From: Oscillospiraceae bacterium | Lineage (GTDB): Bacteria > Bacillota > Clostridia > Oscillospirales > Acutalibacteraceae | Reading direction: 5' to 3' | Assembly (NCBI GenBank): GCA_031256825.1 | Contig: JAIRPV010000038.1 | Location: forward strand, 72,136-121,192 | Length of the DNA: 49,057 nt | In this document: one piece after another, positions 1 to 49,057 of the stretch | How the letters are laid out: every line of letters begins with the position of its first letter | Numbering within the stretch: the first letter of the stretch is position 1 | Made by a program: the position numbers and the translations under genes | The notes under the pieces: model-generated | Seen by the model: the letters and a program-made list of their open reading frames with translations, nothing else | Database searches by the model: none | What the model was told of the DNA's origin: nothing

Positions 1-518
1 TGAGCCTGAACCCCCTGACGCTGCCCGCGCTGATTTTGTGCGCCGCCGCCGCGCTGTTTTATGCCAAAACCCGCATGGGGCTGCACGTGCGCGCCGTTGG
101 CGAAAACCCGGGCGCCGCCGACGCGGCGGGCATTCACGTGCCGCTGGTGAAATACGTCAGCATTATCCTGGGCGGCGGCATTTGCGGCATGGGCGGGGCG
201 TTTATGTCGCTCATCACAGCCAACGGCAGCTGGCAGCCCTCGGGGATTGTGAACGGCTTTGGCTGGATTGCGGTGGCGCTGGTAATTTTTGTGCGCTGGA
301 ACCCGCTGCTGGCCGTCCTCGGCTCCTTCCTGTTCGGGGCGTTCCGCTCCATGAACTACTATATCCCCAACCGGATGGCCGCCATTCCGCAGGCGTTTTA
401 CCAGATGCTTCCGTTCGTGCTCACCATTGTTGTGCTGCTGGCAACCTCCGGACGCAAAAACGCCCGCCGGGCAGAGCCGGCGGCGTTGGGAGGAAGCTAT
501 TTCAGGGAGGAACGCTGA
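1..518 (+). CDS. ABC transporter permease, nucleoside/BmpA-type (3' part only)
   Basis: The reading frame is open from the first bases of the window (codons in phase with position 3), so the gene starts upstream and only about 171 C-terminal residues are seen. The protein has a loop with GLHVRAVGENPGAADAAGI, the typical cytoplasmic EAA-like loop of branched-chain/nucleoside ABC permeases (YufQ/NupQ type), followed by hydrophobic segments and AFYQMLPFVLTIVVLL, a common C-terminus of this family. By family knowledge it would be one of two membrane subunits working with a BmpA-like lipoprotein and an ATPase outside the window. The stop lies only 7 bases from the convergent glycine-rich gene, with no obvious terminator hairpin between them. 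Confidence 0.8.
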   Translation, partial: SLNPLTLPALILCAAAALFYAKTRMGLHVRAVGENPGAADAAGIHVPLVKYVSIILGGGICGMGGAFMSLITANGSWQPSGIVNGFGWIAVALVIFVRWNPLLAVLGSFLFGAFRSMNYYIPNRMAAIPQAFYQMLPFVLTIVVLLATSGRKNARRAEPAALGGSYFREER

Positions 519-525
519 AGGGGGA

Positions 526-1863
526 TCAAAACGGCCAAAAGCCATAGCCAATATCTGTAACGGTGGCCGGGTTGCGGGGGCCCAGGTATTTGATGTAGGC
601 AAAGCCGTTGTATCCGTGGTTCCATTGATCGCCGTTTGGATAACCAAAGCTGGTATTACTGCCCTTCAAGTAAATTGTTCCGCTGTTGGTGTTTCCAACG
701 GGGGAACCAGTGCTCGAGTTGGCGCCGTGATATGTGGCATCCGCCACTGTGCTGGAGGTTCCAGCAAAGAATCTGAAATAATCGCTGCTTAGCATGGCTG
801 CGTTCAGCGGGCTGACCGTGCTTTTTATATAGGACGAACCGCCGCCGCCACCGCCTTTATAGCCGGTCGAAGAGGCAAGACGCCCACCACCGCCGCCGCC
901 ATAATACCCACCGCCGCCGCCGCCGCTGCCATACCCGCTGCCGCTGGCTCCGTTGCCGCCGCTTAAAAAGCCCCCGGCCGTTGCATTGCCATTGCTGTTG
1001 GTACCGCCAGAAGTGGATCCGCCGCCACCGCCGCCGCCATTAGAATTCGCTGTGGGCACGGCTGTACTCTTTGCTGTTGCTGTGGAACCCCCCTGGTAGC
1101 CGCCGCTGACCAAGCCGTTTGTGACGGTCGTCGTGCCGGCGGTTGTTGTGACGTATCCATTCAACACCGGATTGTTTGTATCGCCCGATCCGCCCGCTCG
1201 CCCGCCGCCGCCGTTTGCATCATGCAAACCGCTTGTGTAATTGTTATGATCGTGCGCGCCGCCGCCACCGCCGCCGCCCGCAACCGCAATAATGTCTGCG
1301 GTGCTGGCAGCGGTGGGAGATGCTGTTGTGGAAAGCATGGTATATCCGCCGCCGCCGCCGCTGTACCAGTCCTGCTTGCCGCCGCCATAGACCGATGCGG
1401 TCTGCCCTCCGGCCACCCAACTGGCCCCGGCCGCGCCCACCTTGACATAAACCGTGGTTCCGGCGGTCAGGTAAATATACCCCATCACAAGGCCGCCAAG
1501 CCCGCCCCTGGAGCAAAAGCCATCGTTGCCGCCCCTGCCCTGCGACCGGCTGTGCCCGCCGTCGCCGCCCCGGATCACAAAGGCGTAGTAGCCTGTGCGG
1601 GCGACAACCAGGGTGCGATCGTCTGTTCTGGTTCGGTTCGTGCAATTATACAAATGGTTCGCCGCATAGACCATGTCGAACCCCAGCGCCCCTTTGACGT
1701 TTGGGTCGCTGACGGCTGCGGCATTGTTCAGGCCAAAACCGGGTTTGCCGTTGGTATCCAGCCCAAAGCCAAAGTTATCCTTATATTTTGCCAGCGCGGC
1801 GGGCAGCCCTGCCAAGAGCGAAATCACAACCACCAGCGCCAGCAGCCTTAATGTGCGCTTCAT
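526..1863 (-). CDS. Secreted glycine-rich protein (ALK-type Gly-rich domain)
   Basis: A 445-residue protein starting at the ATG at 1863, where AGAGAGG sits upstream; an upstream in-frame extension would overlap the preceding gene and hide the signal peptide. Residues 1-25 form a signal peptide (MKRTLRLLALVVVISLLAG...AALA) followed by KYKDNF, similar in style to SipW/TasA-type exported proteins. From about residue 85 the protein is dominated by runs of glycine (GGGGGGG blocks) interspersed with Ser, Thr and aromatic residues, including YYAFVIRGGDGG and GTTVYVKVGAAG, which match the bacterial glycine-rich domain related to the ALK receptor Gly-rich region. There is no LPXTG sorting signal. It follows the TasA-like gene by 28 bases, so the two are probably one operon encoding extracellular matrix or surface material. 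The function is inferred; no enzymatic motif is seen. Confidence 0.75.
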   Translation of the reverse strand: MKRTLRLLALVVVISLLAGLPAALAKYKDNFGFGLDTNGKPGFGLNNAAAVSDPNVKGALGFDMVYAANHLYNCTNRTRTDDRTLVVARTGYYAFVIRGGDGGHSRSQGRGGNDGFCSRGGLGGLVMGYIYLTAGTTVYVKVGAAGASWVAGGQTASVYGGGKQDWYSGGGGGYTMLSTTASPTAASTADIIAVAGGGGGGGAHDHNNYTSGLHDANGGGGRAGGSGDTNNPVLNGYVTTTAGTTTVTNGLVSGGYQGGSTATAKSTAVPTANSNGGGGGGGSTSGGTNSNGNATAGGFLSGGNGASGSGYGSGGGGGGYYGGGGGGRLASSTGYKGGGGGGSSYIKSTVSPLNAAMLSSDYFRFFAGTSSTVADATYHGANSSTGSPVGNTNSGTIYLKGSNTSFGYPNGDQWNHGYNGFAYIKYLGPRNPATVTDIGYGFWPF

Positions 1864-1891
1864 GCCAAACCCTCTCTTTCTTATGCGTTGC

Positions 1892-2593
1892 TCAGTCAAT
1901 CTGGGTTGCGATAATGTCGTAGTTGATACGGAACGCCCGATCAAGCGTTCCATCGCTAGCCGTGTCGCTGTAGTTATTCACGGTGTCGGTCGTTCCGGTT
2001 TTATACAGAATTCCGTCCAGGTTCCACCCCAGCAGGACAGAGTCGCCCGCCTGCCCCACAGGCGCCAGCTCCACGCCTTCGGAGCCAGACGCGGTAGAGT
2101 AATAACGCGCGTCGGTTGAGGCATACGGCGCGTTGATGGCGCTATAAGACTTCACCTGAAAACGCGGGGCGGTTGCCGTGGCCGCGTTATAGGCATTGTA
2201 ATAGTTCGTGCCGCTGGGCGGGCACTCCCTGCGATGGCTGGAGTTTAGCCAGTTGAAGCTGGAAGCGACCGTCGCGTCATCTTGCAGTACGTTATAAAAG
2301 CGCAGATGCACGCGCACGCGCACTTCGCTCCGGTTTTGCACCGCGATATACATGCCCCAGCCGTTGTTGGCCACCGGCATGTAATAAACACACTCGTTGC
2401 CGAAATACTCGTTATTTGTCGCTTCCAGATCGAACTTCGCAATATGCGCAACAGCCGACCCCGATCCGCTTGCATAGTACTTCGACATTGCAAACGGCGT
2501 GGTCAGCAAACTTATGACGAGAAGGATCAGGGCCGCTAACGTGACAGAATTAGACAGACCCCCCCCCCGTTGACAAATTTTACCATTTTTCAT
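1892..2593 (-). CDS. TasA/camelysin-like secreted protein with SipW-type signal
   Basis: A 233-residue protein. I chose the ATG at 2593 because AAGGGG lies 11 bases upstream; a TTG 24 bases further up is possible. After a short basic N-terminus there is a hydrophobic segment (VTLAALILLVISLLTTPFAM) followed by SKYYASGSGSAVAHIAKFD. This 'KY-SGSGS-A-IAKF' pattern is typical of CalY/TasA-like proteins exported by ER-type signal peptidase SipW in Firmicutes. The rest looks like a beta-sandwich with no catalytic motif. A run of ten G bases on the coding strand (2559-2568) encodes RGGG between the start and the signal peptide and may be prone to slippage. No sipW gene is in the window. It is the first gene of a pair with the glycine-rich protein and has a near-consensus SigA promoter upstream. 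Confidence 0.72.
   Translation of the reverse strand: MKNGKICQRGGGLSNSVTLAALILLVISLLTTPFAMSKYYASGSGSAVAHIAKFDLEATNNEYFGNECVYYMPVANNGWGMYIAVQNRSEVRVRVHLRFYNVLQDDATVASSFNWLNSSHRRECPPSGTNYYNAYNAATATAPRFQVKSYSAINAPYASTDARYYSTASGSEGVELAPVGQAGDSVLLGWNLDGILYKTGTTDTVNNYSDTASDGTLDRAFRINYDIIATQID
2559..2568 (-). repeat. Homopolymer of ten G in the TasA-like coding sequence
   Basis: Ten consecutive C on the + strand, read as G on the coding strand, 25 bases after the ATG at 2593. It encodes Arg-Gly-Gly-Gly upstream of the signal peptide. A change of one base would shift the frame and abolish export, so it is a candidate phase-variation tract. Confidence 0.9.
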
Positions 2594-2651
2594 CTGGCTC
2601 AGATCCCCTTTTTGCAAGTTATTTTCGTTTTATGAATTATTTCCAGTTTTA

Positions 2652-2680
2652 ATTGTAACACTTGTCAACGAAAATGTCAA
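2652..2680 (-). promoter_or_regulatory. SigA promoter of the TasA-like/glycine-rich operon
   Basis: Read on the minus strand: -35 TTGACA (2680-2675), 17-base spacer, -10 TACAAT (2657-2652). The -10 is 58 bases from the chosen start codon. Confidence 0.75.
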
Positions 2681-2736
2681 TATGCTTTTTTCAACAAGAT
2701 TTTCGCTCTTCGCTCCTACTGATTTGTACAAAAGCG

Positions 2737-2763
2737 ACAATCCCCGTCAGGGACGGGGATTGT
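2737..2763 (-). terminator. Terminator hairpin after the amidase gene
   Basis: A perfect 12-bp stem (ACAATCCCCGTC / GACGGGGATTGT) with a 3-base loop, 15 bases past the amidase stop. The better T-run follows it in the + direction (TTTTTT from 2763); in the minus direction only CGCTTTTGT follows. It may act in both directions. Confidence 0.7.
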
Positions 2764-2777
2764 TTTTTGGCGCTATG

Positions 2778-5753
2778 TTACTGCGCGGCAGACAGATACG
2801 CCGCGATTCCGTCGGCGGTTGCCTGGGCCAGAATGTCCTGATACTGATCTTTTTGCAGCGCGCGGCATTCGGTCAGGTTTGTGCCGAAGCCATACTCGAT
2901 GAGAATCGCCGGGCACTCCTCGATGCGGGTCACCAGGAAGGGATAGAAATAGGTGCCGTGATCGGCCTTGTTCTGCATGGCGGCATACTCGCCGGGGTAG
3001 TTGGCCGCGGTATAAATTTGGGTTTTATAGGCGCTGACCAGTTTTTCGTGCACCGCCTTGGCGAGGGGCTGGCCATAGGGTTTATAATAGAACGCCGTTG
3101 TGCCGCTGGAAGTGGCCGAACTGGCTGAATCCACGTGCAGGCTGAGGAACAGATCGGGATTGGCCGCCCGTGCGCGCGCCGCGCGGGTTTCAAGCGTGGC
3201 GGAGCTGTCGTCCGTGCGGGTCATGACCACGCCGGCCCCTTTGGCTTCGAGCTTTGCTTTGAGCTTCAGCGCGATGGCCAAGGTGATATTTTTTTCGTTG
3301 ACCATCGTGTCGTGCGACGCCACGGGCTTCATGCCCGGATCGCTGCCGCCGTGGCCCGCGTCGAGGTAGATCACCGTGCCATTGAGCGTTGGCGAAGGCT
3401 TCGGCCGCATACGGAGAACCAGTTGGCCGCCCTCGTAGGAGGCCTTGTAACCATAAAACTTGCCGGGGTTGCGCAGGCTCAGCTTCAGCGTCACTGTATT
3501 CTTCGCCGTGTCTTTGCTCCACTCGGCGTTGTGGAACAGCGCGGATGTGGCGGCGTTCACCAGCCCGCTGTAGCCGCTGGTGTGGTAGAACGTGAGTTCC
3601 ACCGCCGTAGCGGTAAAGTTGGAAACGCCGTAAGTGTAGCCGCTAAAGCCCAGGCTGGAACTATAGCTCTGCCCGAGCAGGGTGACATTGAACGGAACCT
3701 TCCAGTTAACGCCAAAGCACAGCACATAGGCGCCGCCGTCGTTTTCTCCCGAAGCCGCAAGAACATTCAGGGGCAGCCGATACCCCGCGTTGAGCACATC
3801 CAAATCCTTCGCGTTCGCCCGCTTGCCGGAAGCCAGCGCGTAATAGGTATCGCCCCCGTTGGTTGTGGAGCCGGTAATATAGTCATAGGTGCCCGCCAGC
3901 AGCGGGGAAGACGTTGGCACGGAGCGCGTGTCGGTTCCGCCGCTCCAATGGCAGTTCGCGTAGTCCGCCTTCACGCGGATCATCTTCGCGGTACCCAGGC
4001 CATGGTTTGTTTCGGGGGTTAACAGCGCCCCTGCGGGCGGATTTTCTACGGGCGGCGTCTCCACGGGGGGATCCGTGACGGGGAGTTTGGGCGGATCTTC
4101 GCCCTCGTCGCCGCTCCACTGCGAAGGCGGCTCCCAGCTGGGAGCGCTCGGGGGCTGCCATGTTGGATCCGGCGGCGTTTCCGGTGGAACTTCCGGTTCC
4201 GGCAGCTGCGGTTCCGGAAGAATATCCGGCAGCAGCGAAACGCGCCCGCCGCTCTTCGTATCCGTTACGCCCTGGTAGCTGGCGCTGAAGGACAGCGCGC
4301 CAAGGCTTTGCTTCACATTGGAATTCGGCAGCTGAAACACGCCCACATAGGTGATGAAGCTGTCGCTTTCTTCGTGGGGCGGCTCCGCGCCGTCTTCTTC
4401 AATGGCGGCGCCCGGCTTTAAGCTGATCACCTGGCCGTTGAGGCTGGCGCGCACCACCGCGCCGCGGCGCGCCACGGCGCTGACGGCCAAATCGATGCCG
4501 CCCGTTGTTTCGAGCGCGGAACGGGGGCTTACGCGCTCGAGCACCATCACGTCGTAGACCACATGCACCGCAAAGGTGTTATCCTGATGGGTGAAGGTGA
4601 AATCGTTTTTGCCCGGCTGCAAGGGGAAATCCACCGTAAAATCGCCGCTTTCGTTGCGCGGCAGTTCTTTGCCGTTGATCAGCAGCGGGAATAGGGGGTT
4701 GCTGGAGCCGGTAAAGTTGATTTCGGGCTTGTCCGCATGGATGGTCTGCTCGGCCTTGAGCGTCTTCAGGGGCTTCACCAGCGAGAATTGCCGCGACACC
4801 GCAGAAAGATCCAAATCGTTCGAAAAGAACTGCGAAAGCAGCTTCGCCGCCTGTTCGCTCTTTGGCACATAATCCGCCGTTTGCAGCACCAGGGGGTAAT
4901 CTTTGCAAAGCTGCAGCGACTCGAGGAATCCCACAACCTCCTCCAGCGTGCCGTTCGGTATGGCTTCTTTTACGTTCACCACCGCGCTGAGCCGGGGACC
5001 CGCTTTTTCGTCCGCGCCCAGCGCCTTCTTCAGGCCATCCAGCAGCTTCGCCGAAGCGTCGTCCACCTGCACAAGAAATTCCGGCTTGAGCAGCGTGCCC
5101 GCCACGCCCTTCAGGCTTTCTAAGTACGCCTGGGTTTCTTTCAGGCTGCCGGGCACCTCAAATTTCAGCGGGATGTCCTGCAATTCCGCGTCTTTCAGCA
5201 GCTGGTTCAAGCTGCCCATGAATTGGATCAGCCCCTGGCCGTCCGCGTCGGCCGCAGGCGAATCCTGCACCAGCAGCGCGTCGAACGAGCTTTCTTGAAT
5301 CAGCCGCGTCAGTTCCGTGCCCAGCTTCACAAAGGCGTCATCCGCCACGGCGGGAACGGTCAGCGTGCGGAACACGCCCTGATCCCCCAGATAATCCAGC
5401 GCTTCTTTCACCTGCCCCAGCGCGGATGCGGAAGCGCCGCCCAGCGCGTTGGGCAAAATCACGGAGCGGAAGCCCTTGTTCACCAAATCTTCGAGGGCGG
5501 TTTTTTCTAAACTGGGCGCGGCGGCTGTGTTTTGATCCAGCAGCTGGGGCGCCGGCTGCCAGCTTGCCGCAGCAACGGCCGGCAGAGTGCCCTGCTCTGT
5601 GAAATACGACGCCGCGACAGTCTCCTGCGGGGCGTCCGGGGCAGCGCCCCGGGCATGCCGATATACGGTCCAGCCCGAAAACGCCAGCGCCAGGCAGATG
5701 ACGGCCAAACTCAGCGCAAACAGTCGGTTCCAGCGATTTTTTTCTTTTTTCAT
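2778..5753 (-). CDS. Large membrane-anchored N-acetylmuramoyl-L-alanine amidase (Amidase_3)
   Basis: About 991 residues from the second of two adjacent ATGs (5753), chosen because AGGTG is 5 bases upstream of it and only 2 from the first. An N-terminal anchor (RLFALSLAVICLALAFSGW) is followed by a region of about 270 residues with alternating helix/strand character (GFRSVILPNALGG, VVNVKEAIPN) that looks like a degenerate TIM barrel. Next comes an Ig-like stretch (PLLINGKELPRNESGDFTVD), a Pro-rich linker, a middle domain and, from about residue 793, a zinc-dependent Amidase_3 domain: DAGHGG, a Glu in NEKNITL, SLHVDS and ILIEYGF supply the expected His/Glu/His/Glu residues. By family it cleaves the amide bond between MurNAc and the stem peptide. 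The N-terminal half is unusual for amidases. A GHL10 glycosidase gene lies directly upstream, so both probably act in wall remodelling. Confidence 0.85.
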   Translation of the reverse strand: MKKEKNRWNRLFALSLAVICLALAFSGWTVYRHARGAAPDAPQETVAASYFTEQGTLPAVAAASWQPAPQLLDQNTAAAPSLEKTALEDLVNKGFRSVILPNALGGASASALGQVKEALDYLGDQGVFRTLTVPAVADDAFVKLGTELTRLIQESSFDALLVQDSPAADADGQGLIQFMGSLNQLLKDAELQDIPLKFEVPGSLKETQAYLESLKGVAGTLLKPEFLVQVDDASAKLLDGLKKALGADEKAGPRLSAVVNVKEAIPNGTLEEVVGFLESLQLCKDYPLVLQTADYVPKSEQAAKLLSQFFSNDLDLSAVSRQFSLVKPLKTLKAEQTIHADKPEINFTGSSNPLFPLLINGKELPRNESGDFTVDFPLQPGKNDFTFTHQDNTFAVHVVYDVMVLERVSPRSALETTGGIDLAVSAVARRGAVVRASLNGQVISLKPGAAIEEDGAEPPHEESDSFITYVGVFQLPNSNVKQSLGALSFSASYQGVTDTKSGGRVSLLPDILPEPQLPEPEVPPETPPDPTWQPPSAPSWEPPSQWSGDEGEDPPKLPVTDPPVETPPVENPPAGALLTPETNHGLGTAKMIRVKADYANCHWSGGTDTRSVPTSSPLLAGTYDYITGSTTNGGDTYYALASGKRANAKDLDVLNAGYRLPLNVLAASGENDGGAYVLCFGVNWKVPFNVTLLGQSYSSSLGFSGYTYGVSNFTATAVELTFYHTSGYSGLVNAATSALFHNAEWSKDTAKNTVTLKLSLRNPGKFYGYKASYEGGQLVLRMRPKPSPTLNGTVIYLDAGHGGSDPGMKPVASHDTMVNEKNITLAIALKLKAKLEAKGAGVVMTRTDDSSATLETRAARARAANPDLFLSLHVDSASSATSSGTTAFYYKPYGQPLAKAVHEKLVSAYKTQIYTAANYPGEYAAMQNKADHGTYFYPFLVTRIEECPAILIEYGFGTNLTECRALQKDQYQDILAQATADGIAAYLSAAQ

Positions 5754-5796
5754 CATTTCACCTGCTTTTTATTTCCCCTTCGACCATCCTCTTCCT

Positions 5797-5825
5797 ATCA
5801 TACCATAAAAAAGCAGCGGTTGCAA
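5797..5825 (-). promoter_or_regulatory. Promoter of the amidase gene, overlapping the preceding terminator
   Basis: Minus strand: -35 TTGCAA (5825-5820), 17-base spacer, -10 TATGAT (5802-5797). The spacer contains the 3' arm and T-run of the terminator of the upstream GHL10 gene. Confidence 0.6.
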
Positions 5826-5846
5826 GTGCTCCCGCCGCTTTTTTTG
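5805..5846 (-). terminator. Terminator of the GHL10 glycosidase gene
   Basis: Stem AAGCGGCGG / CCGCTGCTT on the minus strand (one mismatch) with T-runs on both sides, about 35 bases after the stop at 5879. The flanking A and T runs would allow bidirectional termination. Confidence 0.7.
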
Positions 5847-5878
5847 CCAAAATTATTTCGAACTTTTTCAGATTCCCG

Positions 5879-7417
5879 TTATTTTAACAGCTTTTGTAGA
5901 TTTTCGCGCTCTGAACTGGCAAAATTTGAAAGCAGACCGGTTGCGGAATAAATCGCAAAACCGCCGTAGCCGCTTTGCCCGCGGGCGCACTGCACCTGCC
6001 GCGCCAGGAGGTTATGCTGCTCCACCCACTCGGTTTTCCCCGCGCCGGCGTTGGCGTCTTCCTTGCCAATCTTATAGGCCGCCAGGCCGAACAGCAGCGC
6101 GCAGCCGCCGTGCCGCTCCGCCCCGGCCCACTGCCGCGCCACCTGGTCAAAGGCCATGCTCTTGTGCTCAAAGCCAAAATAGACCTGCGGGATCATCCAG
6201 TCGCAATAGCCCTGTTCTTTCATCCAGCGGCGGCAATCGGCATAAAGCGCGCCATAGTTCCCGTCGAGGCTGGCCGCCGGGCTGATGCTGACCACCGCGC
6301 CGGGCCGTTCGGCCTTCACGGCCTCGTAAAGCCCGCGCACGAAGCGGCTGATCAGCCCGCGCCGCCAGTCGGCCAGCGAAAGCGAGCCGCCGCCGCCCTG
6401 ATAGGCCGCATAGTCCGCCGCGTCGAACGCTTTTTCTGTTGTGGGGTAAAAATAGTCGTCGATATGGACGCCCGCCACGTCGTAGCGGCGCAAAATTTCC
6501 CGCACGCCGTCGTAGATGAGCTGATGGGCCTGCAACTCGGCGGGGTTCCAGAAATACTGGCCGTTGGCGCGCTTGACCCAGTTGTCGTTGGCGTTGAGAT
6601 GTTTGAGCGTTGGGCTTTGCGCGCAAAGTTTTGTGATATCCGCCGTGCGCGCCGCCCGGAAGGGGTTGATCCAGGCGTGCAGGGCAAGGCCCCGCTCTTT
6701 TGCCAGCGAACACAAAACCTCCAGCGGATCGTAGCCCGGGTTCTGCCCCTGCTTGCCCGTCAGAATTTCTGACCAGGGGAACACGTCGCTGGGATAGATG
6801 GAATCGGCGAAGGGCCGCACATGCACAAAAACGGCGTTCAGTTCCAGCGCCCTGAGCTGATCGAACAGAGCGGCGTATTTTTGGCGAAAGGCCGCCTGCG
6901 ACATGCCGCTGCCCAGCGTCAGTTCCAGGTAGCTGATCCATGCCGCGCGCACCTCGCCCGAAGGCGCGGAAGGGATGGGCGCAACGCTGGTAGTGGTCGC
7001 CGCCGTTGTTTTTGCGGTCGGCTGGGCTGTGGGCTTCCCTGTCGTTTTTGTTGTTGTTTGGGATGTCGGCTGGGCTGTGGGCTTCCCTGTCGTTTTTGCT
7101 GTTGTTTGGGATGTCAACTGGGCTGTGGGTTTGGTCGTGGTTGATTTTTTTGTTGCCGGCTCTGTTGGTTTTGCGGCGGCGGTTGGTTTTGTTGTCATCA
7201 CAATCTTCGTGCCCGACGTTGACTGGCTGGCGGCGGTTTCCGTCCCTGTGGAAGAAAGCCCGGCAGAGAGCGTTGTGGGCGCCGCCGCGAAGGCGCTGAT
7301 CTCCGTTGGCGGCACAGGCGCGTTTGCGGGCCGCGACACCATGATCAGCGCCACGGCAACCACGCCCAGCGCCAGAGCAAAGCCCAGAACGGTGATCCTG
7401 TTACGCAACCGGCGCAT
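5879..7417 (-). CDS. GHL10 (DUF187, YngK-like) glycoside hydrolase with Thr-rich linker
   Basis: About 512 residues from the second ATG (7417), where AAAGGGG is 9 bases upstream; the first ATG at 7426 abuts that Shine-Dalgarno. An N-terminal membrane segment (VLGFALALGVVAVALIMVS) is followed by a Thr/Pro/Lys-rich extracellular linker and, from about residue 155, a GHL10 domain: EVRAAWISYLELTL, AVFVHVRPFADSIYPS, LHAWINPFRA, GVHIDDYFYP and WMIPQVYFGFEHKS. The Asp pair in HIDDYF is in the expected active-site strand. The family has TIM-barrel glycosidase-like folds and is linked to cell-wall glycans, but the substrate is not settled. It has its own terminator, so it is probably not co-transcribed with the amidase gene. 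Confidence 0.85.
   Translation of the reverse strand: MRRLRNRITVLGFALALGVVAVALIMVSRPANAPVPPTEISAFAAAPTTLSAGLSSTGTETAASQSTSGTKIVMTTKPTAAAKPTEPATKKSTTTKPTAQLTSQTTAKTTGKPTAQPTSQTTTKTTGKPTAQPTAKTTAATTTSVAPIPSAPSGEVRAAWISYLELTLGSGMSQAAFRQKYAALFDQLRALELNAVFVHVRPFADSIYPSDVFPWSEILTGKQGQNPGYDPLEVLCSLAKERGLALHAWINPFRAARTADITKLCAQSPTLKHLNANDNWVKRANGQYFWNPAELQAHQLIYDGVREILRRYDVAGVHIDDYFYPTTEKAFDAADYAAYQGGGGSLSLADWRRGLISRFVRGLYEAVKAERPGAVVSISPAASLDGNYGALYADCRRWMKEQGYCDWMIPQVYFGFEHKSMAFDQVARQWAGAERHGGCALLFGLAAYKIGKEDANAGAGKTEWVEQHNLLARQVQCARGQSGYGGFAIYSATGLLSNFASSERENLQKLLK
7021..7140. repeat. 48-bp tandem repeat in the linker of the GHL10 gene
   Basis: A 48-bp unit begins at 7021, 7069 and, more diverged, 7117. 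Each unit encodes 16 residues of the TSQTT-KTTGKPTAQP type. In-frame gain or loss of units would change linker length only. Confidence 0.85.
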
Positions 7418-7485
7418 GGGCTCCATCCCCTTTCCATATGCCTATCTCTCATGATATCTGTGTATCTACAATAAATAGCAAACGG

Positions 7486-8325
7486 TCAGCCAACCATGGC
7501 GACGCCGGTCATGTCCGCGCCGCAGTTTTGTATGCAGGCATAGGACAGGCGGTCGGCCGTGCAGCCCTCGAACGTCACCTTCTGGCGGGGCTTTATCTTG
7601 CAGTTTTTGACGAAGACGTTGGCAAACGCAACGTTGCGGAACGCCACTTGCTTCAGTTCGCATTCGATGAACCCAACATTGCTCAGTTCGCCCTCGAAGC
7701 GCAGGTTTCGCAGAGAGCAGCGAGAGAATTGCGCGCCGTTCAGGTTCGCGCCGCTCAGGCCGCTGTCGGCTATGGCGCAACCGCGCAGCTGAACCCCGGA
7801 AAGATCCGCCTGTTCCAGCACGCAGTTTTTCAGCGCAACGCCGCGCAGCACGCCCGCGGAAAGGTTCGCCCCCGTAAAATCGCAATCGGCGAACGCCGCG
7901 CCGACCATGGCGATACCAGAAAAATTCGCGCCGGCAAACCGGCTCCCATTGACCGCCGCGCCGTTGAACCGACAGTTCAGGTTCAACACGCCGGATAAGT
8001 CGGCGCCTTTCCATGCGGAGCCTGAAAAATCCCAGCTCATATTCGGCGCGTCCGCAGGGGGTTCCTCCCGCTTCGCCCCGCCGTCTTCCCGGTCTTCGGG
8101 CGGCCGCGCGCCATCCGCCGCGCTTTCTGAAAAACAATTCAGATCCGTGCCGCAAATCGCGGCAATCCTGTCCAGGGTAACAATATCCGGCAGCGACTCC
8201 CCGCGTTCCCACTTGCTCACCGCCTGCGGGCTCAAGCTCAGCCGCTCGGCCAGCTGGGTCTGCGAAAGCCCGCGCTCCTTGCGCAGGGCGGCGATCTTCC
8301 CGCCAATGATCATTGCGTTTAACAT
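7486..8325 (-). CDS. XRE-type HTH regulator fused to a pentapeptide-repeat domain
   Basis: A 279-residue protein starting at the ATG at 8325, preceded by AAGGAGGAGG at 7 bases. Residues 1-65 are a helix-turn-helix of the XRE/Cro family (IAALRKERGLSQTQLAERLSLSPQAVSKWERGESLPD). After an acidic/Pro spacer, residues from about 95 form a pentapeptide-repeat right-handed beta-helix (ADLSGV, ANFSGI, CDFTGA, ADLSGV, ANLNGA, with the central Leu/Phe conserved). XRE-pentapeptide fusions are known in Clostridia but their role is not established; the beta-helix could bind DNA-like or protein partners. It has its own promoter with a direct-repeat pair upstream that may be its operator. The next gene downstream is the GHL10 gene. 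Confidence 0.85.
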   Translation of the reverse strand: MLNAMIIGGKIAALRKERGLSQTQLAERLSLSPQAVSKWERGESLPDIVTLDRIAAICGTDLNCFSESAADGARPPEDREDGGAKREEPPADAPNMSWDFSGSAWKGADLSGVLNLNCRFNGAAVNGSRFAGANFSGIAMVGAAFADCDFTGANLSAGVLRGVALKNCVLEQADLSGVQLRGCAIADSGLSGANLNGAQFSRCSLRNLRFEGELSNVGFIECELKQVAFRNVAFANVFVKNCKIKPRQKVTFEGCTADRLSYACIQNCGADMTGVAMVG

Positions 8326-8372
8326 TGGTGTGCCTCCTCCTTGTTTGCTTGCCCCTTGGGGGCCGCACACCT

Positions 8373-8402
8373 ATTGTACCCTCAACCGATGGCATTTGTC
8401 AA
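8373..8402 (-). promoter_or_regulatory. SigA promoter of the XRE-pentapeptide gene
   Basis: Minus strand: -35 TTGACA (8402-8397), 18-base spacer, -10 TACAAT (8378-8373), 48 bases before the start codon. Confidence 0.7.
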
Positions 8403-8413
8403 TCGCATTTTCA

Positions 8414-8448
8414 CTACCGTTCGTTGTATTATATCAACCGTTGGTTGT
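8414..8448 (-). promoter_or_regulatory. Possible operator: two direct repeats upstream of the XRE promoter
   Basis: On the minus strand ACAACCAACGGTTG (8448-8435) and ACAACGAACGGTAG (8427-8414), spaced 21 bases centre to centre, or two helical turns. The first is a near-palindrome and overlaps the 3' end of the HAD gene. They sit 12 bases upstream of the -35. Autoregulation by the XRE protein is an inference. Confidence 0.4.
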
Positions 8449-9139
8449 AATTCGCGTCAGTTTGCCCTCTGGCGGCTTCCCGCTCCAGTTCCTCCTGAAA
8501 GCTCCGGATCGATCCATCCGCGAAAGCGCACATCTCGTCCCAGTTTTGCCGGGAGGCAGGCTCATAGACCGCAATGGCGGCCATGCCGGCCGCTTTGATG
8601 CCCCGCAGCGACAGCAGGATGTCGTCGTAGGCCGCGCAGCGCTCAGGCGGCACGCCCAGCTTCCCGGCTGCCCGCAAATAAATATCCGGGTAGGCCTTGC
8701 CGCGCGGCACCTCGTCAGCAGAAGTCAGCGCGCCGAACCAGGGCAGCACGCCGTTATGTTCCAGCACGGCTTCCATCACATGCGTGGTCAGGCTCGTGGC
8801 AACCGCAAGGCGCACGCCCCTGCCCCGCAGCAACGAAAGGTATTCCCGCGCGCCGGGTTTCAGCTCAACCCGGCTGCTGTATTGCACGAAGCTCATGGCG
8901 TTCCACTCGGCCATCACGCTTTCCGGCGTTTCGGGCAATCCAAAGCGGGCGATGGTGTAATCCGCCACTTCGCGGAAGGTCATGGCCTGGATGGCTATGG
9001 CGTAGTCTTCCGGCAAAGCCATGCCCCGCGCGGCAAAAAACGCCTCGTCCACCCTGTGCCATACCCACATGGAATCCAGCAGCGTGCCATCCAGATCAAA
9101 AATCGCGGCCTGCGGCAGCGAACCATTCTCAGCGAACAA
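8429..9139 (-). CDS. HAD-superfamily hydrolase (beta-phosphoglucomutase-like)
   Basis: A 236-residue protein. No ATG is available at the expected N-terminus; the TTG at 9139 with AGAGGGG about 11 bases upstream is the best start. Motif I is FDLDGTLLDS (residues about 14-23), with both Asp residues of the phosphoaspartate site. VATSLTTHVMEA gives the motif II Ser/Thr, a Lys is present in PRGKAYPDIYL, and AAYDDILLSLRGIKAAGM carries the metal-binding acidic motif. The helical cap follows motif I, as in subfamily IA. Such enzymes dephosphorylate small metabolites or isomerise sugar phosphates; the substrate cannot be read from sequence. Its transcript would begin with a copy of the dispersed stem-loop element. 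Confidence 0.8.
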   Translation of the reverse strand: MFAENGSLPQAAIFDLDGTLLDSMWVWHRVDEAFFAARGMALPEDYAIAIQAMTFREVADYTIARFGLPETPESVMAEWNAMSFVQYSSRVELKPGAREYLSLLRGRGVRLAVATSLTTHVMEAVLEHNGVLPWFGALTSADEVPRGKAYPDIYLRAAGKLGVPPERCAAYDDILLSLRGIKAAGMAAIAVYEPASRQNWDEMCAFADGSIRSFQEELEREAARGQTDANYNQRLI

Positions 9140-9159
9140 TGGGCAACGTCCCCTCTTAA

Positions 9160-9259
9160 GGCAATATGTTTCTTGCTTGTGGCGAGCAGTCCGTCACGGG
9201 CGGCTGCTTCGCAAAATCATATCTCGCCACAGGTTATGTGCCTATTATATCATATTGCC
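9160..9259 (-). repeat. Dispersed stem-loop element, copy E (5' leader of the HAD gene)
   Basis: Core 9176-9233 (58 bp), on the minus strand CCTGTGGCGAG...CTCGCCACAAG, a strong terminal stem. It is also bounded by a perfect outer inverted repeat GGCAATATG (9160-9168) / CATATTGCC (9251-9259). The inner part shares GACGGACTGCTC with the copies near 28000. It begins immediately after a consensus promoter. Confidence 0.75.
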
Positions 9260-9272
9260 CGGGGGATGTCAA
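9244..9272 (-). promoter_or_regulatory. SigA promoter at the edge of element copy E
   Basis: Minus strand: -35 TTGACA (9272-9267), 17-base spacer, -10 TATAAT (9249-9244). It would start transcription just before the stem-loop element and read toward the HAD gene. Confidence 0.75.
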
Positions 9273-9337
9273 TTGTCCGTTGAGGTTCGGCGCCATCAAA
9301 TCCCGCACCGGTGCTTCAGGAAAACCGGGGGAACGCG

Positions 9338-9592
9338 TTACTCCTCTTCCATGCGGTATTTCTCGCGGGTGGCAAGGCCGCCGCGGATGTGCCGCTGCGA
9401 CTTGTTGATGTCCAGCACCTGGCGCACCTGGGTATAAAGCTGCGGCTGTATGCTGCGCAAGCGTTCAGAAACATCCATATGTACGGTGCTCTTGCTAATC
9501 CCGAACTGCTTGGCCGCGGCACGCACAGTTGCCTGATTCTCTACAATATAACTCCCAAGTTCCACGCAGCGCTCTTCGACGATACCTTTCAC
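9338..9592 (-). CDS. spoIIID: Sporulation transcriptional regulator SpoIIID
   Basis: An 84-residue protein starting at a GTG (9592) with GGGAGGGG 6 bases upstream; a longer in-frame extension to 9631 lacks family similarity. The sequence VKGIVEERCVELGSYIVEN followed by a helix-turn-helix (RAAAKQFGISKSTVHMDVSE) and a C-terminal NKSQRHIRGGLATREKY are diagnostic of SpoIIID, which controls genes in the mother cell during endospore formation. The length agrees with the family. In many relatives the recognition helix reads STVHKD; here it is STVHMD. The gene stands alone, about 275 bases downstream of a SigA-type promoter and a small leader ORF. A SigE promoter would be expected from family knowledge, but I did not identify a convincing one. 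Confidence 0.93.
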   Translation of the reverse strand: MKGIVEERCVELGSYIVENQATVRAAAKQFGISKSTVHMDVSERLRSIQPQLYTQVRQVLDINKSQRHIRGGLATREKYRMEEE

Positions 9593-9665
9593 TGGTGACC
9601 CCTCCCGTTCTGATTGGCTGTTTCCATCCATATGCTGGGAGGAAGGGAAATATACAAGCCACTCG

Positions 9666-9706
9666 AAAAAAAGCGCCGCAGTTTATCGTTGCGGGCAAAA
9701 GCAACG
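9666..9706 (-). terminator. Weak terminator-like structure between leader and spoIIID
   Basis: On the minus strand CGTTGC (9706-9701) pairs with GCAACG (9692-9687), and an alternative CCGCA/TGCGG pairing lies next to a run of seven T (9672-9666). The two pairings overlap and exclude each other, as in attenuators. The stems are short. Confidence 0.35.
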
Positions 9707-9751
9707 CCAACAGCGCCTTGCCAACACAGGCAAAGCAAAGCACCTATTCAA

Positions 9752-9772
9752 CTCGTGACAACCCGTCACGAG
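9752..9772. other. Perfect 8-bp hairpin in the spoIIID upstream region
   Basis: CTCGTGAC, loop AACCC, GTCACGAG. It lies 14 bases after the stop of the small leader ORF on the minus strand. No T-run follows, so it is more likely a leader structure or protein-binding site than a terminator. Confidence 0.6.
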
Positions 9773-9785
9773 CTAGATGTGAAAA

Positions 9786-9827
9786 TTATCCACTCCCAAA
9801 TACCTTTTTCGTCATATTTTGGCACAT
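9786..9827 (-). CDS. Putative 13-residue leader peptide upstream of spoIIID
   Basis: An ATG at 9827 has GGAAGGAG 9 bases upstream and a consensus SigA promoter about 40 bases further up. The peptide is MCQNMTKKVFGSG and ends with TAA at 9786-9788. It is not a recognised peptide and could be a chance ORF, but promoter, Shine-Dalgarno and start are well spaced. A hairpin and a terminator-like structure follow, so this may be an independent short transcript or an attenuator leader. Confidence 0.4.
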   Translation of the reverse strand: MCQNMTKKVFGSG

Positions 9828-9866
9828 AACCGCACACTCCTTCCCTAATATTGCCTTCTAAACAGT

Positions 9867-9895
9867 ATTATACAGCAATAGGTAGCTTTTGTCAA
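9867..9895 (-). promoter_or_regulatory. Consensus SigA promoter upstream of the spoIIID leader
   Basis: Minus strand: -35 TTGACA (9895-9890), 17-base spacer, -10 TATAAT (9872-9867). Confidence 0.75.
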
Positions 9896-9956
9896 GTAGT
9901 GCTTTAAAAATTTATATCGCTAAAATTCGACACCGAAAGCCGCTCACCCGCCGCAA

Positions 9957-9985
9957 CAAAAAAACCGCCCCAAAAAGGGACGGTT
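9957..9985 (-). terminator. Terminator of the GH13 glucosidase gene
   Basis: Stem AACCGTCCC / GGGGCGGTT on the minus strand (one mismatch), loop TTTTT, followed by six T (9962-9957). It starts 19 bases after the stop at 10004. Confidence 0.8.
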
Positions 9986-10003
9986 TTCGCCGCGCCGCGC
10001 CGC

Positions 10004-11704
10004 TTACATCAGATATACCCTGCACTCGTAGGGACGTGTGATGAACGAGCAGCCCGCCTCAACAGGCTTTGCGTAATTGCAGAACACAAGCGCCGCGTTC
10101 ACCAGCTCAAAACCCGCCGGGGCCTGGAACCGCACAGGCTCCTCTTTGAACGAACAAACCACCAAAAGCCGCTGCCCCCGGTATTCGCTCGTGTAGCAAT
10201 ACAGGCTCCTGCTGGACTTGTAATGCTCCTCATACCTGCCGTAAACCACCACGGGGTGTTCCCGGCGGAATTGCAGCAGCGCGCGGTACCAGTGCAGCAG
10301 GGAATTGGGATCCGCCTGCGCCGCCGCCACGTTGATTTCGGCGTAGTTGGGATTGACGGCAAACCAGGGTTCCGCTTCGCTGAAGCCCGCGTTCGGTTCG
10401 GCGCTCCACTGCATTGGCGTGCGGGCGTTTTCGCGGCTGCGCCGGTTGGCAATCTTCAAAAAACGCGCGTCGCTCAGCCCCAATTTTTTTGCCAGCTTCG
10501 CGTTGTTGAATGTCACAACGTCTTTGAATGCGCTCAGGCTCGGCTGGGTGATATTGGTCATGCCAATCTCCTGCCCCTGATACACAAAGGGCGTGCCGCT
10601 TTGCAAAAGATAGGCCGCCGCCAGCATTTTCCCGCTTTCCACGCGGTATTTCAGGCTGCCGTAGCGATTGATGATACGGGGATGATCGTGGTTTTCAAGA
10701 TACAGCGCGTTCCAGCCCACGCCATACATCTCTTTCTGCCAGGACGTCCAGACCCGCTTGAGTTTTTTCAGCCGGAAGGGCAGGCCAATCCAGTCGGTCA
10801 TCAGGCAGTCGGCCTCCATGTGCTGGAAGTGGAACATCATATTGAGCAGATTCCCCGCCGCTTCGGTAATATACTCTTTGGCCACCTTTGGGGTCATCAT
10901 CGGCGCCTCGCCCACCGTAAACGCCCCGTAGCCGCTGAGCACATCCTGCTGGAACTCCCGCAGGTAGTCTTTGACTTTCGGCAGGTTCGTGTAGTGCTCA
11001 AACCCGGTTGCAATCGGCAGCGGGAACCCGTTGGGCAGCCCCTCCCGCTTGGCGATATAGGTGATCACATCCTCCCGGAAGCCGTCCACGCCCATATCCA
11101 GCCAAAAGCGCATGATCTCTTTGACCTCCTCCCGCACTTTGGGGTTGGCCATATTCAGATCCGGCTGGCCCTTGGCGAAAACATGCAGGTAATACTCCTT
11201 CACCTGCGACACATACTCCCAGGCTTTGCCCTCAAACACCGAAAGCCAGTTGTTCGGGGGGCGTTTGCCCTGCGGGCGCGCCGGCGCCGCTCCCCTGCCC
11301 CCGCGCCATATGTAGTAATCGTGGTAGGGGCTGTCAGTGCTTTCTTTGGCCGCCTGGAACCAGGGATGCTGATCGGAAGTGTGGTTGACCACCAAATCCA
11401 TAAACACCTTGATGCCCCGCGCATGCGCGGCGTCCAGCACCTCTTGGAACAGCGCCAGGTCGCCATAATCCGGGCTGATATTCCGGTAATCGGCAATATC
11501 GTAGCCGTAATCGGCGTTGGGGCTGGGATAGAGCGGCGAAAACCAGATTGCGTCCACGCCCAGCGCCTTGATGTAATCCAGTTTTCCGAGCACGCCCTGC
11601 AGATCGCCAACGCCGTCGTTGTTGCCGTCGGCAAAGCTGCGCGGCCAAATCTGATAGACGGACATTTCCTTCCACCACGCGGGTTTTGGTTCTGCGATTT
11701 CCAT
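10004..11704 (-). CDS. GH13 alpha-glucosidase (oligo-1,6-glucosidase/trehalose-6-phosphate hydrolase type)
   Basis: A 566-residue cytoplasmic enzyme; the ATG at 11704 is chosen because AAGGAGGG is 6 bases upstream. It carries the GH13 conserved regions in order: VYQIWPRSFADGNNDGVGDL near the N-terminus, DLVVNHTSDQHPWF (region I), DGFREDVI with the nucleophile Asp at about 212 (region II), VGEAPMM with the acid/base Glu at about 266 (region III) and ENHDHPR (region IV). The insert pattern and QPDLNMANP match GH13 subfamily 31 and relatives, which hydrolyse isomaltose, other short alpha-glucosides or trehalose 6-phosphate. The exact substrate is not resolved; no PTS or trehalose regulator is adjacent. 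It is the last gene after mgtA and the radical SAM gene, 33 bases from the latter. Confidence 0.9.
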   Translation of the reverse strand: MEIAEPKPAWWKEMSVYQIWPRSFADGNNDGVGDLQGVLGKLDYIKALGVDAIWFSPLYPSPNADYGYDIADYRNISPDYGDLALFQEVLDAAHARGIKVFMDLVVNHTSDQHPWFQAAKESTDSPYHDYYIWRGGRGAAPARPQGKRPPNNWLSVFEGKAWEYVSQVKEYYLHVFAKGQPDLNMANPKVREEVKEIMRFWLDMGVDGFREDVITYIAKREGLPNGFPLPIATGFEHYTNLPKVKDYLREFQQDVLSGYGAFTVGEAPMMTPKVAKEYITEAAGNLLNMMFHFQHMEADCLMTDWIGLPFRLKKLKRVWTSWQKEMYGVGWNALYLENHDHPRIINRYGSLKYRVESGKMLAAAYLLQSGTPFVYQGQEIGMTNITQPSLSAFKDVVTFNNAKLAKKLGLSDARFLKIANRRSRENARTPMQWSAEPNAGFSEAEPWFAVNPNYAEINVAAAQADPNSLLHWYRALLQFRREHPVVVYGRYEEHYKSSRSLYCYTSEYRGQRLLVVCSFKEEPVRFQAPAGFELVNAALVFCNYAKPVEAGCSFITRPYECRVYLM

Positions 11705-11737
11705 GGGGATCCCTCCTTGTCTCTGCAATGATATTTT

Positions 11738-12592
11738 TTATGGTTGGCTTTGCCCGCCGGGCAAGCCAGATTCACAGGTAAAATCGGGCGTATAAGCCGC
11801 TGTGGCGGCTTCGCGCCCCTGCATATACCCTTCCAGCCCCAGCTTCAGCGCATGCTCCGCCACGGACTGATACTCAAACCCCGTCAAGCGGCGGTTTAGC
11901 TCCGGCGGCCCGCCCATGGGGGTATATTGCGCCAACAAACTGAGCCGGGCGCGGGGCAAATGCCCCGCCAGCCAGTCCAGCACATGCATCGAGTCTTTCC
12001 GGCAGCCGGGCAGCACCATGTGCCGCACCAAAATTTCGCCCTGTCGGTGCATTTCGCGCAGCGCCGCGCAGGCGTGCTCAAAATAATCGCCGACGCCGGA
12101 ATAGCGCAGAGACAGCGCGCCGCTGCAATATTTCAGATCGGGCAGATACAGCGCCACCAAGCCCTCCAGCGTTTGCAGGGCCTCTACGGATTCATAACCG
12201 TTGGAGTTCCATACAAACGGGAGCGGGAAGCCCCGCGCTTTCGCAAGCCGCATGGCGGCCCGGATCACGGGCAGCATGTGCGTGGGCGAAACCAGATTGA
12301 TGTTCTCGGCGTTTTGCCGGTGCAGCTCCAGGAACACCTGATAAAGCCCTTCCGCATCCAGCCGCCGCCCCGCTAGCGGCCGCGGCCGGCTGATTGCAAA
12401 ATTTTGGCAAAACACGCAGCGCAGGTTGCATCCGGCAAAAAACACCGCGCCGGAGCCGTTTTTCCCGCTGACGCAAGGCTCTTCCCAGCGGTGGATCATG
12501 GTCTTCGCGACAACGCAAAGCCCGTCTTCTTCCTTCCCGCAAAAGCCTTCGGCCCGGCAGCGCCGGGGGCAAAGCTCGCAGCTCAAAGCCAT
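11738..12592 (-). CDS. Radical SAM protein of the PflX family (COG1313)
   Basis: About 284 residues. The start used is the ATG at 12592, which overlaps the mgtA stop by 10 bases; a TTG 6 bases further in, forming a TTGA overlap with that stop, is also possible. The N-terminus has a Cys-rich motif (CELCPRRC...GFCG...GLC) followed by the radical SAM signature CNLRCVFC (Cys at about 55, 59 and 62) that binds the 4Fe-4S cluster and S-adenosylmethionine. Further family blocks are VSPTHMLPVI, VWNSNGYES and YLPDLKY. These match PflX, annotated as pyruvate formate-lyase activating-like, whose substrate is not established. No glycyl-radical enzyme is encoded nearby. Overlap with mgtA implies co-translation. 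Confidence 0.85.
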   Translation of the reverse strand: MALSCELCPRRCRAEGFCGKEEDGLCVVAKTMIHRWEEPCVSGKNGSGAVFFAGCNLRCVFCQNFAISRPRPLAGRRLDAEGLYQVFLELHRQNAENINLVSPTHMLPVIRAAMRLAKARGFPLPFVWNSNGYESVEALQTLEGLVALYLPDLKYCSGALSLRYSGVGDYFEHACAALREMHRQGEILVRHMVLPGCRKDSMHVLDWLAGHLPRARLSLLAQYTPMGGPPELNRRLTGFEYQSVAEHALKLGLEGYMQGREAATAAYTPDFTCESGLPGGQSQP

Positions 12593-15270
12593 TCCCCCAC
12601 TTTGCGCACATAAAAGCGCTTCACCAGCGTGACCATGGCCATATAGGCCACAAGGGTGGCGCCCAGCATAAGGAAATAAACCGGCGGCAGCGGGGCCAGA
12701 CCCAGCATGCCCGCAAAGGGCAGGAAGGGAATCAGCGTCAGCACCGCAATGCCCAGCGCGGTCAGGATGGTGACGGACCCGGAGGCACGGCTCTGGATAA
12801 ACGGCAGCTTCGGCGTGCGCAGCAGGTGGATCACCAGCGTCTGCGTCCACATGCTTTCCACAAACCAGCCGGTCTGGAACAGCGCCATAAAGCTCTCCCG
12901 CCCGGCAGAATCCAGCCCCGCCCAGCGGCCAACGAACAGCGGGCAAATCACAAAGAACATCATCAGATACGTTGTGATATCGAAGACAGAACTTGTTGGC
13001 CCAACCCAGAGCATAAACTTGCGGATGGAGCCGGCGTCCCATTTGCGGGGGCTGGCGATATATTCGCGATCCACATTGTCCCAGGGCAGCGAAACGCAGC
13101 TCAGGTCATAGATCAGGTTGAGCAAAATCAGCTGCACGCTGAGCATGGGGATAAAGGGCAAAAAGGCGCTGGCCGCCAGCACGCTGAACATATTGCCAAA
13201 ATTGGAGCTGGCCGTCATCTTGATATATTTGATGATGTTGCCGAAGGTTTTGCGGCCCTGTTCCACGCCGCGCTCGAGCACCATCAGATCTTTTTCCAGC
13301 AGAATCAGGTCGGCGGTTTCTTTGGCGATATCCACGCCGCTGTCGACCGAAATGCCAACGTCGGCCTGCCGCAGGGCGGGCGCGTCGTTGATGCCGTCGC
13401 CCATATAGCCCACGGTGTGGCCCGCTTTCTGGAATGTTTCAACCAGGCGCTGCTTTTGGGAAGGCGAAAGCTTGGCGAACAGATCGCAGCCGCGCGCGGC
13501 TTCGGCCAGCGCTTCGTCGTCCATCGCCTCCACATCTTTGCCGGTCAGGCAGCGCTCGGCGGCAATGTCCACTTTTTTGCAGACTTTTACGGCCACGCCC
13601 TCGCTGTCGCCCGTGAGCACCACGGTGCGCACGCCGTGGGCCTTCAGCGCGGCAATGGCCACCTTCGCGCTTTCTTTTGGCGGATCGAGGAACCCCACAA
13701 AGCCGATGAGCACCATCTCGCTCTCGTCGGCCACGCTGAACACATCCACCCCGGCCACGTTGTTCTTCTGCGCCACAGCCAGCACCCGCAGGCCCTCGCG
13801 GTTGTTTTCGTCGCAAACGCGCCGGGCTTCGGCCAGCAGCTCCCCTTCCAGCGGCAAAATCTGCCCGCCGTATTCCACATATTTGCAGATGGCCATCATT
13901 TCTTCCGCGGCGCCCTTTGTGATCAGCTGCCGCTTGCCTGTGGTGTCAACCAGCACCACGCTCATGCGGCGGCGGGTAAAGTCGAAGGGAATTTCGTCCT
14001 CCCGGTTGTATTTCCCCAGCAGGTCTTCCATGCCGTTTTCTTTCGCGCGGTTGATGATCGCCAAATCCAGCAAGTTTTTCAGGCCCGTCTGAAAATAGCT
14101 GTTAAAGTAAGCATGGCGCAAAATGCGGGCGTCGTCGTTGCCGTGCACGTCGATATAGCGTTCCAGCACAATCTTGTCTTCCGTCAGGGTGCCGGTTTTG
14201 TCGGTGCAAAGGATATCCATTTCGCCAAATGTCTGGATGGCGCTGAGATTTTTCACAATCACCTTGTGGCGCGACATCACAACAGCCCCCTTGGCCAGGG
14301 TAGACGTCATGATGACGGGCAGCATTTCGGGGGTCAGGCCAACAGCCACGGCCACGGCGAAGAGAAGGGAATCCCACCAGTCGTTCTTCGCAATGCCGTT
14401 GACCGCGAAGATAATGGGCACCATGATTGCCATAAAGCCCAGCAGCAGGCGGCTGACGGAATCGACGCCGCGCTCGAAGCTGTTTTTTGCGCGGTCGCCC
14501 GAAATGGTTTTTGCCATAGAACCAAAATAAGTGTCGTTGCCGGTGGCAAGCACAACGGCTTCGGCCGTGCCGGAAACAACGTTGGTCCCCATAAAGCCCA
14601 GGTTGGAAAGATCCGTCAGGGCTTCGTTGCCCCATTCGCTCACCGCCGCGAATTTTTCTACAGGCGCCGATTCCCCTGTCAGCGCCGCCTGCGCAATGAA
14701 GGCGTCCTTCGCGGCAAGGAAGCGCACGTCGCCGGGGATCATGTCGCCTGCGGACAGCTTCACAACGTCGCCGGGCACGATCTCGTCGATGGGCAGTTCC
14801 ACAATCGCCCCGTCGCGGTAGATATCCGCCTTGTTGCTGATCATATCCGTCAATTTTTCCGCCGCGGCGTTGGAGCGTTCCGCCTGAACAAACGCCACCA
14901 GGCTGGAAACCAGGATCATGACGAATATAATGATGCAAGTGGAATAATCCGCCGCGCCGCCCTGCGCGCGGGGCAGCAAAACGTCGGTGACAAACGAAAT
15001 GACGATGATCAGCGCCAGCACCAGGTTAAACGGCGTAACCACCGAGCGCAGCAGCCGCCCGAATGTGCCAATCTGCCGTTCGGCCACAATCACGTTTGGC
15101 CCCACATCGTCCAGTTTTTCTTCCGCGGCCTCCGCGGAAAGGCCCCGCCGGCCCGATTCCAGCTGGGCAAACAATTCCTCTTCTTTGCACAACGCAAAGC
15201 GGCGCAGTTCCACCTCTGCGGCGAACTTGCGCTCCTCTATCATTCTGGTTTCTTTTTTGCTCAGTTTCAT
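12583..15270 (-). CDS. mgtA: Magnesium-translocating P-type ATPase
   Basis: An 895-residue P-type (P3B) ATPase. The phosphorylation motif DKTGT is at Asp 357, ALTGESAPVEK is the actuator loop with TGES, GDGINDAPAL is the hinge motif, and VGLTPEMLPVIMTSTLAKGA is characteristic of MgtA/MgtB membrane segment 4. About ten transmembrane segments are visible, with the last block of six after the cytoplasmic domain. Family knowledge indicates ATP-driven Mg2+ import at the cytoplasmic membrane. A 5' leader of about 220 bases with its own short ORF separates the promoter from the start codon, suggesting control after transcription initiation. The downstream radical SAM gene overlaps the stop. Confidence 0.95.
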   Translation of the reverse strand: MKLSKKETRMIEERKFAAEVELRRFALCKEEELFAQLESGRRGLSAEAAEEKLDDVGPNVIVAERQIGTFGRLLRSVVTPFNLVLALIIVISFVTDVLLPRAQGGAADYSTCIIIFVMILVSSLVAFVQAERSNAAAEKLTDMISNKADIYRDGAIVELPIDEIVPGDVVKLSAGDMIPGDVRFLAAKDAFIAQAALTGESAPVEKFAAVSEWGNEALTDLSNLGFMGTNVVSGTAEAVVLATGNDTYFGSMAKTISGDRAKNSFERGVDSVSRLLLGFMAIMVPIIFAVNGIAKNDWWDSLLFAVAVAVGLTPEMLPVIMTSTLAKGAVVMSRHKVIVKNLSAIQTFGEMDILCTDKTGTLTEDKIVLERYIDVHGNDDARILRHAYFNSYFQTGLKNLLDLAIINRAKENGMEDLLGKYNREDEIPFDFTRRRMSVVLVDTTGKRQLITKGAAEEMMAICKYVEYGGQILPLEGELLAEARRVCDENNREGLRVLAVAQKNNVAGVDVFSVADESEMVLIGFVGFLDPPKESAKVAIAALKAHGVRTVVLTGDSEGVAVKVCKKVDIAAERCLTGKDVEAMDDEALAEAARGCDLFAKLSPSQKQRLVETFQKAGHTVGYMGDGINDAPALRQADVGISVDSGVDIAKETADLILLEKDLMVLERGVEQGRKTFGNIIKYIKMTASSNFGNMFSVLAASAFLPFIPMLSVQLILLNLIYDLSCVSLPWDNVDREYIASPRKWDAGSIRKFMLWVGPTSSVFDITTYLMMFFVICPLFVGRWAGLDSAGRESFMALFQTGWFVESMWTQTLVIHLLRTPKLPFIQSRASGSVTILTALGIAVLTLIPFLPFAGMLGLAPLPPVYFLMLGATLVAYMAMVTLVKRFYVRKVGEWL

Positions 15271-15348
15271 TCCGCCTCAGTCCTTTCATACATTTTTGGA
15301 TCCGCCTTGGGAATTCAGTCATGTATGAACAGGGCACGGCACAAAAAC

Positions 15349-15450
15349 CTATCCCGCCAGATATGGGAAACCACCGCATAAATGCGGGTCGTCAATCTTT
15401 TCGGAACAGGCCTTCCTACTGCGCCTGTCCCCACTACCTCGCGCTTCCAT
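15349..15450 (-). CDS. Putative 33-residue leader ORF upstream of mgtA
   Basis: The ATG at 15450 has AGGAGG 9 bases upstream, about 38 bases after a consensus -10. The peptide begins MEARGSGDRRSRKACSEK and is rich in Arg, Gly and Asp. The same RNA can fold: GGACAGGC with GCCTGTTCC, and a perfect CCGCA/TGCGG hairpin at 15373-15386. It ends 78 bases before the mgtA ATG. I do not recognise the peptide. Its position resembles leader ORFs that regulate Mg2+ transporters in other bacteria, but the sequence is different. Confidence 0.5.
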   Translation of the reverse strand: MEARGSGDRRSRKACSEKIDDPHLCGGFPYLAG

Positions 15451-15494
15451 GGTCTCCCACCTCCTTCGGGTTGATCTTCATTTATGTACCATTC

Positions 15495-15523
15495 ATTATA
15501 CGCCAACGAACGGGCTTTGTCAA
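15495..15523 (-). promoter_or_regulatory. SigA promoter of mgtA
   Basis: Minus strand: -35 TTGACA (15523-15518), 17-base spacer, -10 TATAAT (15500-15495). The predicted untranslated leader is about 220 bases. Confidence 0.8.
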
Positions 15524-15555
15524 TGTTTTTTTTCGCGCCATCCGTGCGGCGAACC

Positions 15556-15573
15556 GTTTTGCGCGCGCAAAAC
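15556..15573. promoter_or_regulatory. 18-bp perfect palindrome between mgtA and pstS
   Basis: GTTTTGCGCGCGCAAAAC is identical to its reverse complement and lies between two divergent promoters. A related TTTTGCGCAAAA palindrome occurs at 27898-27909. It could be a regulator-binding site; no regulator is identified. Confidence 0.4.
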
Positions 15574-15668
15574 AGGGTACATTTCATCTTACCTGCACAA
15601 ATCTCTTCCCCTGCGGGGCATAATATTCATGCGTTTGCACGTTTTTCTAAAAATCAAAAAATACCCCC

Positions 15669-15697
15669 TTGCGCTTTTTGGGCTGGTGTGATATGCT
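15669..15697 (+). promoter_or_regulatory. Probable promoter of the pst operon
   Basis: -35 TTGCGC (15669-15674), 17-base spacer, -10 TATGCT (15692-15697). The weak boxes fit an activated promoter. I could not confirm PhoB/PhoP boxes. Confidence 0.5.
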
Positions 15698-15729
15698 GGA
15701 TTCACAAAAACGAAAGAGAGGTTTTTCGC

Positions 15730-16629
15730 ATGAAAAAAATGCAATTCACCCAACGCCCCAAGGCGCTGCTGGCTCTCCTGGCGGTCTTCGCCTTCCTGGC
15801 GGCCACGCTCGCGGGCTGCGGCGGCAACGGCGCAAACAGCAACGACATCCACGTCTTATCGCGTGAAGACGGCTCCGGCACCCGCAGCGCCTTCGTTGAA
15901 CTGTTCGGCGTGGAAGCGCAGGACAGCAGCGGCGAAAAAGTGGACAGGACCATCGACACCGCGGAAATCACCAACAACACCGCCGTTATGATGGTGACCG
16001 TGCAAGGCGACGCGAAGGCCATCGGCTACATTTCGCTGGGTTCCCTCAACGGCAGCGTGAAGGCCCTGCCCATCGGCGGCGTGGCCGCCAGCGCGGCCAC
16101 CGTGCGCGATAACAGCTATCCCATTTGCCGCCCGTTCAACGTTGTCACAAAAGGCGATCCCCTTCAGGTGCTCAGCCCCGCCGCGAACGATTTCTATCTC
16201 TATATCATCAGCAGCAACGCCAAGGCGGAAGTTGACGGCAACGGTTATGTTTCAATGGATTCCAGCGCGGAATACGAAAGCAAAGGCGCCGCCGGCAAAG
16301 TGACCGTGTCCGGTTCCTCTTCGGTCAGCCCTCTGATGGAAAAGCTCATCGAAGCCTACAATAAAATCAACCCGAATGTCTCCGTGGAACTGCAAACCAG
16401 CGATTCCAGCACCGGTATTTCTGATACGCTCAGCGGCGCGTGCGACATCGGCATGGCCTCCCGCGCGCTGAAAGAAGGCGAGCTGAGCCAGGGCGCGGCG
16501 GAAACCACCATCGCCATGGACGGCATCGCGGTCATCGTCAACCCCGCCAATACCATAGCGGGCCTGACCAAAGAGCAGGTGCGGGACATTTACACGGGCG
16601 ACATCACTTCCTGGGATGAGTTGGGGTAA
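15730..16629 (+). CDS. pstS: Phosphate ABC transporter substrate-binding lipoprotein, permuted PstS
   Basis: A 299-residue lipoprotein from the ATG at 15730 (GAGAGG 8 bases upstream). The signal peptide ends in a lipobox TLAGC with the lipidated Cys at 30. The order of the two binding lobes is swapped compared with classical PstS: residues about 38-180 hold the block that is normally C-terminal (HVLSREDGSGTRSAFVELFG, GYISLGSL), while residues 189-299 hold the block that is normally N-terminal (KVTVSGSSSVSPLMEKLIEA, CDIGMASRAL, MDGIAVIVNP, VRDIYTGDITSWDELG). The phosphate-contact SGTR and SGSSS motifs are both present. This permuted form also occurs in other Clostridia as far as I recall. It is the first gene of pstSCAB-phoU, 3 bases from pstC. 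Confidence 0.9.
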   Translation: MKKMQFTQRPKALLALLAVFAFLAATLAGCGGNGANSNDIHVLSREDGSGTRSAFVELFGVEAQDSSGEKVDRTIDTAEITNNTAVMMVTVQGDAKAIGYISLGSLNGSVKALPIGGVAASAATVRDNSYPICRPFNVVTKGDPLQVLSPAANDFYLYIISSNAKAEVDGNGYVSMDSSAEYESKGAAGKVTVSGSSSVSPLMEKLIEAYNKINPNVSVELQTSDSSTGISDTLSGACDIGMASRALKEGELSQGAAETTIAMDGIAVIVNPANTIAGLTKEQVRDIYTGDITSWDELG

Positions 16630-16632
16630 GCC

Positions 16633-17481
16633 ATGAAACACAAGCAATTTGCCGAAGGCCCCATGCGGGCGCTGTTTTTCGCGGCGGCGTGCGTTTCCAT
16701 CTTTTTTGTTGTGCTCATCTGCGCCTTTTTGCTGGCCAGCGGGGTGCCCGCCATCGGAAAAATCGGCCTGTTCCGGTTTTTAACGGGCGTTGTCTGGCGG
16801 CCCCGCAACGGCCTTTACGGCATTTTTCCCTTCCTGCTCGGCTCCGTTTATGTTACAGCCGGGGCCATTCTCGTTGGCGTGCCCGTGGGCGTTCTGACCG
16901 CCGTATATCTTGCCAGGTTTTGCCCAAAGGCAATCGCGAAGCTCCTTGATCCGGCCATTTCGCTGCTGGCGGGCACGCCCTCCATCATCTTCGGCTTCTT
17001 TGGCCTGGTGGTGCTGACGCCGCTGACGGAGCGGCTGTTCGGCGCGGGCAAAAGCATCCTGACCGCCTCGCTGCTGCTGGGGATCATGATTTTGCCCACG
17101 GTTATCAGCGTTTCGGCCAGCGCCCTGCGCGCGGTGCCCCAAAGCTACTACGAAGGCGCGCTGGCCCTTGGCGCAACGCCGGAGCGCAGCATGTTTTTTT
17201 CGGTGATACCCGCGGCAAAATCAGGGATCATGGCGGCGATTGTGCTCGGCGTCAGCCGAGCCGTTGGCGAAACGATGGCCGTTATGATGGTGGCGGGCAA
17301 TTCCACCGCCGTCCCTGCGGGGATTGCCTCCCGCGTGCGCACACTCACCACGCACATCGCCATCGAAATGGGTTATGCCGAAGGGCTGCACCGCGATTCG
17401 CTCATCGCGACGGCGGTTGTGCTGCTGGTGTTGATCCTGATCATCTACTTTTTGCTTTCGCTGATCAAAAAAGAAAAGTGA
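16633..17481 (+). CDS. pstC: Phosphate ABC transporter permease PstC
   Basis: 282 residues with six predicted membrane segments. AGTPSIIFGFFGLVVLTPL and ALRAVPQSYYEGALALGATPERSMFFSVIP carry the conserved EAA loop (EGALALGA) that contacts the ATPase PstB. VPVGVLTAVYLARF and ISRAVGETMAV are typical of PstC. GGGG is 6 bases upstream of the ATG, overlapping the end of pstS. With PstA it forms the transmembrane channel for phosphate. Confidence 0.93.
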   Translation: MKHKQFAEGPMRALFFAAACVSIFFVVLICAFLLASGVPAIGKIGLFRFLTGVVWRPRNGLYGIFPFLLGSVYVTAGAILVGVPVGVLTAVYLARFCPKAIAKLLDPAISLLAGTPSIIFGFFGLVVLTPLTERLFGAGKSILTASLLLGIMILPTVISVSASALRAVPQSYYEGALALGATPERSMFFSVIPAAKSGIMAAIVLGVSRAVGETMAVMMVAGNSTAVPAGIASRVRTLTTHIAIEMGYAEGLHRDSLIATAVVLLVLILIIYFLLSLIKKEK

Positions 17482-17493
17482 CGGAGGTCCTGC

Positions 17494-18324
17494 ATGTTAA
17501 AGCGCAAATTGGATCCCCTGACCCTCGCCCTGCGCGTTCTGACCCGCGCGGCGGCGGCCGTTACGCTCTGCGCCGTGGTGTTTCTGATAGGGTATATCCT
17601 CGTCAAGGGCGTGCCGCAGCTGAAGCCCTCGCTGTTCGCGCTGAAGTATACCAGCCAGAATGTGTCGGTCATGCCCGCGCTGTTCAACACGCTTTATATT
17701 ATTGTGCTGGCGCTGCCCATGGCGGTGCCGCTGGGCGTTTTTTCGGCTGTGTATCTGGCCGAATACGCCAAGCGCGGCAACAAAGCCGTCCGGGCGGTGC
17801 GCCTTGCGGCGGAAACCCTGGCGGGCATGCCCTCGATTGTCTACGGCCTGTTTGGCATGCTGCTGTTCCGCTACCAGCTCAAGTGGGGCTATTCTTTGCT
17901 GGGCGGCGCGTGCACGCTGGCCGTTATGGTTCTCCCCGTTATCATGCGCACCACGGAAGAAGCCCTGCTGGCCGTGCCCGACAGCTACCGGGAAGGTTCC
18001 TTCGGCCTGGGCGCGGGGCGGCTGCGCACCGTTTTCCGCGTTGTGGTGCCTTCGGCCGTGCCCGGCATTCTGGCGGGGATCATCCTGGCGCTGGGCCGCA
18101 TTGTTGGCGAAACCGTCGCGCTGCTTTATACGGCGGGCTCTTCAGCCAAACAGGCGCTTAGCCCCATGGATTCCGGCCGCACCCTCGCCGTGCACATGTA
18201 TCTGCTTTCTACCGAAGGCCTGCACATCAACGAAACCTATGCCACCGCCGTGGTGCTGCTGGTGCTGGTGCTGGGGATCAACGGCGTTTCCATGGCGGCG
18301 GCAAGAAAACTGGTCAAATCCTGA
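17494..18324 (+). CDS. pstA: Phosphate ABC transporter permease PstA
   Basis: 276 residues; GGAGG lies 6 bases before the ATG. Conserved blocks are [40 protein letters not shown], the EAA loop [18 protein letters not shown] and [16 protein letters not shown], all typical of PstA. Six hydrophobic segments are seen. It pairs with PstC in the membrane and lies in the operon 12 bases after pstC. Confidence 0.93.
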
Positions 18325-18365
18325 AGCGCTGCGGCGCAAACGCAATATTCGCAAGGGGGAACGAC

Positions 18366-19115
18366 ATGCCAAAACTGCAAGCGGTCAATCTTGATTTATA
18401 CTACGGAAAATTCCAGGCGCTGAAGTCTGTCAACCTGGCCGTGAAAGAAAACGAAATCACAGCCTTTATCGGCCCTTCCGGCTGCGGAAAATCCACCCTG
18501 CTCAAAACGTTCAACCGCATGAACGACCTGGTGGAAGGCTGCAAGATCACCGGCAAGGCTCTGCTCGACGGCGAAGATATCTACGGCAGCATAGATGTGA
18601 ACTTCCTTCGCCGCCGCGTGGGCATGGTCTTCCAAAAGCCCAACCCCTTCCCCATGAGCGTTTACGACAACATTGCCTTTGGCCCGCGCACCCACGGCGT
18701 GCGCGGCGCGGCAAAGCTCGACGAAATTGTTGAACAAGCCCTGCGGGCCGCCAGCATCTGGGACGAAACCAAAGACCGCCTGAAGAAGAGCGCGCTGGGG
18801 CTTTCCGGCGGACAGCAGCAGCGGCTGTGCATCGCCCGGGCTTTGGCGGTGGAACCGGAGGTGCTGCTCATGGATGAGCCAACGTCGGCGCTCGACCCAA
18901 TTTCCACATCAAAAATCGAAGATTTGGTGACCGACCTCAAACGCACGTATACGATTGTCATCGTTACGCATAACATGCAGCAGGCGGCCCGTATCTCCGA
19001 CAAAACGGCGTTTTTTCTGCTGGGCGAACTGGTGGAATCCGGCACGACCGACCAGATTTTTTCGCTGCCGGCCGATCAGCGCACGGAGGACTACATCACA
19101 GGGAGGTTTGGATAA
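18366..19115 (+). CDS. pstB: Phosphate ABC transporter ATP-binding protein PstB
   Basis: 249 residues. Walker A is GPSGCGKST, the ABC signature is [16 protein letters not shown], Walker B is [12 protein letters not shown], and the switch His is in [29 protein letters not shown] is diagnostic for PstB. AAGGGGG lies 6 bases upstream. It energises uptake of inorganic phosphate by PstSCA. The stop codon shares one base with the phoU start (TAATG). Confidence 0.96.
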
Positions 19116-19750
19116 TGCGCAAAGCCTACGACGCGCAGTTGGAACTGCTGCACGAAAAATTGATCCGTATGGGGAATCTGTGCGAAAGCGCCATCGCCTG
19201 CACGGCCAAGGCGCTTGTGGAAGGCGACGACGACGCCCGCGAAGAAGCCCTTGCCCTGGAAGAAGAAACCAATGTGGCCCAGCGCGAAATTGAGCAGCTG
19301 TGCGTGCGGCTGCTGCTGCTCCAGCAGCCTATGGCCAGCGATCTGCGGCATGTGACCGCCGCGCAGAAGATGATCACCGACATGGAACGGATCGGCGACC
19401 AGGCGGCCGACATCGCCGAGCTTTCGGCTTTTATGCGCGGCAGCCGCGTCAAAAGCGACGTGCATATCTCTGAAATGGCCCGCAGCGCCGGAAAAATGGT
19501 GGTCAACAGCATCGAGGCTTTCGTAAAAAAAGACCTCGCGCTGGCCAACAAAGTGCTCGCTTACGACGATGTGATCGACAGCCTGTTCGACAAAGTAAAA
19601 AAAGAGCTGATCGATCTGCTCCAGCGCGACAATACCCTCGCGGAAGACTGCCTGGATCTGCTGATGATTGCGAAATACTACGAACGCCTGGGCGACCACG
19701 CGGAAAACATCGCCGAAGCCGTTGTGTACTACCTGACGGGGAAAAACTGA
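19115..19750 (+). CDS. phoU: Phosphate signalling regulator PhoU
   Basis: 211 residues, start overlapping the pstB stop, with GGGAGG inside pstB 8 bases upstream. It has two PhoU repeats of three helices each; conserved acidic clusters E/DXXXD are seen in MITDMERIGDQAADIAEL and LLMIAKYYERLGDHAENIAEA, which bind metal clusters in the family. The C-terminus EAVVYYLTGKN is typical. PhoU links the Pst transporter to the PhoR/PhoB-type sensor system; no such kinase lies in the window. Confidence 0.94.
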   Translation: MRKAYDAQLELLHEKLIRMGNLCESAIACTAKALVEGDDDAREEALALEEETNVAQREIEQLCVRLLLLQQPMASDLRHVTAAQKMITDMERIGDQAADIAELSAFMRGSRVKSDVHISEMARSAGKMVVNSIEAFVKKDLALANKVLAYDDVIDSLFDKVKKELIDLLQRDNTLAEDCLDLLMIAKYYERLGDHAENIAEAVVYYLTGKN

Positions 19751-19827
19751 ACCGCCTTCCCGCAATCCCGGCGGCGCGCCGCCGCAAAAACGGGAACAGC
19801 GGGGGCGTTAGAAAGACGGCCTTTCTC

Positions 19828-20337
19828 ATGCGCGTGCCCGACGAATTTTACGCTCAGGACGTTCTGCGCGCGGCGCCCGCCCTGATTGGCAAGCTGCTGT
19901 GCCGCCGTTTGCCCGACGGCACGGTTTTGCGCTGCCGTATCACCGAAACCGAAGCCTACCGCGGGCAGGAAGACACCGCCTGCCACGCCTGCCATGGAAT
20001 GACCAAACGAACCGCCGTGATGTTCGGTCCCGGCGGCTTGGCCTATGTTTATCTCTGCTACGGGCTGCATAACCTGTTCAATATTGTCACAGGCCCGGCG
20101 GGCCAGCCGCAGGCCGCGCTGCTGCGCGGTCTGGAAGGCTGCCCCGGCCCCGCGCGCCTGACCAAAGCCCTGCAAATCGACCGGGAGCTAAACGGCCACG
20201 ATTTGCGCGGTTCGCCGCTGCTTTGGCTCGAAGACGACGGCGCGGCCCCGCCAATCAAAACAGCCCCCCGCGTTGGCATTGGTTATGCCAGCGCGGAGGA
20301 TCAGGCAAGGTTGTGGCGGTTTATCGCGAGCCGTTAA
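19828..20337 (+). CDS. DNA-3-methyladenine glycosylase (AAG/MPG family)
   Basis: 169 residues. RITETEAYRGQEDTACHA contains the catalytic Glu and neighbouring residues of the AAG/MPG fold, GMTKRTAVMFGPGGLAYVYLCYGLHNLFNIV is the strongest family block, and QAALLRGLEG and GSPLLWLE follow. The enzyme removes alkylated purines and hypoxanthine from DNA in base-excision repair. It is slightly shorter than usual, with a compact C-terminus. No good Shine-Dalgarno is visible; a small hairpin (GAAAG...CTTTC, 19811-19825) abuts the start codon and may limit translation. It follows phoU by 77 bases and could be read from the pst transcript. Confidence 0.88.
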   Translation: MRVPDEFYAQDVLRAAPALIGKLLCRRLPDGTVLRCRITETEAYRGQEDTACHACHGMTKRTAVMFGPGGLAYVYLCYGLHNLFNIVTGPAGQPQAALLRGLEGCPGPARLTKALQIDRELNGHDLRGSPLLWLEDDGAAPPIKTAPRVGIGYASAEDQARLWRFIASR

Positions 20338-20340
20338 CGC

Positions 20341-20928
20341 TCACTCCCCCGCGTGCAGTTTCTTCTTCAGTTGCCGGTAGCTGCGCGTGTCCGCGTCGTA
20401 AGCGCGGCTTTTGGCAATGATCAGGGTTTCTTCCAGATTTGCCGCGAACACCGCCGCGAGGAACACCGCCAGCAGCACATTGATAAACCCGGGCGCCAGC
20501 GCCCGCTTTTCGCTGAACAGCACGCACACCGGCACAATCGCGAAAAACGGCAGCGCGGTGTAGCGGTTGGCGTTGGAATGCAGCGTGGCGAACTGCCCGA
20601 AGCGGAGCTTTGTGAAAACCAGGTTAAACAGCTTCAGCGCCGCAAGCACCAGCACGCTCACAACAACATACCGCGCGAACTTCAGGCGCATGACGCCGAA
20701 GACCACGCCCAGCAGCGCGAACATGAACACAAAGTCTGCGGCCGCGTCGAGTTTCGCGCCCGCCGGGCTTTCCCAGTGATACCGCCGCGCAAGGAAGCCG
20801 TCCACTGCGTCGGTCAGGCCGGTGACGATGTATACCGCAAGGAACGCCCACCGCTGGCCGGTCAAAAACAGCAGCGAAACAGACAGGGGAATGCGCGCAA
20901 GAGACAGGATGTTGGGGATATGTTTCAA
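20341..20928 (-). CDS. CDP-alcohol phosphatidyltransferase (PgsA-like)
   Basis: 195 residues starting at a TTG (20928) with AGGAGG 8 bases upstream; an in-frame GTG 9 bases earlier lies inside that Shine-Dalgarno and is unlikely. The signature D-x2-DG-x2-AR-x8-G-x3-D-x3-D is complete in TDAVDGFLARRYHWESPAG and the following KLDAAAD. Several hydrophobic segments follow. The family condenses CDP-diacylglycerol with an alcohol such as glycerol phosphate, inositol phosphate or another lipid head group; the acceptor cannot be read here. It is 57 bases downstream of the VTT-domain gene and probably co-transcribed with it, which fits membrane lipid roles for both. Confidence 0.87.
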   Translation of the reverse strand: MKHIPNILSLARIPLSVSLLFLTGQRWAFLAVYIVTGLTDAVDGFLARRYHWESPAGAKLDAAADFVFMFALLGVVFGVMRLKFARYVVVSVLVLAALKLFNLVFTKLRFGQFATLHSNANRYTALPFFAIVPVCVLFSEKRALAPGFINVLLAVFLAAVFAANLEETLIIAKSRAYDADTRSYRQLKKKLHAGE

Positions 20929-20985
20929 CAGAATCACCTCCTTCCACCGGTTCTTTGGCGTTAAGGAGCTTGTCTTGCGATCGAG

Positions 20986-21738
20986 TTACCGCTCGCTCTC
21001 CGGCCCCGCTTCGGGGCTTGTTGTTTTTTTCTGCGGCAGAATTTTATCCCGCAAAAAAAACGACACGGCGGCCAGCAGCACGCAAAGCGCCACGATGCCG
21101 CCCAGCACAACATAATTGCGGTCCACAATGTGCGCGCCAAGATACGTTGTGGCGAGCATGCCGGGAATACGGCCCAGCAGCGATATCAAAAAAACCTTGC
21201 GGGCCTTCAGATTTGTCAGCCCCAAAAAATAGGCAAAAAAATCTTTCGGCGTGGGCAGGGCATAAAGAATCAGCAGCGCCATGGTGGAAGTGTTCCCTTC
21301 CAGCAGCGTCTCCACTTTTTTGATGTTCTTTTCGCTGACCAGCAGCGTCAGCACCCGCCGCCCCAGCAGGCGCGATAAATAAAACGAAATCGCCGTGCCA
21401 AGCGCGGAGCCAATCATGCCGATGATAAGCCCCGTCCAGAAGCGATACATCAGCGCGCCGCAAAACTGCACCAGCCCCGCCGGGATAACCGAAATCACCA
21501 CATGCAGCGCGTGCAGACCCGTCAGGATCACCAGGCCCCAGCCGCGGTATTTTGACGCTTCAATGATCTCCCGCAGCTGCTGCGCCCGCGTGAGCAAATC
21601 CCCCTGGCCCGAATGGCTGCCCAAAAACCGGAGATACGTCATGCCCAGCCAGACAAACAGGCCGGCAACCAGCAAAATCACGCCAAAGTTCACCCAGTCC
21701 CTTGCCTCAACCTTGCGTTTTAACTGAAATTTTTTCAT
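20986..21738 (-). CDS. TVP38/TMEM64 (VTT/DedA-like) membrane protein
   Basis: 250 residues, GGGAGC 4 bases before the ATG. Hydrophobic helices surround the VTT-domain core: HVVISVIPAGLVQFCGALMY, GMIGSALGTAISFYLSRLLGRR and a C-terminal ALPTPKDFFAYFLGLTNLKARKVFLISLLGRIPGM. The FxGxxxG-like and reentrant-loop features are those of DedA/TMEM64 proteins, which include polyprenyl-phosphate and phosphatidylethanolamine flippases. The specific substrate is unknown. It has its own SigA promoter and is followed by the CDP-alcohol phosphatidyltransferase gene. Confidence 0.88.
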   Translation of the reverse strand: MKKFQLKRKVEARDWVNFGVILLVAGLFVWLGMTYLRFLGSHSGQGDLLTRAQQLREIIEASKYRGWGLVILTGLHALHVVISVIPAGLVQFCGALMYRFWTGLIIGMIGSALGTAISFYLSRLLGRRVLTLLVSEKNIKKVETLLEGNTSTMALLILYALPTPKDFFAYFLGLTNLKARKVFLISLLGRIPGMLATTYLGAHIVDRNYVVLGGIVALCVLLAAVSFFLRDKILPQKKTTSPEAGPESER

Positions 21739-21768
21739 GCAAGCTCCCTTCCCACATATCTATGATTG

Positions 21769-21797
21769 ATTATAACACGCCCCGGCCGGAATTGCAA
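21769..21797 (-). promoter_or_regulatory. SigA promoter of the VTT-domain gene
   Basis: Minus strand: -35 TTGCAA (21797-21792), 17-base spacer, -10 TATAAT (21774-21769), 30 bases before the ATG. Confidence 0.7.
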
Positions 21798-21808
21798 GCC
21801 CGCGAATG

Positions 21809-23704
<1,896 letters not shown>

Positions 23705-23771
23705 AGGATGGCCTCCGATCACATAGATATGATTAGGCGCAAACCCCTCCTCGCCGCCCCTCTGCTCTTTT

Positions 23772-23800
23772 AGTATACCAAATTCCAACCAAAAACGCAA
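23772..23800 (-). promoter_or_regulatory. Promoter of nadE
   Basis: Minus strand: -35 TTGCGT (23800-23795), 17-base spacer, -10 TATACT (23777-23772). It overlaps the upstream region of the divergent symporter gene. Confidence 0.65.
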
Positions 23801-23812
23801 GAGGCAATTCAT

Positions 23813-25168
23813 ATGACCTTTTTCGCCCAAGCGCAAAGCGCGCTCAACGCCTTTATCTGGGGCCCGCCGATGCTGGCGGTCTTCCTGTTTGCCGGCGCGT
23901 GGTTTACCCTGCGCAGCCGGCTGTTTCCCCTGCGCCGGGCCAGCCTTTGGCTGCGCGCAACCTTCGGTTCGCTTTTCCAAAAAAAGCAAGCAAAAACCGC
24001 CGACGGCAGCATTACGCAATGGCAGGCGCTCACTTCCGCTCTGGCCGCGTGCCTTGGCACGGGCAACATTGTTGGCGTTGCCACGGCATTGCAGCTGGGC
24101 GGCCCGGGCGCCGTTTTTTGGATGTGGGTCTCCGCCGCGCTGGGCATGATGACCTGCTGCGCCGAAAATATTCTGGGCGTAACCTACCGCTGGCGCACGG
24201 CCGACGGCAAATGGATGGGCGGCCCGATGGCCTATCTGGAACGGGGGCTGAAATCAAAACCGCTCGCGGCGGCTTATGCGGCGCTGCTGAGCCTGGCTTC
24301 CTTCGGAATCGGCAACATGACCCAGGCCAATGCCATCGCCGAAGCGGCGCGGCAAAGCCTGCGCCTGCCGGAGCTGGCGACCGGTATCCTTGTTGCCGTG
24401 CTGGCGGCGCTGGTGATCTTCGGCGGAGTGCGGCGCATCGCAAAAGTGACAGAATATCTCGTGCCGTTCATGACGCTGCTGTTTTTGCTCGCGTGCGCCG
24501 TTGTATTGGCGGACAATATCACAAAACTCCCCGGCGTTCTGGGCATGATCTTCGCCGAGGCGTTCCGCCCGCGCTCCCTGGCCGGCTTCGGGGTCTGGAA
24601 AGCCATGCGCTACGGCATTGCCCGGGGCGTGTTTTCTAACGAAGCGGGGCTAGGCTCCTCGGCGGTCATCCATGCCGCCGCCGACGTAAAAGAACCTGCC
24701 GTGCAGGGCTTTTGGGGCATTGCCGAGGTTTTTATCGACACCATTCTCATGTGCACCGTCACAGCGCTGGTCTTTTTGTGCGCGGGGGCCTGGCAGCCCG
24801 GCGGGCCAACGGGCGTCGCGCTGGCCAGCGCCTCGTTCGCGGGGATTTTCGGCGCCTGGGGCAGCCGCTTTGTTTCGCTTTCCGTGGCGCTGTTCGCCTT
24901 TGCCACGCTCACCGGCTGGAGCTTTTACGGCGAACAGGGCGCGCGCTATCTCATCGGCGAAAAAGGGGTGATTCCCTACCGCGCGCTCTATATCGCGGCG
25001 ATTATCCTGGGCTGCGCGCTGCGGCTCGAAACGGTTTGGGCCGCGGCGGATATTTTGAACGGCCTGATGGCGATCCCAAATCTGATCGGCCTGATGGCCC
25101 TGAGCGGCGTGGCGATCAAAGAGCTGCGCGGTTACGAAATGGGCGTCCGGCGCAAATCCCTGCGCTGA
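23813..25168 (+). CDS. Sodium:alanine symporter family protein (AGCS)
   Basis: 451 residues, about ten membrane helices; AAGAGG is 8 bases upstream of the ATG. AGCS family blocks are ALTSALAACLGTGNIVGVATAL, GGPGAVFWMWVSAALGMMT, WMGGPMAYLE, ARGVFSNEAGLGSSAVIHAA and TLTGWSFYGEQGARYLIG. These transporters import alanine or glycine with Na+ (some with H+). The N-x-G-T-G-N-I motif for sodium and substrate binding is intact. No glycine riboswitch is seen upstream. Confidence 0.94.
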   Translation: MTFFAQAQSALNAFIWGPPMLAVFLFAGAWFTLRSRLFPLRRASLWLRATFGSLFQKKQAKTADGSITQWQALTSALAACLGTGNIVGVATALQLGGPGAVFWMWVSAALGMMTCCAENILGVTYRWRTADGKWMGGPMAYLERGLKSKPLAAAYAALLSLASFGIGNMTQANAIAEAARQSLRLPELATGILVAVLAALVIFGGVRRIAKVTEYLVPFMTLLFLLACAVVLADNITKLPGVLGMIFAEAFRPRSLAGFGVWKAMRYGIARGVFSNEAGLGSSAVIHAAADVKEPAVQGFWGIAEVFIDTILMCTVTALVFLCAGAWQPGGPTGVALASASFAGIFGAWGSRFVSLSVALFAFATLTGWSFYGEQGARYLIGEKGVIPYRALYIAAIILGCALRLETVWAAADILNGLMAIPNLIGLMALSGVAIKELRGYEMGVRRKSLR

Positions 25169-25187
25169 ACGCGGTTTCCAATAAAAA

Positions 25188-25216
25188 ATTCCCGCAGGGA
25201 GCGTTCCTGCGGGAAT
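25188..25216 (-). terminator. Terminator between the convergent symporter and fucU genes
   Basis: A perfect 11-bp stem ATTCCCGCAGG / CCTGCGGGAAT with a 7-base loop, followed on the minus strand by TTTTTTATT. It serves fucU and may also stop symporter transcription. Confidence 0.85.
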
Positions 25217-25241
25217 GCGTTGTTTGGTTCGCCTGGCCGCG

Positions 25242-25670
25242 CTAATGTTCCGCCACAACGCCCTTCTTCAGAATGATATTGGCATAAAGCTCGGTTTCGC
25301 CCGTGGCAACAACGGCGTAGGCCGCGCGGGCGCGCTCATAAAAAGCGAAGCGTTCCACCAGCTCAACGCGGCGGTCGCCCTCGCGGCGCAGAATACTCTT
25401 GCTGTATTCCTGCCAGATCGGCGGGCGCACGTTCGGGTCGCTGGTATCCATGAGCGCCACGGGGCAATCCACAAAACCATCCAGCGGCAGGTATTGCAAA
25501 ATCGCGTCGAGCAGCGCGGGAATGCCGTGGCCGTCGGCCCGGACCACCCGCGTGCCCAGCGCTGCGGAAGGAAAATTCGCGTCGCCGAGAACAAGTTCGT
25601 CGCCATGACCCATCTCGGCCAGCGTCTTCAGCAGCTCCGGCGAGAGGATCGGTGGAATATTTTTCAGCAT
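25242..25670 (-). CDS. fucU: RbsD/FucU-family sugar mutarotase (L-fucose mutarotase-like)
   Basis: 142 residues from the ATG at 25670 (AAAGGG 8 bases upstream). LKNIPPILSPELLKTLAEMGHGDELVLGDANFP holds the catalytic His (GHGD) and the Asp of GDANFP typical of the family; ILQYLPLDGF and RFAFYERARAAYAVVATGE are FucU-like. The enzyme interconverts alpha and beta forms of L-fucose or related sugars. No other fucose gene is nearby, so the substrate is uncertain. It follows the PAP2 gene by 55 bases on the same strand. Confidence 0.88.
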   Translation of the reverse strand: MLKNIPPILSPELLKTLAEMGHGDELVLGDANFPSAALGTRVVRADGHGIPALLDAILQYLPLDGFVDCPVALMDTSDPNVRPPIWQEYSKSILRREGDRRVELVERFAFYERARAAYAVVATGETELYANIILKKGVVAEH

Positions 25671-25725
25671 GGCAAGCACCCTTTCGTGATGTGATGGCTC
25701 TTCCCCATTTCTACGCTGCCATTGC

Positions 25726-26385
25726 TTATTTCAGAACCTTCGGCGCGTGCTTTTCAACAAACTTCGCAACCGGCGCGTTGATTTTCTCATAGAGCGGCTC
25801 CAGCAGCCGCAAACAAAGCACGGCCAGCAGCGCGCAAAGAACGCCCACCAGTGCGCCCGCAAGAATGTCGGTCAGGTAGTGCACGCCAAGATACAGCCGC
25901 GAAAACCCAACGAGCGCCGCCAGCGCCACCATCGCCCAACCCAAAAAGCCGGCCTTTTTGCCCGCAAGGCGCGCGCCGAACAGCAGCCCAAACGCCCCGG
26001 CGAACGAAGCCGCCGTGTGCCCCGAAGGGAAGGAAGCGTCGCCCGGCTTGTGGGTCAGGCCCGGATAAAGATAGTCGCGCGCGTAAGCCGCAAAGTCAAT
26101 GTCGTAAGGCCGCGGCCGGTTGAACAGATGCTTGAGCAAACCGTTGGTGAGCAGCACGTCGAGCGCCATGGCCCCCAGCACAACGCAGCCCGCCTTGCGG
26201 GTTTTGTTGGGCAGCAGCAGCAAAAGCCCCAGCGCCACCCAAAACACGCCGCCGTCGCCAAATCGCGTGATAAAGCTGAAAACGCTGTCCCAAAAGGGGT
26301 TGGAACCGGGATGGAATACCTGCGCGGCCCATTGCGCCGCCGCCCCGTCGATGGGCAGAAAAAAGTGGAACAAGCTGGTGAACAT
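25726..26385 (-). CDS. PAP2-family membrane phosphatase
   Basis: 219 residues with about five membrane helices; AGGAGGAGG lies 6 bases before the ATG. The three PAP2 motifs are present: KHLFNRPRP (KX6RP), FPSGHTAAS (PSGH) and SRLYLGVHYLTDIL (SRX5HX3D). Family members remove phosphate from lipid carriers such as undecaprenyl pyrophosphate or from phosphatidic acid or PG-phosphate. The active site would face the outside of the membrane. It is transcribed divergently from the YtvI-like gene from a mirrored promoter pair. Confidence 0.9.
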   Translation of the reverse strand: MFTSLFHFFLPIDGAAAQWAAQVFHPGSNPFWDSVFSFITRFGDGGVFWVALGLLLLLPNKTRKAGCVVLGAMALDVLLTNGLLKHLFNRPRPYDIDFAAYARDYLYPGLTHKPGDASFPSGHTAASFAGAFGLLFGARLAGKKAGFLGWAMVALAALVGFSRLYLGVHYLTDILAGALVGVLCALLAVLCLRLLEPLYEKINAPVAKFVEKHAPKVLK

Positions 26386-26443
26386 AGAATACCTCCTCCT
26401 TTTGGGGAACGTTATCTTTCCCTATTCTTACGGCTCTGATAGA

Positions 26444-26472
26444 ATTATATACCAACGCGCGCAAAAAAGCAA
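26444..26472 (-). promoter_or_regulatory. SigA promoter of the PAP2 gene
   Basis: Minus strand: -35 TTGCTT (26472-26467), 17-base spacer, -10 TATAAT (26449-26444). It shares a 16-base block with the divergent promoter at 26523. Confidence 0.7.
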
Positions 26473-26537
26473 GAGAAAGAACGCGTTCCGTAAGAACCAA
26501 ATGTGAATTTTTTCAAAAAGCCTTGCTTTTTTGCGCG
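26458..26537. repeat. 16-bp perfect inverted repeat linking two divergent promoters
   Basis: CGCGCAAAAAAGCAAG (26458-26473) and its exact reverse complement (26522-26537), separated by 48 bases. Each arm covers a -35 box and half of the spacer of one of the divergent promoters. Confidence 0.85.
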
Positions 26538-26551
26538 GGAGCGTATACAAT
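26523..26551 (+). promoter_or_regulatory. SigA promoter of the YtvI-like gene
   Basis: -35 TTGCTT (26523-26528), 17-base spacer, -10 TACAAT (26546-26551). The 5' leader is about 90 bases. Confidence 0.7.
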
Positions 26552-26647
26552 AGAGGGGAGACGTCAGGCTTTGGGGTTTCGGTGTTGCCGCAAACAAAAA
26601 ACGCCTGAACCCGTCGCCTGAAATCTGTCGTCTGACCGGGGGTTCCC

Positions 26648-27895
26648 ATGGAGCAGCCTTCCGCCTTCCTCAGCCCGCGCGCCAAGGCCCGGCTGGAACG
26701 CATGATCGACGTCGGGTATTACCTGCTGATCATTGCCGCGTTTTATTTTTTCATGCGCTACGCGTTCTGGCTGGTGTTCCCGTTTTTATTTTCGTTCGTG
26801 GTGGCCGTGGTGCTGCAAAAGCCCATGAATTTTGCCTACCGCAAATTCCGTATGAAAAAGAGCTTCACTTCGGTGATGCTCGTGCTGTTGTTTTACCTGC
26901 TGATCATCCTCATCATCAGCCTCATCGGCGCGCGGATCTGGGCCAGCGCAAAGGGGTTTATTGATTATATCACCACGCAGGCGCGCAACCTTCCAAAAAT
27001 CATCAAAGGCATGGAAGGGCGCATCAACGGGCTGGTCAAGTGGATGCCGGACGCCATTGAGGTTCGCATCAACGACTGGCTGGCTAATTTTACCGATACC
27101 CTCATCGCCGGGCAAAACGAAAAGGGCGAAACCGTTGGCATGTTCGGCAGCCTGATGTCGCATTTTGACCTGCAATGGCTCAAAGCGCCCATGAATGGCG
27201 TGCTCACCACCGCCACAAAAATACCGGCGCTGGTGATCGCCGTGGTGATCACCGTCATTTCCAGCTTCTTCATGACATCCGGTTACGACGACATCAAGCA
27301 TTTCATCAAACGGCAGCTCAAGCCGGAGCACCGCCGCGCCCTTTCGGCCTCCAAGCGCATTATGACGACCTCTTCCCTGAAGCTCGTGCGCGCATACGCG
27401 ATTATTTTGAGCGTATCGTTTTGCGAAACGGTGCTGGGGCTGCTGTTGCTGCGGCTCATTGGCGTATTCAACGGCAAATATCTGATGAGCGTGGCGCTGC
27501 TCACCTGCTTTGCCGATTTTTTGCCGGTGCTGGGCGTCGGCTCCATTCTAACGCCGTGGGCGCTCTATAACCTGATCATGGGCAACGTTGGCATGGGGGT
27601 TGGGCTGCTGGCCATCTGGCTCGTCATTATCTTTGTGCGGCAGATTATTGAACCAAAGCTGGTGGCCGCAAACCTGGGTCTGCCGCCGATTGCCGCCATT
27701 GCGGGTATGTATATCGGCCTGCAATTGTTTGGCTTCCTGGGCATGGTGATCCTGCCGCTGCTGTTGATTTTGCTGAAGCTGCTCAACGACGAGGGCGTGG
27801 TGCACATCTGGAAATCGGGGCCAAAAAAAGAGCCGGTGGCAAAGCCCCCGCCGTTCCAAAGGCTTGCCCGGAAGGCCGCAAGCAAGAAAAAATAG
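26648..27895 (+). CDS. AI-2E/PerM-family membrane protein, YtvI-like
   Basis: 415 residues. GGGGG lies 5 bases before the ATG. It has two N-terminal membrane helices, a soluble helical stretch (ARNLPKIIKGMEGRINGLVK) and a C-terminal cluster of helices with FADFLPVLGVGSILTPWALY and RQIIEPKLVAANLGLPPIAAIAGMYIG, which define the AI-2E transporter (UPF0118) family. The overall pattern resembles the sporulation membrane protein YtvI. The transported species is not established. The tail is basic (RLARKAASKKK). A short hairpin with a TTTTGCGCAAAA centre follows the stop. Confidence 0.88.
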   Translation: MEQPSAFLSPRAKARLERMIDVGYYLLIIAAFYFFMRYAFWLVFPFLFSFVVAVVLQKPMNFAYRKFRMKKSFTSVMLVLLFYLLIILIISLIGARIWASAKGFIDYITTQARNLPKIIKGMEGRINGLVKWMPDAIEVRINDWLANFTDTLIAGQNEKGETVGMFGSLMSHFDLQWLKAPMNGVLTTATKIPALVIAVVITVISSFFMTSGYDDIKHFIKRQLKPEHRRALSASKRIMTTSSLKLVRAYAIILSVSFCETVLGLLLLRLIGVFNGKYLMSVALLTCFADFLPVLGVGSILTPWALYNLIMGNVGMGVGLLAIWLVIIFVRQIIEPKLVAANLGLPPIAAIAGMYIGLQLFGFLGMVILPLLLILLKLLNDEGVVHIWKSGPKKEPVAKPPPFQRLARKAASKKK

Positions 27896-27925
27896 CCGCT
27901 TTTGCGCAAAACAGCGGGGAAACCC

Positions 27926-27954
27926 TTGCAATTTGCCGCGGGATGTGGTATAAT
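27926..27954 (+). promoter_or_regulatory. SigA promoter reading into the tandem stem-loop elements
   Basis: -35 TTGCAA (27926-27931), 17-base spacer, -10 TATAAT (27949-27954). The next gene on this strand starts 500 bases away, so it may make a long leader or a non-coding RNA. Confidence 0.65.
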
Positions 27955-28022
27955 GAACACAATACCGGTGGCGAGGGATGGCTTTGCAGGGCAAGTGCCA
28001 ATGACGGACTGCTCACCGCAGG
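27949..28022 (+). repeat. Dispersed stem-loop element, copy A
   Basis: Core 27965-28022 runs from CCGGTGGCGAG to CTCACCGCAGG, imperfect inverted termini. It is preceded by GGTATAAT and AACACAATA. It is followed by a second copy with only one difference over about 55 bases, offset 79 bp. Confidence 0.85.
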
Positions 28023-28044
28023 TACGTCATAATAATCACATGAG

Positions 28045-28101
28045 CTGTGGCGAGGGATGGCTTTGCAGCGCAAGTGCCAATGACGGACTGCTCACCGCAG
28101 G
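28045..28101 (+). repeat. Dispersed stem-loop element, copy B (tandem with A)
   Basis: It runs from CTGTGGCGAG to CTCACCGCAGG. Its right flank GTGTGGTATGAT matches the right flank of copy D, GTGTGGTATAAT. Confidence 0.85.
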
Positions 28102-28126
28102 TGTGGTATGATAGAAGTAGTCTACT

Positions 28127-28153
28127 TGTGATATAACAGCACAAGGCCTGTGG
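28127..28153 (+). repeat. Left-end fragment of the stem-loop element
   Basis: These 27 bases match 28344-28370, the left end of copy C, at 23 positions. The rest of the element is missing or diverged. Confidence 0.6.
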
Positions 28154-28340
28154 TTTGTGATGATTTTGTGAAGCGATTTCTGGTGGCAAATTATCACGCT
28201 TTGCGCGTTCCCCGAAAGAATCTTCCGCAGCGCGTTTTTACGATAGTTCGAAATTTCGGAATGGCGAACCGGTTTTTGACCCCTTTTCAGAGCCAGAATC
28301 CAGTATTTCGGAATTTCGGAATTTCGCAACTTGCCGCTTT
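28154..28340. other. Unassigned segment between two left ends of the element
   Basis: I see no gene here. Short ORFs on both strands run out of or across the flanking repeats and lack a Shine-Dalgarno. The segment contains repeated TTTCGGAA motifs (28251-28325), including three consecutive copies near its right end. It may be a remnant of a larger repeat. Confidence 0.5.
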
Positions 28341-28440
28341 TGATGTGATATAGCAGCACAAAACCTGCGGCGAGAGATATCTTCGCGAAACAGCCGCCTG
28401 TGATAAATCACCACTGCAGGTGTGACATTATTATGATATA
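28341..28440 (+). repeat. Dispersed stem-loop element, copy C (diverged), upstream of the DUF4065 gene
   Basis: Core 28364-28420 from CCTGCGGCGAG to CACTGCAGG, with GAGATATCTTCGCGAAACAG in the interior, similar to copies D and E. The right flank GTGTGACATTATTATGATATAG ends 18 bases before the DUF4065 start codon. Confidence 0.75.
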
Positions 28441-28457
28441 GAAGGGGGGCAAGACCG

Positions 28458-28910
28458 ATGCTGTCGCCGCTGACCTATGCCAATTCCATCATCAAAAAGG
28501 CGTTAGAAACAAAAACGCCGCTTAGCCCAATGAAGCTGCAAAAGCTGATGTACCTGACCTACGCAAGATATTTGTTCCGGCAAGACGCCCCGCTGTTTGC
28601 CGAACGCTTCGAAAAATGGCGCTTTGGGCCTGTGCTTTCCGACGTATACGATGAGTTCAAGGGGTACAAAGCGCAATCCATCGACGATTTTTATTACAAC
28701 TGCGACGGAAAAGCGCCCGTTGTCAGCACCGCATTCTGGGAGTTCTACCAATGCCTGGACGAGGTCTGGAGCGCGTTCGGCTGCTGGGACGGCATCTCCC
28801 TTTCCGGCCTGACGCACCGGCCCGGCACCGCTTGGAACAAGGCGACCGGCATATTTTTGGAAGAGGAGGACATCCGGGAGGATGGAAAACTTTTATTCGC
28901 CGGAACCTAA
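28458..28910 (+). CDS. DUF4065 (Panacea/SocA/GepA-like) protein, probable antitoxin
   Basis: 150 residues; GAAGGGGGG precedes the ATG. The N-terminus MLSPLTYANSIIKKAL...MSPMKLQKLMYLTY-like pattern (seen here as PLSPMKLQKLMYLTYARYLF), then FEKWRFGPVLSDVYDEFKGY and GLTHRPGTAWNKA are hallmarks of DUF4065. This domain, called Panacea, serves as a widely exchanged antitoxin domain in two-gene toxin-antitoxin pairs and also occurs in phage GepA proteins. Its gene overlaps by 29 bases the start of a small membrane-protein gene, which is the candidate toxin. Copies of the stem-loop element lie immediately upstream. Confidence 0.85.
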   Translation: MLSPLTYANSIIKKALETKTPLSPMKLQKLMYLTYARYLFRQDAPLFAERFEKWRFGPVLSDVYDEFKGYKAQSIDDFYYNCDGKAPVVSTAFWEFYQCLDEVWSAFGCWDGISLSGLTHRPGTAWNKATGIFLEEEDIREDGKLLFAGT

Positions 28911-29253
28911 TCTTCCGGAAGCCCCAAAAACAGAGGAAGACCTGCCGTTTGACGGGAGGCCGTCGCAATGGAAAGACAGAACCGAGGAGTATTTGAACCC
29001 GGCGCAGCTGAAGAGCCTTCGAAGGCGAAAGGATATAGAAAGCAAAGAGAAGAATCAGGAGCTGGCGCGCCGCCTGGTTCGCGTTATATTTGCGTCGCTT
29101 TGCATTTTGCTGCTGGCCAGCGCCCTGGCCAACATTTTCTTCGGCAAAGACACCGGCGGCCTGACGGACCGAATGCTACAGATTTTGCAATCGGTGCTGT
29201 TCACTTTGATCGGCTACTTATTTGGACGGCAATCCGGCGAGCGGCCGTCTTAA
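28882..29253 (+). CDS. Small membrane protein paired with DUF4065, candidate toxin
   Basis: 123 residues. The N-terminal 60 residues are acidic, proline-containing and then strongly charged (SLRRRKDIESKEKNQELARR), likely a cytoplasmic helix. Two hydrophobic segments follow: VIFASLCILLLASALANIFF and ILQSVLFTLIGYLFGR, with a short loop. I recognise no enzyme domain. The start overlaps the DUF4065 gene by 29 bases; GAGGAGG is 12 bases and GGGAGG directly upstream of the ATG. Pairing with a Panacea protein makes a membrane-acting toxin plausible, but this is an inference. A strong hairpin follows the stop. Confidence 0.65.
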   Translation: MENFYSPEPNLPEAPKTEEDLPFDGRPSQWKDRTEEYLNPAQLKSLRRRKDIESKEKNQELARRLVRVIFASLCILLLASALANIFFGKDTGGLTDRMLQILQSVLFTLIGYLFGRQSGERPS

Positions 29254-29282
29254 GAGGAAACGATGGAACGCATTCCCATTGC

Positions 29283-29310
29283 GCCCCGCGCGCCGAACCA
29301 GGCGCGGGGC
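29283..29310 (+). terminator. Hairpin terminator after the DUF4065 pair
   Basis: A perfect 9-bp GC stem GCCCCGCGC / GCGCGGGGC with a 10-base loop, followed by GGTTGTTT. The T-run is poor. Confidence 0.6.
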
Positions 29311-29375
29311 GGTTGTTTGCGTTGCCAAAAGGCCAAATTTTTGTAAATAAAGTTGCCGGCGCGGCAAAAAAACGC

Positions 29376-29404
29376 TTGACAATTCCCCTTGCTTATGGTA
29401 AAAT
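29376..29404 (+). promoter_or_regulatory. SigA promoter of the rpsL operon
   Basis: -35 TTGACA (29376-29381), 17-base spacer, -10 TAAAAT (29399-29404), immediately followed by a second TATAAT. Confidence 0.8.
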
Positions 29405-29470
29405 TATAATTCGTGGCGTCCTGTCAAAAGGCAGGGCAAGGCCATCAACTGTATAGAAAGGAGAGAACGA

Positions 29471-29890
29471 ATGCCTACCTTTAACCAACTGGTTCGTTCC
29501 GGGCGGCAAACAACGGTGAAAAAGACCAAAGCCCCGGCGCTGCGCAAAGGGCTTAACTCCCGCAAAAACGTTCAGACCAACCAAGACAGCCCCCAAAAGC
29601 GCGGCGTATGCACGGCGGTAAAGACTACCACGCCGAAGAAACCAAATTCGGCGCTGCGCAAAATCGCCAGAGTGCGCCTTTCCAACGGGATCGAAGTCAC
29701 CACCTATATCCCCGGCGTGGGCCACAACCTGCAAGAGCACAGCGTAGTGCTGATCCGCGGCGGACGCGTGCGCGACCTGCCTGGCGTGCGTTACCATGTG
29801 ATCCGCGGCACCCTCGATTGCCAGGGCATGAAGGATCGCAAACAGGCGCGCTCCAAGTACGGCATGAAGCGGGACAAGAAAAAGAAGTAA
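29471..29890 (+). CDS. rpsL: 30S ribosomal protein S12
   Basis: 139 residues; GAAAGGAGAG lies upstream. The sequence is unmistakable ([48 protein letters not shown]). It sits at the decoding centre and controls accuracy. Lys 56 (B. subtilis numbering, in TPKKPNS) is kept, but the residue equivalent to Lys 101 is Arg ([12 protein letters not shown], codon CGC). Substitutions at this position, including Lys to Arg, are known to give streptomycin resistance in other bacteria. It is the first gene of the str group rpsL-rpsG-fusA-tuf. Confidence 0.98.
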
Positions 29891-29978
29891 ACCCGCATCC
29901 ATCCGAACCCAGTATAGAGAATATTTCTGCACGGCAAATGCCATGCTATTATATGGTTCTCTTACTGGCCCACTAGGC

Positions 29979-30049
29979 GTTAGGAATTGGGAAGCCGGAA
30001 GCAGGGGAACAAGCCCTGCCCCCTTATCTCTCCAACACTAATCCCTAAC
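29979..30049. repeat. Imperfect inverted repeat between rpsL and rpsG
   Basis: Outer arms GTTAGGAATTGG and CCAACACTAATCCCTAAC (9 of 10 outer positions pair), inner arms GCAGGG (30001-30006) and CCCTGC (30014-30019). No T-run follows, so it is not a standard terminator. The spacing of rpsL and rpsG (198 bases) is unusually long. Confidence 0.6.
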
Positions 30050-30088
30050 AGTACCGATGAATTCATTCTTATGAAGGAGGGAAGCGAA

Positions 30089-30559
30089 GTGCCAAGAAGA
30101 GGCCAAATCGCGAAACGGGATGTTCTGCCCGACCCCTTGTATGGGTCAAAGCTGGTCACCCGCCTGATCAACAACGTGATGTACGACGGCAAAAAGGGCA
30201 CGGCCCAGCGCATTGTCTACGGCGCCTTCGACATCATCCGCGAAAAAACCGGCAAAGAGCCACTGGAAGCCTTTGAGCAGGCGATGGAAAACGTAATGCC
30301 CCTGCTGGAAGTAAAGGCCCGCCGCGTGGGCGGCGCAACCTATCAGGTACCCATCGACGTGCGGCCTGACCGCCGCCAGACACTGGGCCTGCGCTGGATC
30401 ACGCTCTATTCGCGCAACCGCAGCGAGCGCACCATGCGCGAGCGCCTTGCCAACGAAATCATTGACGCTTGCAACCAGACTGGCTCCGCCTACAAAAAGC
30501 GCGAAGACACCCACAAGATGGCCGAAGCCAACAAAGCGTTCGCACACTTTAGATGGTAG
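30089..30559 (+). CDS. rpsG: 30S ribosomal protein S7
   Basis: 156 residues from a GTG start at 30089, which has GAAGGAGGG 7 bases upstream and gives the standard S7 length; an in-frame extension to 29987 runs through the intergenic hairpin and is rejected. [39 protein letters not shown] and [16 protein letters not shown] are S7 hallmarks. S7 nucleates the 30S head on 16S rRNA and in many bacteria represses its own operon by binding the rpsL-rpsG spacer, which is long and structured here. Confidence 0.97.
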
Positions 30560-30574
30560 ACAGGAGACGCCGGA

Positions 30575-30623
30575 CATTAGACGCGTCTGTCAGCCATCGG
30601 GTGTTGGATGACAGAATCTAATG
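30575..30623. repeat. Long imperfect hairpin between rpsG and fusA
   Basis: CATTAGA (30575-30581) pairs with TCTAATG (30617-30623); TCTGTCA (30586-30592) pairs with TGACAGA (30609-30615); CCA/TGG is innermost. An AT-rich stretch with repeated CTAAC follows. No T-run. Confidence 0.65.
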
Positions 30624-30664
30624 CCTAACATCAACTTCTAAAATCTAACTTCGGAGGAACACAA

Positions 30665-32740
30665 ATGCCCCGGCAAGTTTCATTGGAGATGACCCGCAAC
30701 ATCGGGATCATGGCGCATATTGACGCCGGCAAGACCACCACCACCGAACGCATTTTGTTCTATACGGGCAAGACGCACAAAATCGGCGAGGTGCACGACG
30801 GCGCGGCCACCATGGACTGGATGGAACAGGAGCAGGAGCGCGGCATCACCATTACGTCGGCCGCAACCACCTGCTTCTGGAAGGATCACCGCGTCAATAT
30901 CATCGACACCCCCGGCCACGTGGATTTCACTGTGGAAGTGGAGCGCAGCCTGCGCGTGCTCGACGGCAGCGTAACGGTGCTTTGCGCCAAAGGCGGCGTT
31001 GAACCCCAGAGCGAAACCGTTTGGCGACAGGCCGACAAATATCGCGTGCCCCGCATGGTGTATGTGAACAAAATGGACATCATGGGCGCGGATTTTTTCA
31101 ACGTGCTGAACATGCTGCGCGAACGCCTGAAGTGCAACGCGGTGCCCATTCAGCTGCCCATCGGCGCGGAAGCGGATTTCAGAGGCATCATCGACCTGGT
31201 GGAGATGAACGCCATCTTCTATAACGACGACATGGGCCTGGATGTGCAGGTGGGGGAAATCCCCGCCGAGCTGCTGGAAGAGGCGCAGGAATACCGCGCG
31301 GCGCTGCTGGAGGCGGTTGCCGAGCAGGACGACGCGCTCATGGAAAAGTTCTTTGCGGAAGAGGAGCTGACCGTTGACGAAATCAAGGCCTGCATTCGCA
31401 AAGCGACGATTTCCAACGCCATGGTGCCTGTTATTTGCGGCACATCCTACCGCAACAAAGGCGTGCAGCCGCTGCTCGACGCCGTTGTGGATTATATGCC
31501 CGCGCCAACGGACGTGCCCGCCATCAAGGGCGTTAACCCAAAGACCGACAAAGAAGAGGAGCGCCACTCCTCCGACGAAGAGCCGTTTTCCGCGCTGGCG
31601 TTCAAAATCGCCACAGATCCTTTTGTTGGGAAGCTCTGTTTCTTCCGGGTCTACAGCGGCAAAGTGGCCGCGGGCAGCGGCGTTTATAACACCAGCAAAG
31701 GCCATAACGAGCGCATGGGCCGCATTTTGCAAATGCACAGCAACCACAGGCAAGACATTGATTGCTGCTACGCGGGCGACATTGCGGCGGCGATTGGGCT
31801 AAAAAACACCACAACGGGCGACACGCTCTGCGATCAGGCCCACCCGGTGATTCTGGAAAGCATGGACTTCCCGGAGCCGGTGATCCGCGTGGCGATTGAG
31901 CCGAAGACCAAGGCCGGGCAAGAGAAGATGGGGATTGCGCTGCAAAAGCTGGCGGAAGAAGACCCCACGTTCAAATGCTACACGGACGAGGAAACCGGCC
32001 AAACCATCATCGCGGGCATGGGCGAGCTTCATCTGGAAATTATTGTTGACCGCATGCTGCGCGAATTCAAGGTGGAAGCCAACGTTGGCAAGCCGCAGGT
32101 GGCCTACCGCGAAACCATCACCCAGGAAGCCAATGTCGACATGAAATACGCCAGGCAGTCCGGCGGGCGCGGGCAGTATGGCCACGTCAAAATCCGCGTG
32201 GAACCGAACCCTGAAAAGGGATACGAGTTCGTCAACGAGATTGTTGGCGGCGTGGTGCCGAAGGAATATATTCCCGCCGTTGAAGCGGGCGTAAAAGGCG
32301 CTATGCTCAGCGGCGTGCTGGCGGGCTACAACGTTGTGGATGTGAAGGTCGTTCTCTACGACGGCTCTTACCACGAGGTGGACTCGAGCGAAATGGCGTT
32401 TAAGATCGCCGGTTCCATGGCCTTTAAAGAGGCCATGCGCAAGGCCGCCCCCGTGTTGATGGAACCCATCATGAAAGTCACCGTCACCGTGCCCGACGAC
32501 TATATGGGCGACGTCATCGGCGACGTCAACGCCCGCCGCGGCGCGATTCAGGGCACAGAAAACCGCTCCGGCGCGGTGCAGATTGACGCGCAGGTGCCGC
32601 TGAGCAATATGTTTGGCTACGCCACCTCGCTGCGTTCGCGCACGCAGGGCCGCGGGCAATATGTGATGGAACCCAGCCACTATACCCAGGTGCCGCGCAA
32701 TATTGCGGAGGGAATCGTCACAGACAAAAGCAAACGGTAG
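30665..32740 (+). CDS. fusA: Elongation factor G
   Basis: 691 residues; CGGAGG is 7 bases before the ATG. The GTPase G1 motif is [16 protein letters not shown]2/switch II is [10 protein letters not shown], and G4 is NKMD. Domains II-V follow, with the C-terminal [34 protein letters not shown] block. It drives translocation on the ribosome. The length and domain order are normal. Confidence 0.98.
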
Positions 32741-32763
32741 TGCAAAAAAATTTACATTACCTC

Positions 32764-32792
32764 TTGCATTTCAACCAGAAATCTGCTACAAT
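32764..32792 (+). promoter_or_regulatory. SigA promoter of tuf
   Basis: -35 TTGCAT (32764-32769), 17-base spacer, -10 TACAAT (32787-32792), so tuf can be expressed apart from fusA. Confidence 0.7.
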
Positions 32793-32834
32793 AGGCAGGA
32801 TAGCATTGACTGAATTATTTAGGAGGATTTATCC

Positions 32835-34037
32835 ATGGGAAAAGCAAAATTTGAACGCAACAAACCCCACGTCAACATCGGCACCATCGGTCACGTGGAC
32901 CATGGTAAGACCACGCTGACCGCAGCGATCACCAAGACTCTGGCCATGAAAGGCCAAGCGAGCTTTGTTGATTACGCCAGCATCGACAAAGCCCCCGAAG
33001 AGCGCGAGCGCGGCATCACCATCAACACCGCGCACGTGGAGTACGAAACCGACGCGCGCCACTACGCGCACGTGGACTGCCCCGGCCACGCCGACTATAT
33101 CAAGAACATGATCACCGGCGCGGCGCAGATGGACGGCGCGATCATCGTTATCGCGGCCTCGGACGGCCCCATGGCGCAGACCCGCGAGCACCTGCTGCTG
33201 GCCCGTCAGGTAGGCGTGCCCTATATCGTGGTGTATATGAACAAAGTGGATCAGGTGGATGACCCTGAACTGCTCGACCTGGTGGAAATGGAAATCCGCG
33301 AAGCCCTGTCGGAGCAGGAATTCCCGGGCGACGACATCCCTGTGATCCGCGGCAGCGCGCTGGAAGCGCTGAGCTATAACGGCGGCGACATCAACGCGCC
33401 CGAACTGGCTTCTATCTGGGAGCTGATGGAAGCGGTTGACACCTATATCCAGACCCCTGACCGCAAGGCCGACCAGCCCTTCCTGATGGCCGTTGAAGAC
33501 GTGTTCACCATCACCGGGCGCGGCACTGTGGCAACCGGACGCGTGGAGCGCGGCCGCATCAAGACGGGCGACGAAGTCGAAATCGTGGGCCTGACCGAAG
33601 AGAAGCGCAAGGTTGTGGTCACTGGACTCGAGATGTTCCATAAGACCCTTGATTACGCCGAAGCGGGCGACAACGCCGGCGCGCTGCTGCGCGGCGTGCA
33701 GCGCAAAGAAATTGAGCGCGGGCAAGTGCTTGCCAAGCCCGGCTCTATCACCCCGCACACGAAGTTCCGCGGCCAGGTATACGTGCTGAAGAAGGAAGAA
33801 GGCGGCCGCCATAAGCCCTTCGTTGGCGGATACCGCCCGCAGTTCTACTTCCGCACCACCGACGTGACCGGCGTTATCACTCTGCCGGAAGGCGTTGACA
33901 TGTGCATGCCGGGCGACAACGTTGAGATGGACGTGGAGCTTATCACCCCGATCGCCATCGAAACCGGCCTGCGTTTCGCTATCCGCGAAGGCGGCCACAC
34001 TGTTGGCTCGGGCGTGGTCATCGGCATCAACGCATAA
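32835..34037 (+). CDS. tuf: Elongation factor Tu
   Basis: 400 residues; AGGAGG lies 9 bases before the ATG. G1 is GHVDHGKTT, switch I has ERERGITI, G3 is VDCPGHADY, and G4 is NKVD. Domains 2 and 3 are complete ([31 protein letters not shown]). It delivers aminoacyl-tRNA to the ribosome. Codon choice is strongly biased, as expected for a highly expressed gene. It ends in a strong terminator. Confidence 0.98.
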
Positions 34038-34056
34038 GAACAGAACAACACACCCG

Positions 34057-34089
34057 GCCGCTGCGGTTTCCACCGCGGCGGCTTTTTTT
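34057..34089 (+). terminator. Rho-independent terminator of tuf
   Basis: Stem GCCGCTGCGG / CCGCGGCGGC (one G-U pair), 6-base loop, seven T. Confidence 0.9.
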
Positions 34090-34090
34090 G

Positions 34091-34442
34091 GATGCCTTTT
34101 GCCTGGCGGGCGCGGAGAACGGGCTTTGCGGTCTGATTTTGCACTTTCGTGCGGGCGTTCATTCGTCACGGCGCAAAAACAGCCCGGGCGCCCGCTCCGG
34201 CATCCGCTTGCGCGGCCATTCGTCACGCGGGTTTCGGCGCGGGGCAAAGGATTTTTTTGCTTTAATTCGTCGAATTAAAATGCAGTTTCTTCTTCGCTTT
34301 CTTGCAATCCGCACGTTCAATTCCCAACCTCTCCCGGGATTTTCCCCGAATAATTTTGCTTCGCTTTGCCGATATGCAAGATTTTTTTTGGAGGCGGCAT
34401 CCGCTTCATCGCTTCACCGGTTGAAAACGCAGTGGAAATAGT
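34091..34442. other. Gene-free interval between tuf and nagA
   Basis: No convincing ORF with a Shine-Dalgarno was found. The left part can fold: GATGCC (34091-34096) with GGCATC (34199-34204), GCGGGCGC (34106-34113) with GCGCCCGC (34188-34195), and GCAC/GTGC (34141-34152) inside. The 11-mer CATTCGTCACG occurs twice (about 34160 and 34216). The right part is T-rich and looks structureless. Confidence 0.45.
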
Positions 34443-34470
34443 GAAGAACTCCAATATATTGGAGTTCTTC
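34443..34470. repeat. 28-bp perfect palindrome downstream of nagA
   Basis: GAAGAACTCCAATA and its exact reverse complement without a spacer, 33 bases past the nagA stop. There is no T-run, so it could be a nagA transcript end structure or a protein-binding site. Confidence 0.7.
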
Positions 34471-34502
34471 GAATGTAAAGCTGTTCACTTTTCACAGCGC
34501 AT

Positions 34503-35708
34503 TTAATCTTCCGCGGCGGAATTATTCATCATAAATGCATAATTCTCTTGCAAGTCCTCCTGCAAACCGTCCGGCTCTTCCGTCAAATTTCGCCCGCGCA
34601 AGAACACTGACCGCAAGTTCCAGTCCTCATCCGCCAGCAGCAAATCCGCCGCTTTGCCTTTGGCGATGCTGCCGGTCTCGCCGTCCACGCCAATCACCCG
34701 CGCGGGGTTGATGGTCGCAGCCTTCAGGGCCGCCCTTTCGTCAATCCCCCAGGAGAGCAAGTTGCGGAACTCGTCGTAGAGATGGCTGGAGCTGCCCGCC
34801 AGGGTATTGCCCTCCAGATAAACCGCGCCGCCGCGCCGATAATAGGTATTCCCGCCGAGGGCATAGGCCCCCTCGGGCAGGCCCGCCGCGGCAACCGCGT
34901 CGCTGACGAGCACGGCGCGATCTTCGCCCAGCAGACGCATGGCCAGCCGCACGGCCGCCGGATGCAGGTGCACGCCGTCGCCAATCAATTCCGCTGTGAC
35001 GTGGGGATCATCCAGCACAGCGCCCACCAGGCCGGGCGCGCGGTGGTGGAGGCCCGTCATGGCGCAAAAGAGGTGCGTGGCGTGGCGAAAGCCCGCCGCG
35101 ATAGCCGCCCGCGCCTGATCGTAATCGGCCTCCGTGTGGGCCATCGACACACAGCACCGTTCGGAAGCCTGGCGCGCGAAGCCGAGCGCCCCCGGCAGTT
35201 CCGGCGCCATGCTGATGATTTTGACAGGGCCCATGCGGCAAAGGCGCTCAAACTCCTCCATGGTGGGCCAGCGCGCGCTGCGCGCATCCTGTGCGCCGCA
35301 CTTGCCCAGCGAGATAAACGGCCCTTCCAGGTGCACCCCGTGGACATAGGCCCCCCGCTCGCTCCCGATGAACGCCGAAACCGCCAGCACAGCGGCTTCC
35401 AGCTGCTCGGGCGGCAATGTCATTGTTGTTGGACAAAACGAAGTTACCCCTTTCGCCGCCAGCATTTGCGAGATGGCGTCCAGCGATTCCGGCAAAGCGT
35501 CGCTCACGTCGCGGCCCAGGGCGCCATGCACATGGATATCAATGAAGCCCGGCAGCAGCCGCAGCCCCTGCGCATCCATCACATGTTCCCAGCCCCTTTC
35601 GCTCAGGCGCTCGCCCAGCGCGGCAATTTTGCCGTCGCGAATCCCCAAGTCGCCGGAAAACGGCCCGTTTTCGGCATATATTTTTGCGTTGCGGATCAAT
35701 ACATCCAT
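34503..35708 (-). CDS. nagA: N-acetylglucosamine-6-phosphate deacetylase
   Basis: 401 residues; GGGAGGGG ends 3 bases before the ATG. The amidohydrolase fold is shown by PGFIDIHVHGALGRD (HXH metal motif), GVHLEGPFIS (metal Glu), SMAHTEADYDQA and HATHLFCAM (His residues), and VLVSDAVAAAGLPEG with the catalytic Asp. It removes the acetyl group from GlcNAc-6-phosphate during amino-sugar or wall recycling. No nagB is adjacent; instead it is the last gene of an apparent operon with an MraZ-like regulator. Its leader is very G-rich with quadruplex-forming runs. Confidence 0.95.
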   Translation of the reverse strand: MDVLIRNAKIYAENGPFSGDLGIRDGKIAALGERLSERGWEHVMDAQGLRLLPGFIDIHVHGALGRDVSDALPESLDAISQMLAAKGVTSFCPTTMTLPPEQLEAAVLAVSAFIGSERGAYVHGVHLEGPFISLGKCGAQDARSARWPTMEEFERLCRMGPVKIISMAPELPGALGFARQASERCCVSMAHTEADYDQARAAIAAGFRHATHLFCAMTGLHHRAPGLVGAVLDDPHVTAELIGDGVHLHPAAVRLAMRLLGEDRAVLVSDAVAAAGLPEGAYALGGNTYYRRGGAVYLEGNTLAGSSSHLYDEFRNLLSWGIDERAALKAATINPARVIGVDGETGSIAKGKAADLLLADEDWNLRSVFLRGRNLTEEPDGLQEDLQENYAFMMNNSAAED

Positions 35709-35734
35709 AAGCCCCTCCCAAAATAAGAACTGCT

Positions 35735-35761
35735 CCCTCCCCTGCCCCCTATCCCCTACCC
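35735..35761 (-). promoter_or_regulatory. Putative G-quadruplex in the nagA leader
   Basis: On the transcribed (minus) strand five G-runs of 3, 4, 5, 4 and 3 are separated by 1-2 bases: GGG-TA-GGGG-AT-GGGGG-CA-GGGG-A-GGG. It lies 27-53 bases upstream of the nagA ATG. Further GGAGGCAGG repeats precede it. Confidence 0.6.
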
Positions 35762-35792
35762 GCCTGCCTCCTGCCTCCTGATCCCTGCCTCC

Positions 35793-36359
35793 TCACGGGA
35801 CCCTGAGCCAAACGCATGGGCCGCAGCGGCGCGGATCGGGCGTTCCCGCGCGGGAAAGCGAACAGGGCGTTTCGCCGTCTTGCAGGCAAATTGGCAGTTC
35901 GAGCAAATCCAGCGCGGCGCGCGGCGCGCGCGATTGCATGAGACGCTCCAGATTGCGCGATTGCCGCTCGAGATGCCCTTTGTTCCAAAGCTCCAGGTGA
36001 TCTTCCACCCCCAGCAGCGTCACCAGGCCGCCGCCGGGCACGCCCAGCAGCTCCATCAGCCGCCTTGGCAGCGCAAAGCTCCCGTTGGCCGCGGGTTCCA
36101 GCCGCTTCACCGAAGCCGCCATCTGCCGAAAATAGGCGTTGATTCCGTTTTTATCCCCAAAGGCCGCGCACAGCTGCTGATCGATGCGTTCCAGCAGCCC
36201 CTCGGCTTTGTCGGCCCGGCAGACATACAAAAACTGCACGCCAAAGCACAGCAGCGCCGCTTTCTGCCCCCAGAGGCGGTGCATTTCTTTGCGAATGCCC
36301 GGCGGCAGCACCACGCCCCCATCGGGGGTAACCGCAAGGTTGAATCGGCCTTCGAACAC
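35793..36359 (-). CDS. MraZ-like protein (AbrB-fold repeats) with Cys-containing tail
   Basis: 188 residues from a GTG at 36359 that has GGAGGAGGGG 5 bases upstream and gives an N-terminus FEGRFNLAVTPDGGVVLPPGIRKEM, matching the 'MF-G-F...D-KGR-v-lP' start of MraZ. A second repeat (FALPRRLMELLGVPGGGLVTLLGVEDHLELWNKG) matches the MraZ second half, GVGDHLEIW-like. MraZ normally represses the division/cell-wall cluster next to mraW and ftsL; here it is an orphan between an unknown gene and nagA. The C-terminal 40 residues with CLQDGETPCSLSRAG and RRCGPC are extra. It could regulate wall or amino-sugar genes, which is an inference. Confidence 0.72.
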   Translation of the reverse strand: MFEGRFNLAVTPDGGVVLPPGIRKEMHRLWGQKAALLCFGVQFLYVCRADKAEGLLERIDQQLCAAFGDKNGINAYFRQMAASVKRLEPAANGSFALPRRLMELLGVPGGGLVTLLGVEDHLELWNKGHLERQSRNLERLMQSRAPRAALDLLELPICLQDGETPCSLSRAGTPDPRRCGPCVWLRVP

Positions 36360-36394
36360 GGGTTCCCCCTCCTCCGGTTTCGCTGGTATTATGA

Positions 36395-37069
36395 TCAATC
36401 GCTGAGCGCGTACAGGCCGCCGTATGCCCCGACAAAGCGCCGCCGGAACACCTGAAAGAACCGATCGGGCGCTTCGCCCCCCTCGAACGCGATGCTGTCG
36501 CCCAGTTCATATGACGGCAGCGCCAGGGCTTTCACGCCGCCCGCGCAGCAGGCGCAGAGCAGATTGCCGTGGGCGCTCAGGCCGGTGGGGCGCGGGAACA
36601 CGCCCTCGCCGCCCACGCGCAGCACCATGCCGCGCCGCGCCAGCGAAAACAGCACCAACGCGTTTTTTTCTGTTGCTGTGAACCAAATATCGCCGCCCAC
36701 GCTGACGATATCGCACGCCGGGCACTCCTGGTAATCCAAAACAAAGCCGCCGCCGCGTGCGCCGTCGGGCCGGAACAGGCGCAGCAGGCCACCGGGGGTC
36801 AGAACGGCGCAGCCGCCATCGGGCAGCGGGGCCGCCCGGCAGCCAAACGGCTCGCCCAGCGCCTGGGCGGCATGCGCCCCCGCGTCGCCAAACTTGATAT
36901 ACAGGTAAGTCGATTCCGCGATGGGCCGCGTTTGCAGGGTTTCCCAGTCGCAAAAATGAAAAGACGCGAAAACGGAGCCATCCGCTTTCGTATCCCTTCG
37001 CGCATATGCGATCGCCTGTTCGTTGGCCGCTATGTCCAGCACCTGCGGCGCGATCATCGTGAGTTTCAT
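36395..37069 (-). CDS. Unknown protein, possible beta-propeller
   Basis: 224 residues from the ATG at 37069 (GAGGT 4 bases upstream); an in-frame extension to 37090 is less likely. I do not recognise a family. The sequence consists of short beta-strand-like stretches alternating with Gly/Pro turns (GGCAVLTPGGLLRLFRPDG, DIVSVGGDIWFTATEKNALVLF, GLSAHGNLLCACCAGGVKALAL), as in WD- or NHL-type propellers, but too short for a full seven-bladed ring. No signal peptide is seen. Its stop lies 33 bases before the MraZ-like GTG start, so the two and nagA are probably co-transcribed. Confidence 0.6.
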   Translation of the reverse strand: MKLTMIAPQVLDIAANEQAIAYARRDTKADGSVFASFHFCDWETLQTRPIAESTYLYIKFGDAGAHAAQALGEPFGCRAAPLPDGGCAVLTPGGLLRLFRPDGARGGGFVLDYQECPACDIVSVGGDIWFTATEKNALVLFSLARRGMVLRVGGEGVFPRPTGLSAHGNLLCACCAGGVKALALPSYELGDSIAFEGGEAPDRFFQVFRRRFVGAYGGLYALSD

Positions 37070-37092
37070 TGTTACCTCGTAAAAATCCAAAA

Positions 37093-37130
37093 CTTAGAAT
37101 GCAGAATGCGGGAGCGTTCTACATTCTAAG
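37093..37130. repeat. Hairpin upstream of the unknown gene
   Basis: CTTAGAATG / CATTCTAAG (9 bp) extended by AGAA/TTCT across one C-A mismatch, 10-base loop. It lies between the structured RNA and the gene start at 37069. It resembles in style the TTAG/CTAA hairpins around rpsG. Confidence 0.7.
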
Positions 37131-37143
37131 ATTCTCAACCAAC

Positions 37144-37342
37144 AAAATCCCCACCAAGCCGTAACGGCGTGGAATGACCTGCCCGAAAGCAGGTGGGTAG
37201 CCTCCCGGCGCGTTCACGCTCCCTTCATCCAAACAAGCGCAAAGCTTGCCCGGGAGGTCTGCAATCCAGCGTCGGAGTCCGGCTCCCTGATGATTGGTGT
37301 AGGGCCATCCAGACCGTAGGTATCGCACAAGGCAGGGATTTT
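37144..37342 (-). ncRNA. ssrS: Structured RNA, probably 6S RNA (SsrS)
   Basis: About 199 bases on the minus strand, delimited by a closing stem AAAATCCC(TGCC) / GGTGGGGATTTT. The 3' side contains CTACCCACCTGC...GCAGGT and GCCGTTACGGC hairpins, and an internal CCTCCCGG / CCGGGAGG helix encloses further hairpins. The size, the closing stem and the 3' portion resemble clostridial 6S RNA, which binds the SigA RNA polymerase in slow growth. I cannot verify the covariance model and the multi-hairpin middle is less rod-like than classical 6S, so another RNA family is possible. No ORF with a Shine-Dalgarno fits the interval. Confidence 0.55.
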
Positions 37343-37419
37343 AGTCGCTTCGCTGCTTTTAGTCGCTTCGCTGTTTCCGATGAAAGTTCGCTTCGCTGCT
37401 TTTGGTCGCTTCGCCGTTT
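37343..37419. repeat. Imperfect tandem repeats upstream of the structured RNA
   Basis: Four copies of GTCGCTTCGCTGCTTTT-like units (17-22 bases each) fill the gap between the DUF1292 stop and the 5' end of the RNA. They occupy the expected promoter position, where I see no good -35/-10 pair. Confidence 0.7.
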
Positions 37420-37794
37420 TTATGCCGGGTTTTCTTCGGTTACGTCGAACGGAATGCCCAGGCGCTTGGAAAATTCCATGCCAACTTCGTCAAACTCCTG
37501 CTCGTCTTCCAGAATGGAAAGATACGTTTCGCCGTCTTCTTCTTCTACCCGCAGCAGGATCAGCTCGTCGTCGCCTTCTTCTTCGCCCTCTTCGCCCACA
37601 AGCGGCGCCAGCGCCACATAGGTGCCCTTCGCGTGTTTTCCGTCGAAGTCCATGCGATCCAGCTCCTCGAACACATGCTCCTTGCCGTCTTCGTCGACAA
37701 CGCTTACGACATCGTTCCCGAAGTCTTCCAGCACTTCGCTGTCAAAATCTTCCGCGCCGTCGCCCGGCCGAAAAATGTCTTCACCGCCCGCCAT
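37420..37794 (-). CDS. DUF1292 family protein
   Basis: 124 residues; GGAGGG is 6 bases before the ATG. It is strongly acidic. The core VVSVVDEDGKEHVFEELDRMDFDGKHAKGTYVALAPL...DDELILLRVEEEDGETYLSILEDEQEFDEV matches DUF1292 (YrzB type), found across Firmicutes next to ruvX or alaS; its function is not known. It has a SigA promoter upstream and the structured RNA downstream. Confidence 0.88.
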   Translation of the reverse strand: MAGGEDIFRPGDGAEDFDSEVLEDFGNDVVSVVDEDGKEHVFEELDRMDFDGKHAKGTYVALAPLVGEEGEEEGDDELILLRVEEEDGETYLSILEDEQEFDEVGMEFSKRLGIPFDVTEENPA

Positions 37795-37832
37795 ACCATA
37801 CCCTCCGTGTTCGTGTTACTTTCGTTGTCTCT

Positions 37833-37861
37833 ATTTTACCCCATTTCGGCGCGTTCGTCAA
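37833..37861 (-). promoter_or_regulatory. SigA promoter of the DUF1292 gene
   Basis: Minus strand: -35 TTGACG (37861-37856), 17-base spacer, -10 TAAAAT (37838-37833). Confidence 0.7.
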
Positions 37862-37932
37862 GAGGGTTTTGCGAAGAAATTTTTATTATTTTTCCGCAAC
37901 AGGCATCTCTTGCAAGAAATTTCATAAATTGC

Positions 37933-37961
37933 TTGCCTTTTTTGCCAAAGTGCGGTATAAT
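37933..37961 (+). promoter_or_regulatory. SigA promoter of the PstS-like gene
   Basis: -35 TTGCCT (37933-37938), 17-base spacer, -10 TATAAT (37956-37961), 33 bases before the ATG. Confidence 0.7.
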
Positions 37962-37993
37962 AAAGGGAGTTATCCGCAGAAAGGGAGGTTCTT

Positions 37994-39166
37994 ATGTCCC
38001 GCGTAAAAAAAGAACATAGGCCTGTGAAACCCGGCTGGCGCGTTGCCGCGCTGATAATGGCCGCCATTCTGCTGGCGGAAGGCCTGGTGGTTGGATTTGC
38101 GTTTGTTGCTTATTTCTTCAACTTTGACACCTACCGCGGCGGCGACGAGCCCGATCGCCTTGGCGACTACAACAACATCAACCAGGAACTGCGCCGCACG
38201 GGGGACTGGGAGCAGATTGTGCGCGACAGCCCCTTCCATCTTGGCGAACCCATCCGGCAATTCATCTCCGCCGGCCCGGACCACCTCGGCACCGTCACAC
38301 GCCTGGAAGGCGAAACCTATCCCACCATCGACGGTTCCACCGTAATGATCCCGATGGGGATTGAGTTTGCCCGGCAGCACCTGGGGTTCACCGACCAACA
38401 GGCCGCCCGCTTTTCGGATTATTCGACGACAGCCACGGCCTATGATTCTCTTTTTAATTTGTTCAGCGACAGCAAATATGTCATTGAGCTGGATTCCAAA
38501 GATTCGTATTGTTACACCGGCCGCCCGCTCGATCTTTTCCTAGGGACCGCGCCTTCCGAAGAGGAGCTTGCCATGGCGCAGCGCAATGGCATTGAGCCTG
38601 TTGTTAAGCCCGTTTGCCTGGATTCTTTTGTGTTCATCACCCACAAAGACAACCCGGTCAACAGCCTCACGCTGGAGCAAATCAGGGGGATTTACAGCGG
38701 GAAAATCAAAAACTGGAAGGAACTCGGCGGGGACGACGCGGCCATTGTTCCCTATCAGCGCGAAGCCAATTCCGGCAGCCAAACCGGCATGGAGCAGCTT
38801 GTCATGCAGGATACGCCGCTGATGCAGCCCCAAAAAGTGCAGATGCAAGCCAGCATGGGCCACCTGATCGACGCCGTGGCTGAATACAAAAACGGCCCGG
38901 CCAGCATTGGTTACACCTATCAATATTATGTGAACAACCTATATAAGAACGACGAGATTCGAATTTTGCAAATCAATGGCGTTGCCCCGACGGATGACAA
39001 TGTGCGCTCCGGAACCTACCCCCTGTGCGTCAACTACTACGGCGTGATCCGCAAAGGCGACGAAACCGCGCGCGGCGGCAAATTCCTCGACTGGATTTTA
39101 AGCCCCGAAGGGCAGGCTTGCGTAAAACAGGCCGGTTATTTGCCTGTGGCCCCGCAGGATCAGTGA
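37994..39166 (+). CDS. Membrane-anchored PstS-like substrate-binding protein
   Basis: 390 residues; GGGAGG is 5 bases before the ATG. A non-cleaved-looking anchor (VAALIMAAILLAEGLVVGFAFVAYFF) replaces the lipobox of typical PstS. The extracytoplasmic part has PstS-type blocks in the classical order: DGSTVMIPMGIEFAR, VCLDSFVFITHKDNPVNSLT, IRGIYSGKIKNWKELGG, REANSGSQTGMEQLV, GYTYQYYVNN and FLDWILSPEGQACVKQAGYLPV. The family binds phosphate or related anions. It is not next to permease genes and is distinct from the permuted PstS of the pst operon, so it may be a sensor or accessory binding protein. DUF1015 follows 32 bases later. Confidence 0.85.
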   Translation: MSRVKKEHRPVKPGWRVAALIMAAILLAEGLVVGFAFVAYFFNFDTYRGGDEPDRLGDYNNINQELRRTGDWEQIVRDSPFHLGEPIRQFISAGPDHLGTVTRLEGETYPTIDGSTVMIPMGIEFARQHLGFTDQQAARFSDYSTTATAYDSLFNLFSDSKYVIELDSKDSYCYTGRPLDLFLGTAPSEEELAMAQRNGIEPVVKPVCLDSFVFITHKDNPVNSLTLEQIRGIYSGKIKNWKELGGDDAAIVPYQREANSGSQTGMEQLVMQDTPLMQPQKVQMQASMGHLIDAVAEYKNGPASIGYTYQYYVNNLYKNDEIRILQINGVAPTDDNVRSGTYPLCVNYYGVIRKGDETARGGKFLDWILSPEGQACVKQAGYLPVAPQDQ

Positions 39167-39198
39167 CCAATCACAATAGACAGGAGTACCCAAAGCCT

Positions 39199-40470
39199 AT
39201 GGCAACCTTCCGCCCGTTCCGCGCCATCCGCCCGCGGCCAGAGCTTAGCGCGCAGGTGGCCGCCCTGCCCTACGACACCATGTCCAGCGACGAAGCCCGC
39301 GCGCGCGCCGGCGGCAACCCGCTGTCGTTCCTGCACATTGACAAAGCCGAAATTGATTTGCCCGAAGGCACGGGGCTATACGACAACGCGGTTTATGAGA
39401 CCGCCGCCGCCAACCTGAAGCGCGGCATAGCCAACGGCGTCTATTTTCAGGATGCGCGGGCGCGGTTTTATATTTATCGCCAAACCTGGCAGGGGCGCGC
39501 GCAAACGGGCCTTGTTGGCTGCGCTTCGATTGACGACTACAAAAACAACGTCATCAAAAAGCACGAACTGACCCACCCCGAGAAGGAGACCGATCGCATA
39601 CGGCATGTTACCGCCTGCAACGCCAATACGGGGCCGATCTTTTTGATGTATCGGGACGAGCAGGGCGTTGCCGGTTTGCTTGACGCTTACTGCGAAGCGC
39701 ACGCGTGCGAATCGCGCTTTGAAGGCCCCGGGCAGGCCACGCAAGAAATTTGGCCGGTGGCCGACGCCGATTTGGCTCGGCGGCTGGAGGCCGCCTTCGC
39801 GGCGACGCCCGCGCTTTATATTGCCGACGGGCACCACCGCTGCGCTTCCGCCGCCAATGTTGGCTTTGCCCGCCGCGCGGCCTGCGAAACCTGCACCGGC
39901 AACGAGGAATTCAACTTTTTTTTGGCCGTGGCGTTCCCCGCCCATCAGCTGAAAATTCTCGACTACAACCGCGTGGTAAAAGACTTAAACGCCCTGTCGC
40001 CCGAGGCCTTCCTTTCCCGCGTGGACGATCAGTTTTATATTGAGCCATACGGCCCGGCGGGGCAGCCTTACCGCCCCGAGGGCAGCCACTATTTTGGCAT
40101 GCTGCTCGACGGCCAATGGTATAAGCTCCGCGCCCGCCGCGGCAGTTTTAACGCCGCCGACCCTGTGTCTTCGCTCGATGTGGAGATTTTGCAGGGAAAC
40201 CTGCTCGCCCCCATTTTGGGCGTAAAAGATCCCCGGCGCGATCACCGCATTGAGTTCATCGGCGGCATCCGCGGGCCGGAGGAGCTGGAGCGCCGCTGCG
40301 CGGCAAACGCGCAGAAGCAAGCCCCCGATATGCGCGTGGCGTTCGCGATGTATCCCACCACGGTGGAAGAGCTGATGGCCATTGCCGACAGCGGCAACAT
40401 CATGCCCCCAAAATCCACCTGGTTTGAACCAAAGCTGCTCAGCGGGCTGTTCATTCACGATCTGGAGTGA
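39199..40470 (+). CDS. DUF1015 family protein
   Basis: 423 residues from the ATG at 39199 (AGGAG 13 bases upstream); the longer in-frame extension overlaps the previous gene. It starts ATFRPFRAIRPRPELSAQVAALPYDTMS, the DUF1015 N-terminal pattern, and has KKHELTHPEKETDRIRH, NTGPIFLMY, YIADGHHRCASA and FNFFLAVAFP. The conserved Lys, His and Asp residues suggest an enzyme, but the reaction is not established; in relatives it is often near serine biosynthesis genes. Here it lies 55 bases before leuS. Confidence 0.9.
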   Translation: MATFRPFRAIRPRPELSAQVAALPYDTMSSDEARARAGGNPLSFLHIDKAEIDLPEGTGLYDNAVYETAAANLKRGIANGVYFQDARARFYIYRQTWQGRAQTGLVGCASIDDYKNNVIKKHELTHPEKETDRIRHVTACNANTGPIFLMYRDEQGVAGLLDAYCEAHACESRFEGPGQATQEIWPVADADLARRLEAAFAATPALYIADGHHRCASAANVGFARRAACETCTGNEEFNFFLAVAFPAHQLKILDYNRVVKDLNALSPEAFLSRVDDQFYIEPYGPAGQPYRPEGSHYFGMLLDGQWYKLRARRGSFNAADPVSSLDVEILQGNLLAPILGVKDPRRDHRIEFIGGIRGPEELERRCAANAQKQAPDMRVAFAMYPTTVEELMAIADSGNIMPPKSTWFEPKLLSGLFIHDLE

Positions 40471-40525
40471 AACCGCAATCTTTCTTCGCCGCATCCTCAA
40501 AAATTTGCCAACAGGAGGGAGCCAT

Positions 40526-42931
40526 ATGCCCACCCCGTATATCCCCAAAGAAATTGAACCAAAATGGCAGAGCCGCTGGGAAGAATCCGGCGTGTTCCAT
40601 GCCGAACAGGGCGGCGCCAAGCCCAAATACTTTGTTCTGATTGAATTCCCCTACCCTTCCGGGCAGGGCCTGCATGTGGGCCACCCCCGGCCTTATACCG
40701 GGCTGGATATCATCGCCCGCAAGCGCCGTTTGCAGGGGTATAACGTTCTGTTCCCCATCGGCTGGGACGCCTTCGGCCTGCCCACCGAAAACTACGCCAT
40801 TAAAAACCACGTGCATCCGGCCGCCGTTACAGCGCAGAACATCGCGCGCTTTCAGGCCCAGGCCAAGGCGCTGGGCTTCAGCTTCGACTGGGCGCGCGAG
40901 GTAAACACCACGGACCCGGCCTACTACAAATGGACGCAGTGGATCTTTTTGCAGATGCTGAAAGCTGGCCTGGCCTATAAAAAAGAAATGCCCGTCAACT
41001 GGTGCACCAGCTGCCGCTGCGTGCTGGCCAACGAAGAAGTGGTCAACGGCGTTTGCGAACGCTGCGGCAGCGAGGTGATTCAGAAAAAAAAGAGCCAGTG
41101 GATGCTGAAAATCACAGCTTACGCCCAGCGGCTCAACGACGACCTGGATGATGTGGATTATATTGAGCGCGTGAAGGTGCAGCAGCGCAACTGGATTGGC
41201 CGCAGCACCGGCGCGCAGGTCACCTTCCAGACGACCGCCGGGGATGCGCTCGAGATCTATACCACCCGGCCGGACACCCTCTTCGGCGCGACCTATATGG
41301 TCATGAGCCCGGAGCATCCCCTGCTGGAGCAATGGAAGCCGCTGCTGTGCAATTACGACGAGGTGCTGGCCTATAAGGCCGCCGCCGCGCGCAAAAGCGA
41401 CTTTGAACGCACGGAGCTAAACAAAGAAAAAACCGGCGTGCGGCTGGATGGCGTTTGCGCGGTCAACCCGGTCAACGGCGCGGAAATCCCCATCTTTATT
41501 TCCGACTATGTTCTGATTTCTTACGGCACGGGAGCCATTATGGCCGTGCCCGGGCACGACACGCGCGACTGGGCGTTTGCCCGCAAGTTCGGCCTGCCGA
41601 TCATTGAAGTCGTCGCGGGCGGCGACATTGAAACCGAGGCTTTCACCGACTGCGCCTCGGGGACGATGGTCAATTCCGGGTTCCTGAACGGCCTTTCTGT
41701 GGAAGCGGCCAAGCAGGCGATCACCGCGTTCCTGACCGAACGCGGCATTGGCTACGAAAAAGTGAACTTTAAGCTGCGCGACTGGGTCTTCGCCCGCCAG
41801 CGCTACTGGGGCGAGCCGGTGCCCGTTGTGCACTGCCCGCATTGCGGCACGGTTGGTCTGCCCGAAGAGCAGCTGCCGCTGCTGCTGCCCCAAGTGGAAA
41901 ACTACGAGCCGACGGAAACCGGCGAATCGCCGCTGGCTTTGCTGACCGACTGGGTGAATACCGTTTGCCCGCAGTGCGGCGGCCCAGCCCGGCGCGAAAC
42001 GGACACCATGCCCCAGTGGGCCGGCAGCAGCTGGTATTTTCTGCGGTATTGCGACCCGGCCAACAACGACGCCTTGGCCTCGAAGGAGGCCCTGGATTAC
42101 TGGATGAACGTGGACTGGTACAACGGCGGCATGGAGCACACGACGCTGCATTTGCTCTATAGCCGCTTCTGGCACAAATTTCTTTATGATATCGGCGTGG
42201 TTCCTACAAAGGAACCTTATCAGAAGCGCACCAGCCACGGCATGATTCTTGGCGAAGACGGCGAAAAAATGTCGAAATCGCGCGGCAACGTTGTCAATCC
42301 AGACGACATTGTCCATCAATACGGCGCCGACACCATGCGCCTTTACGAGATGTTTATCGGCGATTTTGAAAAAAGCGCCCCCTGGAACTCGGCTTCGATC
42401 AAGGGCTGCCGCCGCTTTTTGGAGCGCATCTGGAATTTACAGGATATGGCAACGGGCGGCGAAGGCTACCTGCACGAAGCCGAAATGCACCGCACCATAC
42501 GCAAGGTAACCAACGACATTGAGGCGCTCAAGCACAACACGGCCATTGCCGCGCTGATGAGCCTGCTCAATGTGATTTATGAAAGCGGCAAGGTCTCGCG
42601 CGGCGAATGCAAGACGATTCTGCTGCTGCTGAGCCCCTTTGCGCCGCATATCTGCGAAGAGCTGTGGGAGCGCATGGCCTTCGGCGGGCGCGTGACCGAT
42701 CAAAGCTGGCCCGGCTACGACGAAGCGAAGTGCAAAGAGCAAACCGTTGAAATCCTGGTGCAAATCAACGGCAAGGGCAAGGCCCGCCTGACCCTGCCCG
42801 CCGACATGGCACAGGGCGAAGCGCTTGCTTTGGCCAAAGCGGAGCCAACGGTTGCCCCGCTGCTCGCGGGCAAAACACTGCTGAAGGAACTTTATGTGCC
42901 CGGCAGGCTGATCAACCTGGTGATAAAGTGA
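40526..42931 (+). CDS. leuS: Leucyl-tRNA synthetase
   Basis: 801 residues from the ATG at 40526, with AGGAGGG 6 bases upstream; an in-frame extension into DUF1015 is rejected. The class I HIGH motif is HVGHP (residues 50-54), KMSKS is intact in EKMSKSRGN, and a zinc knuckle is seen at CTSCRCVLANEEVVNGVCERC. The editing domain has TTRPDTLFGATYMV and GTGAIMAVPGHD with the critical Asp. The protein charges tRNA-Leu. No T-box leader precedes it. Confidence 0.97.
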   Translation: MPTPYIPKEIEPKWQSRWEESGVFHAEQGGAKPKYFVLIEFPYPSGQGLHVGHPRPYTGLDIIARKRRLQGYNVLFPIGWDAFGLPTENYAIKNHVHPAAVTAQNIARFQAQAKALGFSFDWAREVNTTDPAYYKWTQWIFLQMLKAGLAYKKEMPVNWCTSCRCVLANEEVVNGVCERCGSEVIQKKKSQWMLKITAYAQRLNDDLDDVDYIERVKVQQRNWIGRSTGAQVTFQTTAGDALEIYTTRPDTLFGATYMVMSPEHPLLEQWKPLLCNYDEVLAYKAAAARKSDFERTELNKEKTGVRLDGVCAVNPVNGAEIPIFISDYVLISYGTGAIMAVPGHDTRDWAFARKFGLPIIEVVAGGDIETEAFTDCASGTMVNSGFLNGLSVEAAKQAITAFLTERGIGYEKVNFKLRDWVFARQRYWGEPVPVVHCPHCGTVGLPEEQLPLLLPQVENYEPTETGESPLALLTDWVNTVCPQCGGPARRETDTMPQWAGSSWYFLRYCDPANNDALASKEALDYWMNVDWYNGGMEHTTLHLLYSRFWHKFLYDIGVVPTKEPYQKRTSHGMILGEDGEKMSKSRGNVVNPDDIVHQYGADTMRLYEMFIGDFEKSAPWNSASIKGCRRFLERIWNLQDMATGGEGYLHEAEMHRTIRKVTNDIEALKHNTAIAALMSLLNVIYESGKVSRGECKTILLLLSPFAPHICEELWERMAFGGRVTDQSWPGYDEAKCKEQTVEILVQINGKGKARLTLPADMAQGEALALAKAEPTVAPLLAGKTLLKELYVPGRLINLVIK

Positions 42932-42944
42932 GCGCCGCAGCGCG

Positions 42945-42970
42945 TTGGGGCGGGATTCCGCCCCAATTTT
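42945..42970 (+). terminator. Terminator of leuS
   Basis: Perfect 9-bp stem TTGGGGCGG / CCGCCCCAA, loop GATT, followed by TTTTCTGTTTT. Confidence 0.9.
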
Positions 42971-43036
42971 CTGTTTTAGCTCATAAAATTACAAATTACA
43001 GAATTAATACAATTTTGTAAATTCATAAGAAAAAGG

Positions 43037-43065
43037 TTGACAAATCCCTCCGCAGAATGTATAAT
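43037..43065 (+). promoter_or_regulatory. Consensus SigA promoter of rpsU
   Basis: -35 TTGACA (43037-43042), 17-base spacer, -10 TATAAT (43060-43065). Confidence 0.85.
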
Positions 43066-43137
43066 GATATACAGTTGTTCTCACTATAAAATTAGAGGGC
43101 GCGCCCAAAGACGGCAGCCCTGAGGGGGGGGATTGAC

Positions 43138-43314
43138 ATGAGTCAGGTCAGAGTGAAGGAAAACGAATCCTTGGACAGCGCACTGCGCCGGTTCAAGAAG
43201 CAGACCTCCCGTGACGGCGTTATACAGGAAGTCCGCAAGCGTGAGCATTACGAAAAACCGTCCGTTAAGCGCAAGAAAAAGTCCGAGGCGGCGCGCAAGC
43301 GCAAGTTCAAGTAA
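43138..43314 (+). CDS. rpsU: 30S ribosomal protein S21
   Basis: 58 residues, [21 protein letters not shown] and a Lys/Arg-rich tail ending KRKFK, a full-length S21. The Shine-Dalgarno is GAGGGGGGGG with eight G in a row, 6 bases before the ATG. S21 helps base pairing of mRNA leaders with 16S rRNA. It has its own consensus promoter and a terminator-like hairpin, so it is a single-gene unit. Confidence 0.95.
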
Positions 43315-43319
43315 TCCAC

Positions 43320-43347
43320 AACGGCGCGGTCGCAAGGCCGCGCCGTT
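43320..43347 (+). terminator. Hairpin after rpsU
   Basis: Perfect 10-bp stem AACGGCGCGG / CCGCGCCGTT, loop of 8, followed by GCTTTC. The T-run is weak. Confidence 0.7.
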
Positions 43348-43433
43348 GCTTTCATGGCAAAACGATTCCCACGCCTTGCGATCGTTTTCTTTGTCAGGAA
43401 AAAATACACCAGACCTTTTTGGGGGGTTATGTT

Positions 43434-45404
43434 ATGAAAAAAACAAACATTCGCGCCGCGGCCTGCATTCTGGCGGGGCTGCTCCTTTTGTGCCTGGCCT
43501 CCCCCGCCCTCGCGGCGGCTGTGCCCGCCAGCGATCCGACGCCCGTCATCTTCCTGCCCGGCTACAGCGGCACCCAGCTTTTTTTGGACGCCAACACCCC
43601 CGAGGAACTGCAAATCTGGCCCCCGTCCATCAATGGGCGCGACATGCGCTCCATCTTCGACGTTGTGATCAGCATTCTGCCCGAGCTGCTGAAAAAGGCG
43701 AACGGCAACCTGGATAAGGCGGTGGAGAACTTCGGCAGCGTGATGTTCCTTCTCGAAAAGATTTCGATGAACGAAGACGGCACCTCAAAATATAATGTTG
43801 GCCCAAAGTTGCAGACCGCGCACGAATCCCGCTGGGATGTTATGGTGCAAAACGGCCTGGAAAAACTCAACAACCAGCGCCCCACCACCAACACCTTCCT
43901 CGAATACGTTTCGGCCGACCATATCTATATTTTTTCCAACGACTGGCGCATGGGGCAAGCCGACGGCATGGCGCGCTTGCATCAGTTTATCCAGGAAGTC
44001 AAGAAGGATTCCGGGCACGACAAGGTCAGCCTGTTCGGCTACAGCTACGGCGGCCAGCTCGCGGCCTCGTACCTCACTTTTTACGGAGGGGCGGACATTG
44101 ACCGCGTTGTGCTGCACTCCCCTGCCGTCCGCGGCTCGCGGCTTGTAACGGATCTGCTCGAACGGGAAGGGTTCACCTTCGACCCTGTGCGGGTGCTTTC
44201 CCTCATCGAAATCTTTATGCAGCTTGAACTTTCGCTGGATCAGCGCCTGGCGGGCGTTACCCTGGAGCAGGTAAACGAACTGGCCGTGCGGATTGTGCGG
44301 CAGTACCTGGAACCGCTTTTGCTCAAGTTCGGCAGCGCCTGGGACCTGATCCCGATGGACGATTACGAGCGGCTGAAGGCCCTGCTCCTTGACCCGGCGA
44401 AGAACGCGCGGATCATCACCAATTGCGACAAAATCCACTACGAAATGATGCCAAAAATCGGCGAAACCCTGCGCACGGCGCAGCAACAGGGCGTTAAAAT
44501 TGCGCTCATTGTTGGCACGGGCATCCCCCTGGCCAGCGGCAACCCTGTGGAATCCGACTTCATCATCGGGGTGGAATCCACCGCCGGGGCCGCCTATATC
44601 CCCATTGACGAGAAGCGCGGTTTTCAAAAGCCCACCGGCGGCACTTGCAGCGATCCCAGCCACCGGCATCTTTCGCCCGACGGGCATGTTGACGCAAGCT
44701 GCGCCTACCTGCCCGAGAACACCTGGTTTTTCAACCAGCAATATCATGGGCAGGCCTGCTGGGATCCCTACGCCAAAGAGCTTTACAACAAATTTTTGTT
44801 TACCGACGAGATTCAGGATATCTATTCGGATCCGGAGTTCCCTCAGTTCCGTGATTCCAGCAATCCATCCGACGGCCTAGAGGCCCGCTTTTCCGGTTCC
44901 GTCAGCGGCTACCTGACCGCGGCGGACGACACCCTGCTGGTCACCAACCTTTCCGGCTACGAAATCAACTTGCTGTCTGTTACAGCGGACGGGCTGGATT
45001 TGGTCGTTCCGATGGAGAGCCGGATTCCGATTGCGCCGGGGCAAACCGCGCGCCTGCGCTACGAAACCATCCTCCCGGCCGCGCAGCGCTCTTTTTCGCT
45101 CACCCTGGAATACATCCGCCAAAGCCCCGTGCCCGCAAAAGGAACCCGCACGCTGCCTTTCCGGGCGCTGCCCGCTCACGAGACCGCGCCGCACTTCCTG
45201 CGCTTTCCGGCCTCGCGGCTCCAGCCCCCTTCCCTCGCCCCGTTGAAATTCCGCCCGGTGCGGTCGCTGGCCATCACGCTCGCCCTGGCCGCCAGCCTTG
45301 CGCTGGCCGCGCTTTCGGTGAGCGCCATGCGCCGGGGGAAACCGGAGCCGGGCGGCCGCAAGCGGCCCATCGCCGCGAAAGCGAAGCCCGTTGGCGCCGC
45401 ATAA
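43434..45404 (+). CDS. Surface LCAT-like alpha/beta-hydrolase (lipase/acyltransferase)
   Basis: 656 residues from the ATG at 43434 (GGGGGG 7 bases upstream). A signal peptide (about residues 1-29, ending ALAAAVPAS) precedes a LCAT/phospholipid-acyltransferase-like domain: PVIFLPGYSGTQLF, HIYIFSNDWRMGQADGMARL, nucleophile motif LFGYSYGGQLA (Ser 204), SPAVRGSRL and a catalytic-type His in SPDGHVDASCAYL. After about residue 470 there is a beta-rich domain and, at the C-terminus, a membrane helix (SLAITLALAASLALAALSVSAMRR) with a basic tail. It is therefore predicted to be tethered outside the membrane. The substrate may be lipid or ester; LCAT family knowledge supports acyl transfer or hydrolysis only in general. 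Confidence 0.8.
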   Translation: MKKTNIRAAACILAGLLLLCLASPALAAAVPASDPTPVIFLPGYSGTQLFLDANTPEELQIWPPSINGRDMRSIFDVVISILPELLKKANGNLDKAVENFGSVMFLLEKISMNEDGTSKYNVGPKLQTAHESRWDVMVQNGLEKLNNQRPTTNTFLEYVSADHIYIFSNDWRMGQADGMARLHQFIQEVKKDSGHDKVSLFGYSYGGQLAASYLTFYGGADIDRVVLHSPAVRGSRLVTDLLEREGFTFDPVRVLSLIEIFMQLELSLDQRLAGVTLEQVNELAVRIVRQYLEPLLLKFGSAWDLIPMDDYERLKALLLDPAKNARIITNCDKIHYEMMPKIGETLRTAQQQGVKIALIVGTGIPLASGNPVESDFIIGVESTAGAAYIPIDEKRGFQKPTGGTCSDPSHRHLSPDGHVDASCAYLPENTWFFNQQYHGQACWDPYAKELYNKFLFTDEIQDIYSDPEFPQFRDSSNPSDGLEARFSGSVSGYLTAADDTLLVTNLSGYEINLLSVTADGLDLVVPMESRIPIAPGQTARLRYETILPAAQRSFSLTLEYIRQSPVPAKGTRTLPFRALPAHETAPHFLRFPASRLQPPSLAPLKFRPVRSLAITLALAASLALAALSVSAMRRGKPEPGGRKRPIAAKAKPVGAA

Positions 45405-45410
45405 AAGCCA

Positions 45411-45437
45411 AAAGAACGCCCGGCCGGGCGTTCTTTT
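45411..45437. terminator. Bidirectional terminator between convergent genes
   Basis: A perfect 26-bp palindrome (AAAGAACGCCCGG and its reverse complement) followed on the + strand by TTTTTT, between the hydrolase stop and the NYN gene stop. Confidence 0.9.
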
Positions 45438-45455
45438 TTGTATGCGTTTTTGCGC

Positions 45456-46280
45456 TCAGACCCCCATTTTCAGCTGCTCCAGCCCCAGCCGCAAGTCTGC
45501 GGGCAGAGCAGGGAACAGTTCGGCTTCGATCTTCTCCCAGTCGGGGATCAGCATTTGGAACTGGCGCTCGGGGCTTAGCGCGCGCAGCTCCCGCCGCACA
45601 TAGCCGTCGGAAATCATCTCGCGCAAAATCAGCTCATATTTGTTCGCGCTGCCGCCATAGATGCGCTGCACATTCTCCACCGTTTTCATGAACGTTGGCA
45701 TCATACCCCGGCTTTCGATGATACGGAAATTGCGCAGCAGGTTTGCCTGATAGACGGCGTCTTCCTCGTCGATCACATTCATGAGTTTCGTCCAGCTCGA
45801 ACACTCGCGCAGTTGGTGGCTGAGTGTGCCGGGCACGCCGTAGACCCCCACGATTTTGTCCATGAATGTCTTCATAAACGTGGCGATGGAGGAAAAATGC
45901 CCGTCGCCCGTGAACAGAACAAATTGCTTCACCACCGGGTTTTGGATAATTTCCTGATACATTTGATCCAGCATGATAAAGTCGGTGAAATCTTTTTTGT
46001 TGACGGTGCTTTCGTTGCTGCAATCCGTGATATCGCTCGTAACGGTACGAATGCGGTTGCGCTCCTGATTCAGCTCTGGTTTTGTGAAATCGCCAAATAC
46101 TTTAACCTTCAAAACTTTGCCGTGCTTTTTGACGTCATCGATCATAGGAAACAGGTCGGGTGCGCATGCAAATTTGTTGAGAAAGCTGAAATATAGGGAT
46201 TCATAGTCAATAAACACCGCTGTCATGATGTCATTGTCGGTTTCTGATGGACTTTTGTGTACGCGAAATTCCACTTTCAC
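45456..46280 (-). CDS. NYN-domain (PIN-like) protein, putative RNase
   Basis: 274 residues from the GTG at 46280 (AAGAGAGG 9 bases upstream); an in-frame ATG at residue 19 is an alternative. The NYN fold is shown by MTAVFIDYESLYFSF (Asp 25), FTDFIMLDQMYQE and QFVLFTGDGHFSSIATFMK, giving the acidic residues of the PIN-like active site. After about residue 180 comes a helical C-terminal region resembling a winged helix (LILREMISDGYVRREL). NYN proteins are predicted or shown RNA endonucleases; the target is unknown. A copy of the dispersed stem-loop element lies upstream and supplies a promoter. Confidence 0.8.
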   Translation of the reverse strand: MKVEFRVHKSPSETDNDIMTAVFIDYESLYFSFLNKFACAPDLFPMIDDVKKHGKVLKVKVFGDFTKPELNQERNRIRTVTSDITDCSNESTVNKKDFTDFIMLDQMYQEIIQNPVVKQFVLFTGDGHFSSIATFMKTFMDKIVGVYGVPGTLSHQLRECSSWTKLMNVIDEEDAVYQANLLRNFRIIESRGMMPTFMKTVENVQRIYGGSANKYELILREMISDGYVRRELRALSPERQFQMLIPDWEKIEAELFPALPADLRLGLEQLKMGV

Positions 46281-46325
46281 TGGAACATTCCTCTCTTCCT
46301 TTCGTTTCTGTAATTTGGTACAATT

Positions 46326-46417
46326 CTATTATACCACACCTGCGGTGAGCAGTTCGTCATTGGCAATTGCTTTGCAAAGATATCCCTCGCCACCGGTATT
46401 GTGCTTATTATACCATA
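46326..46417 (-). repeat. Dispersed stem-loop element, copy D (upstream of the NYN gene)
   Basis: Core 46339-46396, on the minus strand CCGGTGGCGAG to CTCACCGCAGG. Both flanks contain TGGTATAAT in direct orientation. The left flank up to GCACAATACC matches copy A almost exactly. Confidence 0.85.
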
Positions 46418-46435
46418 TTTTCAGGGAAGGCGCAA
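46407..46435 (-). promoter_or_regulatory. SigA promoter at the edge of element copy D
   Basis: Minus strand: -35 TTGCGC (46435-46430), 17-base spacer, -10 TATAAT (46412-46407). A second extended -10 (TGGTATAAT) lies at the other end of the element, near 46327-46335. Confidence 0.6.
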
Positions 46436-46543
46436 GGGAGATTTAGTGAACTTTGTGTGACTATCCTGCGACCCGGAACCTCTCATATCTCCTGCGCCCC
46501 GCGCATATATTAAACCGAAACGCAATGCAAGGGGGGAAATGTC

Positions 46544-47614
46544 ATGCCAACCATCAGCCTGTGCATGATTGTGAAAAACGAAGAGGAGGTGCTGGCTCGC
46601 TGCCTGGAAAGCGCAAAAGACCTGGTGGACGAAATCATCATAGTCGATACCGGCAGCACCGACAAAACAAAAGAAATCGCCGCGCGGTTCACAGAGCAGG
46701 TCTATGACTTTGAATGGATCGATCACTTCGCCGCCGCGCGCAACTTCGCTTTTTCAAAGGGCACAAGCGACTACCTGATGTGGCTCGACGCCGACGACAT
46801 CATTTTGCCCGACGACGCAAAGGCCTTTCTGGAGCTAAAAGAATCCCTGGCGCAGGATGTGGACACCGTTATGCTCAAATACAACATTGCTTTCGACGAG
46901 CAGGGCAAACCCACCTTTAGTTACTACCGCGAACGGATCTTGCGCCGCTGCCCCCGGGCGCACTGGGAAGGCGCCGTGCACGAGGTGATCACCCCGTTCG
47001 GCAAGATATTGCATTCCCCCGTGGGGATTACCCACAAGCGCAAGGCCGTGACCGATCCGCAGCGCAACCTGCGGCTGTTTGAGCGGCTTGTGGAACGCGG
47101 CGAAACGCTGGGCCCGCGCGAACAATTTTATTACGCCCGGGAGCTTTTCTATAATGCGCGCTACCAGGATGCGGTGGATCTGTTCGAAAAATTTCTCAGC
47201 GAAGGCCGCGGCTGGGTGGAAAACAACATTGAGGCCTGCCGTGTGCTCGGCCAGTGCCTGAACGCCCTTGGTCGCCAGGGCGAGGCGCTGCAGGCCTTGC
47301 TGCGCAGTTTTCAATACGACAGCCCCCGCGCCGAGCTTTGCTGCGAAATCGGCGCCCATTACTTCACCGCGCAGCAATACGAGCAGGCGATCCACTGGTA
47401 TCAGTCGGCCCTGCAATGCCCCCGCAAAGACACGGGCGGCGGCTTCACTCTGGAAGATTGCCATGGCTATCTTCCGCATTTGCAGCTGTGCGTCTGTTAC
47501 GACCGCCTGGGGCAGCGCAGCCAGGCGATTGCCCACAACGAAGAGGCCGGGAAACTGCGCCCGCAATCACCGGCCTATTTGCACAATGTAAAGTATTTCG
47601 CAGGGGAGAAATGA
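46544..47614 (+). CDS. Family 2 glycosyltransferase with tetratricopeptide repeats
   Basis: 356 residues; GGGGGG lies 7 bases before the ATG. The GT-A domain begins ISLCMIVKNEEEVLARCLES, IIIVDTGSTDKTKEIA, and has the DXD-type motif in MWLDADDII; WEGAVHEVI follows. From about residue 200 the chain is made of TPR helices (AVDLFEKFLSEGRGWVENN, ALQALLRSFQYDSPRAELCC). This GT2-TPR architecture occurs in glycosyltransferases that act on peptides or the cell surface, SunS-like in part. The next gene starts 1 base after the stop, so the two are translationally coupled. Confidence 0.87.
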   Translation: MPTISLCMIVKNEEEVLARCLESAKDLVDEIIIVDTGSTDKTKEIAARFTEQVYDFEWIDHFAAARNFAFSKGTSDYLMWLDADDIILPDDAKAFLELKESLAQDVDTVMLKYNIAFDEQGKPTFSYYRERILRRCPRAHWEGAVHEVITPFGKILHSPVGITHKRKAVTDPQRNLRLFERLVERGETLGPREQFYYARELFYNARYQDAVDLFEKFLSEGRGWVENNIEACRVLGQCLNALGRQGEALQALLRSFQYDSPRAELCCEIGAHYFTAQQYEQAIHWYQSALQCPRKDTGGGFTLEDCHGYLPHLQLCVCYDRLGQRSQAIAHNEEAGKLRPQSPAYLHNVKYFAGEK

Positions 47615-47615
47615 T

Positions 47616-48617
47616 ATGCCCGCCCGCCATTGCCGCGTTATTCTGGGGAGCGAACATCCCCGCCTGCTGCAAATTGCGGCGGGATTTTCGCTGCTACACG
47701 CCACGGGGGAACTCAGCGTCACCTATGCGGGCTGCCACCCCCTGCGGGACGTTTATCCACACAATACCGCCCTTTTCGCGGTGTTTGACGACGGCGCAAA
47801 ATTGATCTATGACCTTGGCGCATACGAAGATATCCCGGACGAAGCGCAATATGACGCCGCGCTTGCGCCGCTGACCCGCTGTTTCCGCCTCTGTTATCTG
47901 CCCGAACGGCACGGGGAACGCTTGAGCCGCCGCAAGCTGCGCCCGCTGGGGCTGCCTTATGATGTCACCAGCGAAAATAACTTTATGCGCCCGCCCAAAG
48001 GCAAAGCGCCCCTGCCCGAAGATTATCTGTCCCACAACAGCTACCCCGCGTATCAGGGGCTGTTCTATACCCGCCTTTATGACCCTGCCGACGCGCGTTC
48101 GGACGCGCACGCCGCCGAACTGGAGCGCGCAAACGCGCACCGCATCGCCTGCCTGCGCGCCTGCCGCGAAGCCCTCGGCGATCGGCTCATCGGGGGCCTT
48201 AGCCCAACGGCATACGCACGGCAGCAAGCCCCCGAACTGGTATTGCCGCCGGAGTTGGCGGAGCGCCCCGCTTATTTGCGGCTGCTCAAACGGAATTTTG
48301 TTTGCGTGATCCCCGAAGGGCCGGAACACTTCCCCAGCCGAAAACTGGCCGAAGCCACGGCCGCCGGGCGGGCGCTGCTCTGCCCGGAGCCTTATTATCT
48401 TCTGCCGGGCGGCTTTGCCCGCAGGCGCAATTTTTCGGCCTACGAAACTCCAGAAGACAGCGCGCGCGCCCTGGTGCAGCTGCTCGATAACGTTCCGTGG
48501 ATCCACCGCATGGAAGCCGCCAATTACGCCTACCACAACACATACGTCCGCCCGGACGCCCTCGTGCGCCGCACGCTGGAAGACGCCTTTGGGCAGGATG
48601 AAAAAACGGACGGCTGA
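47616..48617 (+). CDS. Probable glycosyltransferase-like protein (CgeB-like C-terminus)
   Basis: 333 residues. The N-terminal region (HCRVILGSEHPRLLQIAAGF, FDDGAKLIYDLGAYE) is not recognised. The C-terminal part, VCVIPEGPEHFPSRKLAEATAAGRALLCPEPYYL...FARRRNFSAYETPEDSARALVQLLDN, resembles the glycosyl-transferase group 1 domain found in CgeB-type and similar proteins (GPEHFPSRKLAEA sugar-nucleotide region). It starts 1 base after the GT2 gene; together they may decorate a surface or spore component. Confidence in the family is moderate. Confidence 0.6.
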   Translation: MPARHCRVILGSEHPRLLQIAAGFSLLHATGELSVTYAGCHPLRDVYPHNTALFAVFDDGAKLIYDLGAYEDIPDEAQYDAALAPLTRCFRLCYLPERHGERLSRRKLRPLGLPYDVTSENNFMRPPKGKAPLPEDYLSHNSYPAYQGLFYTRLYDPADARSDAHAAELERANAHRIACLRACREALGDRLIGGLSPTAYARQQAPELVLPPELAERPAYLRLLKRNFVCVIPEGPEHFPSRKLAEATAAGRALLCPEPYYLLPGGFARRRNFSAYETPEDSARALVQLLDNVPWIHRMEAANYAYHNTYVRPDALVRRTLEDAFGQDEKTDG

Positions 48618-48633
48618 TGGCCGCCCGCTCTGC

Positions 48634-49057
48634 TTACTTCTTCCGTTTTTTCCCCAGCACCGCCAGCGCCACCGCCGCGCCCACGCCCAGCGCAAGGCCC
48701 GCAACGCCCTTGCGGATCATGGGTTTGGCCGCGCCGAAGCTCGACGGCATCCGGTCATATAGCGTCATCAGGTTCGGCAAGGGCGAATCGCCCAGCAGCT
48801 CGTTGTCTGTGATGACTTTTGTGGAATATTCCCGCAAATCGTTCTGATTTAAATGGAACACGCGCACGCCGCGGCGGCGGCCCGGGCCATAGGCGTTGTA
48901 GCCCGCGCTGGGCGCATAGCCCAAGGGAATGCCCCGCACTTTGCCATGGAACCCGTTGTTGTGATCGTGCCCGAAAAACATGCCAATCATTTCGCCCTTT
49001 TCTTGCGCGGCGTCGAACAGCCCCGCGTTGATATCCGGCGCGGAGGGCAGCTCGCCC
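48634..49057 (-). CDS. Calcineurin-like metallophosphoesterase, 3' part only
   Basis: The frame is open to the window edge (about 140 residues seen). The GHDHNNGF motif is the metal-binding GHxH block of metallophosphoesterases, followed by VRGIPLGYAPSAGYNAYG and VRVFHLNQNDLREYSTKVI. The C-terminus is a membrane helix (GVAGLALGVGAAVALAVLG) with KKRKK, so the enzyme is probably membrane-tethered. The N-terminal catalytic Asp/His residues lie outside the window. Confidence 0.8.
   Translation of the reverse strand, partial: GELPSAPDINAGLFDAAQEKGEMIGMFFGHDHNNGFHGKVRGIPLGYAPSAGYNAYGPGRRRGVRVFHLNQNDLREYSTKVITDNELLGDSPLPNLMTLYDRMPSSFGAAKPMIRKGVAGLALGVGAAVALAVLGKKRKK

Follow-up and report, generated by a model that had tools for sequence, protein, structure and literature searches.

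Five related sequences in the window, by which we mean the whole 49,057-nucleotide stretch of Oscillospiraceae DNA analyzed here, belong to a dispersed repeat that is very probably a noncoding, nonautonomous mobile element of ~73 bp, which targets the −10 boxes of promoters, lies there in one orientation, and occurs with other interiors in related bacteria. A search of the window's genome (a 2.05-Mb draft in 42 contigs) with the left-end pattern of the element, allowing at most 3 mismatches, returned 55 sites, and the corresponding right-end search returned 39; the reversed-pattern control returned 0 sites for each end. BLASTN with copy A against the same genome gave 45 matches at an E value of ≤10 and 38 at ≤5e-4, copy A itself being included in both counts. 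The initial annotation had located copies A, B, and C on the plus strand and copies D and E on the minus strand and had described a common interior and common ends; our alignment over the stated core confirms these five copies at about the positions given, with the interior and both ends shared. The repeated unit, however, is not the 57 to 58 bp given there but ~73 bp (AATARGCAC...CTCACCGCAGGTG in the window's genome) plus a 6-bp flank repeat. Nearly every aligned copy begins with AAT, ends with CTCACCGCAGGTG or CTCGCCGCAGGCG, and has a TATAAT-like box on each side, and tandem copies with a period of 79 to 80 bp are frequent in this genome.

Table 1. Element copies, flanking hexamers, and neighboring features in the window
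Feature	Coordinates	Strand	Basis or remark
−35 box TTGCAA, host promoter of array A-B	27926..27931	+	Sequence; 17 bp before TATAAT
Left hexamer TGGTAT (first half, extended −10) of array A-B	27946..27951	+	Sequence
Element copy A, 73 bp	27952..28024	+	Starting AAT completes the upstream −10
Middle hexamer CGTCAT, between A and B	28025..28030	+	Diverged
Element copy B, 73 bp	28031..28103	+	Tandem period of 79 bp with A
Right hexamer TGGTAT of A-B, then GAT	28104..28109	+	Downstream box TATGAT; identical to left outer hexamer
Hexamer TGATAT preceding the long relative	28129..28134	+	
Long relative, 211 bp	28135..28345	+	Left end AACAGCACAAGGCCTGTGG, different interior; boundaries inferred
Hexamer TGATAT between long relative and copy C	28346..28351	+	Identical to 28129-28134
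Element copy C, 71 bp	28352..28422	+	
Right hexamer TGACAT of copy C	28423..28428	+	
Gene downstream of C, SocA/Panacea domain	28458..28910	+	Pfam PF13274
Left hexamer TGGTAT of copy D	46410..46415	−	
Element copy D, 73 bp	46337..46409	−	
Right hexamer TGGTAT of copy D, then AAT	46331..46336	−	Second perfect −10
Gene downstream of D, NYN domain	45456..46280	−	Pfam PF01936
Left hexamer TGATAT of copy E	9247..9252	−	
Element copy E, 73 bp	9174..9246	−	Right end diverged; right boundary inferred from other copies
Gene downstream of E, HAD-type hydrolase	8429..9139	−	Pfam PF00702
6S RNA	37144..37341	−	Rfam RF00013, 56.4 bits

Within the window (Table 1), the tandem pair A-B is followed by a short gap, the 211-bp relative, and then copy C, which precedes a gene whose SocA/Panacea domain we take to be the DUF4065 named in the initial annotation. 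Copies A, D, and E directly follow a TTGNNN-17-TATAAT promoter, as had been noted before; the broader statement that the element lies just downstream of a −10 box fits these three copies, whereas B is preceded by CATAAT and C by TATAGC, both imperfect boxes. The promoter flanks described earlier are present, and they can be specified further: the insertion point is inside the −10 box, the first half of which is repeated. Other features had been missed, namely, the second −10-like box after B (TATGAT) and D (TATAAT), the tandem arrangement of A and B at 79 bp, and the long relative ahead of C. The long relative has the same hexamer on both flanks and copy C has hexamers of different sequence; copy E has no recognizable right-hand −10 and no match to a right hexamer. 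The motif TGNTATAAT occurs 7 times in the window, against 0.24 occurrences expected: three occurrences carry the element (A, D, and E), and copy D has a further one as its downstream box; of the remaining three, a site with TTGCAA upstream resembles an unoccupied promoter, and two are not promoter-like by eye. Repeats of ~200 to 250 bp that share the left end of the element and have an interior ending near GGAATTTCGGAATTTCG are found at the position of the long relative and elsewhere in the genome (G000 loci L071, L074, L079, L080, L154, L155, L160, L161, and L163); they start at −10 boxes and are tandem in some loci.

The copies tested have one orientation relative to the promoter. Among 24 copies detected through their core alone, in loci fetched by BLASTN in the window's genome, all 24 had a same-direction −10 (matching TGNTATAAT at 7 or more of 9 bases) on the left, 22 had one on the right, and in none did an opposite-direction −10 score better on the left. 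Our catalogue of 141 copies required a right-hand −10 and is hence uninformative on orientation. A search for the reverse orientation, in which G000 and G003 gave 0 matches and G001 and G010 gave one match each, with 3 mismatches and no TATAAT, was built on a boundary that we later abandoned and is no proper test. At a distance of 16 to 18 bp, the left −10 is preceded by TTG in 42 of 55 arrays of the genus and the right −10 in 0 of 55; in other genera, the corresponding counts were 8 of 40 and 0 of 40. Downstream, 60 of 62 array ends were followed by an open reading frame (ORF) with a ribosome-site-like stretch, at a median of 31 nt past the right −10 (49 ORFs within 52 nt), as assigned by a first-ORF rule under which some calls will be wrong. 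Right ends in the genus were followed by at least 4 of the 6 bases of TATAAT in 81 of 100 cases, a proportion to be read knowing that many of these loci were fetched with a TATAAT-containing pattern; by eye, the other 19 looked like decayed copies or chance matches.

The flanks of the element carry a short duplication. The 141 catalogued copies fall into 106 arrays, of which 11 were dropped because their spacing was odd or no upstream copy was present (in some of these, the script had misjudged the left box); the genus contributed 55 arrays and, after removal of 9 with an obvious partial copy behind, 46 outer-flank pairs. The free base before TATAAT was equal on both sides in 38 of the 46 pairs (12.7 expected), a value reached in 0 of 5,000 within-genome permutations, and single copies alone gave the same picture (24 of 31 equal; 8.7 expected; 0 of 5,000). 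Positions one and six of the hexamer showed a weaker excess, with 135 and 48 of 5,000 permutations reaching it, and upstream of the hexamer agreement showed no excess among the 46 pairs. The whole hexamer, (T/C)GNTA(T/A), had the same sequence left and right of the element at 32 of 46 loci of the genus versus 126 of 748 comparisons between loci of one genome; by genome, identical pairs numbered 17 of 21 in the window's genome, 12 of 18 in G001, 2 of 5 in G010, and 1 of 2 in G003. A target-site duplication of fixed length, of the kind used to define miniature elements (MITEs), is thus found in this genus. In other genera, the free base was equal in 26 of 38 pairs (27.5 expected), which is no excess and limits the established duplication to a single genus.

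The second half of the −10 box locates the break. The half-box was AAT on the left in 45 of 46 pairs and on the right in 30 of 46 (P = 7e-5), and among the 16 pairs in which the right half-box was not AAT, the left one was AAT in 15. Because AAT is nearly constant on the left and, where an empty allele reads TATACT, ACT is seen in the right-hand box only, the break most likely falls between TAT and AAT, with the hexamer repeated and a fresh AAT supplied by the element. We had earlier drawn the boundary so that 10 bp, NTATAATARG, were duplicated and the ends read CACA...TGTG. That boundary was dropped since the AAT after the left hexamer derives from the element and since truncated second copies may explain agreement farther out, perhaps including that of the third base after the −10 (31 of 46 pairs; 20 expected; 0 of 5,000 permutations).

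Sister species carry promoters without the element. We compared ten occupied sites of G001 with the corresponding regions of G010 and G003, species at roughly 75 to 90% identity. Six of the ten are empty in G010 with both flanks aligned (two at L043, two at L047, C4:33355, and C3:40049), and two of these six are empty in G003 as well. At C8:18802, G010 is empty with the upstream flank alone alignable; at C3:56205, the element is absent and the stretch rearranged; and G010 has no matching region for C8:2278 and C4:22332. A third locus in G003 is without the element and has unrelated DNA in its place. The empty alleles have one −10 box, and the occupied alleles have two or more. At site 1 in G010 and site 4 in G003, the empty allele reads TATACT and the occupied allele has ACT in its right box and AAT in its left; at site 1, the left and right hexamers differ by one base, and at site 4, the allele of G010 is not that of G003 but TATAAT. 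At C8:18802, G010 reads TATGAT, yet both G001 boxes end in AAT. Since the element is absent in two other species, the comparison favors gain in G001 over exact loss elsewhere, but the empty sites all come from other species at ~75 to 90% identity, and exact excision instead of insertion may have produced them. The mobile-element reading offered in the initial annotation, which called for empty sites in close strains, is therefore borne out by relatives for copies of the sister species and not for the window copies or in close strains. The yebC promoters across the genus were too diverged to give clear empty sites.

We propose that a putative trans-acting enzyme would make a 6-bp staggered cut in the −10 and insert the element, the host hexamer being duplicated in the process. 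The leading AAT of the element would turn TGNTAT into TGNTAT-AAT upstream, and the duplicated hexamer together with the host's own AAT (or ACT or CAT) would form the downstream −10, beside the ribosome-binding site. The distal promoter would retain its −35 and yield a leader ~80 nt longer, the proximal promoter would be an extended −10 without a −35, and output from tandem promoters is predicted. Because the target would be regenerated, further insertions would be possible and could account for the arrays of 79 to 80 bp. It is conceivable, though we hold the idea tentatively, that the element represents a distinct class of mobile DNA that targets the promoter itself, its enzyme reading the −10, perhaps as melted in the open complex, and the element bringing AAT; if so, insertion would be promoter preserving, orientation locked, and self-renewing as a target.

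The main rival to this scheme is site-specific recombination, in which small circles with the core TGNTAT would enter promoters with an identical core through a 6-bp overlap like that of tyrosine recombinases. It would explain the orientation, the arrays, the absence of constant inverted repeats, and the matching hexamers equally well. We nevertheless consider it rather improbable: at the positions compared, the targets have no conserved arms around the core (numbered from the first base of the −10, their flanks vary from −8 to −4 on the left and from +6 to +12 on the right, the −35 excepted), no enzyme was found, and a double-stranded circle of ~79 bp is very small. Terminal inverted repeats of the kind that MITEs have at both ends are not constant here: sister families keep the right end but vary in their left ends, and the imperfect inverted repeat seen in the window's genome, RCCTGYGG..CCGCAGG, lies subterminally on the left side. 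No transposase or recombinase with matching ends was found among the left-end and right-end loci that we read in these draft genomes, and the subset of matches read included no gene-carrying long copy or parent transposon with the same ends.

The right-end pattern was present in 5 of 14 genomes of the genus (39 sites in the window's genome, 31 in G001, 7 in G010, 4 in G003, and 1 in G002), and the other 9 had 0 sites. Interiors in G001 and G010 are unlike those of the window's genome and are of several types, at times mixed in one array. An exact-match scan of species genomes, which may omit records close to the window's genome, yielded 58 stretches in which the right end and the paired boxes recur; they come from ten assemblies, including G001 and G010, titled Clostridia, Clostridiales, Oscillospiraceae, “Candidatus Gallacutalibacter,” “Candidatus Caccousia,” Anaeromassilibacillus, and Neglecta. 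“Candidatus Gallacutalibacter pullicola” was the richest (22 of 58 stretches, with units mostly of 103 to 105 bp). Viral contigs gave no match to the exact right-end pattern, and BLASTN with A-B gave none among phages and plasmids. In many “Candidatus Gallacutalibacter” arrays (e.g., L097, L107, L110, and L138), the first TATAAT directly follows another sequence that these arrays share, ACTCTGTCGCGGTGG..GGCTGGTC.GGGATATGG; L142 of G002, upstream of yebC, and L075 carry another interior type (GACGCGGG...GCGCGAACTGCTCACC in L142), with −10 boxes that are degenerate in places; and a distinct abundant repeat, a AAAAAAGAAC-type hairpin plus CGCGAAGCGG, lies at ~720 to 890, 2860 to 3030, and 4440 to 4590 of L047 in G001 and has dozens of matches in G010 and G003.

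A tandem-promoter cassette kept by selection, consisting of a protein-binding palindrome (CACCGCAGGTG) upstream of an extended −10 and spread by recombination, would account for a palindrome that changes symmetrically and keeps a fixed distance to the downstream −10, as well as for the free base that is not duplicated in other genera. However, the downstream −10 in the genus differs by site (TATACT, TAAAAT, and CG variants), and the palindrome is missing from long relatives and truncated copies that nonetheless start at −10 boxes, so we regard such a cassette as very unlikely.

We give about as little weight to a cis-regulatory RNA, i.e., an attenuator or riboswitch-like leader common to a regulon, which the initial annotation had offered as the other possible reading. 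The element does lie directly after the −10, in one orientation, within the leader of the gene. Its fold, though, is weak: z-scores were −1.42, 0.11, −2.32, −0.56, and −1.95 for copies A to E, respectively, and the outer stem, for which compensatory changes had been named as the check for an RNA, does not covary, pairing in 83.5% of cases versus 83.4% in shuffles. A stem-loop RNA family was pursued through single-copy folds, consensus folds of three alignments, and pair counts and was rejected. For the window's genome, the consensus of 40 copies retained a 4-bp right-end hairpin, CACC-GCA-GGTG, alone. An A-U to G-C change keeps this hairpin paired in all three alignments (window's genome, sister species, and other genera), which speaks for an RNA; that pair is the only one clearly changed at both of its positions, and we infer that the hairpin is part of an end recognized by an enzyme or protein. 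The element may fold in other genera, where 2 of 11 pairs of a proposed fold changed on both sides and, at one of these, 11 of 46 cells were broken. Rfam covariance models, to which a comparison had been suggested, gave no match to the element at the gathering score (16 loci); one search returned a single match far below its gathering score and outside the copies. Interiors also vary from the window's genome to its sisters, promoters are empty in relatives, and few downstream genes are common to species: 53 downstream proteins included two cross-species pairs (L035/L044 and L056/L060), and yebC adds a third case, in which the window's genome and G002 carry elements of different types. A few genes thus carry an element in two species, as a regulon would have it; these repeated cases indicate that some insertions may predate the species splits or that some genes are preferred.

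Least probable of all is movement of a REP/REPIN-like element by a RAYT (Y1 HUH) transposase, which would suit the small size, single orientation, short hairpin at one end, and asymmetric ends, since Pfam Y1_Tnp (PF01797) was found in 2 of 14 genomes of the genus (G001 and G003) and not in the window's draft genome, and since RAYT chemistry is not expected to duplicate the target.

A nonautonomous mobile element inserted at −10 boxes remains our preferred reading, and the closest known elements in behavior are the Correia elements (CREE/NEMIS) of Neisseria, with which we compare it by description, the host group being different. Correia elements are described as having inverted repeats of 24 to 26 bp (PMC2229807, PMC5039591), as mostly intergenic (PMC5039591), as known from filled and empty sites (PMC2229807), and as carrying their own promoters (PMC10969869); their direct repeats, such as TA, TAT, TATA, and TATAG, are said to resemble the −10 and to favor fusion promoters (PMC9330008). 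Like them, the present element is small, abundant, nonautonomous, and promoter related; unlike them, it has no constant inverted repeats, has a TGNTAT hexamer as its flank repeat, and occupies −10 boxes that already exist, facing one way and with a −10 box on each side. MITEs (RUP, ERIC, and others) are described as short, noncoding sequences with inverted repeats and target duplication, some of the small repeats listed with them being without inverted repeats (PMC2229807). The present element shares the short length, lack of coding capacity, and target duplication but differs in having no constant terminal inverted repeats across families and no parent insertion sequence that we could find. 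REP and REPIN sequences are described as short, many-copy, partly palindromic repeats (PMC3116915, PMC3733652). In contrast with REP/REPIN systems that have a RAYT, no Y1 transposase was found in the window's genome, and there is a flank repeat. In tandem integration of the dif or attI type, the target is regenerated at each insertion, and arrays grow. Target regeneration would let arrays grow here as well, but the present targets are numerous promoters that are unrelated to one another and lack conserved arms. No description of the present element appeared among the best-ranked matches in the open-license literature.

Mobile elements that hit promoters usually damage a promoter or add one. 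Because the −10 box is rebuilt on both sides, the element described here appears able to spread and accumulate before genes without obvious breakage, and insertion in mid-hexamer would be a way to stay harmless in front of dozens of genes. Many genes of these bacteria, most of which are uncultured, are predicted to have tandem promoters and longer leaders, and the question arises of whether an integration enzyme reads the −10 sequence or the transcription bubble.
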